A stretch of 64,000 nt of DNA from Devosia sp. YR412 (lineage in GTDB: Bacteria; Pseudomonadota; Alphaproteobacteria; Rhizobiales; Devosiaceae): contig NZ_FOFL01000002.1 in assembly GCF_900110945.1 (NCBI RefSeq), positions 1 through 64,000 on the forward strand. Reading direction: 5' to 3'. Shown here in pieces: positions 1 through 64,000 of the stretch. A model generated the notes under the pieces. The model did not search any database. It was not told where the DNA came from and saw nothing but the letters and a program-made list of their open reading frames with translations. The translations under genes and the position numbers were made by a program. The stretch's first letter is position 1; every line of letters begins with the position of its first letter.

Positions 1-135
1 GACTGCGGCTCCAAGATCGGCTTTCTCACGGCCAATGTCGTCTACGCGCTCGACCGCGACGACATCCGCGAAGGCTTCCTCAAGGAACTCCGCAAAATTG
101 ACCTCGGTGACAGCCTGCAGGTCGCCGCCGAATAG
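1..135 (+). CDS. galU: UTP--glucose-1-phosphate uridylyltransferase, C-terminal fragment
   Basis: Only the last 44 codons are in the window; the reading frame is open at the left edge and stops with TAG at 133-135. The residues begin DCGSKIGFLTANVVYAL, which matches the conserved C-terminal segment of bacterial GalU/ExoN (YDCG-K-G-aa pattern), where the lysine belongs to the sugar-nucleotide site. GalU makes UDP-glucose from UTP and glucose-1-phosphate. That product is the substrate of the ugd gene and of the opgH-type glucan synthase further along. The call rests on a short fragment; another nucleotidyltransferase is possible but less likely. Confidence 0.7.
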   Translation, partial: DCGSKIGFLTANVVYALDRDDIREGFLKELRKIDLGDSLQVAAE

Positions 136-149
136 CAGCGACTTCCAGT

Positions 150-2036
150 TTAGATCTTCAGCCAGCCGTGCAGGTGTTCCGCCAGCACGGCTGGTTCGTT
201 TTCGGCGCCATGCAGCACCAGCTCGGGCGTGGTCGGCGGCTCGAACGGGGAATCGATGCCGGTGAAATTTTTGATCTCGCCTGCCCGCGCCCGCTTGTAG
301 AGCCCCTTGGGATCGCGCGACTCGCAGACCTCCAGCGGCGTATCGACATAGACTTCCACGAAGTCTATATCGCCGGCGATCTCGCGCGCCAGCCGGCGCT
401 CCTTCTCGAAGGGCGAGATGAAGGACACCAAAACGATCAGCCCGGCATCGGCCATCAGCCGCGCCACTTCCGCCACGCGGCGGATGTTTTCGACGCGCGC
501 CGCTTCCGTAAAGCCGAGATCCTTGTTGAGGCCATGCCGGACATTGTCGCCGTCGAGGATATAGGCGTGCCGCCCCTCGGCAGTCAGACGCTTTTCGAGC
601 AGGTTGGCAATCGACGACTTGCCCGAGCCCGAGAGCCCGGTGAACCAGACGATCTTGGCCTGCTGCCCCTTCATCTGCGACCGCACATCGCGGTTCACGT
701 CGAAATTCTGATAGGTCAGGTTCTGCGCCCGGCGCAGGCCGAAATCGATCCTCCCGGCACCCAGCGTCGCATTGGAGATGCGATCTACCAGGATAAAGCC
801 GCCGGTCAGCGCATTGCTGGTATAGGCGTCAAAAGCAATCGGCTTGTCGGTGGCAATGGTGACGGTCGCCACCTCGTTGAGATCAACCTTGGTCGCAGCG
901 GTTTGCTCCAACGTGTTCACATTGGTGCGGAATTTGAGATCGGTAATCGTCGCCGGCACCAGCTGCGTGCCGAGCTTAAGCAGATAGGACCGCCCCGGAT
1001 AGGCCGGCTCTTCGCTCATCCAGACCACGCGCGCCTGGAACTGGTTGGAAAATTCCGGCGTCTCGCCGGCATGGGTCAGCATATCGCCGCGCGAAATATC
1101 CACCTCGCGATCGAGCACCAGCGTCACCGCCTGCCCCGCCACCGCCTGGCTCAGCTCGCCATCCATGGTGACGATGCTTTTGACCACCGCCGGCCTGCGC
1201 GAGGAAGCAATCAGAACCTCATCGCCCACCTTGACCACGCCCGACGCAACAGTGCCGGAAAAGCCGCGGAAATCGAGATTGGGCCGGTTCACCCATTGCA
1301 CCGGAAAGCGCATCTTGCCGAGCGTCCGATCTTCGGCGACCTGAATGGTCTCGAGATAAGGCACCAGTGGCACCCCATCAAACCACGGCGTCCGCCCACT
1401 CTTGGCCAGGATATTGTCGCCGCGCAGGGCCGACACCGGCACAGCCGCCAGCGTCGAAAAGCCCAGCGGCTCGGCAAAGGCGCGATATTCGGCGACGATG
1501 CGGTCAAAGATTGCCTCGTCATAATCGACGAGGTCGATCTTGTTGACCACCAGCACGACATGTTTCACTCCGATCAGCGACAGGATGAATGAATGCCGCC
1601 GTGTCTGGGTGAGCACGCCCTTGCGCGCATCGATCAGCACCAGCGCCAGCTCGGCATTGGAGGCGCCGGTCGCCATATTGCGGGTATATTGCTCATGGCC
1701 CGGCGTGTCGGCGACGATGAACTTGCGCTTGTCGGTCGAAAAGAACCGATAGGCCACGTCGATGGTAATGCCCTGCTCGCGCTCGGCGGTCAGCCCGTCG
1801 ACCAGCAGCGAAAAGTCGATGCCCTCGTCACCGACGGTGCGATTGTGGCTTTCCTTCTTGAGGCTCGCCAATTGGTCGTCGAGAATAAGCTGGCTGTCAT
1901 AGAGCAGTCGGCCGATCAGCGTGGATTTGCCGTCATCGACCGAGCCGCAGGTGAGGAAGCGCAGCAGCGACTTTTCGGTCTGCTGGTTGAGCCAGAGCGC
2001 GATGTCGGTATCGGGGGTCAAGGCAGCAAGGCTCAT
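150..2036 (-). CDS. cysN/cysC: Bifunctional sulfate adenylyltransferase subunit 1 / adenylylsulfate kinase
   Basis: This 628-residue fusion activates sulfate. The N-terminal GTPase part (CysN) drives ATP sulfurylase together with CysD, and the C-terminal part (CysC) phosphorylates APS to PAPS. GTPase motifs are clear: P-loop GSVDDGKS at 31-38, DTPGHEQYTRNM as G3 and NKIDLVDY as G4. EF-Tu-like beta-barrel domains follow. The APS kinase domain starts near residue 460 with the P-loop GLSGSGKS at 467-474 and the LDGDNVRHGL motif. The ATG shares one base with the cysD stop (TGATG), so translation is probably coupled. The NodQ-like fusion is common in rhizobial relatives. Confidence 0.96.
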   Translation of the reverse strand: MSLAALTPDTDIALWLNQQTEKSLLRFLTCGSVDDGKSTLIGRLLYDSQLILDDQLASLKKESHNRTVGDEGIDFSLLVDGLTAEREQGITIDVAYRFFSTDKRKFIVADTPGHEQYTRNMATGASNAELALVLIDARKGVLTQTRRHSFILSLIGVKHVVLVVNKIDLVDYDEAIFDRIVAEYRAFAEPLGFSTLAAVPVSALRGDNILAKSGRTPWFDGVPLVPYLETIQVAEDRTLGKMRFPVQWVNRPNLDFRGFSGTVASGVVKVGDEVLIASSRRPAVVKSIVTMDGELSQAVAGQAVTLVLDREVDISRGDMLTHAGETPEFSNQFQARVVWMSEEPAYPGRSYLLKLGTQLVPATITDLKFRTNVNTLEQTAATKVDLNEVATVTIATDKPIAFDAYTSNALTGGFILVDRISNATLGAGRIDFGLRRAQNLTYQNFDVNRDVRSQMKGQQAKIVWFTGLSGSGKSSIANLLEKRLTAEGRHAYILDGDNVRHGLNKDLGFTEAARVENIRRVAEVARLMADAGLIVLVSFISPFEKERRLAREIAGDIDFVEVYVDTPLEVCESRDPKGLYKRARAGEIKNFTGIDSPFEPPTTPELVLHGAENEPAVLAEHLHGWLKI

Positions 2037-2956
2037 CAGAAATACCCTTCCTGCTTCTTCTTTTCCATCGAGCCGACGCTATCGCTGTCGATCAGCCGCC
2101 CTTCGCGCTCCGATGTCCGGCTCGCCTGCATTTCCATGATGATACCAGGCAGCGTCGCCGCGTCTGACCGGATCGCGCCCGTCAGCGGATAGTCGCCCAG
2201 CGTACGGAAGCGCACCACCTCCTGCCGCGGCTGCTCGCCCGGCTCGAGCCGGAAGCGCTCGTCATCCACCATGATCAGCGTGCCCTGGCGATCCACCACG
2301 GGGCGCGACTTGGCATAGTAAAGCGACGGCAGTTCAATGCCCTCGCTGTAAATGTAGGTCCAGACGTCGAGTTCGGTCCAATTGCTGATCGGGAACACTC
2401 GCATGCTCTCGCCCGGATTAAGCCGCGTGTTGAACACCCGCCATAGCTCCGGCCGCTGGTTCTTGGGGTCCCAGGCATGGCTGGCATTGCGATGCGAAAA
2501 AATGCGTTCCTTGGCGCGCGATTTCTCCTCGTCGCGCCGCGCCCCGCCGATCGCCGCATCATAGCGCCCGGCGTCGAGCGCCTGGCGCAGCGCCTGCGTC
2601 TTCATGATATCGGTAAAGCGCGACGAGCCATGATCGAACGGGTTGATGCCATTGGCCAGCCCTTCCGGATTGGTGTGGCTGATCAGATCGAAGCCATGCT
2701 TTTCCGCCATGGCGTCGCGAAAGGCGATCATCTCCCGGAATTTCCAGGTGGTGTTCACATGCAGCAGCGGAAACGGGATCTTGCTGGGAAAGAACGCCTT
2801 GCGCGCCAGATGCAGCAGGACACTGGAATCCTTGCCGATCGAATACATCATCACCGGCCGCTCGAAACTCGCCGCGACCTCGCGCAGAATTTCGATGCTT
2901 TCGGCCTCAAGGCTTTGCAGATGCGTCAGGGAACCACTTGTCACTCTGCTCGACAC
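2036..2956 (-). CDS. cysD: Sulfate adenylyltransferase subunit 2
   Basis: CysD (306 residues) is the catalytic subunit of ATP sulfurylase, forming adenylylsulfate from ATP and sulfate in the cytoplasm. The family start [12 protein letters not shown] and the PP-loop [19 protein letters not shown] are visible near the N-terminus, followed by the conserved HVNTTWKF and the C-terminal RTSEREGR. Length fits the family. The start used is GTG at 2956; a second GTG four codons on is an alternative. It is first in a two-gene operon with cysNC, and a strong 25-bp palindrome lies about 250 bp upstream. Confidence 0.95.
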
Positions 2957-3294
2957 TCCAACACGCGCGCCACAGAGCGCAAGATCATGCCTGTTGGTAG
3001 GGCGGAAGCAGTCCTGTCATCAAGCCCAAAACGGGCGGAAAGGCCCGGTGCACAAGGGCCTTGAGCATATTTGCCTGCTCGTTGCGCCTTGCCTGCCAAG
3101 CCACTGCGTGCAAGGCGGCACCGGGCAACAGAACATATGGCCAGACCGCCGTGCTGGAGAAAAATAGTTTCCTACCGACGCCAAACAGACCCGATTCCGG
3201 ACAATATTCTACAGTATTAGTAGAATATAACAGGCAGCAGAGTTGGTGAGGTAAGGTGTACGCCCAGCTCATCCCCCTCCCCCTAAACGCCAAA
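2957..3294. other. Intergenic region upstream of cysD
   Basis: No convincing coding frame lies in this roughly 340-bp gap. Short open frames exist on both strands but lack ribosome sites and family features. It should hold the promoter and leader of the cysD-cysNC operon, and it contains the palindrome at 3204-3228. I could not identify a known riboswitch by eye. Confidence 0.5.
3204..3228. promoter_or_regulatory. 25-bp palindrome, probable operator for the cys operon
   Basis: Two perfect 9-bp arms, ATATTCTAC and GTAGAATAT, flank a 7-bp spacer (AGTATTA). The AT-rich palindrome stands out in GC-rich surroundings and lies between cysD and the terminator of the TonB receptor gene. Its form suits a dimeric regulator such as an Rrf2- or GntR-type protein, but the regulator is not identifiable from the sequence. 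Confidence 0.5.
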
Positions 3295-3316
3295 GGCCGC
3301 GCCTTGCGGCGCAGCC
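3295..3316 (-). terminator. Probable intrinsic terminator of the TonB receptor gene
   Basis: Read on the minus strand, a 9-bp GC-rich stem with one G-T wobble closes a GCAA tetraloop and is followed by TTTGGCGTTT. It lies 24 bp past the receptor stop codon. The T-run is interrupted, so termination efficiency is uncertain. Confidence 0.6.
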
Positions 3317-3339
3317 TCTGTGTCATTGCTTCGTTCAAC

Positions 3340-5553
3340 CTAGAACTCGGACGACACCGAAATCTTGAAGGTGCGCGGTGCACCGGCAGCCAGATAGCCG
3401 CGAGCCGAAGACGCCCAATAGTTGTTGTCGAACAGGTTTTCGATATTGGCCTTGAACTCGACCGGCTTGCCATGCGGACCTTCGATCGCATAGCGCATGC
3501 CGACATCGACGCGGGTCCAGTCAGCCACCTTCTGGGTATTGGCCTGGTCGTAGAAGGTGCTGCCGCTGTACACCAGTCGGCCCGTGGCCGTCAGACCTTC
3601 GAGCCATGGAATGTCATATTCGCCATAGAGGTTGAACGCGGTTTCCGGAACGCCCGGCACCAGCTTGCCATCCAGCGTACCATTCAGCGTCTTGGCCAGC
3701 TTGGCATCCATGAAGGTTACGCCACCGAGCAGGCGCAGTCCGTCGAAGGGTTCGCCAAACACCGAGAGTTCGAGCCCGCGATTGACCTGCAGCCCGCTGA
3801 CCGAGAACACACCGCCGGGTGAGTTGAAGCCGTTGGGCTGTTCGATTTCGAACAGGCCGGCCGTCACGCCAAATGCGCCGCCATCATACTTGACGCCCAT
3901 TTCGCGCTGTCTGGTAACCACGGGTGGGAAGATCTGCCCAACATTGGACGCCGTCCGCGGTGCCGACGGACCTTCGGTCAGGGCCTCGACGTAATTGCCA
4001 TAAACCGACAGGTTGTCATTCACCCGCGCAGTCATGGCAATGGCAGGGCTCCACCGGCCATCCTCATTGAAGTAGTTGCGCTGGCCGAATGTGGCCCCCG
4101 GCGTAGTATTATAGCTCTGCGACACGAAATTCTGGTAGCGCGCGCCGAGGGTCAGCTGGATGCGATCGTCCAGTAGAGACATGGTATCGCTGATTGCCAG
4201 GCTGGTCGAGGTCAGCTCGGCGAACAGCGGCAAGTTGCCGGACCGCGGCAGGGCCGCGATATTGACAGAGCCGTCAGGCAGGTAGCGCGGCGTATAGATA
4301 TTGGTCGCATAAGCCGCCGGAAGACCCAGCGAAGCTGCAACGAAGCCACCGCGGTAATTCTGGTTGAGCGAGCGCGCCGCGGAGATGTTGACCTTGTGCC
4401 CGATCGGGCCCGTTTCAAATTCTGAGCGGACGCCGATTTCCCCGGACACGCCGACGATCTGCTGCGGCTGGATCGCCAGCGTTGCCGTTGCATTGCCATT
4501 GGCGTTGACGATCTGGTGCGACGACGAGACGAAGTCCTCGTGATATGCACTGGCGCCGCCAGCGGCATAAATCGTGGTATTCGGCAGCACGTCATATTCG
4601 ACGCGACTGGCGACCATATTGTAGGTGCTGTCGTGATATTCGAACGGGCTGGAGAGGTTGATCCGGCCATTGGGCGCGGCTGGAATCACCACTCCTGCAG
4701 CGGCCGAATTGAACAGCGAGGTCGGCGCGTTGATGTTCTGCGTCGAGTGGTTGTAATCAAGCGAGGCGCGCAGGCGTTCGCCGCGATAGTCCAGCGCCAC
4801 CGACGCCACGCCAACCTCGGCCTGGTTGTTGTTGTAAGGCGTATTACCATTACGATAAGAGCCGTTGACCCGCACACCGAGTTCATTGGCTGCGCCGAAA
4901 CGCCGTCCCAGATCGAGATGCGTCCACAGCTGCGAATCGCTTGAATAGGTGCTCGTGATGCGGGTCAGCGGCTCATCCGCTGCACGCTTGGGCACGAGGT
5001 TGATGGTTCCGCCAACGCGTCCAAGGCCGCCGTTCAGCAGGGTCGATGGGCCCTTCAGCACCTGAACCTGATCGATGCCTTCCATAAAGCTGCGGCGTGG
5101 ATTGGCCAGGTAGAACAGGCCGTCGAAAGCGGTGTCCAGATTGGTCACCGAGAACCCGCGGATGAAGAAGGCGTCGCGCTCGCTGAAGGGCGATGCGTCG
5201 TTGCGCACGGTCGGATCGTTGAGCACCACGTCGGCGAGGGTTTTAGCCTGCTGGTCGCGGATCAGTTTTGCGGAATAGCCCGAAACGCTAAAAGGCGCGT
5301 CGAAGACCGAGACATTGCCCAACACGCCAAGCTGCGTGCCCGACACGGCCTGTCCACCCGCATAGGCAGGCGCCGTCTGACCGATCGTGCCGGTTGGGGG
5401 CGCACTGCCCTCCCATCCCTCCACGATCAGACGGTCAAGCAATGTCGGCTGTATCGTTGCCTGCTGTCCCAGTGCGCTGCCGGACATGAGCGCCAGTAGC
5501 GAAATTCCTGTCAGCACACGACGACGGCCCCTACTACGGCTAAACACTTGCAT
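3340..5553 (-). CDS. TonB-dependent siderophore receptor
   Basis: A 737-residue outer-membrane receptor that should import a ferric siderophore using TonB energy. It begins with a signal peptide (cut likely after SGSALG, about residue 29), then a TonB-box-like segment LDRLIVEG near 39-46. The plug domain follows at about 70-190 with the typical VLKGPSTLLNG and GGTINLVPK motifs. The remainder is a long beta-barrel ending in a terminal phenylalanine (SVSSEF). It resembles the FpvA/FhuE class more than the heme class. GGGGGA precedes the ATG by 6 nt. An RirA-type iron box upstream points to derepression under iron starvation. No ABC transporter genes are adjacent. Confidence 0.92.
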   Translation of the reverse strand: MQVFSRSRGRRRVLTGISLLALMSGSALGQQATIQPTLLDRLIVEGWEGSAPPTGTIGQTAPAYAGGQAVSGTQLGVLGNVSVFDAPFSVSGYSAKLIRDQQAKTLADVVLNDPTVRNDASPFSERDAFFIRGFSVTNLDTAFDGLFYLANPRRSFMEGIDQVQVLKGPSTLLNGGLGRVGGTINLVPKRAADEPLTRITSTYSSDSQLWTHLDLGRRFGAANELGVRVNGSYRNGNTPYNNNQAEVGVASVALDYRGERLRASLDYNHSTQNINAPTSLFNSAAAGVVIPAAPNGRINLSSPFEYHDSTYNMVASRVEYDVLPNTTIYAAGGASAYHEDFVSSSHQIVNANGNATATLAIQPQQIVGVSGEIGVRSEFETGPIGHKVNISAARSLNQNYRGGFVAASLGLPAAYATNIYTPRYLPDGSVNIAALPRSGNLPLFAELTSTSLAISDTMSLLDDRIQLTLGARYQNFVSQSYNTTPGATFGQRNYFNEDGRWSPAIAMTARVNDNLSVYGNYVEALTEGPSAPRTASNVGQIFPPVVTRQREMGVKYDGGAFGVTAGLFEIEQPNGFNSPGGVFSVSGLQVNRGLELSVFGEPFDGLRLLGGVTFMDAKLAKTLNGTLDGKLVPGVPETAFNLYGEYDIPWLEGLTATGRLVYSGSTFYDQANTQKVADWTRVDVGMRYAIEGPHGKPVEFKANIENLFDNNYWASSARGYLAAGAPRTFKISVSSEF

Positions 5554-5598
5554 TCTTTATCCCCCAAACATCTATCAACGCTTGGGAATTCTCAAACA

Positions 5599-5613
5599 TG
5601 ATAATTAGAGTCA
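5599..5613. promoter_or_regulatory. RirA-type iron-responsive operator (TGA-N9-TCA)
   Basis: TGATAATTAGAGTCA fits the TGA-N9-TCA consensus reported for RirA, the Rrf2-family iron repressor of rhizobia, and is followed by A to complete TTGACT on the minus strand as a -35-like hexamer. It lies 46 bp before the receptor ATG. Overlap of operator and promoter would explain repression by iron. The assignment is by pattern only. Confidence 0.55.
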
Positions 5614-5752
5614 AGTCTAAGTCGGCGCATGCGGTACGGTTTGCCGGTGATTGACCACCAAAGGGTCAATGTGTCGCAACCCGTCCCAGCAACGCGTCAC
5701 GACGCGCAGAACGAGAGCCACGGAGGGGACGTGCCAAAAAATGTAGGGGATG

Positions 5753-5828
<76 letters not shown>

Positions 5829-5837
5829 AGCGGCTTG

Positions 5838-5866
5838 CGTCTAGCATCACCAGCTACGGGTGGCAA
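5838..5866 (-). promoter_or_regulatory. Probable promoter of tRNA-Thr
   Basis: On the minus strand TTGCCA is followed after exactly 17 bp by TAGACG, 9 bp before the mature tRNA 5' end. The tRNA-Leu gene has the same arrangement (TTGGCA, 17 bp, TAATCG), which supports both calls. Confidence 0.45.
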
Positions 5867-6019
5867 CAATCGGTTGCACTGTCCCACAAGCAGAGTTGCA
5901 TCACGCCCAAGCATGTGAAATCCAGCAACGGGATGCTCTTGCAAAGCAACCGCTTGCCGCGCATCTCACTAGCAATTCGCAAACGCTCTGGCGCTATGTT
6001 GACCGAAAAAGGACCCGCG

Positions 6020-6784
6020 ATGTGGAATCTGTTTCGGCGCGAAGTCGCCGCACCGACGCTAGCGGCGCGGCGCCTCGCCCGCGGTCAGCGGCCTGAACTG
6101 GTCTATGCCATCGGCGATGTGCACGGCTGCCTCGATGACCTGAAGCGCCTTGAAGCCAGGATCGTAGCAGACGCGGCGGCGACGCCTGGTACCAAGCTCA
6201 TCGTCATGCTCGGCGACTATGTCGATCGCGGCCCCAAATCGGCCCAGACCTTAGATTGGTTGCAGCGCCCGGCACCAGACGGTTTCGAGCGCATCTGCCT
6301 GCGTGGCAATCATGAAATGTTGTTTCGGGATGCGTTCGCCCGGCCGGATAAATGCAATGACTGGCTCGCTTGGGGCGGCCAGGAGACGCTGGCGTCCTAT
6401 GGCATCGCTCCGCAAGGCTTCGTCCAAGCATCCGGCCGCCTCCGCAAGCAGATGCTGCAAAGTCTCGTGCCCAACGAACATTGGCACTTTCTCGACCAGT
6501 TGCCGATCATGCTGGACCTGCCCGGCTTCCTGCTGGTTCACGCCGGCATTCGGCCCGGCATCGCCCTGGACGAGCAAGCTGACGAAGACCTGATCTGGAT
6601 CCGCGAGCCCTTTCTCAGCCAGCCGCATGGCCTCGACAAGGTGGTCGTGCATGGCCATACGCCGGCCGATCAACCATCCTTCGAACCGTATCGCGTCGGC
6701 ATCGACACACGGGCCTATGGCGGCGGCAAGCTCACCGCCCTGCGCATCGCGTCCACAGGCGAATTTGCTCTGCTAACCTCCTGA
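6020..6784 (+). CDS. PPP-family metallophosphatase (serine/threonine phosphatase or diadenosine tetraphosphatase type)
   Basis: This 254-residue cytoplasmic enzyme carries the complete PPP signature: GDVHG near residue 31, GDYVDRG, GNHE, and later HAG and HGHTP, which together bind two metal ions. Bacterial members dephosphorylate phosphoproteins or cleave Ap4A; substrate cannot be told here. I start at ATG 6020 because AAGGA lies 6 nt upstream; an in-frame ATG at 5996 would add 8 residues. The gene stands alone between tRNA-Thr and the convergent exopolysaccharide kinase gene. Confidence 0.88.
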   Translation: MWNLFRREVAAPTLAARRLARGQRPELVYAIGDVHGCLDDLKRLEARIVADAAATPGTKLIVMLGDYVDRGPKSAQTLDWLQRPAPDGFERICLRGNHEMLFRDAFARPDKCNDWLAWGGQETLASYGIAPQGFVQASGRLRKQMLQSLVPNEHWHFLDQLPIMLDLPGFLLVHAGIRPGIALDEQADEDLIWIREPFLSQPHGLDKVVVHGHTPADQPSFEPYRVGIDTRAYGGGKLTALRIASTGEFALLTS

Positions 6785-6816
6785 CGCCAAGGGGGCAGGA
6801 CAGTTTCGGCCAGTCG

Positions 6817-8964
6817 CTACACTTCCGAATAATACGAATAGTACTTGTTCTGGTAGCGGTTGCCGGTCGGCGGCTGCTGCGTCATTGCCAGGAGGATTGG
6901 CGTTTCCGGCCGCTTCGAGCGTTCGACGGCCTCCAGCGAACGCACCACTTCGCGCTGCGTCGTCTGTCCCCAGCAGGTGACGAAGACGATCGCATCGGCC
7001 AGCTGCATGACATAGATGCCGTCCACCACCACGCCGATCGGCGGCGTGTCGAGGATCACCACATCAAACGCCGCCTTGCCGGCTTCGACCAGCCGCACGA
7101 AAGTATTGCTGGCCAGCAATTGCTCGGTCGGCACGCCGCTATGGCGCGCGCCGACAATCGCCGCGACATCGGAAATCGGGTCCTTGCTGACGATCGCCGT
7201 CGGCAATTCGGCGCCCATCGTGCCGGACAGATAGTCGAATAAGCCATCCGACGAGCTGATCTCCAGCTGGCTGTTGACCGAAGGCTTGCGCAGGTCGCCG
7301 TCGATCAACAGCACCTTCATGCCGGCCGCGCTATAGGTGCGGGCGAGACCGATAGCAGTCGTCGTCTTGCCTTCGACCGGCACAGACGAGGTCACGACGA
7401 TCAGCTTGCCCTTGCCGGGCGTCGATTTCACGCCGCTTTGCGCCATGGTCTGATCGACCCGGAGGCGCAGCCGGCGCAAGCTTTCGGAAAACTGCGACAG
7501 CGGCGAGGCGATGATCGCATCAGAAGCACTGCTCGATTGCGTCCCGTCCGGCCGCTTGATGGCCTTCTGGTAAGGAATGGTCGCGGCCACTTCGCGACGG
7601 GTCACCGCCTCGAGCTGCTCGGGCGAGGTAAAGCCACCGACGAAGTTTTCGACGAGGAAGGCCAACGCCGCGCCGAGGCCCAGCGCAAACAGCGCCGCCA
7701 TCACGAGGATTAGGCGGGTATTGGGGAAAGACGGCGACGACGGCGCGCTGGCCGGCGCCACCACGCGGCTGTCGGCGATCTGAACGGCAGCCTGGTTGTT
7801 GAGATCGTTCACCCGCGCAACCAGACGTTCGTAGTTGGCGCGGCTGAGGCTCGAATTCTGCTGCAACTCATAAATGCTCGTCAGAACGTCGGCCGGCAAT
7901 TCGCCACCCAGCACGGTCTGGCGCAGATTATCGCGCAACGTCGTGGCGCGGTCCTGGTTGGCCGACACCTGCTGCCGCAGGCTGGCGATCTCGGTCTCGG
8001 CCGTTGCCGAGAGCTGCGACGACAGCGAGCCCAGTTCGGCGCGCAGATCGACCGCTGCCGGATCATCCGATGCCACGGCATTGAGGCGATTGAGCAGGTC
8101 GGCCCGCTGCTGCTCAAGCGTTGCCAGAGCTTCCGACTGCAACGCACTGGCCACCTGCTCGTAATTGAGCTGGGTTAGTCCCTGCGATGCGGTCTCGACG
8201 GCCGAGCTGAGCCGGGACGCTTCAGACGTCGCAGCGGTGAACTGGCTGCGCAACGCGGCAATATCCTGCCGGCCGGTATCATCGATGATGCGCTGCAGGT
8301 TGACGTCGATAAACGTGTCATAGGCGCTTTCGCTGGCTGCCAGCGCCGCCGTGGCATCGGCAATGCGCGGTTGCAATACGCTGAGCGAGCCCAGAATCGA
8401 CTGCGTCTTCGATTGCAACTGCGATTCGATATAGGCCTCGGCCACTGCATTGGCGACCTTGGCGGCGGTCTCGGGCGATGCGGCGTCGGCGCTGATCGAG
8501 ATCAGATAGGTGAGGCCACGGCGCCGGACCGACACCGAATTCATCACCTTGGCAACGACGTCGTTGAGGGCTTCTTCGCCGGTCGGCAATTTTGGTTCAG
8601 CCAGGCGGAAAAACGCCATCAGCTGCTGGCGCAATCCGATGGTGGGCTGGAAATCCGGGTCCTGCAGCAATCCGGCCTTTTCCACCACGCGCAGCATGGT
8701 GGGCATGGATTTGACGATTTCGACTTCGCTATCCACGCGCGCACTGTCGCTGGACGAGGACGTGCCCTGCATGCCGTCGGGATCGAGCAGATCTTTGCGC
8801 GACGGATCGACCATCACCAGGGCCGAGGCGGTATATTCGGGCTTGAGAGAGAAGACGACACCGCTGGTGACGATCAGAACGGCAACCAGAACCATGGCAA
8901 TGAGCCGGAACCGCCGCCTGAGCACACCCAGCACAGACCGCAAATCGAAATACTGTTCGTCCAT
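6817..8964 (-). CDS. Exopolysaccharide polymerisation/export protein with Wzz and tyrosine-kinase (BY-kinase) domains
   Basis: A 715-residue inner-membrane ExoP-like protein that should control polysaccharide chain length and export. The N-terminal Wzz domain has a transmembrane helix near 25-45, then a long coiled-coil periplasmic part and a second helix before residue 430. The cytoplasmic kinase domain has Walker A at 528-536, the A' motif LIDGDLRKPS from about 553, and Walker B VVILDTPP at 635-642. A C-terminal tyrosine cluster lies at 704-712 (five Tyr), the usual autophosphorylation tail. ATG 8964 is chosen for its AAGGTGG ribosome site; a TTG at 9009 would add 15 residues. Confidence 0.93.
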   Translation of the reverse strand: MDEQYFDLRSVLGVLRRRFRLIAMVLVAVLIVTSGVVFSLKPEYTASALVMVDPSRKDLLDPDGMQGTSSSSDSARVDSEVEIVKSMPTMLRVVEKAGLLQDPDFQPTIGLRQQLMAFFRLAEPKLPTGEEALNDVVAKVMNSVSVRRRGLTYLISISADAASPETAAKVANAVAEAYIESQLQSKTQSILGSLSVLQPRIADATAALAASESAYDTFIDVNLQRIIDDTGRQDIAALRSQFTAATSEASRLSSAVETASQGLTQLNYEQVASALQSEALATLEQQRADLLNRLNAVASDDPAAVDLRAELGSLSSQLSATAETEIASLRQQVSANQDRATTLRDNLRQTVLGGELPADVLTSIYELQQNSSLSRANYERLVARVNDLNNQAAVQIADSRVVAPASAPSSPSFPNTRLILVMAALFALGLGAALAFLVENFVGGFTSPEQLEAVTRREVAATIPYQKAIKRPDGTQSSSASDAIIASPLSQFSESLRRLRLRVDQTMAQSGVKSTPGKGKLIVVTSSVPVEGKTTTAIGLARTYSAAGMKVLLIDGDLRKPSVNSQLEISSSDGLFDYLSGTMGAELPTAIVSKDPISDVAAIVGARHSGVPTEQLLASNTFVRLVEAGKAAFDVVILDTPPIGVVVDGIYVMQLADAIVFVTCWGQTTQREVVRSLEAVERSKRPETPILLAMTQQPPTGNRYQNKYYSYYSEV

Positions 8965-9307
8965 AACCCACCTTGGCCGTCTAACACTTGTCTCGTTATC
9001 ACCGCGCAAGGTGATCCATGCAACTCGATTTAGTTGCTATGCATAACTGGCAGACCCGCGTTGCAACGGGCGCCGCGCACGCCGAAAGTATTTTTGTTCG
9101 GGCCCTGATATCGTCTTTTCTTGCTGCCCGTAGTTAAACTGCCTCAAGGCACCCCCGATAACGCTGCGTTTATTGCGCGCTGGCGCCCCGGTGGTAACCA
9201 TTCCGATAGCTATGCTGTTGATGCATCTGACATCCTTCTCAACAGCAATTGACACGAATACGAGTGCCATCGTACTTAAGCACAACTTAATTCCCATGGG
9301 GGACAAA
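8965..9307. other. Divergent promoter region of the exopolysaccharide locus
   Basis: About 340 bp without a convincing gene between the ExoP-like gene (minus) and the LPAA-repeat protein gene (plus). Open frames here lack ribosome sites. The region is less GC-rich than its neighbours and should contain promoters for both genes; one candidate is listed separately. Confidence 0.5.
9249..9278 (+). promoter_or_regulatory. Candidate promoter of the LPAA-repeat protein gene
   Basis: A perfect -35 hexamer TTGACA at 9249-9254 is followed after 18 bp by TACTTA. The -10 match is weak. The start codon lies 30 bp downstream with a GGGGGA ribosome site. Confidence 0.3.
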
Positions 9308-10066
9308 ATGAAAAAGCTGTTCGCAGTACTGCTCGCAACCACGACACTGTCGTTGGTCGCCCTGCCTCAAGTATACGCTCAGGAGCTGACCGCTGTTGAA
9401 CAGGGCCAGCTCAATGCCCTTCCGATCGCCGTCCGCACCGCGATCCAGGCACGCCTCGCAGGCCTCTCCCCCGCTCAGGTCCAGGCAGTACTGTCGCTGC
9501 CAGCCGCCAGCCTGACCAAGCTGTCCGCCCTGCCGGCTGCTGAATTTGCCAACCTGGCCACGCTGCCTGCAGCCTCGCTGACCGTTGTCGCCGCTCTCCC
9601 GGCCGCACAGTTGGCCGCCGTCGGCACCCTGCCCGCTGCGCAGTTGACTGCAATCTCCACTTTGCCGGCGGCCAACAGCACTGCAGTGTTCTCGGCCGTT
9701 GCCAGCCTCAAGACTGCTGCTGTCACCGGTAACGCTGCAACCATCGCAGCTCAGGTCGGCGCTCTCAACACTGCACTGAACGCTGCCAAGGCCGTTGCTG
9801 GCGCAACCTTCTCCACCGCTGTGGTTGCTCAGGTCGCCGTCGCTGTCAGCCAAGACATCGCTGCATCGGTTGCTGGTACAGGCAACGCTGCCGCTGCCGT
9901 CGTGTCGAACGCGGCCCTGACCGGCTTGGCCGGTATCGCCGTCAACAATGGCGCTTCGGCTGCGCAGGTTGAAACCATTACCGTCGCTGCAAATACCGCT
10001 CTCGGTGGCAACACTGCCGACGCAACGGTCATCGCGTCCGTCAACACTTCGGTCAGCCCGAGCTAA
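9308..10066 (+). CDS. Secreted low-complexity protein with 11-residue LPAA repeats
   Basis: I do not recognise this 252-residue protein. A signal peptide (MKKLFAVLLATTTL..., cut after VYAQ near residue 25) sends it out of the cytoplasm. Residues 53-122 form tandem 11-residue units; LPAA recurs at 64, 75, 86, 97, 108 and 119, with hydrophobic residues at fixed positions as in LPAAQLTAIST. The second half is rich in Ala, Val, Thr, Asn and Ser, has no cysteine, and ends SVSPS. It lies between exopolysaccharide genes and ends at a strong terminator shared with the ligase gene. A structural or matrix role is inference. GGGGGA precedes ATG 9308; upstream in-frame starts lack a ribosome site. Confidence 0.8.
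   Translation: MKKLFAVLLATTTLSLVALPQVYAQELTAVEQGQLNALPIAVRTAIQARLAGLSPAQVQAVLSLPAASLTKLSALPAAEFANLATLPAASLTVVAALPAAQLAAVGTLPAAQLTAISTLPAANSTAVFSAVASLKTAAVTGNAATIAAQVGALNTALNAAKAVAGATFSTAVVAQVAVAVSQDIAASVAGTGNAAAAVVSNAALTGLAGIAVNNGASAAQVETITVAANTALGGNTADATVIASVNTSVSPS
9464..9673 (+). repeat. Coding tandem repeat, 33-bp (11-residue) unit
   Basis: Six units with an exact LPAA motif plus one degenerate unit (LSPAQVQAVLS) occur in register without gaps. The DNA copies have diverged, so it is the protein periodicity and not identical DNA that is conserved. That suggests selection on the encoded solenoid or helical pattern. Confidence 0.85.
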
Positions 10067-10093
10067 GCTCCGACCGACTTAAATGATTTAGAA

Positions 10094-10112
10094 GGCCCGC
10101 CATTGGCGGGCC
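10094..10112. terminator. Bidirectional intrinsic terminator
   Basis: A perfect 8-bp stem (GGCCCGCC / GGCGGGCC) with an ATT loop is followed by TTTTCTTTT on the plus strand. On the minus strand the complement gives a short T-run as well. It separates the convergent LPAA-repeat and O-antigen ligase genes. Confidence 0.9.
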
Positions 10113-10127
10113 TTTTCTTTTGGCTGG

Positions 10128-11468
10128 TTACGAGCTGGCGGTCCGGCCGGCGACCGCCCGGCCCATCGCCAGCAAGGCTACCAGTAAATATGCATTGGCC
10201 TGCATCTCAAGGCTGAAGTCGACCGCGGTATGCGTTGCGGCAGCCACCAGGGCACCAATGGCCGCAAGCCGCACGGCAATGCCCGCCTCGCTGCGCATAT
10301 AGCGCAAAACGATGGAGCCCACGATGCAGCCGACGATAATGATCGGCAGCGCACCGAATACCACGCCCAACTCTGCAAACAGCTGCAGATAGGTCGAATG
10401 CGCCTTGTCGACCAGCACATGCGTCCACAGCGGCGCATGATCAAACAGCGGAAAAGCCAGTTCAAACGATCCGCCGCCATAACCTAGCAAGGGCCTCGCC
10501 TGGATCATTTCGATCACCTGTGACCAAATATCGGTTCGCCCACTGCCGGTCTCTTCCAGCATGGTGATGCGCTCGAGAACGCCCTGACCGAATAGGGATA
10601 GCAGGGCAACGAAGCCGCCCAATGCCACGACGACAGCCACTATGGTGACGACTGGGTGCCATTTGATCCACCGCGCAGCTAGCACCAATACCACCACTGC
10701 CCCAAGAACAGCCGCGATCAGACCCATGCGCGACTGGCTGGCGGCGATTGCAATCACCAACACCAGCATACCGGCCAATTGCGTAAAGACGCCGGTTCCG
10801 ACCTCACCCAATGTGCGGTTCTCGCGCGTCAACTGCACCACGGCATTGGCCACCAGCCCGGCCCCGACTGCCAACCCCATAGCAAGAAAGGTCGCATAGG
10901 AGTTGCGGTTGACGAAGGTTCCGGTCGCCATGCCCTGATAGGCCACCTTGTCAAAACCGAGCAGCGTGTCGTTGAACTGGGTCAACTGGATCAGCCCGAA
11001 GGCAGCATGGGCGACGACAGCCCAGAAGATCACCGTCACCAGACGCTCGGCCCGTCGTTCATTGGCGCCCACCTGCAGGGCCAGGAAGAAGAACAGGCCG
11101 TAGCTTGCCATGCGGATCAGCATCATCCAGGTCGACCCCGGCGCGAGGCTCAGATAGTCGCTCTCGACCATCTGGCCACGGCCGGTTTCGAAGCTGAATG
11201 GTCCCAGCAATTGCCCCAGCGGCAGCATTTGCACGATGAGATAGAGGCACAGGACAGCGGCAAGACCGACGACAAGCTTCATCTTGCCCAGAGGAAAGCG
11301 CAGCGCCTGGTGTCCCCTCGCCGCGGCCAGCATGTAGACCAGCGCTGCCAGCCCCACCAGCGTTCCGGAAATCGCCCAGAAGGCAGGCGGATTGCTACCC
11401 AGGGGGATGGGCGACAGCAAGACCAGCGCGACAACAAACCAGCCGAGCGTATCATTGAGTTTAGTCAT
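10128..11468 (-). CDS. O-antigen ligase / polysaccharide polymerase family membrane protein
   Basis: A 446-residue polytopic inner-membrane protein, with about ten to twelve hydrophobic segments beginning WFVVALVLLSPIPLG. The Wzy_C signature is present near residues 315-375: a GYGGGSFE stretch, then KAHSTYLQLFAELGV, with the conserved His and Glu facing the periplasm. Members join or polymerise lipid-linked glycans. Start ATG 11468 lies 7 bp past the upstream gene's stop; a frame extension to 11645 overlaps that gene and is rejected. It is last in the operon with the membrane protein and the BTLCP peptidase. Confidence 0.87.
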   Translation of the reverse strand: MTKLNDTLGWFVVALVLLSPIPLGSNPPAFWAISGTLVGLAALVYMLAAARGHQALRFPLGKMKLVVGLAAVLCLYLIVQMLPLGQLLGPFSFETGRGQMVESDYLSLAPGSTWMMLIRMASYGLFFFLALQVGANERRAERLVTVIFWAVVAHAAFGLIQLTQFNDTLLGFDKVAYQGMATGTFVNRNSYATFLAMGLAVGAGLVANAVVQLTRENRTLGEVGTGVFTQLAGMLVLVIAIAASQSRMGLIAAVLGAVVVLVLAARWIKWHPVVTIVAVVVALGGFVALLSLFGQGVLERITMLEETGSGRTDIWSQVIEMIQARPLLGYGGGSFELAFPLFDHAPLWTHVLVDKAHSTYLQLFAELGVVFGALPIIIVGCIVGSIVLRYMRSEAGIAVRLAAIGALVAAATHTAVDFSLEMQANAYLLVALLAMGRAVAGRTASS

Positions 11469-11475
11469 GATGAGA

Positions 11476-12180
11476 CTACCGGTTGGCCGAGCGGACAGCG
11501 GCGACGAATTGCCGCTGCAGGTCGGGTGAAAGCGTTTCGACCACGGAGGTGGCCCGGGCCTGGAGGTCCGCATCGAGATGGTAGTTCTGCGCCAAGAACC
11601 GGCGACCCAGGTCGGATGCCGCCAGCGTGGCAATATCCATCTCATAGGCGCGCAAGGCCTCGGGTGTCAGGCTGCCCACATTGCGCAGCGCCAACATGGC
11701 ACGCGACTGGGCCAGCCATTGCGCGCGCTGTCCGAACAGTTGCGATCGCACCAGCGAGGTATTGAGTTCGTCAAAATTGCCCTGTCCCTCTGCGACCAGT
11801 GCATCGATGAACCAGGCAAAGGAAAAGCTGGGCTCTTCGGCAAGAATGGACTGGGCCATTTCTTTGCAGTTTTCCAGCATGGCCTGCCGTGCTTCCGGTA
11901 ACAGCACCTGCCCCTGCACGCTGCTGACCGCCGCATTGCAGTCGGACAGCACCAGCATCTGGGACTTGTAGGACGGCCCCGAAGGCAGCGCCCCGGCCGT
12001 CAAGGCATCGAGCTTTTGCTCGATACCGGAACCGGACCGGAACAGCGGCAAGATCTCGGAATAGGCCGTTACGGCAGATCCAGCAGTCAACAGGGCAGCG
12101 ACGCCCAGGATACCCCAACCGGGGAAAGATTTCGAACGAACTGCCAAACGAGCACCAAATGAAAATTGCGGCGCGATCAT
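11476..12180 (-). CDS. Membrane-anchored protein of unknown function in the exopolysaccharide operon
   Basis: Not recognised. The 234-residue product has a short cytoplasmic N-terminus, one transmembrane helix at about 22-42 (WGILGVAALLTAGSAVTAY), and a helical periplasmic domain rich in Leu, Ala and Gln. The helical pairs around SFAWFIDALVAEGQGN and RAQWLAQSRAMLALRNV recall tetratricopeptide-like packing. It sits between the peptidase and the polymerase genes on the same strand, which suggests an accessory role in polysaccharide assembly. Confidence 0.75.
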   Translation of the reverse strand: MIAPQFSFGARLAVRSKSFPGWGILGVAALLTAGSAVTAYSEILPLFRSGSGIEQKLDALTAGALPSGPSYKSQMLVLSDCNAAVSSVQGQVLLPEARQAMLENCKEMAQSILAEEPSFSFAWFIDALVAEGQGNFDELNTSLVRSQLFGQRAQWLAQSRAMLALRNVGSLTPEALRAYEMDIATLAASDLGRRFLAQNYHLDADLQARATSVVETLSPDLQRQFVAAVRSANR

Positions 12181-12220
12181 CGCGCCGCAACATCTATAGG
12201 GCTGTCATCTTGCTACAAGG

Positions 12221-12769
12221 TTAGCTCCAGCGGCGCGGATCGGCACCGGCAATCGACACCAGGCGGTGGCCGCTCTCGCGGAACTGCTTGATTTCGCCGG
12301 TCAGATTATCGAGCGTCAGGTCGCCACGGCTGGTCTTGACCACGAGCACCGCATGGCCTTCGCCAGCACGGGTATTGACGAAGGCGATGCGCAGCGCGCT
12401 GGCTGGCAGGCCGGCCTCGATCAGTTCATGGCGCTTGCTGACCACATAGCTCTTGCAATCGCCTGCGCGGGGATTGATCTGCCATATCTGCATCGCAGCC
12501 GAGTCCTGCTTGGGACGGATCGAGCGATTAACGCGCGCATTGACGCGTTCCAGCACCGTCATCACGTCCTGGGTCAGGCTGATCTTGGAGGCACCGCCCG
12601 GGCGGCATTCGGCGGGATTGAGCATGCAGAACATCTGGAAGCTCAGCGGACCCTGCGAAGAAACGCGTTCGGGCGTTGCAATGCTGGTTGGTGCATAGGC
12701 GACAGCGCCACTGATCGAGACTGCAGTGAGCATTGCGCCGGTGACGATGGAAAAGAGAAACTTGTTCAT
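12221..12769 (-). CDS. BTLCP (LapG-like) transglutaminase-like cysteine peptidase, periplasmic
   Basis: A 182-residue protein with a signal peptide (cut near VAYA, residue 26) and the catalytic triad pattern of the bacterial transglutaminase-like cysteine proteinase family (PF06035): Cys in GDCKSY, His in GEGHAVLVV, Asp in LDNLTG. LapG, the best known member, cuts surface adhesins in the periplasm. No LapA adhesin or LapD receptor is in the window, so the substrate is unknown. It is first in an operon with the membrane protein and polymerase. A second member of the family is encoded at 37840-38469. Confidence 0.88.
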   Translation of the reverse strand: MNKFLFSIVTGAMLTAVSISGAVAYAPTSIATPERVSSQGPLSFQMFCMLNPAECRPGGASKISLTQDVMTVLERVNARVNRSIRPKQDSAAMQIWQINPRAGDCKSYVVSKRHELIEAGLPASALRIAFVNTRAGEGHAVLVVKTSRGDLTLDNLTGEIKQFRESGHRLVSIAGADPRRWS

Positions 12770-12830
12770 GACCTACCCCTGATTGGTATGTGGTCACCGT
12801 ACGCACTGGGTTTTTCCGCCCTCTGTAAAA

Positions 12831-12863
12831 CTTCGATAAAATTGTAATCAAATTGGATCGAAG
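12831..12863. promoter_or_regulatory. Inverted repeat in the divergent exopolysaccharide promoter region
   Basis: CTTCGAT at 12831-12837 and ATCGAAG at 12857-12863 are perfect 7-bp arms separated by 19 AT-rich bp. The pair lies between the divergent peptidase operon and the ExoY-like gene and could bind a regulator of both. No known consensus is recognised. Confidence 0.3.
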
Positions 12864-13038
12864 CTTCTTGATGTTGAACCGTGCCAGCGTTACTTGAACT
12901 GGCGCAAAAGCTGCAGCCGCACATCTCTGCCCCCGTTAATCAATCTAGCAGGTCTGCGTTTTGCGCAGATGACACGGACGCGAAGTTTTGCGATGGTAAC
13001 TCAAGCGTTAATAGCAAGTCCCCAGATAGGGAATGTCT

Positions 13039-13854
13039 ATGTCTGAGTTTGTGCCGACCATTGAGATCACGAACCTGCCCTCCTTCCGCTTCGACGATGC
13101 GAAGCTGGCCGGCATAGGCGATATCGACTCGGCATTTTCCTTTGACACGAAAGAGCGCCGCGAGCGTGCCCTGCGCGCCAAGCAGAGCGGCCTGCCAATC
13201 GAATGGCAGGATGCGGCTCCCGCAGCCCCTGTACAGACTGCCTCGCGCAAGTTTTCGCTCGCTCTCAAGCGCGGCGTCGATATCGCCGGTGCCATGCTCG
13301 GCCTGATGGCCCTTGGTCCGCTGCTGCTGATCGTTGCCGCCGGCGTAAAGCTGACCGACCGTGGCCCGGCCCTCTTCCGCCAGCAGCGCGTCGGCATGAA
13401 CGGCAAACCATTCGACATCTACAAGTTCCGCTCGATGTATTTCGACCGCTGCGACGTGTCCGGCATTGCCCAGACGGTCGCCAGCGACAGCCGCGTCACC
13501 CCGATCGGCCGCATCATCCGCAAGACCTCCATCGACGAGCTGCCACAGCTGCTCAACGTGCTACGTGGTGAAATGTCGCTCGTCGGCCCCCGCCCCCATG
13601 TTGCGGGCATGCTCGCCGCCGGCGTGGCTTATGAAGATCTGTCGCCACACTACGCCTATCGCTACCACATGCGTCCGGGCATCACTGGCTGGGCCCAGTG
13701 CAACCGCTTCCGCGGCGCCACGGTCAGCGAAGACCAGGCCTTCGGTCGTCTTGGCCACGACATCGCCTACGTCCAGAACTATTCGCTGACGCTCGATGCC
13801 AAGGTGATCTGGCGCACGCTGCGCCAGGAATTCCTCAGCGGCGCCGCTCACTGA
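13039..13854 (+). CDS. ExoY/PssA-type undecaprenyl-phosphate sugar-phosphate transferase
   Basis: This 271-residue enzyme should start exopolysaccharide repeat-unit assembly by moving a sugar phosphate from a UDP-sugar to undecaprenyl phosphate at the inner membrane. A hydrophobic helix lies near 85-110. The catalytic core follows with LKRGVDIAGAM, FDIYKFRSMY, KTSIDELPQLLNVLRGEMS, SLVGPRPH and the C-terminal RPGITGWAQ, all hallmarks of the bacterial sugar transferase family. ATG 13039 is preferred over 13033 because AGGGA lies 6 nt before it. Confidence 0.93.
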   Translation: MSEFVPTIEITNLPSFRFDDAKLAGIGDIDSAFSFDTKERRERALRAKQSGLPIEWQDAAPAAPVQTASRKFSLALKRGVDIAGAMLGLMALGPLLLIVAAGVKLTDRGPALFRQQRVGMNGKPFDIYKFRSMYFDRCDVSGIAQTVASDSRVTPIGRIIRKTSIDELPQLLNVLRGEMSLVGPRPHVAGMLAAGVAYEDLSPHYAYRYHMRPGITGWAQCNRFRGATVSEDQAFGRLGHDIAYVQNYSLTLDAKVIWRTLRQEFLSGAAH

Positions 13855-13918
13855 TACAACTATCGCAGGCATTGCTGCTGCGCTCGCATTGGCTTAGTCA
13901 ACGGCGAGCGGAGTTCAC

Positions 13919-14689
13919 ATGAGCGGCAATTTGCATATTCATTTTACCACCAATGGATCCCCGGAAGCCAATACTGCGGCCGACCGGCTGATCGCCCGCT
14001 ATGAGCAGGCGCCGCTCAAATCCGCCGATGTCGTGGTGGCATTGGGTGGCGACGGGCTGATGCTGCAGACCCTGCACCGCGTCATGAAGACCGGCATTCC
14101 GGTCTATGGCATGAATTTCGGCTCGGTCGGCTTCATGATGAACGGCTTTTCCGAGGATGATCTGCAGCAGCGCCTCGAGGCCGTGCAGCGCACCCGCATC
14201 TTCCCGCTGTCCATGCAGGTGCTGGATACCTCGGGCAAGACGCAGGTTGCCCTGGCGCTCAATGAAGTCTCGCTGTTCCGCTCGACCTATCAGGCGGCCA
14301 AAATCCAGATCATTGTCGATGGCGAGACCCGGCTCGACGAGCTGATCTGCGATGGCGTGTTGCTCTCCACCCCGGCCGGCTCCACCGCCTATAACCTCTC
14401 AGCGCATGGCCCGATCCTGCCGATCGAGGCACAATTGCTGGCGCTGACGCCGATTTCGCCCTTCCGCCCCAGGCGCTGGCGCGGCGCCATTCTCTCCAAC
14501 CATGCCGAAGTCCGCTTCATCACTCGCGAGGCCGAAAAGCGTCCGGTCAGTGCTGTCGCCGACAATGTGGAATTCCAGAATGTGCTGGAAGTAACGGTTA
14601 AGGAAGATCGCACGCATGGCGTGACCTTGCTGTTCGATCCCGGCACCAGCCTTGAAGAACGCGTGTTGAGCGAGCAGTTCCGCTTCTAG
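13919..14689 (+). CDS. nadK: NAD kinase
   Basis: NAD kinase (256 residues) phosphorylates NAD to NADP. The diagnostic GGDG motif sits in [16 protein letters not shown] near residues 37-52, and the nucleotide-binding [17 protein letters not shown] near 150-166. The length matches alphaproteobacterial NadK. GGAG precedes the ATG. Its TAG shares the four bases CTAG with the stop of the convergent DUF2336 gene. Confidence 0.94.
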
Positions 14690-15885
14690 GCGGCTGGCAG
14701 CGCCAGCCGGCGTTCAGCAACGGGCAGGCTCATCGGCATCGCCGTTTCCAGCGCAAAGGCCGCCATCACGCCGCGCGCCGCCTTGCGGGCCAAAAGGATG
14801 TTCTGCTCGCTGAGATAGGCAAAGGCCTCTTCGAGATCTTCGGGGATTACCCCGTCATGCTCGGCAATCAGCTCTTCGGTCAGCGCCGTCACCACGAAAT
14901 GCCGCGCACCAGCATCATCGGCAAGGTCGCTGCTGCGCGCATAAAGCACCAGCCGCGCCAGGAGGTTCCGCACGCCCTCACCGAGGCCACAGCGGATGAA
15001 CAGGGCATTGAGCGCCGCCCGGCTGCCGCTTTCGAGCAGGGTAAACACCTTGCCGCGCGGCGTTTGCGCCAATTCGGCCAGGCAATCGGCAAAAAACATC
15101 ACATGGCCGGTCACCACCGCGTGCAGCATCACGCGGGTATTGACCTTGTCGGTGACGATAAGATCGCTGACATAGCCCGGCTTGGCCTGTACCGCCTCGC
15201 GCTCGCCGATGGCGGTCAGCGCCGTATCGGCACTGTCGCGCAACACACGGGCCAGCCGATCCTCGGCCAGCGCACCCTTGACGATCCGCGCACCGCGCAG
15301 GGCTTCCGTCACCTTCTGCACCAGATGCAGTCGCGCCGCCGCCGGCAGATCCTTACGCGCCAGCAGCGCACCGCGCATCTCAGCCTGGTCGGCCAGTTCA
15401 TGGGACAGTGCACCCAGCACAGCATCGCCCAGCGCCACATCCATCCGGCGCAGCAGCTTGAGTGTCACCGCACCCTCCCCGCGCGCCACGATGGCGCCGG
15501 CGAGACGCGTGCTCAACGTGGTGCGTTGGCTGACAGCCAGCAGCATGGAAAGGTCCAGCGTCTTGACCAGACCGATCAGGTCCGCGTCAATCAGCACCGG
15601 GGAATACTGCATCACGGCCCGGGCGATGATGGCGCTGTCATGCAGCAGCGCCAGCATGATCGGCCGCGGCGCTTCGCTCGAATGCAGCAGGCCATAGGCC
15701 AGCGCGGCGCGTACCTTGACCGACGGGTCATCGAGAAAGCCGATCAGCGCCGCATAAAGCGCCGCATGCTCATCCGCGGGTCCGAAATGATTGAGATAAG
15801 CCAGGGCTGAAAGGTGGGCTGCGCTGCCGCGCTCTTCGCTCACTTGCGACTGAGACAGCGAGACAAACTCTTGATACGCAACCAT
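14686..15885 (-). CDS. DUF2336 domain protein
   Basis: A 399-residue, mostly helical cytoplasmic protein without a signal peptide. The N-terminal half has HEAT-like helical pairs ([27 protein letters not shown] and following) typical of DUF2336, a family common in Alphaproteobacteria. In some lineages family members are linked to motility or stress signalling, but the molecular role is not established. GGAG lies 6 nt before ATG 15885. It converges with nadK, sharing CTAG as overlapping stops. Confidence 0.8.
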
Positions 15886-15976
15886 TCAACACTCCGCACA
15901 CCGGCAGAGCCCACCCTAAAGGCGAAGTTTTAAGGAACGGTTCACCATAACCCGCACGGGTCAGGGTCGGGAAATC

Positions 15977-16132
15977 TCAGATGGCGGCAAGCACGTAGGA
16001 GAAAAGCTGCGACGTCGCGGCCCACATCGCCGCCAGCAACATCCAGCTCGCCAGCGCACTGCCCAATACGATCCAGCCGCGCGGAATCTGCGCAATATGC
16101 AGGCTTTGGGCTACAGCTGTCGAACGGCGCAT
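15977..16132 (-). CDS. Small single-pass membrane protein (51 residues)
   Basis: Not recognised. The frame has an excellent ribosome site, AGGAGG 7 nt before ATG 16132. It encodes a basic, polar N-terminus (MRRSTAVAQSLHIAQIPRG) and one hydrophobic helix to the C-terminus (WIVLGSALASWMLLAAMW...). It lies alone between two minus-strand genes. Overlapping longer frames in this gap have no ribosome site. Confidence 0.55.
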   Translation of the reverse strand: MRRSTAVAQSLHIAQIPRGWIVLGSALASWMLLAAMWAATSQLFSYVLAAI

Positions 16133-16300
16133 TGTGGGCCTCCTGATCGCCAGCGCACACAACGCCGGACATTCCGATTACACGTTACCTCTGCTAAAGC
16201 GGTGCTAACCGGGTTGGTTGCATTTTACTGAATGCACCGGCCTTGCGCACCGGTCTGGGGGAATGGCTACAAAAGTGTAAACACGGCGGCTAACGCCCTG

Positions 16301-17098
16301 CTATTGCGCGTAAAGCTGGGTGAAGAACCCGCCGCCATCATCGGTGCCGGTGGCCGGTACATCTTCTTCATTCTTGAACAGGCCGGTGAAGGACATGTTG
16401 TCCGGCGAAAAGCGCGACGGCACCACCGGCGCCTGCGGCACGACCGGCTGCCCCGCCATCTGCTGCGCCGCGAAGGGCGCGCTCACGCCGCCGCCCTCAT
16501 GCTTGGCCACCAGCACGCGATAGACGTCGCGAATGGTGCGCGGCTGGCCGTTGGAGTAAAAGATCGCCTGATTGGCTTGCGCCTGCTTGGGAAACAAGTT
16601 CGCCGCGATCTGTTCGGGATCCTGCAGGCCCGCGGTGAACATGCGCTCGGCGCCCTGCGCCCCGAGGAAATGCGCGATATACAGCTCGCCAGCGCTGGGC
16701 CGGCGGCCGAAGCGCGCTTCGAGATATTCGCCATTCGACTTGGTAAAGGCGGCGGCGAGGTCCGAGGCCATCTGCGGATCCTTGCGCATCTCGAGGATCT
16801 GCGCCTTCACCGCCGGATCCGCCACCACATAGTCGCCGCTGCTGTTACGACTGATATTGCTGGCAACATCGCCATAGCCGAGCCGCGGCCCCTCTTCCTT
16901 GAGCACCTGCAGCCAGGTGCTTTCGAGGAACTGGAACAGCCCGGTGGCCGACGAGGTCTGCGCCTTGGCGGCTGGATTGAGGCTGCTTTCGCGGATGGCC
17001 GTCTGCAGCAGATAGTCGAAATCCACGCCATTCCGGTCGCCAGCTGCCGTCAGCACATAGGCAAGGCTTTGTGGCACCGAAATTGGCTGTACGCCCAT
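16301..17098 (-). CDS. Lytic transglycosylase-like (SLT domain) protein
   Basis: A 265-residue protein with a lysozyme-like SLT domain at about 20-130: the catalytic Glu in AIRESSLNP, followed by SSATGLFQFLESTWLQ. Such enzymes cleave peptidoglycan with formation of anhydro-muramyl ends. No clear signal peptide is present, so export may use another route, as for flagellar or secretion-associated enzymes; a structural role is possible. The C-terminal part, rich in Pro, Gly and Val, is unassigned. Starts at ATG 17098 without a strong ribosome site. Confidence 0.8.
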   Translation of the reverse strand: MGVQPISVPQSLAYVLTAAGDRNGVDFDYLLQTAIRESSLNPAAKAQTSSATGLFQFLESTWLQVLKEEGPRLGYGDVASNISRNSSGDYVVADPAVKAQILEMRKDPQMASDLAAAFTKSNGEYLEARFGRRPSAGELYIAHFLGAQGAERMFTAGLQDPEQIAANLFPKQAQANQAIFYSNGQPRTIRDVYRVLVAKHEGGGVSAPFAAQQMAGQPVVPQAPVVPSRFSPDNMSFTGLFKNEEDVPATGTDDGGGFFTQLYAQ

Positions 17099-17190
17099 GA
17101 CAAGGCTCGTCTTTCAGAATCGTCCGAGCCTTCAATAGGCCACACCAACGGTTAACCATCCATTAACCATATGAATCAGGTTGGTGAAGA

Positions 17191-17769
17191 TCACGCCGTC
17201 CAGCGACTGACCACATCCGACAGCGCCGGACGCGGCCGATCTTCGATCACCGCGCTCGGCGTACCGATATGGATAAAGCCGACGATCTTTTCGCCCTCGC
17301 CTGCCCCTAACATGGCTCCGGCTTCGGCATCGAAAGCATACCAGCGGGTCACCCAGGACGCGGCAAAACCCAAAGCGTGGGCCGCATGCACCAGGTTCAG
17401 CGCCACATTGCCGGCCGAGAGCAATTGCTCGAACTCCGGCACCTTGGGATGCGCCTTGGGCGAAGAGATCACGACCACAGTGAGCGGTGCCGGCAGGAAG
17501 CGGTTGCGCTCCACGTCGAGGCTGGCTTCATCGGTCCCCGGATTGTTGCGCGCATAGATTTTGGCCAGCTTTGCACCTGCCGCGACCCGTGCCTCGCCCT
17601 CGATCACCACCAGCCGCCAGGGCGCGATCTTGCCATGGTCGGGCACGCGCGTAGCAATGGTCAACAATTGCTCCAGCTCGGCCGCATTGGGCCCCGGTTC
17701 CTTTAGAAACGCCATGCCGACCGAGCGGCGGGTCAGCAGATAGTCGCGCAGGGCAGCATGGACCGGCAT
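17191..17769 (-). CDS. Nitroreductase family protein (YdjA-like)
   Basis: This 192-residue flavoprotein matches the compact YdjA branch of nitroreductases: RRSVGMAFLKEPGP at the start, TRVPDHGKIAPWRLVVIEG for FMN binding, NLVHAAHALGFAASWVT, and a C-terminal GFIHIGTP. It would use NAD(P)H to reduce nitro or quinone-type substrates; the natural substrate is unknown. ATG 17769 is chosen because GGAG lies 7 nt upstream. Confidence 0.88.
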   Translation of the reverse strand: MPVHAALRDYLLTRRSVGMAFLKEPGPNAAELEQLLTIATRVPDHGKIAPWRLVVIEGEARVAAGAKLAKIYARNNPGTDEASLDVERNRFLPAPLTVVVISSPKAHPKVPEFEQLLSAGNVALNLVHAAHALGFAASWVTRWYAFDAEAGAMLGAGEGEKIVGFIHIGTPSAVIEDRPRPALSDVVSRWTA

Positions 17770-17955
17770 TTGCAATCTCCGAGAGGTCAGGCAAGAGCCA
17801 TAGTCTCACCCGGCGCGTCGTGCCAGCCTATGCGACAAATTCTGCGTCGCCCGCCATTGTGCTGTTTTCATCCCGCGAGCTCTGTGACACAGCTTTTCCC
17901 CATTCGCTGCGTAAGACCCTTGCAGCGATTCAATCCGTCGCCCCGGGGAGACCAG

Positions 17956-18924
17956 ATGCGCCTGCGACCATTTCTAGCCCTTCTGCTCCTGCTGGCTGTC
18001 GCAGCGCCCGCTTTTCCAATGCTTTCGGCGCCCGCCTATGCGCAGGCCGCCAGCGAAATGCCGCCCCTGCCGCGTCCGCGTCCTGACCCCGACAATCTGC
18101 CCGCCAGCGCCCCGACTCCAGCCAATACGCCGGCCACCGAGGCCATCACTGCGCTGACCTCGGCGCCGCAACCGGTGACCCTGTCTGCGCGCATCACCGA
18201 AGCCGGCACGCCGATTCCCGATGGCCTGGTCTGGCGCATCTTCGACACGGTGCCCGATGCCAGTGGCGAACTGGCCCTCGTGGCCAAGTCCGAACTCGGC
18301 GCGCCGACGGTCGAACTGCCGCCCGGCGAATATGTCGTGCATGTCGCCTATGGCCGTGCCCAGACCAGCGAACCGCTGACCGTCTCGCCCGGTGCCAATG
18401 AAAAGAGCTTCATCCTCGATGCTGGCGCCCTGCGGCTCAATTCGGCCGTCACCGGCGACATTCCCATCCCGGTCGGGCTGCTGAAATTCGATATCTTCAC
18501 CGCCGGCAATGAAGGCGATCGCACCCCAGTTGCCGAAGGCCTGGCGCCCAATGACATCGTGACGCTCAATGCCGGCACCTATCACATCGTCTCCTATTTC
18601 GGCTCGATCAACGCCGTGGTCCGCGCCGACCTGCGCGTCGAAGCTGGCCAGTTGACCGACGCCACGCTCTATCACCACGCCAGCCAGGTCTCGTTCCGCC
18701 TGGTCTCGGAAGCCGGCGGCGAGGCGATTGCCGACGTCGAATGGACCGTCAAGACGCCCGATGGCGCCACCGTCTTCACCGAGCTCGGCGCCTTCCCCAC
18801 TACGGTCTTGGCCGAAGGCGACTATCTCGTCCTCGCCAAGCAGGGCACCCAGGTCTTCAACCGCGAGTTCCAGGTGCAGTCCGGCGCCGCCAGCGACATC
18901 GAAGTGCTGACCACCGTCTATTGA
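17956..18924 (+). CDS. Secreted protein with three beta-sandwich-like repeats, function unknown
   Basis: A 322-residue exported protein: signal peptide (MRLRPFLALLLLL..., cut near AYAQA), a Pro-rich linker (PPLPRPRPDPDNLPA), then three roughly 80-residue repeats. Each repeat contains a matching segment, PPGEYVVHVAYG, NAGTYHIVSYFG and AEGDYLVLAKQG, which resembles transthyretin-like or carboxypeptidase regulatory-like folds. The family name is unknown to me. GGGGAG lies 5 nt before ATG 17956. It is followed on the same strand by another secreted protein, so the two may be co-expressed. Confidence 0.78.
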   Translation: MRLRPFLALLLLLAVAAPAFPMLSAPAYAQAASEMPPLPRPRPDPDNLPASAPTPANTPATEAITALTSAPQPVTLSARITEAGTPIPDGLVWRIFDTVPDASGELALVAKSELGAPTVELPPGEYVVHVAYGRAQTSEPLTVSPGANEKSFILDAGALRLNSAVTGDIPIPVGLLKFDIFTAGNEGDRTPVAEGLAPNDIVTLNAGTYHIVSYFGSINAVVRADLRVEAGQLTDATLYHHASQVSFRLVSEAGGEAIADVEWTVKTPDGATVFTELGAFPTTVLAEGDYLVLAKQGTQVFNREFQVQSGAASDIEVLTTVY

Positions 18925-19031
18925 CCGTCATCGGCATGGTCTATCCAGCTGACTGATATGATTGTTTCTGTGTCTTGCGGCCCGGCGGCCGAAAGCTCAC
19001 ATTGCCGACAACCAACAGCGGAGAAACCACG

Positions 19032-20828
19032 ATGGTGTTCAGCACAAGCATCCAGCGGCGCCTGGGCCTTCTGGCCACGGCCTGTCTCTTGAGCGTTGCC
19101 CTGCCAGCCACGGCGGCCTGGGCGCAAAAGACCAAGACCAAGCCGGCAGCCGAAGCAGCGGCGCCCAGCGTGGCGCCCACCTTTGATGTGGCCATCCCGG
19201 ACATCATGGCCGTCGACTCCAATGTCGATGACGACACGCTGCGCGCCATTTTCAGCGGCGGCCTGGTCGACAATGCCGATGCCTTGGCTGGTCTCACCGC
19301 CACCAGCATCACCATCCCCGCCATCACGCTGGACACCACCTCCACCATCGAAGGCGTCGAGCACAATTCCACCGTCACCTTCACAGATCTGGTGATGAGC
19401 GACGTGACCGATGGCAATGCCGCCGCCGTGACGCTGGGCGGCTGGACGCTCGATGCCGGCGATGACGGTTCGGGCGAATTCGGCGCCATCTCCGCCGACA
19501 ATTTCAACATCGCCGGTATGCTGGGCATCTATGGCCTCGTCGCCGACCCGGATGCGCCGGCTGAAATGCAGACCATCTACACCGATGTGACGCTGGAAGG
19601 CGGCACTTTCGAAGCCCCCGACGTCAGCTGCACCGTGGGCGGCATGAGCGTCGGCGAATTCAAGGCCCGCCCGCTCAACACCTCGTTTGCCGAGATGATG
19701 ACGCTGGTCCAGTCGCTTGAAACCGATGACGACCCCTCCCCCGAAACGATTGGCGCCCTGCTGCGCATGTATGGCGATTTCTTCACCGCCTTTGAATCCT
19801 CGCCAGCCACCTTCGACGGCTTCGAGTGCACGGGCGAAGAAGACGGCAAGGCGATCAGCTTCTCCATCGCCGGCGTCACCATGGATGGCATGAGCCCCGG
19901 CATCTACCCCGCTATTTCGATGGATGGCTTCGACGTCACCATGGAAGGCGACGGCACCGTCCAGCTCGGCAATATGACCATCAAGCAGATGGACCTCTCC
20001 GGCCCGATCGCTGCCATTGCCGCCGCCCCCGCCGCGCTTGACGAGCCGTGGTTCACCGCTAATGCCCGCGCCCTGATCCCTGCCTTTGAAGGCTTCTCCT
20101 TCAGCGATGTGGTGATCGATGTCCCCGATCCGGATGCCGATGGCGAACGCATTGCCGCCAGCGTCGGCAGCTTCGATGTGACCCTGGGCAGCTATTTCAA
20201 CGGCATCCCGACCGATGTGCTGACCAGTGCCAGCAACATCGTCGTCGATCTGCCCGAAACCACCGATGACGAACAGCTGCAGCAGCTGATCGACCTCGGC
20301 ATCACCAGCATCGATACGGGCTTTACCCTCGATGCCTCGTGGAGCGAAGCCGAGGACACCATCAGCATTGATGAAATCTCGCTGACCGGCGCCGATCTCG
20401 CAACCGTCGCGCTCTCGGGCACGCTGACCAATGCCGGTGAAGCGCTGTTCAGTCTCGACGAGGACGAGGCCCTGGCCGCCGCCATGGGCCTAGCCGTCCG
20501 CGGCCTCAAGCTCAATGTCAGCGATGCGGGCCTGTCCGACATCATCCTGGCTGCCGTCTCCGCCGACCAGGGCTCCGACGCCGCCACCATGCGCCCGGTC
20601 TATGCGGGTCTCGCCGAAGGCACCATCATCGGCATGCTCGCCGGTGCGGCCGAAGCGCAAAAGGTTGGTAGCGCCATCAACAGCTTCATCAGCGGCAAGG
20701 CCAAGAACCTGACCATCGAAATGACCGCCAAGAACGCCCCCGGCCTTAGCATGATCGACTTCATGGCGGCAGAGAGCGATCCGACCAGCCTGATCGGCAA
20801 GGTCACGATCGACGCGATCGCGAAGTAA
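19032..20828 (+). CDS. Large secreted or periplasmic protein, function unknown
   Basis: A 598-residue exported protein with a signal peptide cut near AAWAQ (residue 32) and a short Lys/Ala-rich linker. The remainder is a long run of alternating hydrophobic and polar residues rich in Asp, Gly, Ser and Thr (for example ISMDGFDVTMEGDG and VSLTGADL-like strands), suggesting a repetitive beta structure, perhaps AsmA- or beta-solenoid-like. Two cysteines are visible. It lies 107 bp after the three-repeat protein and ends at a strong terminator. Function not assigned. Confidence 0.78.
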   Translation: MVFSTSIQRRLGLLATACLLSVALPATAAWAQKTKTKPAAEAAAPSVAPTFDVAIPDIMAVDSNVDDDTLRAIFSGGLVDNADALAGLTATSITIPAITLDTTSTIEGVEHNSTVTFTDLVMSDVTDGNAAAVTLGGWTLDAGDDGSGEFGAISADNFNIAGMLGIYGLVADPDAPAEMQTIYTDVTLEGGTFEAPDVSCTVGGMSVGEFKARPLNTSFAEMMTLVQSLETDDDPSPETIGALLRMYGDFFTAFESSPATFDGFECTGEEDGKAISFSIAGVTMDGMSPGIYPAISMDGFDVTMEGDGTVQLGNMTIKQMDLSGPIAAIAAAPAALDEPWFTANARALIPAFEGFSFSDVVIDVPDPDADGERIAASVGSFDVTLGSYFNGIPTDVLTSASNIVVDLPETTDDEQLQQLIDLGITSIDTGFTLDASWSEAEDTISIDEISLTGADLATVALSGTLTNAGEALFSLDEDEALAAAMGLAVRGLKLNVSDAGLSDIILAAVSADQGSDAATMRPVYAGLAEGTIIGMLAGAAEAQKVGSAINSFISGKAKNLTIEMTAKNAPGLSMIDFMAAESDPTSLIGKVTIDAIAK

Positions 20829-20831
20829 CAC

Positions 20832-20857
20832 AAAGGGCCGCTGCGAAGCGGCCCTTT
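20832..20857. terminator. Bidirectional intrinsic terminator
   Basis: A perfect 11-bp stem, AAAGGGCCGCT / AGCGGCCCTTT, closes a GCGA tetraloop. The A and T ends serve both strands. It separates the convergent secreted-protein and phosphohexomutase genes. Confidence 0.9.
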
Positions 20858-20860
20858 CCT

Positions 20861-22264
20861 TTATGCGACCTCTTTGGCCGCTGTTTCCAGCCCCCAGGCC
20901 AGCAGCGCCTCAGCCACCTCGGGCGTACTGCCCTCGACATAGCACCGCAGCTCCGGAGCGTTCCCAGACGCCCGGAAATGCACCATGTCGCCGGCCTTGG
21001 TCCGGAACTGCAACCCGTCGATCTGGGCCAGCTCGGCAATGCCATGCGGCGCGAACAGCCCCTCGGCATAGGCCTTGTCTTCCGCCAGGCGCTTGAGAAA
21101 AGTCCCGCTCTTTTCGCTCGGCACATCCTGCAACCGGTCGGCCAAGGCCACCTGCAGCGGCAACCGTGCCACAATCTCATCGACGCCGACGCCCTTGCCG
21201 GCCGCCAGCCCCAGCACGCAGAGCAGCGGCAGCACCGCATCGCGCGTCGGCAGCGGCGGCAGGCTGACGCCGGCAGCACTCACGCCGCCGCCGACAAACG
21301 TTCCGCCATTGGCCTCGAAGCCAATCACCGAGCCCGCAGCGCCGGTCATCGCCTCGATCACATAGGGCGAGCCCACCCGCGTCCGCACCACGTGGCTGAA
21401 GGCGCCGGTGCGCTCGATGCCAGAATTGGAAGTCACCGGCGTCACCACGGTCTGTGCGCCGAGATAGCGCGCGGTAATCAAGCCCAGCACGTCGCCGCGC
21501 ACAAACTGTCCCTTGCCATCCATCAGCAACGGCCGGTCGCCATCGCCATCGGCCGAGACAGTCGCATCGAGCCTGTGCTCGGCCACCCAGCCCCTGAGCG
21601 GCGCAAACACCCCATCGCCAAAAGCCTCGGTATCGACAGCAACGAAATCATCCCGCCGCTCCAGCGCCACCGTCTCGGCACCGAAGTGCTGGAGGATACG
21701 CGTCAGCAGATCCCGCGCCACCGTCGAATGCTCGAACACCCCGACGCGCAGGCCAGCCAGCGCCCCCTCGGGCAACAGAGTGGCAAAGCGGGTGAAATAG
21801 CGCTCGGTCGCCGCTTCGGACTCATCGGCAAAATCCGCCGTCAGCTCTGCCACCGGCGCGTCACTCAGCGCCGCCAGAATCCCCAGTTCATCCGCCTTGG
21901 TGATCTCGCCGCTCGGCACATAGAATTTGAGCCCGTTGCGATCAGACGGAATATGGCTGCCCGTCACCATGATCGCAGCGCAACCCGCAGCCATGGCATG
22001 CAGCGCCAGCGCCGGCGTCGGAACGGTACCGCAATCGACCGGGATCAGCCCAGCCGCAGCAATCGCCGCCGCGCAATCACGCGCAATGGCCGGGCTCGAT
22101 GGCCGGAAATCGCGGCCGATGAACACCTTGCCGCCGCTGTCCTGCCCCTGCTCGGCCAGCCGGCGCAGGAACGCTGCCGTATAGCGCCGCGCCTCCTGCC
22201 CTTCCAGCTCGATCGCCAGCCCGCGCAACCCGCTGGTTCCAAATTTGAGGCTCGTGCCCGCCAA
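20861..22264 (-). CDS. Phosphomannomutase / phosphoglucomutase family enzyme
   Basis: A 467-residue alpha-D-phosphohexomutase that interconverts hexose 1- and 6-phosphates for nucleotide-sugar synthesis. All four active-site loops show: catalytic Ser103 in TGSHIPSDRNG, metal-binding DGDGDRP near 246, sugar-binding FEANGG near 315, and the phosphate-binding RASGNAPELR near the C-terminus. The start is TTG 22264 with GGGAG 7 nt upstream. It is last in the ugd-lpsL-mutase block. Whether mannose or glucose is preferred cannot be read from the sequence. Confidence 0.9.
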   Translation of the reverse strand: MAGTSLKFGTSGLRGLAIELEGQEARRYTAAFLRRLAEQGQDSGGKVFIGRDFRPSSPAIARDCAAAIAAAGLIPVDCGTVPTPALALHAMAAGCAAIMVTGSHIPSDRNGLKFYVPSGEITKADELGILAALSDAPVAELTADFADESEAATERYFTRFATLLPEGALAGLRVGVFEHSTVARDLLTRILQHFGAETVALERRDDFVAVDTEAFGDGVFAPLRGWVAEHRLDATVSADGDGDRPLLMDGKGQFVRGDVLGLITARYLGAQTVVTPVTSNSGIERTGAFSHVVRTRVGSPYVIEAMTGAAGSVIGFEANGGTFVGGGVSAAGVSLPPLPTRDAVLPLLCVLGLAAGKGVGVDEIVARLPLQVALADRLQDVPSEKSGTFLKRLAEDKAYAEGLFAPHGIAELAQIDGLQFRTKAGDMVHFRASGNAPELRCYVEGSTPEVAEALLAWGLETAAKEVA

Positions 22265-22280
22265 TCCCGCTCTCCCGAAC

Positions 22281-23282
22281 TCAGTTCTTGCCGTAATAGC
22301 TGTTGTACCAGCTGACGAATTGCTCGACGCCTTCGCGCACCGGCGTTTCCGGCACGGTGCCGATCAGCGCCTGCAGCAGCTGGGTATCCGATTCCGTCGC
22401 CACCACGTCACCCGGCTGCATCGGCAGCATGTTGAGTTTCGGTTCGACACCCGTCGCCTGTTGCAGCGCGGCGATGAAATCCATCAATTCGGTCGGCTTG
22501 CCGCCGGCAATATTGACCACCCGGAATGGCGCCACCGCCGACAGACTGTCATGCTCCACCGGCTTGCCGACCTCCGGCACCTGATCGGCCAGCGCGATAA
22601 TGGCCGCCACCAGATCATCCACATAGGTGAAATCGCGCCGCATCTTGCCGAAGCCATAGACGTCGATGGCACGGTCTTCCAGCATGGCCGAGACGAATTT
22701 GAACAGCGCCATATCCGGCCGGCCCCACGGCCCATAGACCGTGAAGAAGCGCACGCAAGTCGATGGAATGCCGAAGAGGTGCGCATAGGAATGCACCATG
22801 GCCTCGCCCGACTTCTTGGTCGCGGCATAGAGCGACACCGGCCCATCGGCGCGATCGGTCTCGGCAAAGGGGAATTTCGTATTTCCGCCATAGACCGAAC
22901 TGGTCGAGGCAAAGATGAAATGCTTTGGCTTGTTGTGGCGCAGCGCTTCGAGCAGGTTGGCCGTGCCGACCACATTGCTCTGGATATAGCTCCCCGGCGC
23001 TTCGAGGCTATAGCGCACGCCGGCCTGGGCCGCGAGATGCACCACCACCTCCGCCTCGCTGCCGGCCACGGCGGCGGTCAGCGCCGCCGCATCCTCCAGC
23101 ATGCCGGTGACTTCAACGAAGCCCGGCTCCTGCCGCAGGATGGCCAGTCGCGACTGTTTCAGCGCCGGATCATAGTAATTGGTCAGCCCGTCAAAGCCGG
23201 TGACCTGATGGCCCTCGGCAAGCAGCCGGCGCGCCAGATGAAAGCCGATGAACCCTGCGGTTCCGGTCACGAAAATCTTCAC
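22281..23282 (-). CDS. lpsL: UDP-glucuronate 4-epimerase (LpsL type)
   Basis: A 333-residue extended SDR enzyme that should turn UDP-glucuronate into UDP-galacturonate, a precursor for exopolysaccharide and lipopolysaccharide core. The Rossmann motif TGTAGFIGFHLA starts the protein, the catalytic YAATKK (YxxxK) lies near 147-152, and RFFTVYGPWGRPDMA is typical of uronate epimerases. The start is GTG 23282 with AGGGGG 4 nt upstream. It lies between ugd, which makes its substrate, and the mutase gene. Confidence 0.9.
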   Translation of the reverse strand: MKIFVTGTAGFIGFHLARRLLAEGHQVTGFDGLTNYYDPALKQSRLAILRQEPGFVEVTGMLEDAAALTAAVAGSEAEVVVHLAAQAGVRYSLEAPGSYIQSNVVGTANLLEALRHNKPKHFIFASTSSVYGGNTKFPFAETDRADGPVSLYAATKKSGEAMVHSYAHLFGIPSTCVRFFTVYGPWGRPDMALFKFVSAMLEDRAIDVYGFGKMRRDFTYVDDLVAAIIALADQVPEVGKPVEHDSLSAVAPFRVVNIAGGKPTELMDFIAALQQATGVEPKLNMLPMQPGDVVATESDTQLLQALIGTVPETPVREGVEQFVSWYNSYYGKN

Positions 23283-23329
23283 AATGCCCCCTGTGAATAG
23301 CCGGGCGAGTGAGCGCCCGGCCTGAAATC

Positions 23330-24676
23330 TTATTCGGCGGCGTTGGCCACGCTTTCGGCAATGCCGCCATCGGGCCGGCCGACGCTCGAATATTCAAAGC
23401 CATGCTTGGCCACTTCGTCATGGCGATAGACATTGCGCAGGTCGACCAGCACTGCCGTCTTCATCGAGCGCTTCAAACGGTCGAGGTCGAGCGAGCGGAA
23501 CTCGTTCCACTCGGTCACCAGCACCAGTGCATCGGCATCGACAGCAACTTCATAGGCGCTGTCGGCAAAATCCACCTTCTTGTCGATCAGCTCGCGCGCC
23601 GGCACCATGCCCTGCGGGTCATAGGCCACCACATGGGCGCCGCGGTCGATCAGACCCTGGATAATGTCGATGGATGGCGCCTCGCGCATGTCGTCGGTAT
23701 TAGGCTTGAAGGTCAGGCCCAGGACGCCAATGGTCTTGCCGCGCACATCGCCGCCACAGGCCGCGATCACCTTGCGCGACATGGCGCGCTTGCGCTGGTC
23801 GTTGATCGCCACGGTGGTTTCAACCAAGCGCATCGGGCTGTCATAGTCCTGGCCGATCTTGACCAGCGCCAGCGTATCTTTGGGGAAGCAGGAACCGCCA
23901 TAGCCGGGACCGGCATGGAGGAATTTGGCGCCAATGCGGTTATCGAGACCGATGCCGCGCGCCACCTGCTGCACATCGGCGCCGGTCGCTTCGCAGAGAT
24001 CGGCAATCTCGTTGATGAAGGTGATCTTCATGGCGAGGAAGGCATTGGCGGCATATTTGATCAGCTCGGCCGTGCGCCGGCCGGTGAACATCAGCGGCGC
24101 CTGGTTGAGGTAGAGCGGACGATAGACTTCGGTCATCACCGAACGCGCGCGTTCGTCCTCAATGCCGAGGACGATACGGTCCGGCCGCTTGAAATCGTCG
24201 ATCGCCGCGCCCTCGCGCAGGAATTCGGGATTGGACACCACGGCCACATCGGCCGCGGGATTGGTCGCGGCAATGATCCGCGCCACTTCGTCACCCGTGC
24301 CCACCGGCACGGTCGACTTGGTCACCACGACGGTAAAACCATCCACGGCAGCAGCAACTTCGCGCGCCACGGCATGCACATAGCTGAGGTCGGCATGACC
24401 ATCGCCACGACGCGACGGCGTGCCCACGGCGATGAACACCACTTCGCTGCCCGGCACCACCGCCTTGAGATCGGTCGAGAAGGACAGCCGGCCACCGCTG
24501 ACATTGGCTTTCACCAATTCGCTGAGCCCCGGCTCATAGATCGGGATAACGCCCTTCTCCAGCGCGTCGATCTTGCGCTGGTCGGTATCGATACATGTCA
24601 CCTCATGGCCAAAATCGGCCAGGCAGACGCCCGTAACCAAGCCAACATACCCTGCCCCGACAATGGCGATCTTCAT
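23330..24676 (-). CDS. ugd: UDP-glucose 6-dehydrogenase
   Basis: A 448-residue cytoplasmic enzyme that oxidises UDP-glucose twice to UDP-glucuronate using NAD. The NAD motif GAGYVG is at 7-12 and the catalytic cysteine lies in GPGYGGSCFPKDT near 255-267; the SKSTVPVGTG and TVNEIADLCE-type segments are also conserved. Length and order match the UDP-glucose/GDP-mannose dehydrogenase family. First gene of the ugd-lpsL-mutase block and functionally downstream of galU. Confidence 0.95.
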   Translation of the reverse strand: MKIAIVGAGYVGLVTGVCLADFGHEVTCIDTDQRKIDALEKGVIPIYEPGLSELVKANVSGGRLSFSTDLKAVVPGSEVVFIAVGTPSRRGDGHADLSYVHAVAREVAAAVDGFTVVVTKSTVPVGTGDEVARIIAATNPAADVAVVSNPEFLREGAAIDDFKRPDRIVLGIEDERARSVMTEVYRPLYLNQAPLMFTGRRTAELIKYAANAFLAMKITFINEIADLCEATGADVQQVARGIGLDNRIGAKFLHAGPGYGGSCFPKDTLALVKIGQDYDSPMRLVETTVAINDQRKRAMSRKVIAACGGDVRGKTIGVLGLTFKPNTDDMREAPSIDIIQGLIDRGAHVVAYDPQGMVPARELIDKKVDFADSAYEVAVDADALVLVTEWNEFRSLDLDRLKRSMKTAVLVDLRNVYRHDEVAKHGFEYSSVGRPDGGIAESVANAAE

Positions 24677-24827
24677 TGGTAACGCGCTCCCGAAATATTG
24701 CCCGCATAGTAACCACGGCGCCGCACGCTGTCGCTACTGACTTTGTTTGACCGTGTTATGTCTTGCTTGCATGATTAATTGCGCCACGATTTTCTCATGG
24801 CTGCCTTGCAAGCAAGATTTTCCGGCG

Positions 24828-25250
24828 TCATTGCCCGTCGGACGGACTGCCGCGCATCTTCTTGACCTCGGAGCGGATCGACTTGCCCTCAAGCCGACGG
24901 CGCTTGCTGGCCAGCGTCGGCCGCGTCGCCACGCGGAACTTCGGCACATGCGAACCCTCGACCAGCAGAGCCACCAGCCGCGCCAAGGCATCGGCCCGGT
25001 TCATCGGCTGATCGCGATGCGAATTGGCAATGATGACGATCACGCCATCCTTGGTCAGCCTTTTGCCCGCCAGCACGCCGACGCGCCGCTTCATCGCCTC
25101 GGGAATGTTGGGGGAATTCTGGAGGTCAAAGCGCAGCTGAACCGCGCTCGACACCTTGTTCACATTCTGCCCGCCAGCCCCCGTGCCGCGCACGAAGCTT
25201 TCCTCGATCTCGGAGGGATCGATCGCGATGGAGCGGGTGATGGGGATCAT
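24828..25250 (-). CDS. arfB: Alternative ribosome-rescue factor / peptidyl-tRNA hydrolase ArfB
   Basis: This 140-residue protein has the release-factor GGQ motif in RGTGAGGQNVNK near residues 21-32. The C-terminal tail is highly basic and Ser/Lys-rich (ASKRRRLEGKSIRSEVKK), as in ArfB, where it enters the empty mRNA channel of stalled ribosomes so that the GGQ can release the peptide. ATG 25250 is chosen; an upstream in-frame extension to 25313 reads through the inverted repeat element and is not credible. Confidence 0.92.
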   Translation of the reverse strand: MIPITRSIAIDPSEIEESFVRGTGAGGQNVNKVSSAVQLRFDLQNSPNIPEAMKRRVGVLAGKRLTKDGVIVIIANSHRDQPMNRADALARLVALLVEGSHVPKFRVATRPTLASKRRRLEGKSIRSEVKKMRGSPSDGQ

Positions 25251-25266
25251 ATCTGGCAAAGAAAGA

Positions 25267-25383
25267 ATACCCCCACCTAGCCTCCCCCTGAAGAGGAGGA
25301 GGAACAGATCCAATTCCTGGCACTATCGTGCCACAGACAGCGCACAGATTCCTCCCCTATCAGGGGGAGGTTAGGTGGGGTAT
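25267..25383. repeat. Nested inverted-repeat element, copy 1
   Basis: The outer arms (25267-25290 and 25361-25383) match over 23-24 bp with one gap and one mismatch, reading ATACCCCCACCTAGCCTCCCC inward. Weaker pairing continues through GGAGGAGGAA and TTCCTCCCC. At the centre TGGCAC-TATC-GTGCCA forms a perfect small hairpin. It fills the gap between arfB and the small gene after thrS. A second element with the same ends lies at 37547-37683. No coding frame is present. Confidence 0.8.
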
Positions 25384-25406
25384 CCAACAAGGACTCTTCG
25401 GCCGTT

Positions 25407-25637
25407 CTAATTCCGATACCGGCCCGCGAAGATGATCTCACCCTCATGAATGGTGAGGCCCTTGATGGTGGCCCGGTACTTCCCCGGCAGGCCTTCAGCC
25501 TCGACCACCCAGCCCTTCTTCAGCATGCCGGCGAACACCTTCTCGCCGATATCCTTGAAGTCGCCGGGCCCCAACGCATTCTCTTCACCGAGATGCGTCA
25601 GGGCCTTGATTTCGCGATTGGACGGACGCTGCGGCAT
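25407..25637 (-). CDS. Small conserved-looking cytoplasmic protein after thrS
   Basis: Not recognised. A 76-residue protein with a mixed helix-strand pattern (REIKALTHLGEEN, VFAGMLKKGWVVEAE, GKYRATIKGLTIHEGEIIF) that could form a small winged-helix-like fold. Its ATG shares one base with the thrS stop (TGATG), which implies co-translation with threonyl-tRNA synthetase. No catalytic motif is visible. Confidence 0.7.
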   Translation of the reverse strand: MPQRPSNREIKALTHLGEENALGPGDFKDIGEKVFAGMLKKGWVVEAEGLPGKYRATIKGLTIHEGEIIFAGRYRN

Positions 25638-27619
25638 CAGGCGGCCTGCGCTGCCTTGAGGTCCGGCGCGGTCGCTTCGGCCATCAATGCGACGATCGCA
25701 TCCATGCTCGGCTCGACTTTCTGGCCCTCGGTGCCGAGACGACGCACCGAGACGGTGCCCTCCTCGGCCTCGCGCTTGCCCACCACGAACATCAGCGGCA
25801 CCTTGCCGACCGAATGCTCGCGCACCTTGTAGTTGATCTTCTCGTTGCGCACGTCGAGCTCGGCCCTTATGCCGGCCGCCTTGAGCTGGCTGACCAGCTT
25901 GGCCGCATAGTCATCGGCTTCCGAGACGATGGTCGCGACAACCACCTGGGTTGGCGCCAGCCACATCGGCATCTTGCCGGCATAGTTTTCGATCATCATG
26001 CCGATGAAGCGCTCGAGCGAGCCGAGGATCGCCCGATGCAGCATCACCGCATACTGGCGCGAACCGTCTTCGGCCACATAAGTGGCGTCCAGCCGTTCCG
26101 GCAGCACATAGTCGAGCTGCAGCGTGCCCACCTGCCACGAGCGCCCGATGGCGTCCTTGAGGTGGAACTCGAGCTTGGGTGCATAGAAGGCGCCCTCGCC
26201 TTCGGCGATCTCGAAATCATAACCGGTCGCACGCAGGGCATCGCCCAGCGCCTTTTCCGCCGCATCCCAGCGTTCCACCGTGCCACCGAACTTTTCCGGA
26301 CGGGTCGCCAGCTTGATCACCACATTCTCGAAGCCCATGTGGCCATAGACCGAATAGAGCAGATGCACGAAATGCTCGGTTTCGCTCTGGATCTGGTCTT
26401 CACGGCAGAAGATATGCGCGTCGTCCTGCGTCATCTGGCGAACGCGCATCAGCCCGTGCAGGGCCCCATGCGCCTCGTTACGATGGCAGCAGCCGAATTC
26501 CGCCATGCGCAGCGGCAGGTCACGGTAGCTCTTGATGCCCTGGTTGAAGATCTGCACATGCGCCGGGCAGTTCATTGGCTTGAGCGCCATCAGCTCGCCC
26601 TTGCCGGAAAGAACCGGACCGGTTTCTTCCGTGCCTGGCACTTCGTCGGGCACCACGAACATGTTTTCGCGATACTTGCCCCAATGGCCCGATTGCTCCC
26701 AGAACTTGGAGCTCATCAGCTGCGGTGTCTTTACTTCCACATAGCCCGACGAATTCAGACGGCGGCGGATGTAGGCCTCCATCTGATTGTACAGCACATA
26801 GCCCTTGGGGTGCCAGAACACCGACCCCTGCGCTTCCGGCTGGAAGTGGTAGAGGTCCATCTCCTGGCCAATCTTGCGATGGTCGCGCTTTTCCGCCTCT
26901 TCCACCATGTGGAGATAGGCTTCCAACTCTTCCTTGCTTGCAAAGGCGGTGCCGTAGATGCGGCTCAGCACCGGATTATTGCTGTCGCCACGCCAATAGG
27001 CGCCGGCCACCTTGGTCAGCTTGAACGCCATGCCGACGTCCTTGACCGTGCGCATATGCGGCCCGCGGCAAAGGTCGATCCACTGGCCCTGCTTGTACAT
27101 TTTCAGCGACTGGTCAGCCGGAATCGCGTCGACCAGTTCCACCTTGAAGTTTTCGCCACGCGCATTGAAGAAGGCTTTGGCCTGGTCGCGCGTCCACACT
27201 TCCTTGGTGAAGGCAGCGCCACGCTCGATGATCTCGGCCATCTTCTTTTCTATGGCCGGGAAGTCTTCTTCCGAGAAGGGCTCGTCGCGCTTGAAGTCGT
27301 AATAGAAGCCGTTCTCGATCACCGGGCCGATCGTCACCTGCGTCGTCGGCCACAATTCCTGCACCGCTTCGGCCAGCACATGCGCGGCATCGTGCCGGAT
27401 CAGCTCCAGCACGTCCTTGGACCCGCTATCGCGCGTCACGAACTCGATCTTGCCGTCGTCTTGCAACTCATCAGACAAATCAGACAACACGCCATTCCAG
27501 CGCATCGCCACCGTCTTCTTGGCCAGGCTCTTGGAGATGCCTTCGACCACGGTGGTCCCGGTGGTGCCACGCGCATAGTCGCGAGCTGCACCGTCGGGGA
27601 ACGTCACCTTGATCGTCAT
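25637..27619 (-). CDS. thrS: Threonyl-tRNA synthetase
   Basis: A 660-residue class II aminoacyl-tRNA synthetase that charges tRNA-Thr. Domains in order: N-terminal TGS domain (about 1-60), the editing domain with the HDAAHVLAEAV histidine motif near 74-84, the catalytic core with MNCPAHVQIF (zinc Cys), RMAEFGCCHRNE (motif 2) and LHRAILGSLERF (motif 3), and the C-terminal anticodon-binding domain. Length fits the bacterial family. The tRNA-Thr(TGT) in this window is among its substrates. Confidence 0.97.
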   Translation of the reverse strand: MTIKVTFPDGAARDYARGTTGTTVVEGISKSLAKKTVAMRWNGVLSDLSDELQDDGKIEFVTRDSGSKDVLELIRHDAAHVLAEAVQELWPTTQVTIGPVIENGFYYDFKRDEPFSEEDFPAIEKKMAEIIERGAAFTKEVWTRDQAKAFFNARGENFKVELVDAIPADQSLKMYKQGQWIDLCRGPHMRTVKDVGMAFKLTKVAGAYWRGDSNNPVLSRIYGTAFASKEELEAYLHMVEEAEKRDHRKIGQEMDLYHFQPEAQGSVFWHPKGYVLYNQMEAYIRRRLNSSGYVEVKTPQLMSSKFWEQSGHWGKYRENMFVVPDEVPGTEETGPVLSGKGELMALKPMNCPAHVQIFNQGIKSYRDLPLRMAEFGCCHRNEAHGALHGLMRVRQMTQDDAHIFCREDQIQSETEHFVHLLYSVYGHMGFENVVIKLATRPEKFGGTVERWDAAEKALGDALRATGYDFEIAEGEGAFYAPKLEFHLKDAIGRSWQVGTLQLDYVLPERLDATYVAEDGSRQYAVMLHRAILGSLERFIGMMIENYAGKMPMWLAPTQVVVATIVSEADDYAAKLVSQLKAAGIRAELDVRNEKINYKVREHSVGKVPLMFVVGKREAEEGTVSVRRLGTEGQKVEPSMDAIVALMAEATAPDLKAAQAA

Positions 27620-27690
27620 TGTAGGTCTCCAGAAATAGGGGTCATGCTACGATTTTCGTAGCAAGGGCGCCTGTCTAGCACGATTGGCTA

Positions 27691-28002
27691 TTATTTCCAG
27701 CGCCCATAGCGCCAGGGCGCGAACCAACGACCGCGCTCCGGAACAGCCTCCGGCACCGGGTCATAGCCATGTGTTCCGCCCGGCCGGCACCGCACAAACC
27801 GCGCCAGTCCCATCCAGCCGCCCGGCCAGAAGCCGAACTGCCAGATGGCGTCGCTTGTATATTCCGAACAGCTCGGCAGGTGCCGGCAGTTCCGCCCGAC
27901 GAACATCGACAGCGTGTAGCGGTAGAGCGTGATCAGAAACACCGCCGCAAATTTGAACGGCAGGTCCACCATCCGCCAGAACAGCGAGATGACGCGATCC
28001 AT
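27691..28002 (-). CDS. yidD: Membrane protein insertion efficiency factor YidD
   Basis: A 103-residue protein of the YidD/haemolysin domain family, which assists YidC-dependent insertion of inner-membrane proteins. A hydrophobic amphipathic N-terminus is followed by the Cys-containing core GRNCRHLPSCSEY and RFVRCRPGGTHGYDPVPE. The ATG at 28002 shares a base with the stop of the IscU-like gene; a GTG one codon earlier is an alternative. YidD is normally near rnpA-yidC, so this location with an Fe-S scaffold gene is a typical alphaproteobacterial rearrangement. Confidence 0.92.
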   Translation of the reverse strand: MDRVISLFWRMVDLPFKFAAVFLITLYRYTLSMFVGRNCRHLPSCSEYTSDAIWQFGFWPGGWMGLARFVRCRPGGTHGYDPVPEAVPERGRWFAPWRYGRWK

Positions 28003-28484
28003 CACCCGGCCGCCGCAAGTGATTCTGCGGATTCGACTTTTTCCAGCGCCTCAACCACCGCATCAAACACCAGAAGCGTCGACATATGCCGCGCCTTGTA
28101 GTCCCGCACCGGCTCGAGATATTTGAGGTCGTCCCACTTTCCCGACGGTGGCGCACCATCCGCCTTGAGCATGGCAACCATGGTCTCGCGCAGCGCCACA
28201 AACTCCCCCACCGGCGTGCCGACAATCTCCCGCGCAACCACCGCCGCCGAGGTCTGTCCCAGCGCGCAGGCGGAGACCACATGGCCATAGCCCACGATCA
28301 CCCCGTCACGCACCGCGACATCCACCTCCACCACCGAGCCACACACCCGGCTCACCTTCCGGGCTCTTGCATCAGCCTGCGCCAGCCGTCCAGGCTGGGG
28401 CGCATTGCCCGCCAGATCGAGGATTTTTTGGGAATAGAGATCGCTCAGGTCCATCAACCAGACAATTCTGTTTCTTGTCGCCAC
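28002..28484 (-). CDS. IscU/NifU-like iron-sulfur scaffold family protein
   Basis: A 160-residue protein of the NifU N-terminal/IscU fold. Two of the usual ligand cysteines appear, in VCGSVVEV and SACALGQTSAA. The third conserved position in the C-terminal helix reads KARHMSTLLVF, with no cysteine, so it may be a scaffold variant or carrier. The start is GTG 28484 because AAGGAG lies 8 nt upstream; the shorter form from ATG 28454 (MDLSDLYSQKIL) matches family starts better, so the true start is open. Coupled to yidD by TGATG. Confidence 0.8.
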   Translation of the reverse strand: MATRNRIVWLMDLSDLYSQKILDLAGNAPQPGRLAQADARARKVSRVCGSVVEVDVAVRDGVIVGYGHVVSACALGQTSAAVVAREIVGTPVGEFVALRETMVAMLKADGAPPSGKWDDLKYLEPVRDYKARHMSTLLVFDAVVEALEKVESAESLAAAG

Positions 28485-28589
28485 TGCTTGCTCTCCTTAT
28501 ATAGGGCGTCGCAAGCGGGCTAGCATCACCCAACTGGTCCAAAATCGCTCTGGTCTCGTAGAATGGCCAAGCGCACAGGAGCCGCCGTC

Positions 28590-29210
28590 ATGGATGCCAC
28601 CACCAAGCCGTTTGGCGCCGTTGCCACGTCCACTGCCCCCTATCCCCGCCCGACCCGCGAAGAGGCCGAGGCCGCCGTGCGCACTTTGCTGGCCTGGGCT
28701 GGCGATGATCCGACTCGCGAAGGGCTGCTCGAAACGCCGGCCCGCGTCACCAAGGCCTATGGCGAATTCTTCGCCGGCTATGGGCAGAACGCCGGCGAAA
28801 TTCTGTCGAAGACCTTCAAGGAAGTCGGCGGCTATGACGATATCGTCCTGGTCAAGGACATCCCCTTCTCGTCCCATTGCGAGCACCACATGGTGCCCTT
28901 CGTCGGCAAGGCCCATATCGCCTATCTGCCGCATGACGGCGTCGTCGGGCTGTCGAAGCTTGCCCGTCTGGTGGAAGTCTTTGCCCGCCGCCTGCAGACC
29001 CAGGAAAACCTGACGGCGCAGATCATCGACGCCATCAACGAGCATCTCGGCCCCCGCGGCGCCGCCGTCATGCTGGAAGCCGAGCATATGTGCATGTCGA
29101 TGCGCGGCGTCCGCGCCCATGGCGCCTCCACCGTCACCCACCGCTTCACCGGCGTCTTCGCCGAAGACCGCAATGAGCAGGACCGGTTCTTCTCAATGAC
29201 CCGGAGATAG
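28590..29210 (+). CDS. folE: GTP cyclohydrolase I
   Basis: A 206-residue FolE that converts GTP to dihydroneopterin triphosphate, the first step toward folate and tetrahydrobiopterin. Zinc and catalytic residues are visible in [19 protein letters not shown] and in [10 protein letters not shown]. The decameric-core motif [15 protein letters not shown] is present. ATG 28590 has AGGAG 8 nt upstream, while the upstream ATG 28563 has none. The next gene, hisI, begins 6 bp after its stop, forming an operon. Confidence 0.96.
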
Positions 29211-29216
29211 TTCTCC

Positions 29217-29669
29217 ATGACCCTCACCTTCACCGATCCAGCGCCCCTCACCCACGGCCAGCTCGAAGAAGGCACCGCCTTCGCGCCGCGCTTTGATGCG
29301 AACGGCCTCGTCACCGTCGTCACGGTGGAAGCCGGCAGCAATGAAGTGCTGATGCTGGCGCATATGAATGCCAAGGCGCTGGCGCTGACGCTGGAGACCG
29401 GCATTGCCCATTACTGGTCGCGCTCACGCGGCAAGCTGTGGAAGAAGGGCGAGACCTCGGGCGAATTGCAGGAAGTCGTCGAGCTCCGCACCGATTGCGA
29501 CCAGGACGCCCTGGTGATGGTGGTAAACCAGACTGGCCGCGGCGCTGCCTGCCACACCGGCCGCAAGAGCTGCTTCTATCGCCGCGCCGTCGTCACCGGC
29601 GATTCCGTCACGCTGCAAGACACCGGCCTACCGAAGCTCTTCGACCCGAAACAGGTCTACAGCGCCTGA
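29217..29669 (+). CDS. hisI: Phosphoribosyl-AMP cyclohydrolase
   Basis: A 150-residue enzyme opening the purine ring of phosphoribosyl-AMP in histidine synthesis. The family motifs [46 protein letters not shown] and the zinc-binding [11 protein letters not shown] are all complete. It follows folE directly; the two zinc cyclohydrolases act on purine substrates but in different pathways. Confidence 0.96.
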
Positions 29670-29679
29670 TCCTGCGTGA

Positions 29680-29698
29680 CGCTTTTGCGACAAAAGCG
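29680..29698 (+). terminator. Hairpin after hisI, possible weak terminator
   Basis: CGCTTTTG-CGA-CAAAAGCG is a perfect 8-bp stem with a 3-nt loop, 11 bp after the hisI stop. No T-run follows, so it may be a weak or factor-dependent terminator, or an mRNA-stabilising hairpin. Confidence 0.35.
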
Positions 29699-29911
29699 CC
29701 CAGTTCACACGCTTTCGTGAGCCATCTGTGAACGCCGCCTTAATCTGGCAAGATTCTTCGCACTCTTAGGGACAAGCCGCATTTCTCCTCCGGAATACGA
29801 AGGAGCGAGCCATGCATCTGGCGAATGCCCCATATGCATCAACTATTTGCACTATGCGGCGTTCGAGCTTTGCCGAAGAAGTCGGCTTTACAAGACCCAC
29901 AGGGCATAGCG

Positions 29912-31513
29912 TTGAAGCGTCACCTTACAAACCTGCCTACCCGTCGTCAGTTCCTTCAGGGACTCGCCGCTGTTTCACTTCTCTCGACCACGGCCTTGAC
30001 AGCGCCCGCCTTCGCACAGGTGACGCCGCAGGCTGCCGAGTTTGCCTTCGATTTCGACAGCTTCAGCGCCCGCATGCAGGAGATTGCCGCGGCCGATTTC
30101 GTGCCGCCCTCGCGCGACCTGCCCGCCGCCTTCGCCGATCTCGATTACGACGCCTATCGACGCATCCAGTACAGCACCGACGCCAGCAAGTGGCTCGACG
30201 ATAACCTCGGCTATCGCCTGCAGGCCTTCCACATGGGCTGGCTCTTCCCTGAGCCGGTACAGGTTTATGAAATCCAGGGCGGCACCGCCCGCTCCATCGG
30301 CTTCAGCGCCAAGGATTTCGACTATCACGACGATGCCGTCGAGGCCGCTGCCGCCGAAGTTACCGATTTCCCGGGCGTTGCCGGATTCCGCATCAATGCG
30401 CCGATGAACAGCACGGCCATGTATGACGAGGTGGTCTCCTTCCTCGGCGCCAGCTATTTCCGTGCACTTGGCCGCAACAACAATTACGGTCTCTCCGCCC
30501 GTGGCCTGGTCATGAACACCTGGCTCGAGGGTCCGGAAGAATTTCCGCGTTTTTCCGAATTCTACGTCGAAAAGCCCACCGCCATCGGCAATCCGCTGAC
30601 CATCTATGCGGCGCTCGAAGGCCCGTCCGTGGCCGGCGCCTATCGCTTCATCTTGACGCCCGCCGGCGAGGCGCATCAGGAGACGACGCTGGAAGTCACC
30701 GCGCGGCTGTATTTCCGCGGCGATGTCACCGAGCTGGGCATTGCCCCGCTGACCTCCATGTATCTGTTCGCCGAGGCCAACCGCACCGGCTTTGACGACT
30801 ATCGTCCGCAGGTCCATGACAGCAATGGCCTGCTGATCCAGAACGAGGCAGGTGAAGTCACCTGGCGTGCGCTCAACAATGCCGCGACGCTCGGCACCTC
30901 CTACTTCTGGGAAAACAACCCCCGTGCCTTCGGCCTCTACCAGCGTGGCCGCGATTTCGAGGCCTATCAGGATGCGGGCGCCCATTACGAGCGCCGCCCG
31001 TCCCTGCGCATCGAACCGATCGGCAATTGGGGCCAGGGCCATGTGCGCCTGGTGGAAATTCCCTCGCGTCTGGAAGGCGACGACAATATCGCCGCCTTCT
31101 GGATTCCCGAGGAGAAGGTGACTGCCGGTAGCTCGCGTGAATTGAGCTATCGCATGGTCTGGGGCGACCTAAATCCCGATTCAGCAAGCCCGATTGCCCA
31201 TGTGGCAGAAACGCGCAGCGGCGTCGGCGGTGTGTCCGGCGTGGAAGCTGTTGAGAACTTTAAGAAATTCGTCATCGACTTTGCGGGGGGCAAGCTCGCG
31301 AGCATGACGGATGAGACCCAGCTCGAGGTAGTGGCCGAGGCAGCGGGCGGAACCATAACAAGTTCCGTGCTTTCTCGTGTCGATGCCAACGGCGTCTGGC
31401 GTCTCGTGCTCGACGTCGAAACTGGAGACTCCAGCAACGTCGAGCTCAAGGCCTACGTGATGGGTCTTGGCCGCAAGCTGACTGAAACATGGCTCTATCA
31501 GTGGAGGCCCTAG
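29912..31513 (+). CDS. opgG: Osmoregulated periplasmic glucan biosynthesis protein OpgG/OpgD
   Basis: A 533-residue periplasmic protein of the MdoG family, which trims, branches or releases beta-glucan backbones made by OpgH. A twin-arginine signal (TRRQFLQGLAAVSLL, cut near APAFA) precedes the MdoG domain with FHMGWLFPEPVQVYEI, FRINAPMNS and LYQRGRDFEAYQD. The Tat signal is more like OpgD. The start is uncertain: TTG 29912 has AGGG 7 nt upstream and gives a normal Tat leader, while ATG 29825 would add 29 residues. A strong ribosome site at 29800-29812 leads into another frame (see findings). First gene of opgG-opgH-opgC. Confidence 0.88.
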   Translation: MKRHLTNLPTRRQFLQGLAAVSLLSTTALTAPAFAQVTPQAAEFAFDFDSFSARMQEIAAADFVPPSRDLPAAFADLDYDAYRRIQYSTDASKWLDDNLGYRLQAFHMGWLFPEPVQVYEIQGGTARSIGFSAKDFDYHDDAVEAAAAEVTDFPGVAGFRINAPMNSTAMYDEVVSFLGASYFRALGRNNNYGLSARGLVMNTWLEGPEEFPRFSEFYVEKPTAIGNPLTIYAALEGPSVAGAYRFILTPAGEAHQETTLEVTARLYFRGDVTELGIAPLTSMYLFAEANRTGFDDYRPQVHDSNGLLIQNEAGEVTWRALNNAATLGTSYFWENNPRAFGLYQRGRDFEAYQDAGAHYERRPSLRIEPIGNWGQGHVRLVEIPSRLEGDDNIAAFWIPEEKVTAGSSRELSYRMVWGDLNPDSASPIAHVAETRSGVGGVSGVEAVENFKKFVIDFAGGKLASMTDETQLEVVAEAAGGTITSSVLSRVDANGVWRLVLDVETGDSSNVELKAYVMGLGRKLTETWLYQWRP

Positions 31514-31514
31514 C

Positions 31515-31649
31515 ATGAAGCATAGTGCAGATTTTCCGTTCGCCCGCGCCCTGCCCGACGCACCCTTGGACATGCCCAAGCAATTGCTCGAGCGCCGCAG
31601 TCTGCTTGACTTGCTGCGGATGACCCTGTCAGCCCTTACCGGGCGCTAG
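31515..31649 (+). CDS. 44-codon frame, probably the separated N-terminus of OpgH
   Basis: This short frame starts 1 nt after the opgG stop with a near-ideal ribosome site (GGAGG, 7 nt). Its product contains ALPDAPLDMPKQLLERRS and a C-terminal helix, ending with TAG at 31647. It is in phase with the main opgH frame, with only five codons between the TAG and opgH ATG 31665. The simplest reading is that it is the natural opgH N-terminus cut off by an amber stop or sequence error. A genuine short coupled peptide is the alternative. Confidence 0.55.
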   Translation: MKHSADFPFARALPDAPLDMPKQLLERRSLLDLLRMTLSALTGR

Positions 31650-31664
31650 GTCTTCGGGTACCGC

Positions 31665-33428
31665 ATGCTTGTTCCTGCCTTTTTTCGATTGGCGACCCTG
31701 TCGATCGCAGCGACCCTCACCGCTTTGGGGGCGCATGTCTTCCTGCGCCTGACAGGCGAAGGTGGCCTGACCATCGTCGATCTCCTGCGCACCGGCCTAG
31801 TGGCCTTCAGCGGCTTCTGGCTGGTCTGGGGCAGTGCTGCCGCTATTCTCGGGGTGTTTCGCCCGGTCCGCATCCAGACCGGCGAAGCCACGGCACCGAA
31901 CGGCATGACCGCCATTCTGGTGCCGGTCTATAACGAAGACCCGATCGCCACGTTCTCGCGCATTGCCGCGATGAACCGCAGCCTGGTCGATCTCGGGATT
32001 TCCGGGAAATTTCACTTCGTCATCCTGTCGGACACCCAGGTGATGGAAACCGCGGCCCAAGAAGCCGTGTGGTTCAACACGCTGCTCGACGAGCCTGATG
32101 CCATCGGCCGGATTTTCTATCGCCGTCGCGAGCGCAATATTGGCCGCAAGGCCGGCAATATCGAAGATTTCATCGCCCGCTCCGGCGGCGCCTATGATTA
32201 TGCGCTGATCCTCGATGCTGACAGCCTGATGGAAGGCAAGACCATTGCCGCCATGGCCCGCCGCATGGATGGCGACGACCAGCTCGGCCTGCTGCAGACC
32301 GTGCCGCATGTCATTCATGCCAGGACCACCTTTGGCCGTTCGCTGCAGTTTGCCTCGACCTATCTGTCGCCGACCTTTGCCCGCGGCGCTGCCCTGATGG
32401 CCGGTCGCGAGGGCCCCTATTGGGGTCACAATGCCATGGTGCGCATGCGCGCCTTTGCCTCCTGCTGCGGCCTGCCGGTCCTCTCCGGCAAGCCCCCCTT
32501 TGGCGGCCATATCCTCAGCCATGACTATGTCGAGGCGGCGCTGCTGTCGCGTGGCGGCTGGAAGGTCAATCTCGACCCGTCCATGCCCGGCTCTTATGAA
32601 GAGGGTCCGGAAAACCTCATCGAATATGCCAAGCGTGACCGCCGCTGGTGCCAGGGCAACCTGCAGCATGCCCGGCTCGTCGGCGCGCCCGGCCTCAAGA
32701 TCTGGAGCCGCTTCACCTTCATCCAGGGCATCATGGCCTATATGGCATCCCCGCTCTGGCTGCTGCTGCTGATCGCCAGCGTCGTCGCCGCCATGTATCC
32801 CGACATGCCGATCTTCATGCCCGGCTTCATGAACATCAACTTCAGTGCCTGGACCCTGATCGTGGCCGTCGCGATCGTTCTGCTGCTGCCCAAATTCGCC
32901 ATCCTGACCCGCGGCATGTTCGACGGCCACAACCGGCGATTCGGCGGCACTATCCGCTCGTTCGCTTCGGTGCTGGGCGAAATCCTGGTCTCGACGCTCT
33001 TGGCACCAACCCTGCTGCTGCTGCAGACCCGCTCGGTGCTGCAGGTGCTGCTCGGCCTCGACGGCGGCTGGCCCGCCACGACGCGCGGCCAGAACTGGGT
33101 CGATCTCAAGACCGCTTTTCAGGCCAGCTGGTGGATCGTCACCATCGCCGTGTTGACCCTGGGCGGTGTTCTGATCTTCGCTCCTACCAGCGCCATCTGG
33201 GTGGCCCCGGCCATGGTACCGGCGATCCTCGCACCATTCCTGATTTCGCTGACCTCGCGCCCGACCGAAAATCCCGGCACGCCGCTGCTCTTCGCCTCGG
33301 ACTCCGAACTGGCCCCACCCAGCATCGTCAGCACGCAGCGCGCCATCTTCGCCGCCTGGACCAATAAGGGCACAACGCAGGACGCCGGTCTGGTCTCCTT
33401 GAGAACCGCACAGCATGTCACTGCCTGA
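31665..33428 (+). CDS. opgH: Glucan biosynthesis glucosyltransferase OpgH
   Basis: A 587-residue inner-membrane GT2-family synthase that builds the linear beta-1,2-glucan backbone from UDP-glucose. The catalytic core contains VPVYNEDP, ILSDTQVME, YRRRERNIGRKAGNIEDF, LDADSLM, the acceptor-site SHDYVEAALL and the processive KRDRRWCQGN motif (QxxRW-like). Transmembrane helices flank it at both ends. ATG 31665 lacks a clear ribosome site, unlike the in-phase ATG 31515, so the native start may be upstream of an in-frame TAG. It overlaps opgC by 14 bp. Confidence 0.92.
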   Translation: MLVPAFFRLATLSIAATLTALGAHVFLRLTGEGGLTIVDLLRTGLVAFSGFWLVWGSAAAILGVFRPVRIQTGEATAPNGMTAILVPVYNEDPIATFSRIAAMNRSLVDLGISGKFHFVILSDTQVMETAAQEAVWFNTLLDEPDAIGRIFYRRRERNIGRKAGNIEDFIARSGGAYDYALILDADSLMEGKTIAAMARRMDGDDQLGLLQTVPHVIHARTTFGRSLQFASTYLSPTFARGAALMAGREGPYWGHNAMVRMRAFASCCGLPVLSGKPPFGGHILSHDYVEAALLSRGGWKVNLDPSMPGSYEEGPENLIEYAKRDRRWCQGNLQHARLVGAPGLKIWSRFTFIQGIMAYMASPLWLLLLIASVVAAMYPDMPIFMPGFMNINFSAWTLIVAVAIVLLLPKFAILTRGMFDGHNRRFGGTIRSFASVLGEILVSTLLAPTLLLLQTRSVLQVLLGLDGGWPATTRGQNWVDLKTAFQASWWIVTIAVLTLGGVLIFAPTSAIWVAPAMVPAILAPFLISLTSRPTENPGTPLLFASDSELAPPSIVSTQRAIFAAWTNKGTTQDAGLVSLRTAQHVTA

Positions 33429-34638
33429 ACATACCAATTATCGTGCCGCCGGCCTGCTCGGGCCGACCTGGGCGCGCGCCATCTGGTCGCGCCCGGCCGC
33501 CGCACCCGCCGCGCCGATGACCGGTCGCGATGACCGTCTCGACATGTTCCGCGGCCTGGCGCTGGTGATGATCTTCATCAACCACGTGCCCGGCACGGTC
33601 TACGAAGCCTTCACCAATCGCAATTTCGGCTTTTCCGATGCGGCCGAAGCCTTCGTCTTCATGTCCGGCATGGCGGCGGGCCTCGCCTATTCCAACCGCT
33701 TCCGCAGCGGCAATCTCTGGGCCGCCACGGCAAAAGTCTGGGCCCGTGCGCGCCAGCTGTATTTCGTCCACATCACCATCACCATGCTCTGCATCGCCAT
33801 CTTCGCCGGCGCGGCAAAATGGTTTGGCCTGACCGACCTCCTGACCAAGAACAATCTGGCGCCGCTGTTCCAGCAGCCACTCGGCGCGCTGATCGGCATT
33901 CCCCTGCTTAGCCATCAGCTCGGCTATCTCAACATCCTGCCGCTCTATATGACGCTGCTGCTGGCCAGCCCGCTGATCATCGTGGCCGGCCTGCGCAGGC
34001 CCTGGCTGGTGCTGATCGCCTCGGTCGCCCTGTGGTTTGCGGCCGGCCAGTTCCGCCTCAACTTCCCCGCCTTCCCCAATCCGGGCGGCTGGTTCTTCGA
34101 CCCCTTTTCCTGGCAATTGCTTTTCGTGCTCGGCCTGCTGACCGGCACGGCGATGAAGGTCGGCGGCAAATTCATTCCCTGGTCGCCGGTCCTCTTCTGG
34201 CTCGCCGCAGCCTTCCTCGTCTTCACCCTGCTCTGGATGAAGGTTCCGCCGATCGGCAAGGGCATGAATGGCGCCATGGGCTGGCTCAGCAGCATTGGCG
34301 TGCCCTTCTACATCACCTGGTTCGACAAGACCTTCCTCTCCCTGCCCCGCCTGCTGCACGCCCTGGCGCTTTTCTACGTGCTGGGCAGCCTTCCCATCAT
34401 GCGCCGCCTCGCCAGCTCGGCCTTGGCCACGCCCCTGCGCCTGATGGGTCGCCAGGGCCTCGCCACCTTCGCCACCGGCACCGTGCTGTCGATCCTGCTG
34501 CAATCCATCAAAGCTGGCCACCCCGGCAACGATCCCGTCTTTGACGGCATCCTCCTCGGCAGCGGGCTGTTGTTGCTCGTTGCCCTGGCCTGGGCGCTGA
34601 CCAGGACGGCGGAGATCAGTCGCGCAAAAGCCGCCTAG
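33415..34638 (+). CDS. opgC: OpgC membrane acyltransferase, succinylation of periplasmic glucans
   Basis: A 407-residue polytopic inner-membrane protein of the OpgC family (PF10129), which adds succinyl groups to osmoregulated periplasmic glucans. The N-terminal signature RDDRLDMFRGLALVMIFINHVP and FGFSDAAEAFVFMSGM are diagnostic; about ten hydrophobic helices follow. It overlaps opgH by 14 bp and ends in a CTAG shared with the convergent rhomboid gene, so opgG-opgH-opgC is a compact operon for making and decorating glucans. Confidence 0.93.
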   Translation: MSLPEHTNYRAAGLLGPTWARAIWSRPAAAPAAPMTGRDDRLDMFRGLALVMIFINHVPGTVYEAFTNRNFGFSDAAEAFVFMSGMAAGLAYSNRFRSGNLWAATAKVWARARQLYFVHITITMLCIAIFAGAAKWFGLTDLLTKNNLAPLFQQPLGALIGIPLLSHQLGYLNILPLYMTLLLASPLIIVAGLRRPWLVLIASVALWFAAGQFRLNFPAFPNPGGWFFDPFSWQLLFVLGLLTGTAMKVGGKFIPWSPVLFWLAAAFLVFTLLWMKVPPIGKGMNGAMGWLSSIGVPFYITWFDKTFLSLPRLLHALALFYVLGSLPIMRRLASSALATPLRLMGRQGLATFATGTVLSILLQSIKAGHPGNDPVFDGILLGSGLLLLVALAWALTRTAEISRAKAA

Positions 34639-35369
34639 GCTTTTCGCTCGAACAGCCCCACCATCAAAATCCCGCCGAAAAACCCGCCGAGATGCGCCTG
34701 CCACGCGACCGACATTTCCATGCCCGTCACCAGCGGCAGCAGCGGCACGGCGGCATTGAGCACCACCCAGATCAGGATGAAGAACCGAGCCCGGCTATCG
34801 CGCCAAAGGTCGGCAAAGCTGGCCAGCCGCCGCCCCAGCACCACCCGTTCGCCGGTCTCGGGATGATTGGCCACAATCACTGGCTGGAAGATGAACCGGC
34901 AGGCCGCCCCGGTCAGCCCGGCCACGCCACCCGATGCGCCGATCAGATACGAGCCCGACAGCAGCGTCGTCGCCGCAAACAGCGCCGCGCCGCCCGCTGC
35001 CGAGACGAAAAAGATCGCCAGCATCGGCCCTGCCCCATAGCGTCGCGCTACGGGCGTCGCAAAAATCGCGAACCAGGCCGAATTGACCAGCACATGCTCC
35101 CAGCCGCCATGCAGCAGCGCGTGGCTGAACGGCGTCCACAACAGCGGAATGGCCAGCGACGGATCGGAGGGCGCGGCCACGATGCGCAGCGGCTGGAAGG
35201 CGAACCAGAACACCAGCTGCAAATAGCCGTCCTGGTTAAGCACCACGGTTGATGCGAGGTGAATGGCCAGCAGCACGCCGATCACCGCCGTCACGCTGCC
35301 CGGCAAAAGGAACACCGGCTCACGCCCGCTGGGGCCCGGTTTGACTGGCGGCTGACCTTGTTCACTCAT
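34635..35369 (-). CDS. Rhomboid family intramembrane serine protease
   Basis: A 244-residue protein with six or seven hydrophobic helices. The catalytic dyad is visible: Ser in IGASGGVAG (GxSG) and His in WQAHLGGFFGG. HALLHGGWEHVLVNSAW is the usual loop 1-helix 2 segment. Rhomboids cut single-pass membrane proteins within the bilayer; the substrate is unknown. ATG 35369 has GGAG 7 nt upstream; a GTG at 35420 would add 17 residues. Confidence 0.9.
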   Translation of the reverse strand: MSEQGQPPVKPGPSGREPVFLLPGSVTAVIGVLLAIHLASTVVLNQDGYLQLVFWFAFQPLRIVAAPSDPSLAIPLLWTPFSHALLHGGWEHVLVNSAWFAIFATPVARRYGAGPMLAIFFVSAAGGAALFAATTLLSGSYLIGASGGVAGLTGAACRFIFQPVIVANHPETGERVVLGRRLASFADLWRDSRARFFILIWVVLNAAVPLLPLVTGMEMSVAWQAHLGGFFGGILMVGLFERKA

Positions 35370-35554
35370 CACTTCGCTCCGACTCGCTGGCGCCCTGCGC
35401 CTCACGCTGTTCTTTTCCACATGCCGGCCCCGGCGTTAACCTTAACTGTTCTTTAAGAGGGCTTTTGTCGCCCGCTTTTGACAATGTGAGCCCTGCGGCG
35501 GCAGCGTTCCATCAGGGGGGAGCGCCCGCTTATATTGGGCGGGTCGAGAGAACA

Positions 35555-36208
35555 ATGCAAAAAGCTAGCACCAGGACGCTGTACGATTATTGGAACGCCA
35601 TTCGCGGTGCCCGCAGCGCGCCCGATCGCAAGGACATCGATCCGACGCGCATCCGCGAAGCGCTGGCCAATACTTTCATCCTGGAGCTCGACGAAAGCGA
35701 GAAATTCTCCTTCCGTCTCGCCGGTTCGCATCTCTGCACCGCCTATTGCCGCGAGCTCAAGGGCCGCTCCTTTTCGACGCTCTGGCATGAGCGCGACCAT
35801 GACGCCATGGAAACCCTGATGCGCGCCGTGACCGAGGATCACGCCGTCGCTCTGGTCACCTTCCAGGGCACCACCGCGCTGCACACCAAGGTCTCCTTCG
35901 AAACCATCCTGATGCCGCTGCGTCACAACGGCTCGACCCACACCCGCCTGCTCGGCGCCATGACTGCACTCGACGAGCCCTATTGGCTCGGCGTGCAGCC
36001 GATCATGGAACAGCGTATCACCGGCCTGCGCCTGATCTGGCCGGACGATGTCGCACTGGAAGAATCGGTACGCGAAGTCGCCGCCAGCGTCGTCAACGAC
36101 TCCGGCTTCTCCAACGGCCCTGCCCCCACCGCCATGCCGGCCATGGTTTATGGTCGTTCGGCCCGCCGCTACGCCCATCTGGCTGTCATCGACGGCGGCC
36201 GCCAATAG
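35555..36208 (+). CDS. PAS domain (PAS_5) protein
   Basis: A 217-residue cytoplasmic protein of the PAS_5 family (PF07310), widespread in Hyphomicrobiales. The family core is seen in TLYDYWNAIRGAR, DIDPTRIREALANTFILEL, FRLAGSHLCTAYCRELKGRSF and the LMPLRHNG region. No output domain is attached, so it may act as a sensor-adaptor; function is unproven. It precedes a tandem-PilZ protein on the same strand after about 130 bp. Confidence 0.82.
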   Translation: MQKASTRTLYDYWNAIRGARSAPDRKDIDPTRIREALANTFILELDESEKFSFRLAGSHLCTAYCRELKGRSFSTLWHERDHDAMETLMRAVTEDHAVALVTFQGTTALHTKVSFETILMPLRHNGSTHTRLLGAMTALDEPYWLGVQPIMEQRITGLRLIWPDDVALEESVREVAASVVNDSGFSNGPAPTAMPAMVYGRSARRYAHLAVIDGGRQ

Positions 36209-36335
36209 TCGGCATTTTCTTTAAAAATCAGCGATCTGCGCGCGTTTGATGTGCGCCGATCGCGGCTGAAACTCACCTTGCGTTAACCAGGACAGGCTAG
36301 CCTGCTCATCATCTGAGTCCCTGGCGGTCCGGCGA

Positions 36336-36968
36336 ATGCTGAGCGACGACCTTCCTTCATCGCAGTTCATCGCCCCTAACCGCACGCGTGCGGAGGCGAC
36401 GAAATTCCAGCGCGTCCGCGTGTCGGTGCTTGGCCGCTACATGCTGGCCGACCGCCGCGAATTCCCCTGCCAGATTCTCGAAATGTCGCCGGGCGACGCC
36501 ATGGTCATCGCTCCAGTGGCCGGTGTGGTCGGTGAAAAGGTTATCGCCTATGTCGACCATGTCGGCCGCATCGAAGGCGTGATCCAGAGCCAGATCGACG
36601 GCGGCTTCTGCATGGATATCGCCGCTTCGCCCCGCAAGCGCGACAAGATGGCCGCCCAGCTCACCTGGCTGGCCAACAAGGACGTGCTCAACCTCCCCGA
36701 GGATCGTCGCCACGAGCGCGTCGTCCCCGATATCCGCCATTCCACCGTCGTGCTCGACGATGGCCGCCGCTACAATTGCAAGATCATCGACATCTCGCTT
36801 TCGGGCGCCGCCATCGAACTCGACGTCCGCCCGGCCATGGGCACCCCGGTCACCCTCGGCCGCATGCGCGCCCGCGTCGTCCGCCACTTCCAGAACGGCG
36901 TCGCCGTGGAATTCGCCTCGGCCCAGGAAATGCTGACGGTTATCCAACAAAACCTCAGAATGAACTAA
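36336..36968 (+). CDS. Tandem PilZ-domain protein
   Basis: A 210-residue protein with two PilZ-like halves. The second half (about 120-205) has the c-di-GMP signature: RRHERV and DISLSGAAIEL (RxxxR and DxSxxG). The first half (about 22-110) has FQRVRVSVLGRYM and EMSPGDAMV, a degenerate version that may not bind the ligand. Such pairs are typical of alphaproteobacterial effectors for motility or polysaccharide control. A plausible c-di-GMP source is the diguanylate cyclase at 45372-46568. Confidence 0.85.
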   Translation: MLSDDLPSSQFIAPNRTRAEATKFQRVRVSVLGRYMLADRREFPCQILEMSPGDAMVIAPVAGVVGEKVIAYVDHVGRIEGVIQSQIDGGFCMDIAASPRKRDKMAAQLTWLANKDVLNLPEDRRHERVVPDIRHSTVVLDDGRRYNCKIIDISLSGAAIELDVRPAMGTPVTLGRMRARVVRHFQNGVAVEFASAQEMLTVIQQNLRMN

Positions 36969-37021
36969 GACTGTCGCATCTGTGAGTGGCGCCGCCCGGT
37001 CGCGCTGCTTATGAAGCTTGC

Positions 37022-37531
37022 ATGACACTCCTGCTGCGCACCCTCCTCCTCGCCACCCTTCTCCTCATCTTGCCATCCAACGCCTTCGCCGATGGGCGGA
37101 CCGATTGGAAAGACTACGCCTGGCAGGAGATCAAGCTGACCAAATGCGCCAGCGACAGCATGACCGTGGCCTGCCCGCTCTATCACCAGAAATGGGACTG
37201 GAAGCGCAACCAGTGGGTCGACATCACCATCAGCATGGACTTGGTCCGCGGTGAGCTGGAACTGACCCAGCGCCTCACCGACAACGACCCCAAGGATGAC
37301 GACCACGTCTGCGTCACCGCCCTCGGCGTCGACGCCGCCGGCAACAACATCATCGCCCATCATCAGAACTGGCACATGCACCCGCGCCAGATCGAGGAAC
37401 GCGCCTTCAGCATCCGTTCATCCCGCCTCTCCAGCATCACCAGCCTTTTCATCGGCTCCAAACAATGCCGCCAGGGCGCCAGCCAGGACGACGACCTTTA
37501 TGCGCGGGTGCTGGCCGGGATTGCGAACTAG
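37022..37531 (+). CDS. Exported hypothetical protein
   Basis: Not recognised. The 169-residue product has a clear signal peptide (TLLLRTLLLATLLLILP, cut after NAFA near residue 23) and four cysteines in the mature part (KCAS, ACPL, VCVT, QCRQ), which could form two disulfides. Charged Asp clusters occur (TDNDPKDDDH). ATG 37022 is used; its ribosome site is weak. It is followed by the second inverted-repeat element. Confidence 0.7.
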   Translation: MTLLLRTLLLATLLLILPSNAFADGRTDWKDYAWQEIKLTKCASDSMTVACPLYHQKWDWKRNQWVDITISMDLVRGELELTQRLTDNDPKDDDHVCVTALGVDAAGNNIIAHHQNWHMHPRQIEERAFSIRSSRLSSITSLFIGSKQCRQGASQDDDLYARVLAGIAN

Positions 37532-37546
37532 GAGCTGGCATCGGGG

Positions 37547-37683
37547 ATACCCCCACCCACCCGACCCCTTCGGGGCCACCCTCCCCACAGGGGGGAGGGA
37601 TAAGAAAGAATTCGAGACCGGTGAGCTCTCAATTCCCTCCCCTGAATGGGGAGGGTGGCCCCGGAGGGGTCGGGTGGGGTGAT
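37547..37683. repeat. Nested inverted-repeat element, copy 2
   Basis: The outer arms (37547-37600 and 37634-37683) pair over about 50 bp with small differences, reading ATACCCCCACCC... inward and containing CGACCCC, GGCCACCCTCCCC and GGGAGGGA. At the centre GAATT and GAGA pair with TCTC and AATTC around CCGGTGAGC. The layout and end sequence match the element at 25267-25383, so both belong to one dispersed family. It occupies most of the roughly 310-bp gap between two exported-protein genes. Confidence 0.82.
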
Positions 37684-37839
37684 GGCCAGGCACGATATTA
37701 GCTCGCGCCGCCAAGCCTCTGGCCCGCATGGTTAATTCCTCCGGAATCACATCGATAAAACACGCATAAAATGTGCATCTCAGTTTTCTGATCGCCCTAA
37801 GTCGCGCTCCCTAACGTGGTCTCCATCAGGGAGACTGCA

Positions 37840-38469
37840 ATGCACACGAACACCAAGGGACTGCGAACCGCGCTGCTGGGAGCCATGCTCGCTCTCGCCG
37901 CCATCGCCGCCCCGGCCCAGGCGCTGGACACCACCAATGTCGCCTTTATCCAGACCTCGACCGCCCCGACCTCGATTCCGGTCGGCCACCTCGAATTCTG
38001 CAAGAGCCACCGCGACGACTGCCGTCCGCATGCCAATCCGGTCACCGCCGTGTCACTGGATGACCAGCGCTGGCAGCAGCTGCTCAATATCAATGCCTAT
38101 GTGAACCAGACCGTCACCCCCGTCACGGACGAGGATCTCTATAAGGTCGCCGAATTCTGGACCTATCCCAACGGCTATGGCGATTGCGAAGACTATGCGC
38201 TGGAAAAGCGCCGCCAGCTGATCGGCGCCGGCTGGCCCGCCAGCACGCTGCTGATGGCCGTAGTCAAGCAGGCCAATGGCGAAGGCCATGCCGTGCTGCT
38301 GGTCCGCACCGATCGCGGCGATCTCGTGCTCGACAACCAGGTCGGCTCGGTCGATCTGTGGAGCCAGACGCCCTATAAATTCGTCAAGCGCCAGTCCCAG
38401 GCCGACGCCGGCCAGTGGGTCGACATGATGGATGATCGCAACATCACCATCACCGCGGCTATCCAGTAG
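37840..38469 (+). CDS. BTLCP (LapG-like) transglutaminase-like cysteine peptidase, second copy
   Basis: A 209-residue periplasmic peptidase with a signal peptide (cut near AQAL, residue 27) and the PF06035 triad: Cys in YGDCEDYALEKR, His in GEGHAVLLV and Asp in LDNQVG. The EFCKSHRDDCRPH segment before the domain adds two cysteines. It is only distantly similar to the copy in the exopolysaccharide operon. AGGGAG lies 6 nt before ATG 37840. No partner adhesin is adjacent. Confidence 0.88.
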   Translation: MHTNTKGLRTALLGAMLALAAIAAPAQALDTTNVAFIQTSTAPTSIPVGHLEFCKSHRDDCRPHANPVTAVSLDDQRWQQLLNINAYVNQTVTPVTDEDLYKVAEFWTYPNGYGDCEDYALEKRRQLIGAGWPASTLLMAVVKQANGEGHAVLLVRTDRGDLVLDNQVGSVDLWSQTPYKFVKRQSQADAGQWVDMMDDRNITITAAIQ

Positions 38470-38570
38470 AACACGCAGTTACAGGAGCGAGGCCGAAGGG
38501 TGCGCTCCGAACAGTTCCAGGCTCCGCCCGGATCGCAAGATCCAGCCTATCCCTGATAGGAGTCTGAAGA

Positions 38571-38602
38571 ATGAGGCCAGCTTCGCAAGAGGCTGGCTTC
38601 AT
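38571..38602. terminator. Bidirectional terminator-like hairpin
   Basis: ATGAGGCCAGC and GCTGGCTTCAT form an 11-bp stem with one G-T wobble around a 10-nt loop, followed by TGTTTC. It lies between the convergent peptidase gene and the small membrane-protein gene. Confidence 0.65.
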
Positions 38603-38620
38603 TGTTTCTGCGGTTCTGAA

Positions 38621-38944
38621 TTACCAGCCAAGGATCGCCACATAGGCGCCCATGAACAGCAGGCCAGTGAGAAAAGCCCAGCCGAAGGCCACCACGGCCG
38701 ACACCAGCGCCGAGGTCATCGACAGCGTGCCACCCTCTTCATGCTGCCAGCCGAGCTGCAGCATGATGTAGGGACCACAGATAAAACTCATCGCTACATG
38801 GCCCATCGACGAGATGAAGGTCTTGCCGTCATAGCGCAGCATGGCCTGCTGACGCGCCACGAACTGGTAGAGATGGGTGCCGGCACCAGCCATGCAGAGC
38901 CCCACGCCGATCAGGAAAGCCGCGAGCAAAAGTTCCTTCGTCAT
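38621..38944 (-). CDS. Small three-helix membrane protein
   Basis: A 107-residue protein with three hydrophobic segments (ELLLAAFLIGVGLCMAGAG, HVAMSFICGPYIMLQLGW, VSAVVAFGWAFLTGLLFMG) and a central polar loop. It resembles small conserved membrane proteins of Hyphomicrobiales, possibly DUF6949, but I am not certain of that family. ATG 38944 is chosen; ATG 38953 is also possible. Confidence 0.65.
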   Translation of the reverse strand: MTKELLLAAFLIGVGLCMAGAGTHLYQFVARQQAMLRYDGKTFISSMGHVAMSFICGPYIMLQLGWQHEEGGTLSMTSALVSAVVAFGWAFLTGLLFMGAYVAILGW

Positions 38945-39050
38945 GCTATCCATCCCCGTCGTCTGCAGCATTTGGACTGCAGGCATTAACCCTTCATTAA
39001 GCATATTGGCTGCCTGATGACCTGTCACCTTCCCACGATGAAACTGGTTA

Positions 39051-39737
39051 ATGCTGGAGATGGGCTCCAAATCCGCATCGGCGCTGCGCCAACCGGGCCA
39101 TTCCTCCCTGGCCTACAACCTTGCCTGCATTGGTGTTTTCACGCTTTTTCTGGCGGTGAGCGCGGCCTATCTGGTCGATGAACTGGGCCGCATGGACGAC
39201 GTGCCATCCCCAGGTTTGAGCGATGCCGATCCGGTTTTGCAGACCATCGCCGGCCAGGAATTATCCATTCCGCGCCGCTGGTTTCGCTATGGCGAGCAGA
39301 TTCGCGATGGCTTCACCGACCAGATCAACTTGCGGGTGATTTTTCCGGCCGACACCGCGCATGGCACCCAGCCAGTCGACGTGACGCTGCTGCCGCCCAG
39401 CCGCGCCCGCACCAGCGCCAGCCTGCTCGACCGCGTCTATCTGCACCAATTCGCCGATGAAACGCTCGACGGCGTGCCAGGCCTCGTCGGCAAACCCATG
39501 CTGGCCCAAAACGGCTATGCCGGCGAAAGCGTCTGGTATGACGCCCTCTCGCCCAACCCCTTCGTCGCCAAATGCCAGCAACCGATCGCCGAAGGCGGCA
39601 CCGCCCAATGCGTCCGCACCGTCACCCTCCCCACTGGCATAGCCGCCATCTACACCTTCGACGCCAGCCTGCTGCAGTCGTGGCGCGGCTTCGATGACGA
39701 GGTGAAGAAATGGCTGGAGCCGATCAAGGCCTGGTGA
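39051..39737 (+). CDS. Single-pass membrane protein, function unknown
   Basis: A 228-residue protein with a cytoplasmic N-terminus, one helix at about 22-44 (YNLACIGVFTLFLAVSAAYLV), and a globular periplasmic domain. That domain contains RRWFRYGEQIRDGFTDQINLRVIFP, two cysteines (AKCQQP, AQCVRT) and a C-terminal amphipathic helix ending EPIKAW. It is not a known enzyme type to me. It ends at a strong bidirectional terminator and is transcribed away from the small membrane-protein gene. Confidence 0.72.
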   Translation: MLEMGSKSASALRQPGHSSLAYNLACIGVFTLFLAVSAAYLVDELGRMDDVPSPGLSDADPVLQTIAGQELSIPRRWFRYGEQIRDGFTDQINLRVIFPADTAHGTQPVDVTLLPPSRARTSASLLDRVYLHQFADETLDGVPGLVGKPMLAQNGYAGESVWYDALSPNPFVAKCQQPIAEGGTAQCVRTVTLPTGIAAIYTFDASLLQSWRGFDDEVKKWLEPIKAW

Positions 39738-39751
39738 GCTTTTCGGACAAC

Positions 39752-39779
39752 AAAAAATCCCGCTCGCGCGGGATTTTTT
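39752..39779. terminator. Bidirectional intrinsic terminator
   Basis: AAAAAATCCCGC-TCGC-GCGGGATTTTTT is a perfect 12-bp inverted repeat with T-runs on both strands. It separates two convergent genes. Confidence 0.93.
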
Positions 39780-39804
39780 CACTTACTCTCGATGCCGTCA
39801 GCGT

Positions 39805-40023
39805 TCAGCCGACGTCATCCAGATCGATATCGAGGATCGACATGTTGAAGATGTAGGACTTGTCGCCGTCCTCGTCATCGACATGGATCAGCCCGATCGA
39901 CTCGTCGCCGATGAACACTTCCACGGAATCATTGAGCTTCACGCGCGGGCGTACGTCGATGTTCTTGTTGTTGAATTTCAGTTGCAGGAACTTCTGCAGT
40001 TTGATGATCTCGGGATGGTTCAC
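39805..40023 (-). CDS. DUF3126 family protein
   Basis: A 72-residue acidic cytoplasmic protein of DUF3126, a family confined largely to Alphaproteobacteria. The pattern EIIKLQKFLQLKF, IDVRPR-K-NDSVEVFIGDE and GLIHVDDEDGDKSY with FNMSILDIDLD is diagnostic. I choose GTG 40023 since AGGA lies 8 nt upstream and the length fits the family; an extension to 40065 has no ribosome site. The role is unknown. It lies directly downstream of cysE on the same strand. Confidence 0.87.
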   Translation of the reverse strand: MNHPEIIKLQKFLQLKFNNKNIDVRPRVKLNDSVEVFIGDESIGLIHVDDEDGDKSYIFNMSILDIDLDDVG

Positions 40024-40135
40024 TGTCGATGTCCTGCTATTTGGTTGAGCCGGCAATCTAGTCACAAGCTCAACGCATACAAGCCCGAAACAGTGCCATT
40101 TTAGCGGTGAGAACCCGGCCTACGGTCTTGCCCCG

Positions 40136-40972
40136 TCACTCGGCTGGCGCACCAAGGTCGTGCACCAGCACCATCTGATCCATCACCAAAGCCGGCTGCG
40201 CACAGCCCGCTTCGCCGATCACCTTGGCCGGCACACCTGCGACGGTGACCCGCGGCGGCACTTCCTTGAGCACGACCGAGCCGGCGCCGATGCGCGAGCA
40301 GTCGCCGATCTTGATATTGCCGAGCACCGTCGCGCCGGCACCGATGAGCACGCCATTGCCGATTTTGGGGTGACGGTCCTGGTCCGACTTGCCGGTACCG
40401 CCCAGCGTCACATTCTGCAGCATGGAGACATTGTCGCCCACCACCGCCGTCTCGCCGATGACGAGGCCCGTGCCATGGTCGAGCATGATGCCCTTGCCCA
40501 TCACCACGGCCGGATTGATGTCGACCTGGAACACCTGGCTGGCGCGGCTCTGGAGGTACAGCGCGAAGTCCCGGCGGCCGGCCATGAACATGGCATGGGC
40601 AAAGCGATGCGTCTGGATCGCCTGATAGCCCTTGAAATATAGCAGCGGCTCGATTGCCCGGTGGCAGGCGGGGTCACGCTCCAGCGTGGCCGCCAGATCA
40701 ACCCGCGCATTGATGGCAATCTCGGGTGCATCATTGAGGGTCTCGGCAAAAGCCTGGCGGATCAGATCGGCGGAGACGTCATCATGGTCGAGTCGCGCGG
40801 CAAGGCGATGCGCCAAAGCCTGCTCGAACGTGTCGTGATTGAGAATCGCCGAGACAGCCATATTGGCCAAAGAGGGCTCGGAACTGACGATCTGCCGGGC
40901 CCCGGCGCGCACGGCTTCCCAGACGGGATCGACCGTCTTGAGGGTCGCTGATGTCTTGGCGCTGGTCGGCAT
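40136..40972 (-). CDS. cysE: Serine O-acetyltransferase
   Basis: A 278-residue enzyme that acetylates L-serine with acetyl-CoA to start cysteine synthesis; it complements the sulfate-activation genes at 150-2956. The N-terminal helical domain (VWEAVRAGARQIVSSEP) is followed by the left-handed beta-helix with hexapeptide repeats and DHGTGLVIGETAVVGD, QNVTLGGTGK and HPKIGNGVLIGAGATVLG. The C-terminal tail is usually the site of cysteine feedback. GGAG lies 7 nt before ATG 40972; ATG 40990 has no ribosome site. Confidence 0.95.
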   Translation of the reverse strand: MPTSAKTSATLKTVDPVWEAVRAGARQIVSSEPSLANMAVSAILNHDTFEQALAHRLAARLDHDDVSADLIRQAFAETLNDAPEIAINARVDLAATLERDPACHRAIEPLLYFKGYQAIQTHRFAHAMFMAGRRDFALYLQSRASQVFQVDINPAVVMGKGIMLDHGTGLVIGETAVVGDNVSMLQNVTLGGTGKSDQDRHPKIGNGVLIGAGATVLGNIKIGDCSRIGAGSVVLKEVPPRVTVAGVPAKVIGEAGCAQPALVMDQMVLVHDLGAPAE

Positions 40973-41066
40973 GGCGCGTCTCCGCTTCATCGAGAGATAC
41001 CGATATAAGCCATCTCGTGCTCCAAAACAAAGCCCTGACGGGCCGATTGGTTCACGATTGGCTCAA

Positions 41067-41822
41067 TCAGGCGAATGTCTTGCCCAGAAAGGCCAGCGCG
41101 GCTGCCTTGAAGGCCTTATCGCCGGTGGCCCGCATATGGTCGCGCTTGGGAATGGTGAAGGCCTCGCCCTGCGGCAGCAGTTCGGCCAGTGGTTCGGGCG
41201 ACCCGGCCATATCGTCGGCCTCCCCCACCGCCACCAGCACCGGCACATCGATCCGCCGCACGTCGGCCCGCGCCATCGGCTGGCGCGAGGTTTCCATGCA
41301 GGCCGCCAGTGCCTCGCGATCGGCTCCAGTATGTTCAGCAAAGATGCGGAACTGCCGCGCCGTCGGATGGGTCAGCCCGGCCAAAGCCGGCGCCCGCAAT
41401 CCGGCGATGATGTCATTGCCATCGCTCAGCCCATTGATCAGGTTCATCCCCATACCGCCAAAGATGGCGCAAGCGACCCGCTCGGGATGCTCATAGGCCA
41501 GAAAGGCACTTATCCGCGCGCCCATGGAGTAGCCTAGAATGGCAACGCGCTCGATCCCCAGGTGATCGAGCAGCGCCAGCGCATCATCCGCCATCTGCTG
41601 CGGATAGTAGCGTTCGGGATCGTAGGGCTTGTCGGAATCGCCATGTCCGCGATTGTCGAGGATAATGGCCCGGTATCCGGCGGCGGTCAGCGTTTCGACC
41701 CAGCCGGTGTCGATCCAGTTGACTTTGCCACTTGAGGCAAAGCCGTGAATGCACAGCACCGGCAAACCATCGCCAAAGCTCTGATAGGCAAGGTTTAATC
41801 CGTCCGAGGTGAACTGTGGCAC
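41067..41822 (-). CDS. Alpha/beta-fold hydrolase
   Basis: A 251-residue hydrolase with the oxyanion HGFASSGKVNW, the nucleophile elbow LGYSMGARISA (Ser in GxSxG), an acid near VGEADDM and the terminal His in PKRDHM. The LDNRGHGDSDKP motif is typical of the esterase/haloperoxidase branch. The substrate cannot be told. GTG 41822 is the proposed start; a long frame to 41948 would run through the palindromic operator at 41844-41862. It is divergent to the zinc-finger gene. Confidence 0.87.
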   Translation of the reverse strand: MPQFTSDGLNLAYQSFGDGLPVLCIHGFASSGKVNWIDTGWVETLTAAGYRAIILDNRGHGDSDKPYDPERYYPQQMADDALALLDHLGIERVAILGYSMGARISAFLAYEHPERVACAIFGGMGMNLINGLSDGNDIIAGLRAPALAGLTHPTARQFRIFAEHTGADREALAACMETSRQPMARADVRRIDVPVLVAVGEADDMAGSPEPLAELLPQGEAFTIPKRDHMRATGDKAFKAAALAFLGKTFA

Positions 41823-41843
41823 GTGACCTATTCCTGCGCTCGA

Positions 41844-41862
41844 TGCTAACAGTCTGTTAGCA
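41844..41862. promoter_or_regulatory. Perfect 19-bp palindromic operator
   Basis: TGCTAACAG-T-CTGTTAGCA has two perfect 9-bp arms about a single central base. It lies in the divergent promoter region between the alpha/beta hydrolase and the zinc-finger gene. The form suits a TetR-like repressor; the regulator is not encoded nearby. Confidence 0.6.
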
Positions 41863-41962
41863 CTTGGTGACCATCTGCGACCACTTGGCCAATAGGGCGT
41901 GAGCCCTTTCTTTCGCTCCGTCCTTGGCATATGGTCCGGCCAAATCAAACAGGTTTATCGTC

Positions 41963-42202
41963 ATGGCACACGGCACCACGCCCCATTTCCATAACACCGA
42001 GGGGCTTCGCCAGATCGAGGTCGGCTCCAAGGAATTCCAGTGCGTCGGCGCCCTGCCCCCGTTTGACCATCCCCATATCTATATCGACATGGGCAAGGAC
42101 AACGAGGCGGTTTGCCCTTATTGTTCAACGCATTACGTGTTCAATTCGCGTCTTGCCGCCGGCACGTCCAACCCCGTATCCGCCATTTTCCACGCCGCCT
42201 GA
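41963..42202 (+). CDS. Zinc-finger (zf-CHCC) domain protein, NDUFS6-like
   Basis: A 79-residue protein of the zf-CHCC family (PF10276), related to the NDUFS6 accessory subunit of respiratory complex I. The zinc ligands fit Cys in FQCVGA, His in FDHPHIYID and the pair in VCPYCSTHYVF. Alphaproteobacteria keep it as a free-standing small protein thought to be a complex I subunit. It is followed after 9 bp by the FAD monooxygenase gene. Confidence 0.88.
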   Translation: MAHGTTPHFHNTEGLRQIEVGSKEFQCVGALPPFDHPHIYIDMGKDNEAVCPYCSTHYVFNSRLAAGTSNPVSAIFHAA

Positions 42203-42211
42203 GTTGCGCCC

Positions 42212-43429
42212 ATGACGGGCACATTCTATGTCGCCGGCGCCGGCATATCCGGGCTGACGCTGGCGCTGGCTTTGGCCAAATTCGGCGCCACGGTCATCGT
42301 GCTGGAACGCAGCGCGACCATTTCCGAATTCGGCGCTGGCCTGCAGGTCAGCCCTAACGCCCGGAAAATCCTCGATAATCTTGGCCTAGCCGAGGCACTG
42401 ACCGCCCGCGGCCTCGAGCCAGCCGGCATCGACATCTACCCCCACCGCGCTGCCAGTCCCTTGGTCACCATGGACCTCGGCGCCGCCATGCGCGAGGCCT
42501 TCGGCGCCCCCTATGCCGTGATGCACCGGGCCGACCTGGCCGACGCGCTCTACAAGGCCTGTCGGCGCTTTGCCAATATCGACATCCTGTTCGGCGTCCG
42601 CTCATGGGATGTCGTCTCACATGCCCGCGGCATCACCATTTCCATTGATGAAGCCAATGGCCAGACCCGCATGGGCCGCGGCCAGGCCTTCATCGGCGCC
42701 GACGGCGTCCACTCCCAGACCCGCATGAAACTGCTCGACGGCCCCTCGGCAAAATACGGAAATCGCGTGGCCTGGCGGGCACTTGTGCCATTTGATTCAG
42801 TCGCCGGACAGATTGCGCTCGACAAGGTTTCCGTCCTCTTCGGACATAACTACCACCTCGTCTGCTACCCTCTGCCGCATCGCCGCCAAGTCAATTTGGC
42901 GCTCTTCGCCGCGGTCAAGCAGATCAGCAAGGACCTCGGCAATCGACCCAGACTGCCTCGCGCTTTCCCCAAGGGTCCCCGCATCGAAGTCCTGCTCACC
43001 GCCGCCGGCGAAAGCTGGACGCCCTGGCCGCTCTACACGGTCAGCACGCCCAAATGGCATGCCGGAAACATCGGCATCCTCGGCGATGCCGCCCATGCCA
43101 TGGTGCCCTTCCAGGCCCAGGGCGCGGCCATGGGCATCGAGGATGCCGCCACTCTCGCCCCGCTGCTAATCAGGGAAGCTAGCGCCGAAGCGGCTTTCGA
43201 GAAATACGAGGCTATGCGCCAGAAGCGCGTCGCCCGCGTCGCCCGCACCTCGGCGACCAATGGCAAGATTTTCCATATGCGCTGGCCCTTTAGCCTGGCG
43301 CGCAATCTGGGTATCCAGCTGCAGGGCAGTCGCGGCCATCTGCGCCGCCTCGCCTGGCTCTATGGTTATGAAGTGCCGGTAACACCGCCCGCCGATGGAA
43401 CTTTGCACTACCCTTCGGCCTTGCGTTGA
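42212..43429 (+). CDS. FAD-dependent monooxygenase (aromatic hydroxylase family)
   Basis: A 405-residue group A flavin monooxygenase with the dinucleotide motif GAGISGLTLALALAKFG, the GADGVHSQTR motif that binds both FAD and NAD(P)H, and GDAAHAMVPFQAQGA. It is closest in pattern to salicylate or 3-hydroxybenzoate hydroxylases, though UbiH-like or other acceptors remain possible. It is probably co-transcribed with the small zinc protein just upstream. Confidence 0.9.
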   Translation: MTGTFYVAGAGISGLTLALALAKFGATVIVLERSATISEFGAGLQVSPNARKILDNLGLAEALTARGLEPAGIDIYPHRAASPLVTMDLGAAMREAFGAPYAVMHRADLADALYKACRRFANIDILFGVRSWDVVSHARGITISIDEANGQTRMGRGQAFIGADGVHSQTRMKLLDGPSAKYGNRVAWRALVPFDSVAGQIALDKVSVLFGHNYHLVCYPLPHRRQVNLALFAAVKQISKDLGNRPRLPRAFPKGPRIEVLLTAAGESWTPWPLYTVSTPKWHAGNIGILGDAAHAMVPFQAQGAAMGIEDAATLAPLLIREASAEAAFEKYEAMRQKRVARVARTSATNGKIFHMRWPFSLARNLGIQLQGSRGHLRRLAWLYGYEVPVTPPADGTLHYPSALR

Positions 43430-43498
43430 AAGGCTTGGCTGTGTCAACTGCGCGACATTATCAGACCGGCCGTGGACACAAAGGTTAGCGCAACCAGC

Positions 43499-44836
43499 AT
43501 GCAAGCAGCGACCCGCTCACGCCTGACCCTCACCTGCATTCTGGTGACGATCCTGCTGGATATGATCGGTGTCGGCATCATCGTGCCGGTCCTGCCCGAA
43601 TTGCTGGAAGACCTTACCGGCGGCAGCGTCGCCAATGCCGCCGTCATCGGCGGCTATCTGGTCTTTGCTTACGCCTTCATGCAGTTCGTTTTTTCGCCGG
43701 TGCTGGGCAATCTTTCCGATCGATTCGGCCGCCGTCCGATCCTCCTCGCTTCGCTGCTCGGCCTGACCTTCGACTACCTGATGATGTCGATCGCGCCCTT
43801 CGTCTGGTACCTGTTCATCGGCCGCATCATCGCCGGCATCGCTGGCGCGGCCCTCGCCACCGCCACGGCCTATATGGCCGACATCACCCCGCCGCATAAG
43901 CGTACCCATCGCTTCGGCCTGATCGGCGCCGCCTTTGGCCTCGGCTTCATCATCGGCCCGGTGATCGGCGGCGAACTGGGCGAACTCGGCCCGCGCGTAC
44001 CCTTCTATGCCGCCGCCGGCTTGGCCTTCGCCAACTTCCTCTTTGGTCTGCTGGTGCTGCCGGAAAGCCTGCCCAAGACGTCGCGCCGCAAGTTCGACAT
44101 CCGCCGCGCCAACCCCTTCGGCGCCGTCGCTGCCCTGCGCAAATACCCGGCGGTGCTGTGGCTGCTGGCCGTGCTGTTCTTCCTGCAGCTGGCGACGCAG
44201 GCCCTACCGACGATCTTCAGCTATTTCACCGTGGAAGTGTTTGCTTTCACCTCCTCCTCCATCGGCCGCACGCTGGGCGCCTTCGGCATCGGCTTCGCCG
44301 TCAGCCAAGCTGTGCTGGCAGCGCCGCTCTCCAAGGGTCTCGGTGAACCGGCTGTCGGCATCGTCGGCCTGCTGGCCGCCGCTGCAGCTTTTGCCGGCAT
44401 CGCCTTCTCGGCCGATGTCTATCAGCTCTATCTGTTCATCGCCGTGGGCTGTGTCAGCGGCCTCGCGCCACCAGCCATCAATGGCGTGCTGTCGCGTCAG
44501 GTGCCCGACAATAGCCAAGGCGAGCTGCAGGGTGCAGTCAACGCCGCCAGTTCGCTGGCCACCATCATCGGGCCACTCGCCGCCACGCAGATCTTTTCCT
44601 ATTACACCAGCGGCGCGCCAGGCTCGGAACACTATTTCCCCGGTGCCCCCTTCATCGCCTGCGGCATTGCCGTGGTGATTGCGCTGTTCGTCTTTGCTGT
44701 CGCCGCCTGGCGTTTCGAGCTGGGTCACCGCCCCAGCGTCGCTGATCACCCCCATGTGCCCGGCACCCCGCCGCCCGGCCAGGTTCGTATTGCCCCGATT
44801 GAAGATGACCCAGACCTCGATCCGCCCCGCCGCTGA
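43499..44836 (+). CDS. MFS transporter, TetA-type drug/proton antiporter family
   Basis: A 445-residue transporter with twelve hydrophobic helices. The TetA-type signature appears: VTILLDMIGVGIIVPVLPEL in helix 1, GNLSDRFGRRP (motif A) after helix 2 and FGLGFIIGPVIGG (motif C) in helix 5. It should export a drug-like compound against protons. The C-terminal tail is long and Pro/Asp-rich (PHVPGTPPPG). ATG 43499 is used; GTG 43472 would add nine residues and cannot be ruled out. The next gene starts inside its 3' end. Confidence 0.88.
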   Translation: MQAATRSRLTLTCILVTILLDMIGVGIIVPVLPELLEDLTGGSVANAAVIGGYLVFAYAFMQFVFSPVLGNLSDRFGRRPILLASLLGLTFDYLMMSIAPFVWYLFIGRIIAGIAGAALATATAYMADITPPHKRTHRFGLIGAAFGLGFIIGPVIGGELGELGPRVPFYAAAGLAFANFLFGLLVLPESLPKTSRRKFDIRRANPFGAVAALRKYPAVLWLLAVLFFLQLATQALPTIFSYFTVEVFAFTSSSIGRTLGAFGIGFAVSQAVLAAPLSKGLGEPAVGIVGLLAAAAAFAGIAFSADVYQLYLFIAVGCVSGLAPPAINGVLSRQVPDNSQGELQGAVNAASSLATIIGPLAATQIFSYYTSGAPGSEHYFPGAPFIACGIAVVIALFVFAVAAWRFELGHRPSVADHPHVPGTPPPGQVRIAPIEDDPDLDPPRR

Positions 44837-45299
44837 CGCCGATAAGCCCGCCATTCTTGCCATTGTCGCGCCCACCTTGGCGGCCGGCGAAACCTATGCC
44901 ATTTCCCGCACTCTCGATGCGGACGGCGTCGACGCGTATTGGTTCGGCCCGACCCACGAAGTCTTTGTCGCTGAGCGGGACGGCATGATCCTTGGCACCT
45001 ATTACTTGATGGCCAACCAGCAGGGCGGCGGCGCCCATGTTGCCAATTGCGGTTACATGACCTCCCCGGCAGCGCAGGGCAAGGGCATTGCTCGCGCCAT
45101 GTGCGAACACTCGCTGGTCCGAGCGAGGGAGCGCGGGTTCCGCGCCATGCAGTTCAACCACGTCGTCTCGACCAATACCCGTGCTGTGGCCCTGTGGCAG
45201 CGCTTGGGTTTTGATATCGTCGGCACCCTGCCCCTGGCCTTCAAACACCCGTTCCACGGCTATGTGGACAGCTTTGTGATGTACCGCAGCCTGCTCTAG
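44805..45299 (+). CDS. GNAT family N-acetyltransferase
   Basis: A 164-residue acetyltransferase that would move an acetyl group from acetyl-CoA to an amine. The N-terminal SIRPAADADKPAI and the CoA-binding segment AQGKGIARAMCEHSL (Q/RxxGxG/A) are clear, followed by MQFNHVVSTNTRAVALWQRLGF. The start at 44805 overlaps the transporter gene by 32 bp, so both are probably co-translated. The substrate is unknown. Confidence 0.87.
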   Translation: MTQTSIRPAADADKPAILAIVAPTLAAGETYAISRTLDADGVDAYWFGPTHEVFVAERDGMILGTYYLMANQQGGGAHVANCGYMTSPAAQGKGIARAMCEHSLVRARERGFRAMQFNHVVSTNTRAVALWQRLGFDIVGTLPLAFKHPFHGYVDSFVMYRSLL

Positions 45300-45371
45300 G
45301 CGTCCGTTTTAACGCTTCCTTATCTCGAAATAAGGCTGATAGCCGCGGGACATCTGCGGATTTATCGACAC

Positions 45372-46568
45372 GTGAGCGGGCAGTTTTTCTTCACATTGCT
45401 GAACCCGGCGGTCGCGGCCATTCTGGCGGTGACCTTCCTCGTGCTGTGGCGCAAACGGTCGGATCAGCTTTACCTTGCCATGCTGGCGCTGGCCTTCGGC
45501 TGCAGCGGCGTCGCCTTCGCCATCAACGATCTGCTACCCTATTTCGAAACGCCGGCCTCCCGCATCGCGGCCAATCTGATGTTCCTCGTGGCCATCGCTT
45601 CCGCCTGCATTGGCGGCCTGCTCCGGGTTGGCCAACCCGTACCATGGCGGCTGTTTGCCGGCACCAGCGCGATCTGCGCTGTGCTGTTCAGCTGGTACCT
45701 GTTTGTTGCGCCTTCCACCGAAGCGCGCATTTATGTCGTCAGCGCAGCCTATGTCATTCTGACCTCCAAGACGGTCTGGATGCTGTTTCGCGCCACGCCG
45801 CGCGGGCTCGATTGGCTGTTTGTCGGCTTGTCATCGGCCCTGTTGCTGCTGGCCATTCTCCGCCCAGCCGCAACCCTGCTCAAGCAACTCGATATCAACA
45901 GCGCCGGCTCGTTCCGCGACTCGGCCTATTGGGCCACGGTCCAAGCAGTGACGCCGGTCATCGCTATTGCCATGGGCCTCGCCTTCCTCTTCGCGCTGGC
46001 CTCGCGTCTGTTCGACGAGTTGACCGCCGAGGCCAATCGCGACTTCCTCACCGGCCTGCTCAACCGCCGTGGCTTCGACAAGGGCGTGCAGAAGCTATTG
46101 GGCGGCGCGCCGGACGCCGCGGTGATGATCGTCGACATCGATAATTTCAAGCTGGTCAACGACACCTATGGCCATGGCACCGGCGACCAGGTGATCGCCG
46201 CAGTGGCCCGCGTGCTGACCAAGCAGGGCGAGGCCGATCTTGTGGCCCGCACCGGCGGCGAGGAATTCACCCTGTTCTACCGCGCCATTCAGCGCCCGAC
46301 CTTGCTTGAGCATGCCGAGGCCATCCGCCACGAAATGACCCAGACCGAATTCCCCGGTCTGCCTTATGATCGGTATGTGACGGTCAGCATGGGCCTGCAT
46401 CCGCGCATCAAGTCGGAGAGCATTTCCGAGATGATGTCCGCCGCCGACCGGGCGCTTTACGACGCCAAACGGGCCGGCAAGGATCGCGCGGTGCTGGGCG
46501 CCCCGCCGCTGCAGGCCCGGGCCTTCATCCATGAGCGCCGCGTCGGCAGCCGAGCCCGCGCCGTCTGA
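45372..46568 (+). CDS. Membrane-bound diguanylate cyclase (GGDEF domain)
   Basis: A 398-residue protein with about seven N-terminal transmembrane helices (to about residue 215) and a C-terminal GGDEF domain that makes c-di-GMP from two GTP. The active-site motif reads GGEEF at 295-299; DFLTGLLNRRGFD and VDIDNFKLVNDTYGH are also present. The inhibitory RxxD site is missing (GEAD in its place), so product feedback at the classical I-site is unlikely. The start is GTG 45372. A bidirectional terminator follows. Confidence 0.92.
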   Translation: MSGQFFFTLLNPAVAAILAVTFLVLWRKRSDQLYLAMLALAFGCSGVAFAINDLLPYFETPASRIAANLMFLVAIASACIGGLLRVGQPVPWRLFAGTSAICAVLFSWYLFVAPSTEARIYVVSAAYVILTSKTVWMLFRATPRGLDWLFVGLSSALLLLAILRPAATLLKQLDINSAGSFRDSAYWATVQAVTPVIAIAMGLAFLFALASRLFDELTAEANRDFLTGLLNRRGFDKGVQKLLGGAPDAAVMIVDIDNFKLVNDTYGHGTGDQVIAAVARVLTKQGEADLVARTGGEEFTLFYRAIQRPTLLEHAEAIRHEMTQTEFPGLPYDRYVTVSMGLHPRIKSESISEMMSAADRALYDAKRAGKDRAVLGAPPLQARAFIHERRVGSRARAV

Positions 46569-46580
46569 TGCCGGACAACA

Positions 46581-46606
46581 AAAAGCCCCGCCGAAGCGGG
46601 GCTTTT
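46581..46606. terminator. Bidirectional intrinsic terminator
   Basis: AAAAGCCCCGC-CGAA-GCGGGGCTTTT is a perfect 11-bp stem with A and T ends. It serves the convergent diguanylate cyclase and gnd genes. Confidence 0.93.
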
Positions 46607-46628
46607 CAATTCAGTTCTGCGACGCGGC

Positions 46629-48047
46629 TTACTTGCCCAGCGTCGACGGCCAGGTGCCGTGCAGGTCGGTGCCGCGACCGGCGATCTCGAAGCCATGTGC
46701 ACCGAAGAAGTCGCGCTGGCCCTGGGTCAGGTTGGCCGTGCCCTGGGCTTGGCGATAGCTGTCGAAATAGCTCAGCGAAGCGGAGAGGCAGATCATCGGG
46801 AATTCGCCGACGGAAGCAGCAGCCACGACCTTGCGCAGACTCGGATGGCTGTCCTTCATGATGGTGACGAAGTCGGGCACGACCAGCAGATTGGTGGCTT
46901 CGCCCTTGGCATAGGCCGAGGACATCTGGTCGAGGAACCGCGAGCGAATGATGCAACCGGCGCGCCAGATCTTGGCGATGGTTGCCAGCGGCAGCGACCA
47001 GCCGAACTCTTCCGACGCCTTGGCGATCACCGCAAAGCCCTGTGCATAGGAAACGATCTTGCCGGCCAGCAGCGCCTTTTCGAGATCGGCTAATGTCACG
47101 TCGGTCTTGGCGCGGTTCGGCTTGCCATAGATGGCTTCGGCGGCTACCCGTTCAGCCTTGCGCGAGGACAGCGAACGCGCCGCAACGGCGCCTTCAATGG
47201 CGGTTGCCGGCACACCCATCTGCTGGGCGACGACGGCGGACCACATGCCTGTGCCCTTCTGACCGGCCTTGTCGAGGATCAGATCCACCAGCGGCTTGCC
47301 GGTCTCGGCGTCAACCGCCTCGAGCACATGGCCGGTGATTTCGATGAGGTAGGAATTTAGCGGACCCTGGTTCCATTCCTTGAACACGGCGGCGCATTCC
47401 TTGGCCGACATGCCCAAGCCATCACGCATCACGCCGTAGATTTCGGCGATCATCTGCATGTCGCCATATTCAATGCCATTGTGGATCATCTTGACGAAGT
47501 GGCCGGCGCCGCCCTCGCCCAGATAAGCGCAGCAGCTTTCGCCATTGAACTGGGCCGCGATGGCCGTCAGTACCGGCTCGGCATTGTGCCACTGTTCCTT
47601 GGAACCACCGACCATGATCGAGGGACCATGGCGCGCGCCTTCTTCACCACCGGAAACACCGACGCCGAGATAGCCGATGCCCTTGGGCTTGAGATAATCA
47701 AAGCGGCGCTGCGTATCGGTATAGAGCGAATTGCCGCATTCGATGATCGCGTCGCCCTGTTCGAGATGCGGCAACAGCTGCTCGATCATGTCGTCGACCG
47801 GCTGACCGGCTTTCACCATGATGATGATCGAGCGCGGCGCCTTGATAGTCTGGATGAAGTCGGCCAGATCGGCCTTGGGGATCACCTTGCCGTCGAGACC
47901 CTGTTCCTTGGCCGTGACCACGAAGTCGTCGATCTTGGACGCGGTTCGGTTGTGGACAGCGATGGTGTAGCCTTTTTCGGCAATATTCAGCGCCAGATTG
48001 GAGCCCATCACTGCCAGGCCGATCAGGCCAATATCCGCTGTCGACAT
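46629..48047 (-). CDS. gnd: 6-phosphogluconate dehydrogenase (decarboxylating)
   Basis: A 472-residue pentose-phosphate enzyme oxidising 6-phosphogluconate to ribulose 5-phosphate with NADP. The NADP motif GLAVMGSNLALNIAEKGY opens the protein, followed by GVSGGEEGARHGPSIM, the catalytic VKMIHNGIEYGDMQ, and C-terminal YFDSYRQ with GQRDFFGAHGFE. ATG 48047 has AAGGA 7 nt upstream; the much longer open frame reaching 48479 is not coding. It is divergent from the gluconate 5-dehydrogenase and gluconokinase genes, a coherent gluconate block. Confidence 0.96.
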   Translation of the reverse strand: MSTADIGLIGLAVMGSNLALNIAEKGYTIAVHNRTASKIDDFVVTAKEQGLDGKVIPKADLADFIQTIKAPRSIIIMVKAGQPVDDMIEQLLPHLEQGDAIIECGNSLYTDTQRRFDYLKPKGIGYLGVGVSGGEEGARHGPSIMVGGSKEQWHNAEPVLTAIAAQFNGESCCAYLGEGGAGHFVKMIHNGIEYGDMQMIAEIYGVMRDGLGMSAKECAAVFKEWNQGPLNSYLIEITGHVLEAVDAETGKPLVDLILDKAGQKGTGMWSAVVAQQMGVPATAIEGAVAARSLSSRKAERVAAEAIYGKPNRAKTDVTLADLEKALLAGKIVSYAQGFAVIAKASEEFGWSLPLATIAKIWRAGCIIRSRFLDQMSSAYAKGEATNLLVVPDFVTIMKDSHPSLRKVVAAASVGEFPMICLSASLSYFDSYRQAQGTANLTQGQRDFFGAHGFEIAGRGTDLHGTWPSTLGK

Positions 48048-48243
48048 GCAAACGTCCTTCCGAGAACTTTCCGTCCAGTCCATGCCTGTAGCGCATGGCT
48101 CGCGGCGGCGAACTGACCACAAACCAGCTTCATACGGAAGCCGGATTCGGGGAAATCTTGGCCGAATAATGCATCTGGTATGGCAGACCACCTTGTGTGA
48201 TCGGACGCCTCTGCTTAGGGTCCGCGCAAAGTGGAGACCGCCC

Positions 48244-49011
48244 TTGCCTTCCAATCCCTTCGACCTCACCGGCAAACGCGCTCTGGTCACCGGCTCCAGC
48301 CGCGGCCTTGGCCTCGCCATGGCGACAGCCCTGGCCAATGCGGGCGCCGCCGTGGTGCTCAACGCCCGCGACAGCGTAGCCCTGGGCGCCGCCGCGCATG
48401 ACCTTGCGGCGACGGGCGCCACCGTCAATGCCGTGACCTTCGACGTCACCAGCCGCGACAGCATCAACGATGCGGTCAACTATATCGAGGACGAAATCGG
48501 CCCGATCGACATCCTGGTCAACAATGCCGGCATGCAGTTCCGATCGTCGCTGGAAGCCTTTCCTCCGGAAAAATTCGACCAGGTCATCGCCACCAACCTG
48601 ACCTCGGTGTTCAACGTCAGCCAGCCGGTGGCGCGCCACATGATTGCGCGCGGGTCGGGCAAGATCATCAATATCGCCTCGCTGCTAGCCCAACTGTCGC
48701 GCCCTTCCATCGCGCCCTATGCAGCAACCAAGGCGGCCGTGACCAATCTGACGCGCGGCATGGCGGTCGACTGGGCCAGGCATGGCCTCAACGTCAACGC
48801 CATCGCGCCGGGCTATTTCGCCACGGAAATGAACGACGCTTTGCTCAAGGACGACAAGTTCAACGCCTGGATCGAAAGCCGCACGCCGATGGGCCGCTGG
48901 GGTCAGCCCGAGGAATTGGGGGGCGCCGTGGTCTTCCTCGCCTCCGAGGCGGCCCGCTTCGTCAACGGACATATCCTCTATGTCGATGGCGCTTTCACCG
49001 CGACGGTCTAG
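48244..49011 (+). CDS. SDR oxidoreductase, gluconate 5-dehydrogenase-like
   Basis: A 255-residue classical short-chain dehydrogenase: TGSSRGLGLAMA for NAD(P), NNAG, and the catalytic YAATK. Its next neighbour is gluconokinase, and it resembles IdnO/gluconate 5-dehydrogenase, which interconverts gluconate and 5-ketogluconate; the exact substrate is inferred from context. The start is TTG 48244, supported by GGAG 7 nt upstream and the normal family length. Confidence 0.82.
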   Translation: MPSNPFDLTGKRALVTGSSRGLGLAMATALANAGAAVVLNARDSVALGAAAHDLAATGATVNAVTFDVTSRDSINDAVNYIEDEIGPIDILVNNAGMQFRSSLEAFPPEKFDQVIATNLTSVFNVSQPVARHMIARGSGKIINIASLLAQLSRPSIAPYAATKAAVTNLTRGMAVDWARHGLNVNAIAPGYFATEMNDALLKDDKFNAWIESRTPMGRWGQPEELGGAVVFLASEAARFVNGHILYVDGAFTATV

Positions 49012-49020
49012 GATCAGCTG

Positions 49021-49563
49021 ATGACCCTCACCCCTTCCCGCATCATTATCGTCATGGGCGTCAGCTCATCGGGCAAGTCGACGGTGGGCCAGTCGATCGC
49101 CCGGCGCCTGCATGTGTCCTTCCTCGATGGCGACGGCTACCATCCGGAGGCCAATGTCGAGAAGATGCGCGCCGGCATTCCGCTGACCGATGAAGACCGT
49201 TGGCCGTGGCTGGAAACGCTGGCAACGGCGCTGCATGAAGCGGCCGAGAAGAAGCAAGCCGCCGTCGGCGCCTGCTCGGCGCTCAAGCGGTCATATCGGG
49301 AGTTTTTGGTCAAGAAGGCCGGCGAACCGATCCTGTTTGTCTATCTCGACGGCACAAAAGAAATCATCGCCGAGCGCATGGCCAAGCGGAAGCATGAGTA
49401 TATGCCGCCAAGCCTGCTCGACAGCCAGTTCGCCACTCTGGAAGTTCCGGATCCGGCCACCGAGAATGTTCAGGTGCTACCGGTGACCGACAGCGTCGAA
49501 AAGCTCACCATGGCGGTGGTCAAGGGGCTCGACCACCTCAAGAGCTTCAAGCGCTGGCAATAG
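49021..49563 (+). CDS. gntK: Gluconokinase
   Basis: A 180-residue kinase making 6-phosphogluconate from gluconate and ATP. The P-loop GVSSSGKST near residues 15-23 and the substrate motif FLDGDGYHPEANVEKMRAGIPLTDEDRWPW (split over 37-66) are diagnostic; SALKRSYRE and MPPSLLDSQFATLE follow. Its product feeds Gnd or the Entner-Doudoroff route. It lies 9 bp after the dehydrogenase gene and overlaps the convergent ASCH-like gene by 17 bp. Confidence 0.94.
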   Translation: MTLTPSRIIIVMGVSSSGKSTVGQSIARRLHVSFLDGDGYHPEANVEKMRAGIPLTDEDRWPWLETLATALHEAAEKKQAAVGACSALKRSYREFLVKKAGEPILFVYLDGTKEIIAERMAKRKHEYMPPSLLDSQFATLEVPDPATENVQVLPVTDSVEKLTMAVVKGLDHLKSFKRWQ

Positions 49564-50122
49564 GCCGCTTGAGCCAGGCCTCGCCCCGCGCAGACAGGCG
49601 ATAGCCGACCGCAAGGCTCTCGGTCAGCCCCAACGCCTTGAGCCGCCGCACATTGCCCTTGAACTTGACCTGCGGTAGGTCGAGGACCTTGGCCAGCTCG
49701 TGTGCCGACTGGCCGGGCTGGCTTTCGATCAGCTCGAGCGTCCGGCGCACCCAGGGCGTTGAGCCATCCATCCTGCCCAGCGTCTCGGCGATGATCGCCG
49801 CCTCGGCATCGGAAAGGTCGGCATTCTCCCGCAGTGCCGCGCGCGGGTCTTCGCCGAGATAGCGCAGGCGAATGCGGTACAGCGTGCCCTCGCGATTGCC
49901 CAGCATGGCATCGAGGTCGCTGCGCGTCTCGAAACCGGCCCGCTTGAGGTCTTCCGGGGTGACGGCATTGAGCGCCACGACATCCACCGCGTCGATTGCC
50001 AGCACGCCCGCCGCCGTGGTCAGCGTGCCGCCGGCCTTGACCGTGGGCCGGACCCATTTGCGAAACGCCGTGTCGAACCGGCCGGCGGCGATCGCCTCAA
50101 AGTCTTCTGCATTGATCAGCAT
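49547..50122 (-). CDS. ASCH-like domain fused to a winged-helix-like domain
   Basis: A 191-residue protein. Residues 1-93 match an ASCH/PUA-like pattern: a G-x(5)-FRKWVRP segment, then VKAGGTL, AVTPEDLKRAGF and RIRLRYLGEDP. The rest carries helices resembling a winged helix (QSAHELAKVLDLPQVKFKGNVRRLKALGL). ASCH domains bind RNA or modified nucleotides, so an RNA-related regulator is plausible. ATG 50122 is preferred over 50128 by ribosome-site spacing and matches the start of its shorter paralogue at 54939-55226. It follows the DMT transporter gene directly. Confidence 0.75.
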   Translation of the reverse strand: MLINAEDFEAIAAGRFDTAFRKWVRPTVKAGGTLTTAAGVLAIDAVDVVALNAVTPEDLKRAGFETRSDLDAMLGNREGTLYRIRLRYLGEDPRAALRENADLSDAEAAIIAETLGRMDGSTPWVRRTLELIESQPGQSAHELAKVLDLPQVKFKGNVRRLKALGLTESLAVGYRLSARGEAWLKRPIASA

Positions 50123-50124
50123 GG

Positions 50125-51060
50125 TCATCTCTCCATTGGGGCGGCCGACGCCGCCTGGCGCGAAAACCGGCCTTGCCCATAGGCCACAAGCGCCGCCGCC
50201 GCAACGACAACCAGCGCACCGGCCACCGACCAGATGTCCAGCACCACGCCCAACAGGGCCACGTCGAACAGGAAAGCCCAGATGATGCCGGTATATTCAT
50301 AACCCGCCAGCAGCGACACCGGGGCCCGCGCCACCGCCTCCATCATGAAGATATGCCCCATGCCGCCGAGCAGGCCTGCGACGATCAGGGTACCAAAAGT
50401 CCAGCTGTCGAGTTCGGCCCAACCGAAGGCCAGTGTTGAGAGCCCGACAAGCGTACTCACGACGGCGAAGGATAGCGCAATGCTGGCTGGCGGATCGGTC
50501 CGGGTCAGATCCTTGACCTGCACCCGCGACAGCGCGCCGGTGGCCGCCATGGCGAGGCCCGCCGCAACGCCGATCAGCGTGCCCTGCCGGACTTCGGTGC
50601 CGACCAGCGCCGGATAGAGCATCAGCAATATACCGAGCAGACCGAGCAGCACCGCGCCCACCACCAATGCGCCGGGCCGTTCGCGCAGGAATATCATGGC
50701 CGCGCAGATCGACATGAGGGGCGTCAGATAGCTGATCGCCTGCGCCAGCCCAACCGAGAGATAGCCCAGCGCGATGAAGTTGAACATCATCACGCCGGAG
50801 CCGAGAATGCCTCGGATCAGGTGTTTATGTGGATATTTGGTGCGCAGCGAGCTGCCCAGCTCTTGGCGAAACCACAGATAGATCAGGATCGGCCCCAGCG
50901 CGACGATACTGCGCCAGAACACCAATTGCCCAACCGGCGCGACTTTGGCCGCCTCGTGGATAATGGCGTTCATCGCCGTCAGCGTGAACAGGGCAAAGGT
51001 GGAGAGCAGCAGCGCCAAGGCTGGGCTGGCGCTGCGTGTGGAGACGTGGAGTGCGGTCAT
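50125..51060 (-). CDS. EamA/DMT family transporter
   Basis: A 311-residue inner-membrane transporter with ten hydrophobic helices in two EamA repeats (ALLLSTFALFTLTAMNAIIHEAA opening, VVSTLVGLSTLAFGW in the second half). Members export amino acids or metabolites; the substrate is unknown. Its TGA overlaps the first possible ATG of the ASCH-like gene, so the two are likely coupled. Confidence 0.87.
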   Translation of the reverse strand: MTALHVSTRSASPALALLLSTFALFTLTAMNAIIHEAAKVAPVGQLVFWRSIVALGPILIYLWFRQELGSSLRTKYPHKHLIRGILGSGVMMFNFIALGYLSVGLAQAISYLTPLMSICAAMIFLRERPGALVVGAVLLGLLGILLMLYPALVGTEVRQGTLIGVAAGLAMAATGALSRVQVKDLTRTDPPASIALSFAVVSTLVGLSTLAFGWAELDSWTFGTLIVAGLLGGMGHIFMMEAVARAPVSLLAGYEYTGIIWAFLFDVALLGVVLDIWSVAGALVVVAAAALVAYGQGRFSRQAASAAPMER

Positions 51061-51108
51061 GCCCCGCTTCTAGCGGGGCATTGGTTTGAAGTCACGCGGG
51101 CGCAGCAA

Positions 51109-51864
51109 TTACTGCGCGGCGTAGCCGCCATCGACCAGATGATAGGACCCGGTAATGAATGAAGCTGCGTCTGACAGCAGGAACAGCGTCAGGGCGGCGA
51201 CTTCGTCGGATGTGCCGAGGCGGCCCATCGGATGCAGCGCCTTGAGCGCGTCGAAATTGCTGCTGCCGGTATTGCCGTTGAGCAGCGGCGTCTCGATGAA
51301 GCCCGGTCCGACGGCATTCAAGCGGATGCCCTGCCTGGCATAGTCGATCGCCGTCGCCTTGGTCAGGCCGACAACGCCATGCTTGGAGGATACATATGCC
51401 GGTGCCGAGGCGAAGCCATTGGTGCCGAGGATGGAGGCCATGTTGACCACGGCGCCGCCACCGCTCTTGAGCAGCGCCGGGATTTCGGACTTGAGTGAGT
51501 AGAACACGCTGTCGAGATCGATCTGCACAACCTTGCGCCACTCTTCCACCGTATAGTCGGCGGTCGGCTTGGCGACGCCGCCAATACCGGCATTATTGAC
51601 CGCCAGATGCAGCGCACCATAGGTGTCGACGGCGAACTTGACGGCCTGTTCGACCTGCTCGGGCTGGCCCACATCGACGGCAACGGCGGCGGCCGTGCCA
51701 CCGGCGGCCACGATCGCATCGACCACCTTCTGGCCGGCCTCGAGCTTGAGATCGGCGACCACAACCTTGGCACCGCGCGCCGCGAGCTGCTTGGCCACCG
51801 CCTCGCCAATGCCCGATGCTGCACCCGTTACGAAGGCGACCTTGCCCTCAAAATCCTTGGCCAT
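51109..51864 (-). CDS. Short-chain dehydrogenase/reductase
   Basis: A 251-residue classical SDR with TGAASGIGEAVAKQL for NAD(P), a VVADLKLE acidic end of strand 2 favouring NAD, NNAGIGG, the catalytic Ser in NMASILGTNG and YVSSK. The PGFIETPLL loop and GSYHLVDGGYAAQ end are typical. The substrate is unknown. AGGAG lies 6 nt before ATG 51864. Confidence 0.87.
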   Translation of the reverse strand: MAKDFEGKVAFVTGAASGIGEAVAKQLAARGAKVVVADLKLEAGQKVVDAIVAAGGTAAAVAVDVGQPEQVEQAVKFAVDTYGALHLAVNNAGIGGVAKPTADYTVEEWRKVVQIDLDSVFYSLKSEIPALLKSGGGAVVNMASILGTNGFASAPAYVSSKHGVVGLTKATAIDYARQGIRLNAVGPGFIETPLLNGNTGSSNFDALKALHPMGRLGTSDEVAALTLFLLSDAASFITGSYHLVDGGYAAQ

Positions 51865-51975
51865 TTTGAACTCCTGTTTTGTCCCCCTGATGTGGGAGCA
51901 GAACTGGGGCGCGGCAATGACTTGGCTCACGCTGAAATGGGAACGGACTGTTCAGGACGTATTGAACGACCGGCG

Positions 51976-52449
51976 CTACAGAGGCTGCGGAATGCCGTCG
52001 CTGCGCGACAGGCTGGCATTGTAGTAGCGCTCGTCATCGGTCACTTCCCTGCCGACCCAGTCGGGAAGCTCCACCACCTGATCTTCGCTCTCCAGCTCGA
52101 CCTCGGCGATAATCAGGCCCGCATGCCGGCCCCCGAACACGTCGATTTCCCAAGTCAGCCCGGCGAAGGGCACGAGATGCCGGCGCTTTTCCAGCACATG
52201 CGGCCGCGCCATTTCGAGCATTTCGCGGGCGTCGTCCATCGGGACGTCATATTCATATTCGGCCCGGGTCATGCCGCTGGCCTTGCCCTTGAGCGTCAGC
52301 GCCGCCCTGGCGTCGTCCCAGCTGCGCACCCGCACGGTGGCCTTGGCATTGGACGACAGATAGCCCTGCCGCAACAGGCTGCTGCTCTTGGCCAGCGCCT
52401 TCCAGCCATCGCCCATCACCAGGAATTTGCGCTCAATCTCTTGCGCCAA
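51976..52449 (-). CDS. CYTH domain protein (triphosphate tunnel metalloenzyme)
   Basis: A 157-residue CYTH protein that should hydrolyse triphosphates such as inorganic triphosphate in a metal-lined beta-barrel. The EIERKFLV (ExExK) motif starts the protein, followed by RQGYLS, VRVRSWDDARAALTLKGKA, YEYDVP, KRRHLVP and EIDVFGG with LIIAEVELE. The start is TTG 52449, with AGGAG 7 nt upstream, located inside the CHAD gene end. CHAD and CYTH side by side is a known pairing linked to polyphosphate metabolism. Confidence 0.88.
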   Translation of the reverse strand: MAQEIERKFLVMGDGWKALAKSSSLLRQGYLSSNAKATVRVRSWDDARAALTLKGKASGMTRAEYEYDVPMDDAREMLEMARPHVLEKRRHLVPFAGLTWEIDVFGGRHAGLIIAEVELESEDQVVELPDWVGREVTDDERYYNASLSRSDGIPQPL

Positions 52450-52450
52450 A

Positions 52451-53335
52451 TCAATTCTCCTCAGGCAGCAGCTGCCAATAGGCGGCAAAGCGCTGCCGCA
52501 GGGCCGACGGTGCCTCGGCCGCCAATTGCTGGCCCAGCGCGAAAGCATCGGCGGCCAATTCATGCTGTCGCGCCACAATGGACCGTTCGATCTCCGACAC
52601 ATCGCCGAGCCGACCGGCCTCGTCTGCCAAAGTATCGCCCAGCACGGCCAGATTATGATGATCGCCCAACAGGTCGCCCAATCGCACTAGCGACTTGCCG
52701 CGCGGTTCGAGAATGTCGGGCGCTGTCTTGCCGAGCAACGTCACGTGATAGCCGTGATACTTGGCCTGCTTTCGCCAGACGTGCAGCGCCTCGGCCGTAT
52801 CATGCTTGTGCGCTTCGGCCACGCCCTTACAGAACTGCTTGTAAGTCCGCTCCAGCCCGTCGCTGATCACCACATAGCCCGAAGCGTCGAACTGCCAGTG
52901 GTCAATGCGCTTGGCGATCTGGCCGAACATTTTGGCAAACTGTTCCAGCGTTTCCGCCCGGTCACCGCCGTTCGAAAGGCTTTCCACGCGATCGACCAGA
53001 TACTGCCGCGCTCCAATCGCCTGTTCGGCCGCAGCATGCCGGCCCGCCACGAGGCCATCCAGCGTCTCGACCATCACCCGCGCATCCCGCGCGCCGCCCA
53101 GCAGGTCTGCAGCATCGCGGATCGCGGCGTTTTCTTTCGTGAAGCCTTCAAAATGCGGTTCTACCAGGCGCAACAGGCCACGCAGTTTCTTGCAGCGGCG
53201 GCGCAGGGCATGGACCGTGGCGTCGAAATCAGCGTCGCCCGCTTCCACCGCGGTAAGGGCCTTGCTCACTTGTTCGGCGGCAATCTCGCGGACCTGTTGT
53301 GTTACGCGCTTGCTGGTCTTGAAGGCAAAACTCAT
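52451..53335 (-). CDS. CHAD domain protein
   Basis: A 294-residue all-helical CHAD protein; such domains bind inorganic polyphosphate through conserved His, Lys and Arg. These occur as VHALRRRCKKLRGLLRLV near 60-78, AIRDAADLLGGARDARV near 90-107, EALHVWRKQAKYHGYHV near 183-199 and LVRLGDLLGDHHNLAVL near 216-232. It precedes the CYTH gene with 1 nt between stop and start and follows the MGMT gene by 3 nt, suggesting one operon. Confidence 0.88.
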   Translation of the reverse strand: MSFAFKTSKRVTQQVREIAAEQVSKALTAVEAGDADFDATVHALRRRCKKLRGLLRLVEPHFEGFTKENAAIRDAADLLGGARDARVMVETLDGLVAGRHAAAEQAIGARQYLVDRVESLSNGGDRAETLEQFAKMFGQIAKRIDHWQFDASGYVVISDGLERTYKQFCKGVAEAHKHDTAEALHVWRKQAKYHGYHVTLLGKTAPDILEPRGKSLVRLGDLLGDHHNLAVLGDTLADEAGRLGDVSEIERSIVARQHELAADAFALGQQLAAEAPSALRQRFAAYWQLLPEEN

Positions 53336-53338
53336 TGG

Positions 53339-53875
53339 CTAAAATCCAAATGTCATCTGGCCGGCCGGCGTGCCGACGGAAACGCCTTCCAGCGCCAGCA
53401 TGCGGACTTTCGACTCCGCCCCGCCCGGAGCCGAAAAGCCGCCCGGCTTGCCATCGCTGGCCAGCACGCGATGGCAGGGAATGATCAGCGGGATCGGGTT
53501 GGAACCCATTGCGGCGCCGACGGCGCGCGACAATCCGACATCACCCAACTGCCGCGCCATGGCGCCATAAGTGGTGACCTCGCCCCAGCCGATCGTCAGC
53601 AAAAGCGCATAGGTGCGCCGGTTGAAATCGCTGACGCTAGAGAGGTCGAGCGCAACATCGGAGAAGTCTACGACCTCCCCTTCGGCATAGTCCTCGACGC
53701 GATTGATGACGGCTTCTACCGCCCGCGTCGGGTCGCCCGGCCCCGCCCCGTCGCGATTGATCCGAGACAGCATGGCCGCCTGATCGAGACCCGGCAATTG
53801 CAGGCGCGCAATTCCGGCGTCGGTCCAGCCGATGCCGAAAGTGCCCAGCGCGGTGTCAAAGGTCGTCGTATCCAT
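53339..53875 (-). CDS. ogt: Methylated-DNA--protein-cysteine methyltransferase
   Basis: A 178-residue DNA repair protein that removes alkyl groups from O6-alkylguanine to its own cysteine. The active site IIPCHRVLASDGKPGGFS is complete, preceded by the helix-turn-helix segment TTYGAMARQLGDVGLSRAVGAAMGSNPIP. The short N-terminal domain fits Ogt better than Ada. It is upstream in the MGMT-CHAD-CYTH cluster. Confidence 0.93.
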   Translation of the reverse strand: MDTTTFDTALGTFGIGWTDAGIARLQLPGLDQAAMLSRINRDGAGPGDPTRAVEAVINRVEDYAEGEVVDFSDVALDLSSVSDFNRRTYALLLTIGWGEVTTYGAMARQLGDVGLSRAVGAAMGSNPIPLIIPCHRVLASDGKPGGFSAPGGAESKVRMLALEGVSVGTPAGQMTFGF

Positions 53876-53940
53876 CGCTGGACCTTAGTGCGCCCCATTG
53901 TCACAAACCAGATGGACGCAATCATGGCCGACACGACAAA

Positions 53941-53962
53941 GGCCGCCCCTTACGGGACGGCC
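53941..53962 (-). terminator. Intrinsic terminator of the CsbD gene
   Basis: On the minus strand GGCCGTCCC-GTAA-GGGGCGGCC forms a 9-bp stem with one wobble pair and a GNRA-type loop, followed by TTTGTCG. It lies 24 bp past the CsbD stop. Confidence 0.75.
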
Positions 53963-53986
53963 TCGATTTGGATATCTAGCGAAAGA

Positions 53987-54169
53987 CTAGTTTTTGAGCG
54001 CGTCGCGCGCCTTGTCTTTTACGTCGCCGACCTTCTGCTGAAGCTTGCCTTCAGCCTTGTCGAGCTTGCCTTCGGCCTGGAGCTGTTCATTGCTGGTGAG
54101 GCCGCCAGCAGCATCCTTGAGCGCGCCCTTGACCTGCTTGCCAGCGCCTTCGACCTGATCCTTGTGCAT
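53987..54169 (-). CDS. CsbD family stress-response protein
   Basis: A 60-residue, highly charged helical protein of the CsbD/UPF0337 family. The pattern KDQVEGAGKQVKGALKDAAG and LQAEGKLDKAEGKLQQKVGD repeats Gly-Lys-containing helical segments. The family is induced by general stress in many bacteria, but its biochemical role is unknown. GAGGAG lies 6 nt before ATG 54169, and a strong terminator follows, so it is a one-gene unit. Confidence 0.92.
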   Translation of the reverse strand: MHKDQVEGAGKQVKGALKDAAGGLTSNEQLQAEGKLDKAEGKLQQKVGDVKDKARDALKN

Positions 54170-54270
54170 TTTGAACTCCTCTGGTTGTTCTGGCAGGTCA
54201 ACGGCCCAGACTCCGCGACGTTCCATGAATTCGCGTTCACGGAAGCGTTCATGTCTGCTAGGACGCCGCA

Positions 54271-54942
54271 ATGTCCGGACCCATGCCCACGCTCAAAGAC
54301 TACTTTCCGCCGTTAGAGCCCTATCTCAACGTCCTCCATGTCGATGACGACATCCTGGTGGTGGACAAGCAGAGCGGGCTGCTGAGCGTGCCGGGCAAGG
54401 ACCCGTCGCTGTGGGATTGTGTCGAACATCGCGCCCGCCAGACCTGGCCGACCGCCGGCATGTGCCATCGGCTCGACAAGGACACGTCCGGCGTTCTGGT
54501 GCTGGCGCTCAACAAGCGCGCGCATGGCCGCATCGGCAGCCAGTTTGAGCATCGCAAGACGACCAAATCCTATGTCGCCCGCGTCGCCGGCATCATCGAG
54601 CAGGATACCGGCCTCGTCGATCTGCCGCTGGCCACCGACTGGGAAAACAAGCCGCGCCAGCGTGTCGACCACGACAACGGCCGTCCATCGCAGACCGAAT
54701 GGACGGTGCTGGAGCGCGAAGACAATGTCACCCGGGTGCGCCTGCATCCCCTCACCGGCCGCACGCATCAATTGAGAGTTCACATGAAGGCCATCGGCCA
54801 TGTGATTCTGGGTGATGCGTTTTATGCCGATGCGGAAATTTTTGCCGCCGCCGACCGGCTGCAGTTGCATGCCGCCGAACTGGGCCTCACCCACCCGACG
54901 ACGGGCGAATTCATGACCTTCGTGGCGCCAACGCCTTTCTAG
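54271..54942 (+). CDS. RluA-family RNA pseudouridine synthase
   Basis: A 223-residue enzyme that isomerises uridine to pseudouridine in rRNA or tRNA. The family motif MCHRLDKDTSGVLVLALNK contains the catalytic Asp, and the distal RLHPLTGRTHQLRVHM is also present. It lacks an S4 domain and resembles RluA (23S U746 and tRNA U32), although the exact site cannot be fixed. It shares CTAG with the convergent ASCH-like gene. Confidence 0.92.
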   Translation: MSGPMPTLKDYFPPLEPYLNVLHVDDDILVVDKQSGLLSVPGKDPSLWDCVEHRARQTWPTAGMCHRLDKDTSGVLVLALNKRAHGRIGSQFEHRKTTKSYVARVAGIIEQDTGLVDLPLATDWENKPRQRVDHDNGRPSQTEWTVLEREDNVTRVRLHPLTGRTHQLRVHMKAIGHVILGDAFYADAEIFAAADRLQLHAAELGLTHPTTGEFMTFVAPTPF

Positions 54943-55226
54943 GGCGTCTCGCCGAGGTAAGAGACCTCGATGCGCTGGAACAGATGTCCCGGCTTCATCG
55001 TATCGAGCCACTTTCGGAAATCGGCGACATCGCGGAAACCGGCGCGCTGGGCATCGGCTTCACTGACATCATCGGGCTCCATATCGGTGATCGCGCCAAT
55101 CGCCAGCAGCCCGACCTTGGTCTTGAGTGTGCCACCGGGCTTGACCGAGGGCCGGCTCCAGCGCCGGAACACCAAATCGACTTCGCCAGCCTTGATCTGT
55201 TCGAGCAGGTCGAGTTTGAGCAGCAT
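54939..55226 (-). CDS. ASCH-like small protein, paralogue of the 49547-50122 N-terminus
   Basis: A 95-residue protein that aligns over its whole length with the first 93 residues of the larger protein at 49547-50122: shared FR-W-RP, VKPGGTL, LAIGAI, a D-x-QRAGF helix and RIEVSYLGETP. It is thus the stand-alone form of an ASCH/PUA-like domain, possibly RNA- or nucleotide-binding. Its ATG shares one base with the RidA stop (TGATG). Confidence 0.75.
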   Translation of the reverse strand: MLLKLDLLEQIKAGEVDLVFRRWSRPSVKPGGTLKTKVGLLAIGAITDMEPDDVSEADAQRAGFRDVADFRKWLDTMKPGHLFQRIEVSYLGETP

Positions 55227-55606
55227 CAGTCGAGCACTCCCTGAGCGGTCATCTCGATGAGCAGGCCCTTGGAGAGCAGTTCCTTGACCACCACTGTGGC
55301 GCGCACCGGATAGGGCTGCGCGGTGAAATACTCGCGATAGACCGCATTCATCCCCGGCGCATCGGCGCTGTCGACGATAAAGATCTGCACCATCACTAGA
55401 TTGGCCAGCGTACCACCGGCAGCGGTGATGCCAATTTGCAAGTTTTCGATACAACGCCGCGCCTGCGCCTCGATGCCACCGCTGACGATCTCGCCACTCA
55501 CCGGGTCCTCGGCAATCGCCACCAGCCAGACCTGCTTGCCGGCCCGCACTGCGTCATTGATGGGCGCCGACGAAGGCGCAATTCCGGTCTCGATGCGTTC
55601 GATCAT
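55226..55606 (-). CDS. RidA/YjgF family protein
   Basis: A 126-residue member of the Rid family. RidA hydrolyses reactive enamine/imine intermediates from PLP enzymes; other subfamilies differ. The motifs VSGGIEAQARRCIENLQIGITAAG, VMVQIFIVD and YPVRATVVVKELLSKGLLIEMTA are typical, with the Arg in PVRAT that binds the carboxylate of substrates. AGAGG lies 4 nt before ATG 55606. It lies 15 bp downstream of tRNA-Leu on the same strand. Confidence 0.9.
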   Translation of the reverse strand: MIERIETGIAPSSAPINDAVRAGKQVWLVAIAEDPVSGEIVSGGIEAQARRCIENLQIGITAAGGTLANLVMVQIFIVDSADAPGMNAVYREYFTAQPYPVRATVVVKELLSKGLLIEMTAQGVLD

Positions 55607-55620
55607 TTGGCCTCTTTCGA

Positions 55621-55705
55621 TGGTGCGGGCGACGGGGGTCGAACCCGTACGCCTAGCGGCGAGGGCTTTTAAGGCCCTTGTGTCTACCAGTTTCACCACG
55701 CCCGC
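55621..55705 (-). tRNA. tRNA-Leu (anticodon TAA)
   Basis: The minus strand gives a class II cloverleaf. The acceptor GCGGGCG pairs with CGCCCGC, the anticodon stem AGGGC/GCCCT holds the loop CTTAAAA with anticodon TAA, a long variable arm (CGCCGCTAGGCG) follows, and the T-arm has GGGTTCGACCCC. The CCA end is encoded (55621-55623). Confidence 0.95.
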
Positions 55706-55715
55706 GTCGCATCGG

Positions 55716-55744
55716 CGATTAGCATGCTGGCACACCTGTGCCAA
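55716..55744 (-). promoter_or_regulatory. Probable promoter of tRNA-Leu
   Basis: On the minus strand TTGGCA is followed after 17 bp by TAATCG, 10 bp before the mature 5' end, matching the layout before tRNA-Thr. The -35 element lies within a perfect palindrome TGGCACA-GG-TGTGCCA (55728-55743). Confidence 0.45.
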
Positions 55745-56025
55745 CGCCGTTCGGCGCGCTATGGACAGCAGAAAACGCCGCCCGGCCCGGAGAGGCGTCG
55801 CGGAGACACGAGTAATGGGCGGCCTTTGGACCTACCGAATATATAGAGTGGCCCAAAGGCCGCCCATCACGATCTGAAGTTTCCTCACCGGGTCCGGAAC
55901 TCGACCAACGCTAGTGTTGCAAGCGTGGTCGCCGACTTTCTGCCCGGCCAAACGGGCGCCCCCGTCTTCAGCCTCCCCGCCCGGCCCTGCGTCGGGGCCG
56001 CGTGTATGACGGGAATGGGAGCAGT
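55745..56025. other. Gene-poor patch upstream of tRNA-Leu
   Basis: No supported gene is found from the tRNA-Leu promoter to the small frame at 56026. Longer open frames on the minus strand lack ribosome sites and family features. The region contains a perfect 15-bp inverted repeat (55815-55867). Confidence 0.45.
55815..55867. repeat. Perfect 15-bp inverted repeat with 23-bp loop
   Basis: ATGGGCGGCCTTTGG and CCAAAGGCCGCCCAT pair perfectly around the AT-rich ACCTACCGAATATATAGAGTGGC. No gene abuts on either side. It may be a terminator remnant, a small RNA hairpin or the trace of a mobile element. Confidence 0.7.
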
Positions 56026-56187
56026 ATGCGGGAGGCTGAAAGGGCGTGGATAGATTTCTGGATTTGTCAGCAGTGGAAAGAGCTTGGCCGCTCCCCGGAC
56101 CGGAGCGATTTGACGATCTACAGAAAAGACAGCCAGGTGACGGCCGTGGTTCTCCACCGTTTTGAAGCGCCACACGGCCGTTCTTGA
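56026..56187 (+). CDS. Possible small protein (53 residues)
   Basis: A short frame with GGGAG 4 nt before its ATG. The product has three tryptophans in MREAERAWIDFWICQQWKEL and a strand-like TIYRKDSQVTAVVLHRFEA, ending before the NTPase gene. It resembles nothing I know. The composition looks protein-like, but length and lack of a homologue make this tentative. Confidence 0.3.
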   Translation: MREAERAWIDFWICQQWKELGRSPDRSDLTIYRKDSQVTAVVLHRFEAPHGRS

Positions 56188-56230
56188 TTGCTCGCGGGCG
56201 CCGTCGTAGACGCCTTGAAGGGGGGGAATG

Positions 56231-56773
56231 ATGCGGATCGCAGTGACAGGGACGCATGGCGTCGGCAAGACGACATTCATCGACGACTTCACAGCCGCTT
56301 ATCCGGGCTATTACAGCGTGGCGGAGCCCTATTGGCTGCTCGAACAAGGCGTTCCCTTTTCCGATGGCGCGACGATACCCGATCTCGAAAAGCAGCTTGT
56401 TGAAAGCTGCAAGCTGATCCTCGGCTATCCTGCTGGCGGGGACGTGATCTTCGACCGCTGCCCGCTCGACTTTCTGGCCTATCTGGAGGTTGTCAGTACC
56501 AGTGAAGGCTTCGAGTGGCTGCCGGGTGGCCGAGACCTGGCCAAAATCGGAGAGGCGCTCGCTACGCTCGATGCCGTGATTTTTGTCCCGCTTACCGCCC
56601 CCGACGAGATTGCAGTCCAGATCGAACATCCCCGGCTGCGGCGCCAGGTAGACCGTCGCCTCAAAACCATCCTCCGCGACGACGATCTGGGACTATTGCA
56701 CGACGGACCGCGCATCATCGAGGTCATTGGCACGCGAGCCCAACGAGTGGCCGCGGCCGGCACGTTTCTTTAG
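56231..56773 (+). CDS. AAA-type P-loop NTPase/kinase, function unknown
   Basis: A 180-residue protein with the P-loop TGTHGVGKTTFIDDF near residues 6-20 and an acidic strand end at VIFDRCPLDFLAYLE near 75-89. The arrangement suits the AAA_28/NadR-like kinase group, small nucleoside or metabolite kinases and anti-termination NTPases. A lid with RRQVDRRLKTILRDD is present. The substrate is unknown. The run of seven G suggests start ATG 56231 over 56228. It converges with the membrane-protein gene. Confidence 0.75.
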   Translation: MRIAVTGTHGVGKTTFIDDFTAAYPGYYSVAEPYWLLEQGVPFSDGATIPDLEKQLVESCKLILGYPAGGDVIFDRCPLDFLAYLEVVSTSEGFEWLPGGRDLAKIGEALATLDAVIFVPLTAPDEIAVQIEHPRLRRQVDRRLKTILRDDDLGLLHDGPRIIEVIGTRAQRVAAAGTFL

Positions 56774-56778
56774 CGCCC

Positions 56779-58032
56779 CTATTTCGTTGGCGTCGCCGAC
56801 GCATTGATCTGGCTGATACCGGTGGAGAGCAAGGCAATCAGGCGGTCGAGGAGCGAAAAGAAGACGTCGATGCTGTAGCCGACGAGGAAGGCCACGCCGA
56901 AGACGTTGAGGCCGATATTGGTAAACTCGGACGTCGAGCCGGAGGGCGCCCAGAACCAGCCGAGAATGACGCCGGCAAAGGCGCCGATGGCGAGGCGATG
57001 CAGGATGCGGGGCCAAGAGGGGCTGGGCAGGCGTGGGCTCAGCACCAGCCGCATGTGAAACAGCGCTGCGCCGAGGCCACCATAGAGCGCCGGCAGGATC
57101 CACAAGCCGAACATATTGGCGCTGACCTGCAGCTGGTTTTCGAGCGCGTCGAAATTGGGAAAGTCTACCAAGTGAAAGCGCAGGTTGGCGGCGCAGGTCA
57201 CATACAGCGAGTCGAAAATGTCGAGGATCAAGGTACGGATGATCGGCGGGACCGCAGGGTTCGAATCGACAGCGTTCTGGGCCGTCTGTGCGGCATTCAC
57301 CAGCTTTGCCGCATCGTTCGCACGAAGACACGGGTTGGGCTGGCTCGCTCCGGCATAGGCGTCGTCCTGGGCCACGGTCGGGGTGACCAGGGGCAGGCTG
57401 TAGTGCTGAATGGCGTTGAAATTGGCGACCAGGGCCTGAAATTCGTTGAAGACGGTCTCGACGCGATCGTCGATCGCCTTGATGGAATGAATGTCATTGT
57501 GGATAGCCTGCAGCGTGGCTTGCTGCTCGCCTTCCTCGGTGGTGCCACCGATCCGTTCCAGATTTTGCACAATCGTATAGACCGTGGACGTCATCTCGGA
57601 CCGCACGTTTTCCGTCTGGAATTGTGCCATCTCGGCGATCAGCGTTGTGGTGCGATTATAACCCAGGGTGACCATGGCGGTGAACACCATGATGGCGGCG
57701 GTCAGCAGCACGACGATCAGCGTCGGGGCGTCGCCGAGCCCGGCATTGCCGTCGAGCATGACGGCAGGTGGCCGGTTGCGCAGATCATGCAGGTTGACCG
57801 GCGCGATCGACAGCACGGTATTGTTGACCGCCGACAGGAGGGCGACGGTTTCTTCGGATTTCCAGCTCTTGTCGGGCGCAGCCTCGAAGCGCGCCACGGC
57901 GGTCGGCAGGTCATTGTCCCGCAAAGTGCCGGTCTTGATGCAGTAGAGCGTCAGCAGTTGGGCGTCATCGAGCAGTTGCAGCAAGGGGTCGGCCGGCTGC
58001 ATCTCTGGGGGCGGCGTCCGAAACGGCCACAT
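56779..58032 (-). CDS. Multi-pass membrane protein, function unknown
   Basis: A 417-residue protein with an N-terminal cytoplasmic or polar region (to about 100), a helix near 102-122 (TLIVVLLTAAIMVFTAMVTL), a long helical, possibly coiled-coil segment to about 300, then three hydrophobic helices ending in LGWFW and VGYSIDVFFSLLDRLIALL. Two cysteines flank the central region (NPCLRAND, YVTCAAN). I know no family. Its start lies 6 bp after the small secreted peptide gene, so the two form an operon. Confidence 0.72.
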   Translation of the reverse strand: MWPFRTPPPEMQPADPLLQLLDDAQLLTLYCIKTGTLRDNDLPTAVARFEAAPDKSWKSEETVALLSAVNNTVLSIAPVNLHDLRNRPPAVMLDGNAGLGDAPTLIVVLLTAAIMVFTAMVTLGYNRTTTLIAEMAQFQTENVRSEMTSTVYTIVQNLERIGGTTEEGEQQATLQAIHNDIHSIKAIDDRVETVFNEFQALVANFNAIQHYSLPLVTPTVAQDDAYAGASQPNPCLRANDAAKLVNAAQTAQNAVDSNPAVPPIIRTLILDIFDSLYVTCAANLRFHLVDFPNFDALENQLQVSANMFGLWILPALYGGLGAALFHMRLVLSPRLPSPSWPRILHRLAIGAFAGVILGWFWAPSGSTSEFTNIGLNVFGVAFLVGYSIDVFFSLLDRLIALLSTGISQINASATPTK

Positions 58033-58038
58033 GACATG

Positions 58039-58251
58039 TTATCCCAGCACGCCGGAGGTCGGGCCGGTGGGCGACGGGCAGACGCAGGGCGTCCCCGGAT
58101 AGCCGGGCGGGTCGGCCCAGCACCAGAATTCGGGCGTCCGGCAGATTGCGCCGGGGACATGGGGCACCTGGGCCATGGTGAACCCTGGCACGAGTAGCCC
58201 ACCCACGATAACGGCCAACAGGAGACAGCGACGGCTGGTCGATTTGAGCAT
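58039..58251 (-). CDS. Small secreted Cys/Pro-rich protein
   Basis: A 70-residue precursor with a signal peptide (RRCLLLAVIVGGLLVPG, cut near FTMAQ). The mature part of about 42 residues has four cysteines (ICR, WCW, PCVC) among many prolines and glycines. GGGAG lies 7 nt before ATG 58251. It is not a family I recognise. It is first in an operon with the multi-pass membrane protein. Confidence 0.65.
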   Translation of the reverse strand: MLKSTSRRCLLLAVIVGGLLVPGFTMAQVPHVPGAICRTPEFWCWADPPGYPGTPCVCPSPTGPTSGVLG

Positions 58252-58391
58252 GATGGCTCTCCCTTCCGCCCGCGAATTGTCCGCCACGCCCTCGGCGCTG
58301 TCAATATTTATGCAATGGTATCAATACGTAAGGTCGAATACGCGAGCGGCCCAGGCCACGCCAGCCGTCCACTTGACAGGTCGCCCCAATA

Positions 58392-58417
58392 TTTATAACC
58401 ATCCGGTCGGAAATAAA
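58392..58417. promoter_or_regulatory. Imperfect 26-bp palindrome, probable TetR operator
   Basis: TTTATAACCATCC|GGTCGGAAATAAA is symmetric at 9 of 13 positions about CC|GG, with outer TTTAT/ATAAA and inner CC/GG pairs. It ends 12 bp before the TetR start codon, the usual place for autoregulation, and may also affect the divergent small-peptide operon. Confidence 0.5.
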
Positions 58418-58429
58418 CGGGGCCGGACC

Positions 58430-59011
58430 ATGGGTAGAACACGCGTCATCGATCAGCAGCAGGTGCTCGACGCCGCCGAACGGGTGGTGGCGCGGGATGG
58501 TGCGGCGCGGCTGACGCTGGATGCGGTGGCTGTGGAAGCCGGGATCAGCAAGGCCAGCGTGCTGTATGATTTCAAGTCTAAGCAGGCGCTGGTCGCCGCC
58601 CTCGTCAATCGCAGCGTAGCGGCCGACAATGCCTTCAATGCGCAGATGACCGAGCGGCTGGATGGCGCGCCCAATGCAACCATTCGTGGCCGGCTGTTGG
58701 CTGCGGCAAAGCCGTTCCCCGATGATTTTCGCGCTGTGGCGCTGAACCTCTGTGCCGCGCTGGCGCAGGATGCGGCGCTGCGCCAGACCATCCAGCGTAA
58801 CCAGGCCGAGGTGATCGAAACCATTGCCACCAGCTCGGCCAATCCGCGCGGCGCGATGCTGGCCTATCTGGCACTGGAGGGGCTGAAGCTTCTGGAATCG
58901 CTCGATTATCACCGCTGGCCCCGAGCGGAGCGGGATCGCATCATCCGCGAGATCAACTGGCTGATCGACGCGGCGCCACGGGACGACCTACCCCTGCCCG
59001 ATCCGGCCTAA
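58430..59011 (+). CDS. TetR family transcriptional regulator
   Basis: A 193-residue repressor with the N-terminal helix-turn-helix of TetR proteins: VLDAAERVVARDGAARLTLDAVAVEAGISKASVLYDFKSKQALVAAL (split over 12-58). The C-terminal part is a helical ligand domain. GGAC is the only nearby purine-rich stretch before ATG 58430, so the ribosome site is weak. The reductase gene downstream is its likely target. Confidence 0.9.
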   Translation: MGRTRVIDQQQVLDAAERVVARDGAARLTLDAVAVEAGISKASVLYDFKSKQALVAALVNRSVAADNAFNAQMTERLDGAPNATIRGRLLAAAKPFPDDFRAVALNLCAALAQDAALRQTIQRNQAEVIETIATSSANPRGAMLAYLALEGLKLLESLDYHRWPRAERDRIIREINWLIDAAPRDDLPLPDPA

Positions 59012-59099
59012 CCCTAGTTCACGAACAACCGATCATCTGCCAACCCGACGGAGTTCTTCCGGCGGCGGCGAAGCCATGTCCTCATTCAGGAGACCCAAC

Positions 59100-60077
59100 A
59101 TGACGCACACCAAGCTCTTCATCACCGGCGGCAGCGGCTATCTCGGCCGCAACCTGATCCGGCACTTTGTCGCCAAAGGCCGCCCGGTCGTCGCTCTCGC
59201 CCGCAGCGATGCGGCGGTGGCGACGGTCACCGCGCTTGGCGCCACGCCATGGCGGGGTGACCTGCTGTCACCTGACCTGGCGGATGCCATGGCGGATTGT
59301 GCCGAGCTGATCCATGCCGCCGCCGACACCGACCATGGTCGAGCCACCGTGGCACAGCTCGCGGCCAACCGCGATGGCACGGAAAACGTGTTTGCTGCAG
59401 CACAGCAGGCCGGGCTGAACCGGGCCGTGCATATCAGCACCGAATCCGTGCTGCTCACCGGGCGGCCGCTGGTCAATGCCACCGAGGAACAGCCAATCCC
59501 GCGCCGCGCGGTGGGTGGTTATTCCCGTAGCAAGGCCGAGGCCGAGCGGCTGGCACTGTCGTTCAATGGGGATGGTTTTGCGGTGGTGGCCGTGCGCCCG
59601 CGCATGGTCTGGGGCCGCGATGACACGACGGCCATGCCGCAATTGCTGGGCGCGGCACGGTCAGGCCAGCTCGCCTGGATCGACGGCGGCCATTATCGCA
59701 CTTCGAGCACCCATATCGCCAATCTCTGCGCCGGCGTGGAGCTAGCACTCGCCAAGGGGCGCGGCGGCGAGGTGTATTTTCTGAACGACGGCGAGGCCTG
59801 GGAATTCCGCAAGCTGGTCAGCGCCATGCTGGCCGCCAAGGGCGTGGCCGTTCCCGACAAGACCGTGCCGCGTTGGCTGCTGCGCAGCATGGCCATGGTG
59901 GGCGACAGGCTGGCCGCGCTGACCAATGGACGCGTCACGCTGCCGATCACGCTGCAGGCCTTTGCCACATCAGCCGTCGAAGTCACGCTGGATATCAGCA
60001 AGGCGCGCCAGGAGCTCGGCTATCGACCGGTCATGACGATCGAAGCCGGGCTCGCGGAAATGGCGCAGGAGAACTAA
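59100..60077 (+). CDS. NAD-dependent epimerase/dehydratase family (extended SDR) protein
   Basis: A 325-residue extended SDR with the dinucleotide motif TGGSGYLGRNLIRHF near 10-24, DLAN-type IHAAADTDHG, and the catalytic pair in YSRSKAEAER (YxxxK). RPRMVWGRDD and YFLNDGE follow. It resembles 3-beta-hydroxysteroid dehydrogenase/isomerase-like reductases; the substrate is unknown. AGGAG lies 7 nt before ATG 59100. It follows the tetR gene and may be under its control. Confidence 0.86.
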   Translation: MTHTKLFITGGSGYLGRNLIRHFVAKGRPVVALARSDAAVATVTALGATPWRGDLLSPDLADAMADCAELIHAAADTDHGRATVAQLAANRDGTENVFAAAQQAGLNRAVHISTESVLLTGRPLVNATEEQPIPRRAVGGYSRSKAEAERLALSFNGDGFAVVAVRPRMVWGRDDTTAMPQLLGAARSGQLAWIDGGHYRTSSTHIANLCAGVELALAKGRGGEVYFLNDGEAWEFRKLVSAMLAAKGVAVPDKTVPRWLLRSMAMVGDRLAALTNGRVTLPITLQAFATSAVEVTLDISKARQELGYRPVMTIEAGLAEMAQEN

Positions 60078-60086
60078 CGGAGAGGA

Positions 60087-60584
60087 TCAGTCGGTACCGC
60101 CGGAAATCGGCGCGACATAGGCCACGTCGAGATCCCAGGGGAAGAAGATCCAGGTGTCCTGGCTGACTTCGGTGATGAAGGTGTCGACAAGGTCGCGGCC
60201 CTTGGGCTTGGCATAGACAGTGGCAAAATGCGCGCCGGGCAGCATTTCGCGGACCACGCGGGCGGTGGAACCGGTGTCGACGAGATCGTCGACGATCAGG
60301 ATCTTGGCGCCGGACTTGGCGAGGTCGAGCACCTGCTGGCTGATCGGCTTGAGCACCTGGATGCCGCTCTGGCTCTGGTGGTCGTAGCTCTTGACCGCCA
60401 CGGTTTCGACGGTGCGGATGTTGAGCTCGCGCGCCACGATGGCGGCGGGCACGAGACCACCGCGGGCGATCGCCACCACGGCATCGAAGGTCCCCATGCC
60501 GGCGAGGCGCCAGGCCAGGGCCCGGCTATCGCGGTGGAACTGGTCCCAGGTGACGGGGAAGGACTTCTGGTTGGGGTTGCTCAA
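60087..60584 (-). CDS. gpt: Xanthine-guanine phosphoribosyltransferase
   Basis: A 165-residue purine-salvage enzyme that attaches xanthine or guanine to PRPP. The PRPP-binding motif [17 protein letters not shown] is intact, and [18 protein letters not shown] and SYDHQSQ are characteristic of Gpt. The start is TTG 60584, supported by AGGAG 8 nt upstream; an in-frame extension to 60614 is unlikely. Confidence 0.93.
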
Positions 60585-60704
60585 GATCGTCGCTCCTGCG
60601 CGCAGCGCTAGCACGCCGCTGAAAATTCAGAGGTTCGTGCTTAGCAAACCCTTGGCCCTGCGCCAATGTCCCTGCGAAATTATGCCCAGCAAGTGCGGAC
60701 TTAA

Positions 60705-61475
60705 TCAGTAGACTTCGTCGGGCGGCGTGACGCCGGCCTTCTGATGGGCGGCGGCGACCATGGCACGCACCTTGCCGGCCGCCTCTTCGAGCCGCGCGGG
60801 ATCGGACGAGCGCAACACCAGCTCGGTCATCACCTTGTCATTGCCCATCTGCGGATAGGAGCCCATTTTCACATCCGGGTATTCGTCCTGCAGCGCGCCA
60901 AGCGGACCGCCGACGGTGCCCTCGCCCACCGCCGCCTTGACGGTTACGGAGAGCACCTTTTTGCCCGCTTGCAGCGTCGGCAGGATGGCTTCGAGCATGG
61001 CGCGCATGATGATCGGCACGCCGGCCATCACATGCACATTGCCGATGCGGAAACCCGGCGCGGCGCTGACCGAATTGACGATCAGCGTGCCGCCTTCGGG
61101 AATGCGCGCCATACGCAAGCGCGCCTCATTGACCTCGGTGCCGGTCTGCTTCCAGCGGGTTTCGAGCATGGCTCGGGCTTCGGCATTGATCGGCAGGGCG
61201 ACGCCAAAGGCCTTGGCCACAGCATCGGCGGTGATGTCATCATGCGTCGGGCCGATGCCGCCGGTGGTAAAGACATAGGTGTAACGGGCGCGCAGGGCAT
61301 TGACCGCCGCGACGATGTCGTCGGTCTCGTCGCTCACCACACGCACTTCCCTAAGCTCGATGCCGAGCTCGGTGCAGAATTCGGCGGTGGCGCCGATATT
61401 GACGTCCTTGGTGCGGCCCGAAAGGATTTCATCGCCGATCACGATGAGCGCGGCGGTTATGGCGTCTGCAGACAT
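60705..61475 (-). CDS. CinA-like molybdopterin-binding domain protein
   Basis: A 256-residue member of the competence/damage-inducible CinA family N-terminal (MoCF) domain. IVIGDEILSGRTKDVN, VVSDETDDI and YVFTTGGIGPTHDDITADAVAKAFG are diagnostic. CinA proteins hydrolyse ADP-ribose or process NMN when a deamidase domain is attached; here only the COG1058 part is present. ATG 61475 matches homologue starts; ATG 61487 is also possible. Confidence 0.88.
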   Translation of the reverse strand: MSADAITAALIVIGDEILSGRTKDVNIGATAEFCTELGIELREVRVVSDETDDIVAAVNALRARYTYVFTTGGIGPTHDDITADAVAKAFGVALPINAEARAMLETRWKQTGTEVNEARLRMARIPEGGTLIVNSVSAAPGFRIGNVHVMAGVPIIMRAMLEAILPTLQAGKKVLSVTVKAAVGEGTVGGPLGALQDEYPDVKMGSYPQMGNDKVMTELVLRSSDPARLEEAAGKVRAMVAAAHQKAGVTPPDEVY

Positions 61476-61597
61476 GAGGGTTTCCATCGGCTTGCTGTCC
61501 TCCAGCAATGAACCCGCGCGATATCGCCGTCAAGCAAGCGCGGCGCCCTTCCCTTCACGGCTGCGAGCGACTAATTTGGGATCAATTGGAGTCCTGC

Positions 61598-62431
61598 ATG
61601 ATCACCTATGTCGAAGCCCCCGCCAAAGCCCGCCGCACTGCCGGCGTCATTCCGCTGCATGGCAGCGAGGGTTTTGAGGGCATGCGCAAGGCCAGCGCGC
61701 TGACCGCAAGGGCGCTCGACATCATCACCGAATTTGCCGAGCCGGGCGTGCCCACCGCCAAGCTCGACCAGATCGCCTATGAATTTGCCCGCGACAATGG
61801 CGCGGTGCCGGCGACGATTTTCTACAAGGGCTATCGCCATTCTCTTTGCACCTCGATCAACCATGTGGTGTGCCACGGCATCCCCGACGAGCGGCCGCTG
61901 CGCGACGGCGATATCGTCAATATCGACCTGACGCTGGTGGTGGACGGCTGGCATGGCGACAGCAGCCGCATGTATCCGATCGGCGAGATTTCCCGGAAGG
62001 CCGAGCGGCTGATCGAAGTGACCTATGCCAGCCTCGAAGCCGGCCTTGCCGCCGCCAAGCCGGGCAATACCACCGGCGACATCGGCGCCGCCATCCAGGC
62101 CGTGGCCGAGGGCGAGCGGATGAGCGTGGTGCGCGATTTCGTCGGCCATGGCGTGGGAAAACTGTTCCACGACGAGCCCAATATCCTGCATTTCGGCCGT
62201 GCCGGCACGGGTGTGCCGCTCAAGCCTGGCATGATCTTCACCATCGAGCCGATGATCAACCTGGGCCGGCCGGATGTGAAAATCCTCTCCGACGGCTGGA
62301 CGGCGGTGACCCGCGACCGGACTCTCTCCAGCCAGTGCGAGCATTCCATCGGCATTACCGAGACGGGCCACGAGATCTTCACCCTCTCGCCGGGCGGACT
62401 GTTCAACCCGCTGGCCGCACGAGCCGCCTGA
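61598..62431 (+). CDS. map: Methionine aminopeptidase type I
   Basis: A 277-residue metalloenzyme removing N-terminal methionine from new proteins. Metal ligands are visible: [19 protein letters not shown] (two Asp), [14 protein letters not shown] (His), [10 protein letters not shown] (Glu) and the last Glu in [14 protein letters not shown] lies 6 nt before ATG 61598. The stop shares a base with the radC start (TGATG). Confidence 0.95.
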
Positions 62432-63225
62432 TGAGCCAGGGCCCAGACGAACTCGCCGAGGGCCCGTTTGTTATCGAAACCAATTCTGCGACCAGGCCGG
62501 TACAAAGTTATACAGAAGTACCCAAGAAACAGGCGAAGCCAAAGAAGGCCAAGTCGGACAATGCCGGCCACCGCGAACGCGTTCGGGAGCGGTTTCTCAA
62601 GGTCGGCGGCGATGCGCTGGCAGACTACGAGTTGCTTGAGCTGATGCTGCACATGGTGATCCCACAAAAGGACACCAAGCCTTTGGCCAAGGAACTGCTG
62701 CGGGAATTCGGATCATTGTCTGGTGTGTTTGCAGCGAGCCGTTCCCGACTGGAGCAGTTCAACGGCCTTGGCAAAACGACGGTCGCTTACCTCAAGGTCA
62801 TCCAAGCGACCGCCGCCCGCTTTGCCCGGGACCGGATCGACACCGAACAGCCGATCCTCTCCTCCTGGCCTCAGCTAATCGATTATTGCCGCAGCCAGAT
62901 GGCTTTCGAGACGGTGGAACAGTTCCGCATCCTGTTTCTCGACAAGAAGAACCGATTGATCGCCGACGAGGTGCAGCAGACCGGTACGGTGGATCACACC
63001 CCGGTCTATCCGCGCGAGGTGATCAAGCGGGCGCTGGAGCTTTCGGCTACCGCGCTGATCCTCGTGCACAATCATCCATCGGGGGACCCTGCCCCCTCAG
63101 CGGCCGATGTCCGAATGACCAGGGAAATCGCCGATGTCGCCAAGCCGCTGAATATCGTGCTGCACGATCATCTTATCATCGGGAAATCCGGCCACGCCTC
63201 GCTGCGCAGCCTGAAGCTACTCTGA
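62431..63225 (+). CDS. radC: RadC family JAB-domain protein
   Basis: A 264-residue RadC protein. After a basic linker ([12 protein letters not shown]), the N-terminal UPF0758 helix-hairpin-helix region contains [26 protein letters not shown] (over 46-71) and FNGLGKTT. The JAB/JAMM motif [18 protein letters not shown] supplies two His and an Asp for a metal site. The old link to DNA repair is doubtful, and the function is unresolved. It follows map directly and overlaps the convergent GNAT gene by 9 bp. Confidence 0.92.
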
Positions 63226-64000
63226 CGGATCGCTGGGCTTGACCGCGTCGCGCCGCCCGGCGCCGGTGATCTGGTCACCCCAATGCCGGAGGTTGCGGAT
63301 CCAGGATTTAAGCTTGGGATGCGCCTTGATGGCGGCGCGGGTGCGCTGGAAATTCTGGTGTGCACGAGCGGTTAGCGCACCCAGCGGCGTCAGGCCGATA
63401 TAGTGCTGCCGCAAGGGCGTCTGCACATTGCACCAATGGCGCTTTTCATCGGTAAAGCCGCTGCCCATGTCAAAGGTGGTAAACCCCTGATCGAACACGG
63501 TTTGCATGACATGCAGCAGGCATTGCTTGCCCGGCGAGCCGTGCTGAATCTCGGGATCATCGGTCATCGAGGAGATCAGGCAGAACATTCGCCTATGGTG
63601 AACCACATTGTAGCGCACTGCGACGATGTCGCCATTGAGCCGCAGCACATGCAGCCGTACATCGACGCCCGAGCCGGGCTTGGCCGCCTGGTGGTAGAAG
63701 CCGATCAGCCGATCATGCACGAAGGGGTCTCGGATACCCATCGCCTCGAAGCGCGCCGAGCGCTGCTGGAACATGGTCTCGATGGCGCAGTCGGTATCGT
63801 CGCTGTTGCGCAGCTCGCAAAAGGTGACCTCGCCCATCGCCGCCAGCCGGTCGCCCTGCTGCCGGTCATGCTTGCGGCGCGTTTTGCTACGCTGCAGCGT
63901 GTCGCATTCTGCCCAGCTGGAATAATGCGAGCGATACAGCGTCTCGACGGAAATGGTGGAGCCCAATTGGTCGAACAGGCCGGCATGGCCGCCCACTTCT
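63217..64000 (-). CDS. GNAT-fold (BioF2/FemAB-like) acetyltransferase, partial
   Basis: At least 260 residues are in the window; the frame remains open at the right edge, so the start lies outside. The region with [49 protein letters not shown] and [22 protein letters not shown] matches the BioF2-like/CelD acetyltransferase domain (PF13480), often met near polysaccharide genes. The exact substrate is unknown. Confidence 0.82.

Follow-up and report, generated by a model that had tools for sequence, protein, structure and literature searches.

A short open reading frame between opgG and opgH raises the question of whether its 44 codons, which end in an in-frame TAG, are a piece cut off from opgH or a gene in their own right. 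The window, that is, the whole stretch of 64,000 nucleotides of Devosia DNA that was analysed, carries the following features at this locus.

29825..31513, + strand: opgG (MdoG), an ORF and the upstream partner of the small gene; Pfam MdoG PF04349, 575.5 bits.
31503..31507, + strand: GGAGG, Shine-Dalgarno-like, read from the sequence within the end of opgG, 7 nt before the ATG at 31515.
31511-31513, + strand: stop codon TAG of opgG, read from the sequence.
31515..31649, + strand: small gene, OpgI-like, 44 codons plus TAG (31647-31649); supported by the Devosiaceae loci, Ka/Ks and fused counterparts.
31551..31583, + strand: core motif LPDAPLDMPKQ (codons 13-23 of the small ORF), from the alignment of 67 rows.
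31650..31664, + strand: gap of 15 nt in the sequence from the small-ORF stop to the opgH start, where reinitiation would probably occur.
31665..33428, + strand: opgH (MdoH), a glucosyltransferase of 587 aa; NCBIfam NF003959, 742.9 bits (cut-off 550).
33415..34638, + strand: opgC, an ORF whose first 14 nt overlap the end of opgH; Pfam OpgC_C PF10129, 346 bits.

The order of the gene cluster is opgG - opgI-like gene - opgH - opgC. The preliminary description had proposed that opgH is split by the TAG, through a sequence error, a mutation or recoding, and had named a real small ORF coupled to opgH as its last option. The 44-codon ORF, its coordinates and its phase with opgH were all exact when the sequence was re-read; the opgH ATG at 31665 lies 150 nt downstream of the small-ORF ATG at 31515, in phase with it. 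The ORF at 31665 passes the NCBIfam cut-off for MdoH/OpgH and has the synthase fold, and the named relatives of its product at 60-91% identity are Devosia. The small-ORF/opgH stretch had a single match within the window's own genome.

The three nearest genomes (L003, L004 and L005) share both the ORF and its TAG, and nearly all changes in the small ORF against these relatives were synonymous. Ka/Ks against the window was 0.010/0.581 for L003, 0.052/0.705 for L004 and 0.010/0.711 for L005, and the differences at codon positions 1/2/3 numbered 2/0/12, 4/1/15 and 2/0/14, respectively. Because these three genomes keep both the ORF and its TAG with a low Ka/Ks, the small ORF is more than a chance frame; as judged against these relatives, it is under purifying selection. 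Residues P14, A16, P17, M20, P21 and Q23 were invariant in 67/67 aligned small-ORF rows, which were found with the motif pattern itself, yet no Devosiaceae locus lacked the motif. The 44-aa product alone gave no Pfam or NCBIfam match (E up to 1), and no family model covers this conserved small gene.

The OpgH search in the genus covered 75 genomes, and 51 were matched, one of these weakly (27% identity). OpgH is patchy in the genus, with 24 of the 75 genomes having no match and one more having a weak match only. In the family, 72 of 136 genomes were matched and 68 Devosiaceae loci were read; the four matches outside these were partial (G096) or weak at 25-26% identity (G118, G119 and G120). 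In 68/68 loci read, opgH was preceded by a separate ORF bearing the core LPxAP[LM]xMPxQ. The pattern search caught 67 of them; the last one, L069, escaped it owing to a broken opgH in the assembly, and it too has the ORF. At this locus (G053, at 1770 and around), the matches to both opgG and opgH are broken and the small ORF is whole. In the other 67 loci, the small ORF is 44 to 68 codons long (median 45), starts with ATG (63) or GTG (4), and begins at position -4 relative to the opgG stop in 49 cases, the window being exceptional at +1. An MK-like beginning served to place the start in 58/67 loci; the remaining loci were assigned the first start codon within range, so a few assignments may be wrong.

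This conserved separate peptide, which the preliminary description itself had listed as a finding that would refute its proposal, goes against a split of opgH by the TAG. If opgH had been broken by a true amber mutation or by an error in sequencing, the phase of the peptide and its resemblance to an OpgH N-terminus would make sense, but the same TAG stands in three other genomes and the separate ORF recurs throughout the family loci and in further families, and we rejected this explanation as having a negligible chance of being right. Alternatively, a fused OpgH could be made if ribosomes read through or shifted frame where the small ORF ends. This would suit the window, where a single TAG interrupts two frames of the same phase, and 32/67 loci are in phase, which is more than a third of loci that are not independent. 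However, the frame of the small ORF relative to opgH is not constant (0/1/2 in 32/16/19 of 67 loci), which leaves 35/67 out of frame with both other frames represented. Moreover, two or three in-frame stops lie between the small ORF and opgH in 14 of the 32 in-phase loci, and the stop codon of the small ORF varies (TGA 38, TAG 20 and TAA 9 of 67). A readthrough or frameshift gene was also rejected, and we regard it as highly improbable.

The preliminary description was right to point out a good ribosome site for the small ORF, the GGAGG 7 nt before its ATG, and a weak start of opgH, since none of the tested Shine-Dalgarno 4-mers occurs in the 15 nt before 31665 (row L002). Among the 67 loci, such a 4-mer was found upstream of the small ORF in 57 and upstream of opgH in 11, and the comparison set of internal opgH ATGs had it in 17/975. 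The gap from the small-ORF stop to the opgH start had a median of 17 nt and ranged from -25 to 126. Because the ribosome-site 4-mer is common before the small ORF and rare before opgH, it is suggested that opgH may be translated by coupling to the small ORF. Ribosomes that load at the GGAGG in the last part of opgG would probably translate the small ORF up to the TAG at 31647 and then reinitiate at opgH, 15 nt further along, yielding both proteins together. The real coupled small ORF, placed last in the preliminary description, is the option that agrees with our data.

The scarcity of ribosome-site 4-mers before opgH, together with an opgH start that usually comes soon after the small-ORF stop, would also be expected of a pure leader peptide, that is, a small ORF that serves only the translation of opgH by coupling or attenuation and whose product is functionless. 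We consider this unlikely, as the amino acids are conserved and not just the open frame (Ka is far below Ks, and the core motif occurs at every locus), and the motif recurs fused within OpgH in other lineages and can therefore have no leader role there.

The OpgH of other Alphaproteobacteria carries the motif within its own N-terminus, as a fused part of the protein, and the motif P-x-A-P-L-x-M-P-x-Q of the fused OpgH is present in the Devosia small ORF. A profile of the small ORFs compared with 23 fused N-termini gave a score of 28.7 (probability 62.5%, E 7.3e-5), which is partly by construction because the fused and outgroup rows were chosen for having the motif; 100 column-shuffled controls for this comparison reached a maximum score of 13.7. 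The alignment of the curated OpgH model NCBIfam NF003956 to the window's genome depends less on the choice of rows. It begins at 31548, codon 12 of the small ORF, and runs through the TAG into opgH, with an E value of 1.8e-153 that belongs to the whole match, the N-terminal share not being separated out. The remark that LPDAPLDMPKQ looks like an OpgH N-terminus was thus confirmed by the fused motif elsewhere and by this alignment through the TAG. The 56-aa product of Sulfitobacter aligned with positions 7-40 of the MdoH model NF003962 weakly (E 0.024, far under the cut-off).

AlphaFold2 predicted a helix at residues 22-42 for the 44-aa peptide alone (7 rows), with a mean pLDDT of 69.0 and the motif weakly placed. 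When the small ORF was read through into OpgH, the mean pLDDT was 83.3 and the pTM 0.83; in this model, built from 23 rows of which few had the motif, the motif was unplaced and residues 1-31 had pLDDT below 50, with 28 and 27 for the first two blocks of ten residues, and the model is not counted in favour of a subunit role. The best matches of the predicted OpgH fold among solved structures were cellulose synthase BcsA and cyclic glucan synthase, and a search of solved structures by sequence with OpgH matched none at E 0.001.

Taken together, the data make it likely that the small gene encodes a detached N-terminal segment of OpgH, an OpgI-like microprotein that is made from a separate gene and acts with OpgH in trans. 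The small gene is coding, conserved and separate, and has its motif in common with fused OpgH N-termini. Its product would be the N-terminal cytoplasmic segment of OpgH as a free microprotein, consisting of the core L-P-x-A-P-[LM]-x-M-P-x-Q stretch and then a short helix, and this free peptide most likely acts on OpgH in trans as a small subunit. We infer coupling to opgH, physical association with OpgH, a role in glucan synthesis and identity with the OpgI of R. sphaeroides.

Motif-bearing separate ORFs of ~53 to 155 aa occupy the same position in further families and orders, and the motif is looser in the longer ones outside Devosiaceae. In the loci L124-L127, L135, L137, L142 and L145 of other alphaproteobacteria, opgG is followed, ahead of opgH, by a separate ORF of ~127 to 155 aa that carries a looser motif close to its end; two of these ORFs were searched and gave no significant Pfam/NCBIfam match. 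OpgH was matched in 241/397 order genomes and 66/385 class genomes, and the loci fetched are part of these. The separate and fused labels come from a loose pattern, and 12 of 18 loci labelled 'neither' were relabelled by reading (4 separate, 8 fused), L141 and L143 being among those relabelled fused without a clear motif. An OpgH tree of 77 rows that we chose as a sample (45 separate, 26 fused and 6 neither) came from a quick search and carries only SH-aLRT support. It requires a minimum of 3 changes between separate and fused and fits either direction, splitting or fusion. The window OpgH falls in a clade (starred) of 36 rows, all separate, including Sulfitobacter and Qingshengfaniella. On a plasmid of Dinoroseobacter shibae (L178, 1531-4580), the order is reversed, with mdoH before the glucan biosynthesis gene.

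The free microprotein might have another target, such as FtsZ, instead of being a subunit of OpgH. According to PMC3723540, residues 83-101 of E. coli OpgH suffice for division inhibition in a thioredoxin fusion, and in a joint alignment MPEAKRSSMFPDPW, which overlaps these residues and precedes the first membrane helix, aligns to the motif columns. On the other hand, PMC3723540 reports no significant effect when residues 83-101 were substituted or deleted within the N-domain. Comparisons of the small-ORF profile with gamma/beta OpgH N-termini by hhalign were not significant (probabilities 0.06-0.54%), as both the mixed alignment of 20 rows and the cleaned one of 14 rows failed, and in the loci read the gene is flanked by opgG and opgH. 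A 2024 paper saw little to no conservation between Caulobacter and E. coli in the context of the FtsZ segment. We regard another target as very unlikely; the link of the Devosia peptide to the FtsZ-inhibiting segment of E. coli appears to be only positional, and a role of the peptide in cell division is speculation.

More broadly, OpgI-like microproteins may be the freed OpgH N-terminus, a diffusible subunit of ~44 to 155 residues that was separated or joined more than once in Alphaproteobacteria. Such a subunit would act in trans as a regulator of a BcsA-like glucan synthase and might affect cell division too, like a segment of the E. coli OpgH N-terminus; we offer this only tentatively and think it rather doubtful as a whole. 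The explanation of the locus is mostly ordinary, and its main interest is the idea that a detached N-terminal segment of OpgH is what OpgI represents, a statement that was absent from the open literature searched. In practice, opgH genes preceded by such a small ORF should not be labelled broken or truncated. If the small gene is the detached OpgH N-terminus, comparing the naturally split and fused forms reveals which part of OpgH is replaced by OpgI, ~45 residues suffice, and supplying the peptide in trans becomes a way to test what the OpgH N-terminus does.

Compared with known systems, the fused OpgH of other alphaproteobacteria (e.g., the Bradyrhizobium type) has the same motif before the first membrane helix, and the fused OpgH of Bradyrhizobium sp. 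195 carries a variant of it, LLPRESPLPMAPGDL. The segment lies within OpgH in these bacteria, whereas it is a separate gene in Devosia.

In Rhodobacter sphaeroides, opgI is said to be needed for glucan backbone synthesis. On Rhodobacterales plasmids, the same separate ORF occupies the place of the R. sphaeroides opgI. Sulfitobacter, of the same order as R. sphaeroides, has a 56-aa ORF with the motif between opgG and opgH, which is listed as 'hypothetical protein' in 11 of 13 plasmid records and unlisted in 2 of an incomplete gene table. The ORF at the same position in Qingshengfaniella has 62 codons and the motif, and is absent from the PLSDB gene table, which is incomplete. On the plasmid of Sulfitobacter sp. 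W074 (L172, NZ_CP081131.1, 1571-5126), opgG is annotated in five pieces and opgH in two; the small ORF (3141-3311) is intact and 98.2% identical to its counterpart in strain W002.

According to the title of Cogez et al. 2002, as given in the reference lists of PMC10514313 and PMC4726272, the R. sphaeroides operon is opgGIH-opgC. A 2023 paper (PMC10514313) states that opgI and opgH of R. sphaeroides together complement an E. coli opgH deletion. Like the Devosia small gene, opgI is separate and lies between opgG and opgH on the same strand, and in both operons opgC is downstream of opgH (33415-34638 in the window, OpgC_C). OpgI and the Devosia peptide were compared by gene position, the nearest sequence proxy being the 56-aa ORF of Sulfitobacter. 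By this analogy, we file the Devosia small gene as OpgI-like, and it may be the counterpart of the R. sphaeroides OpgI.
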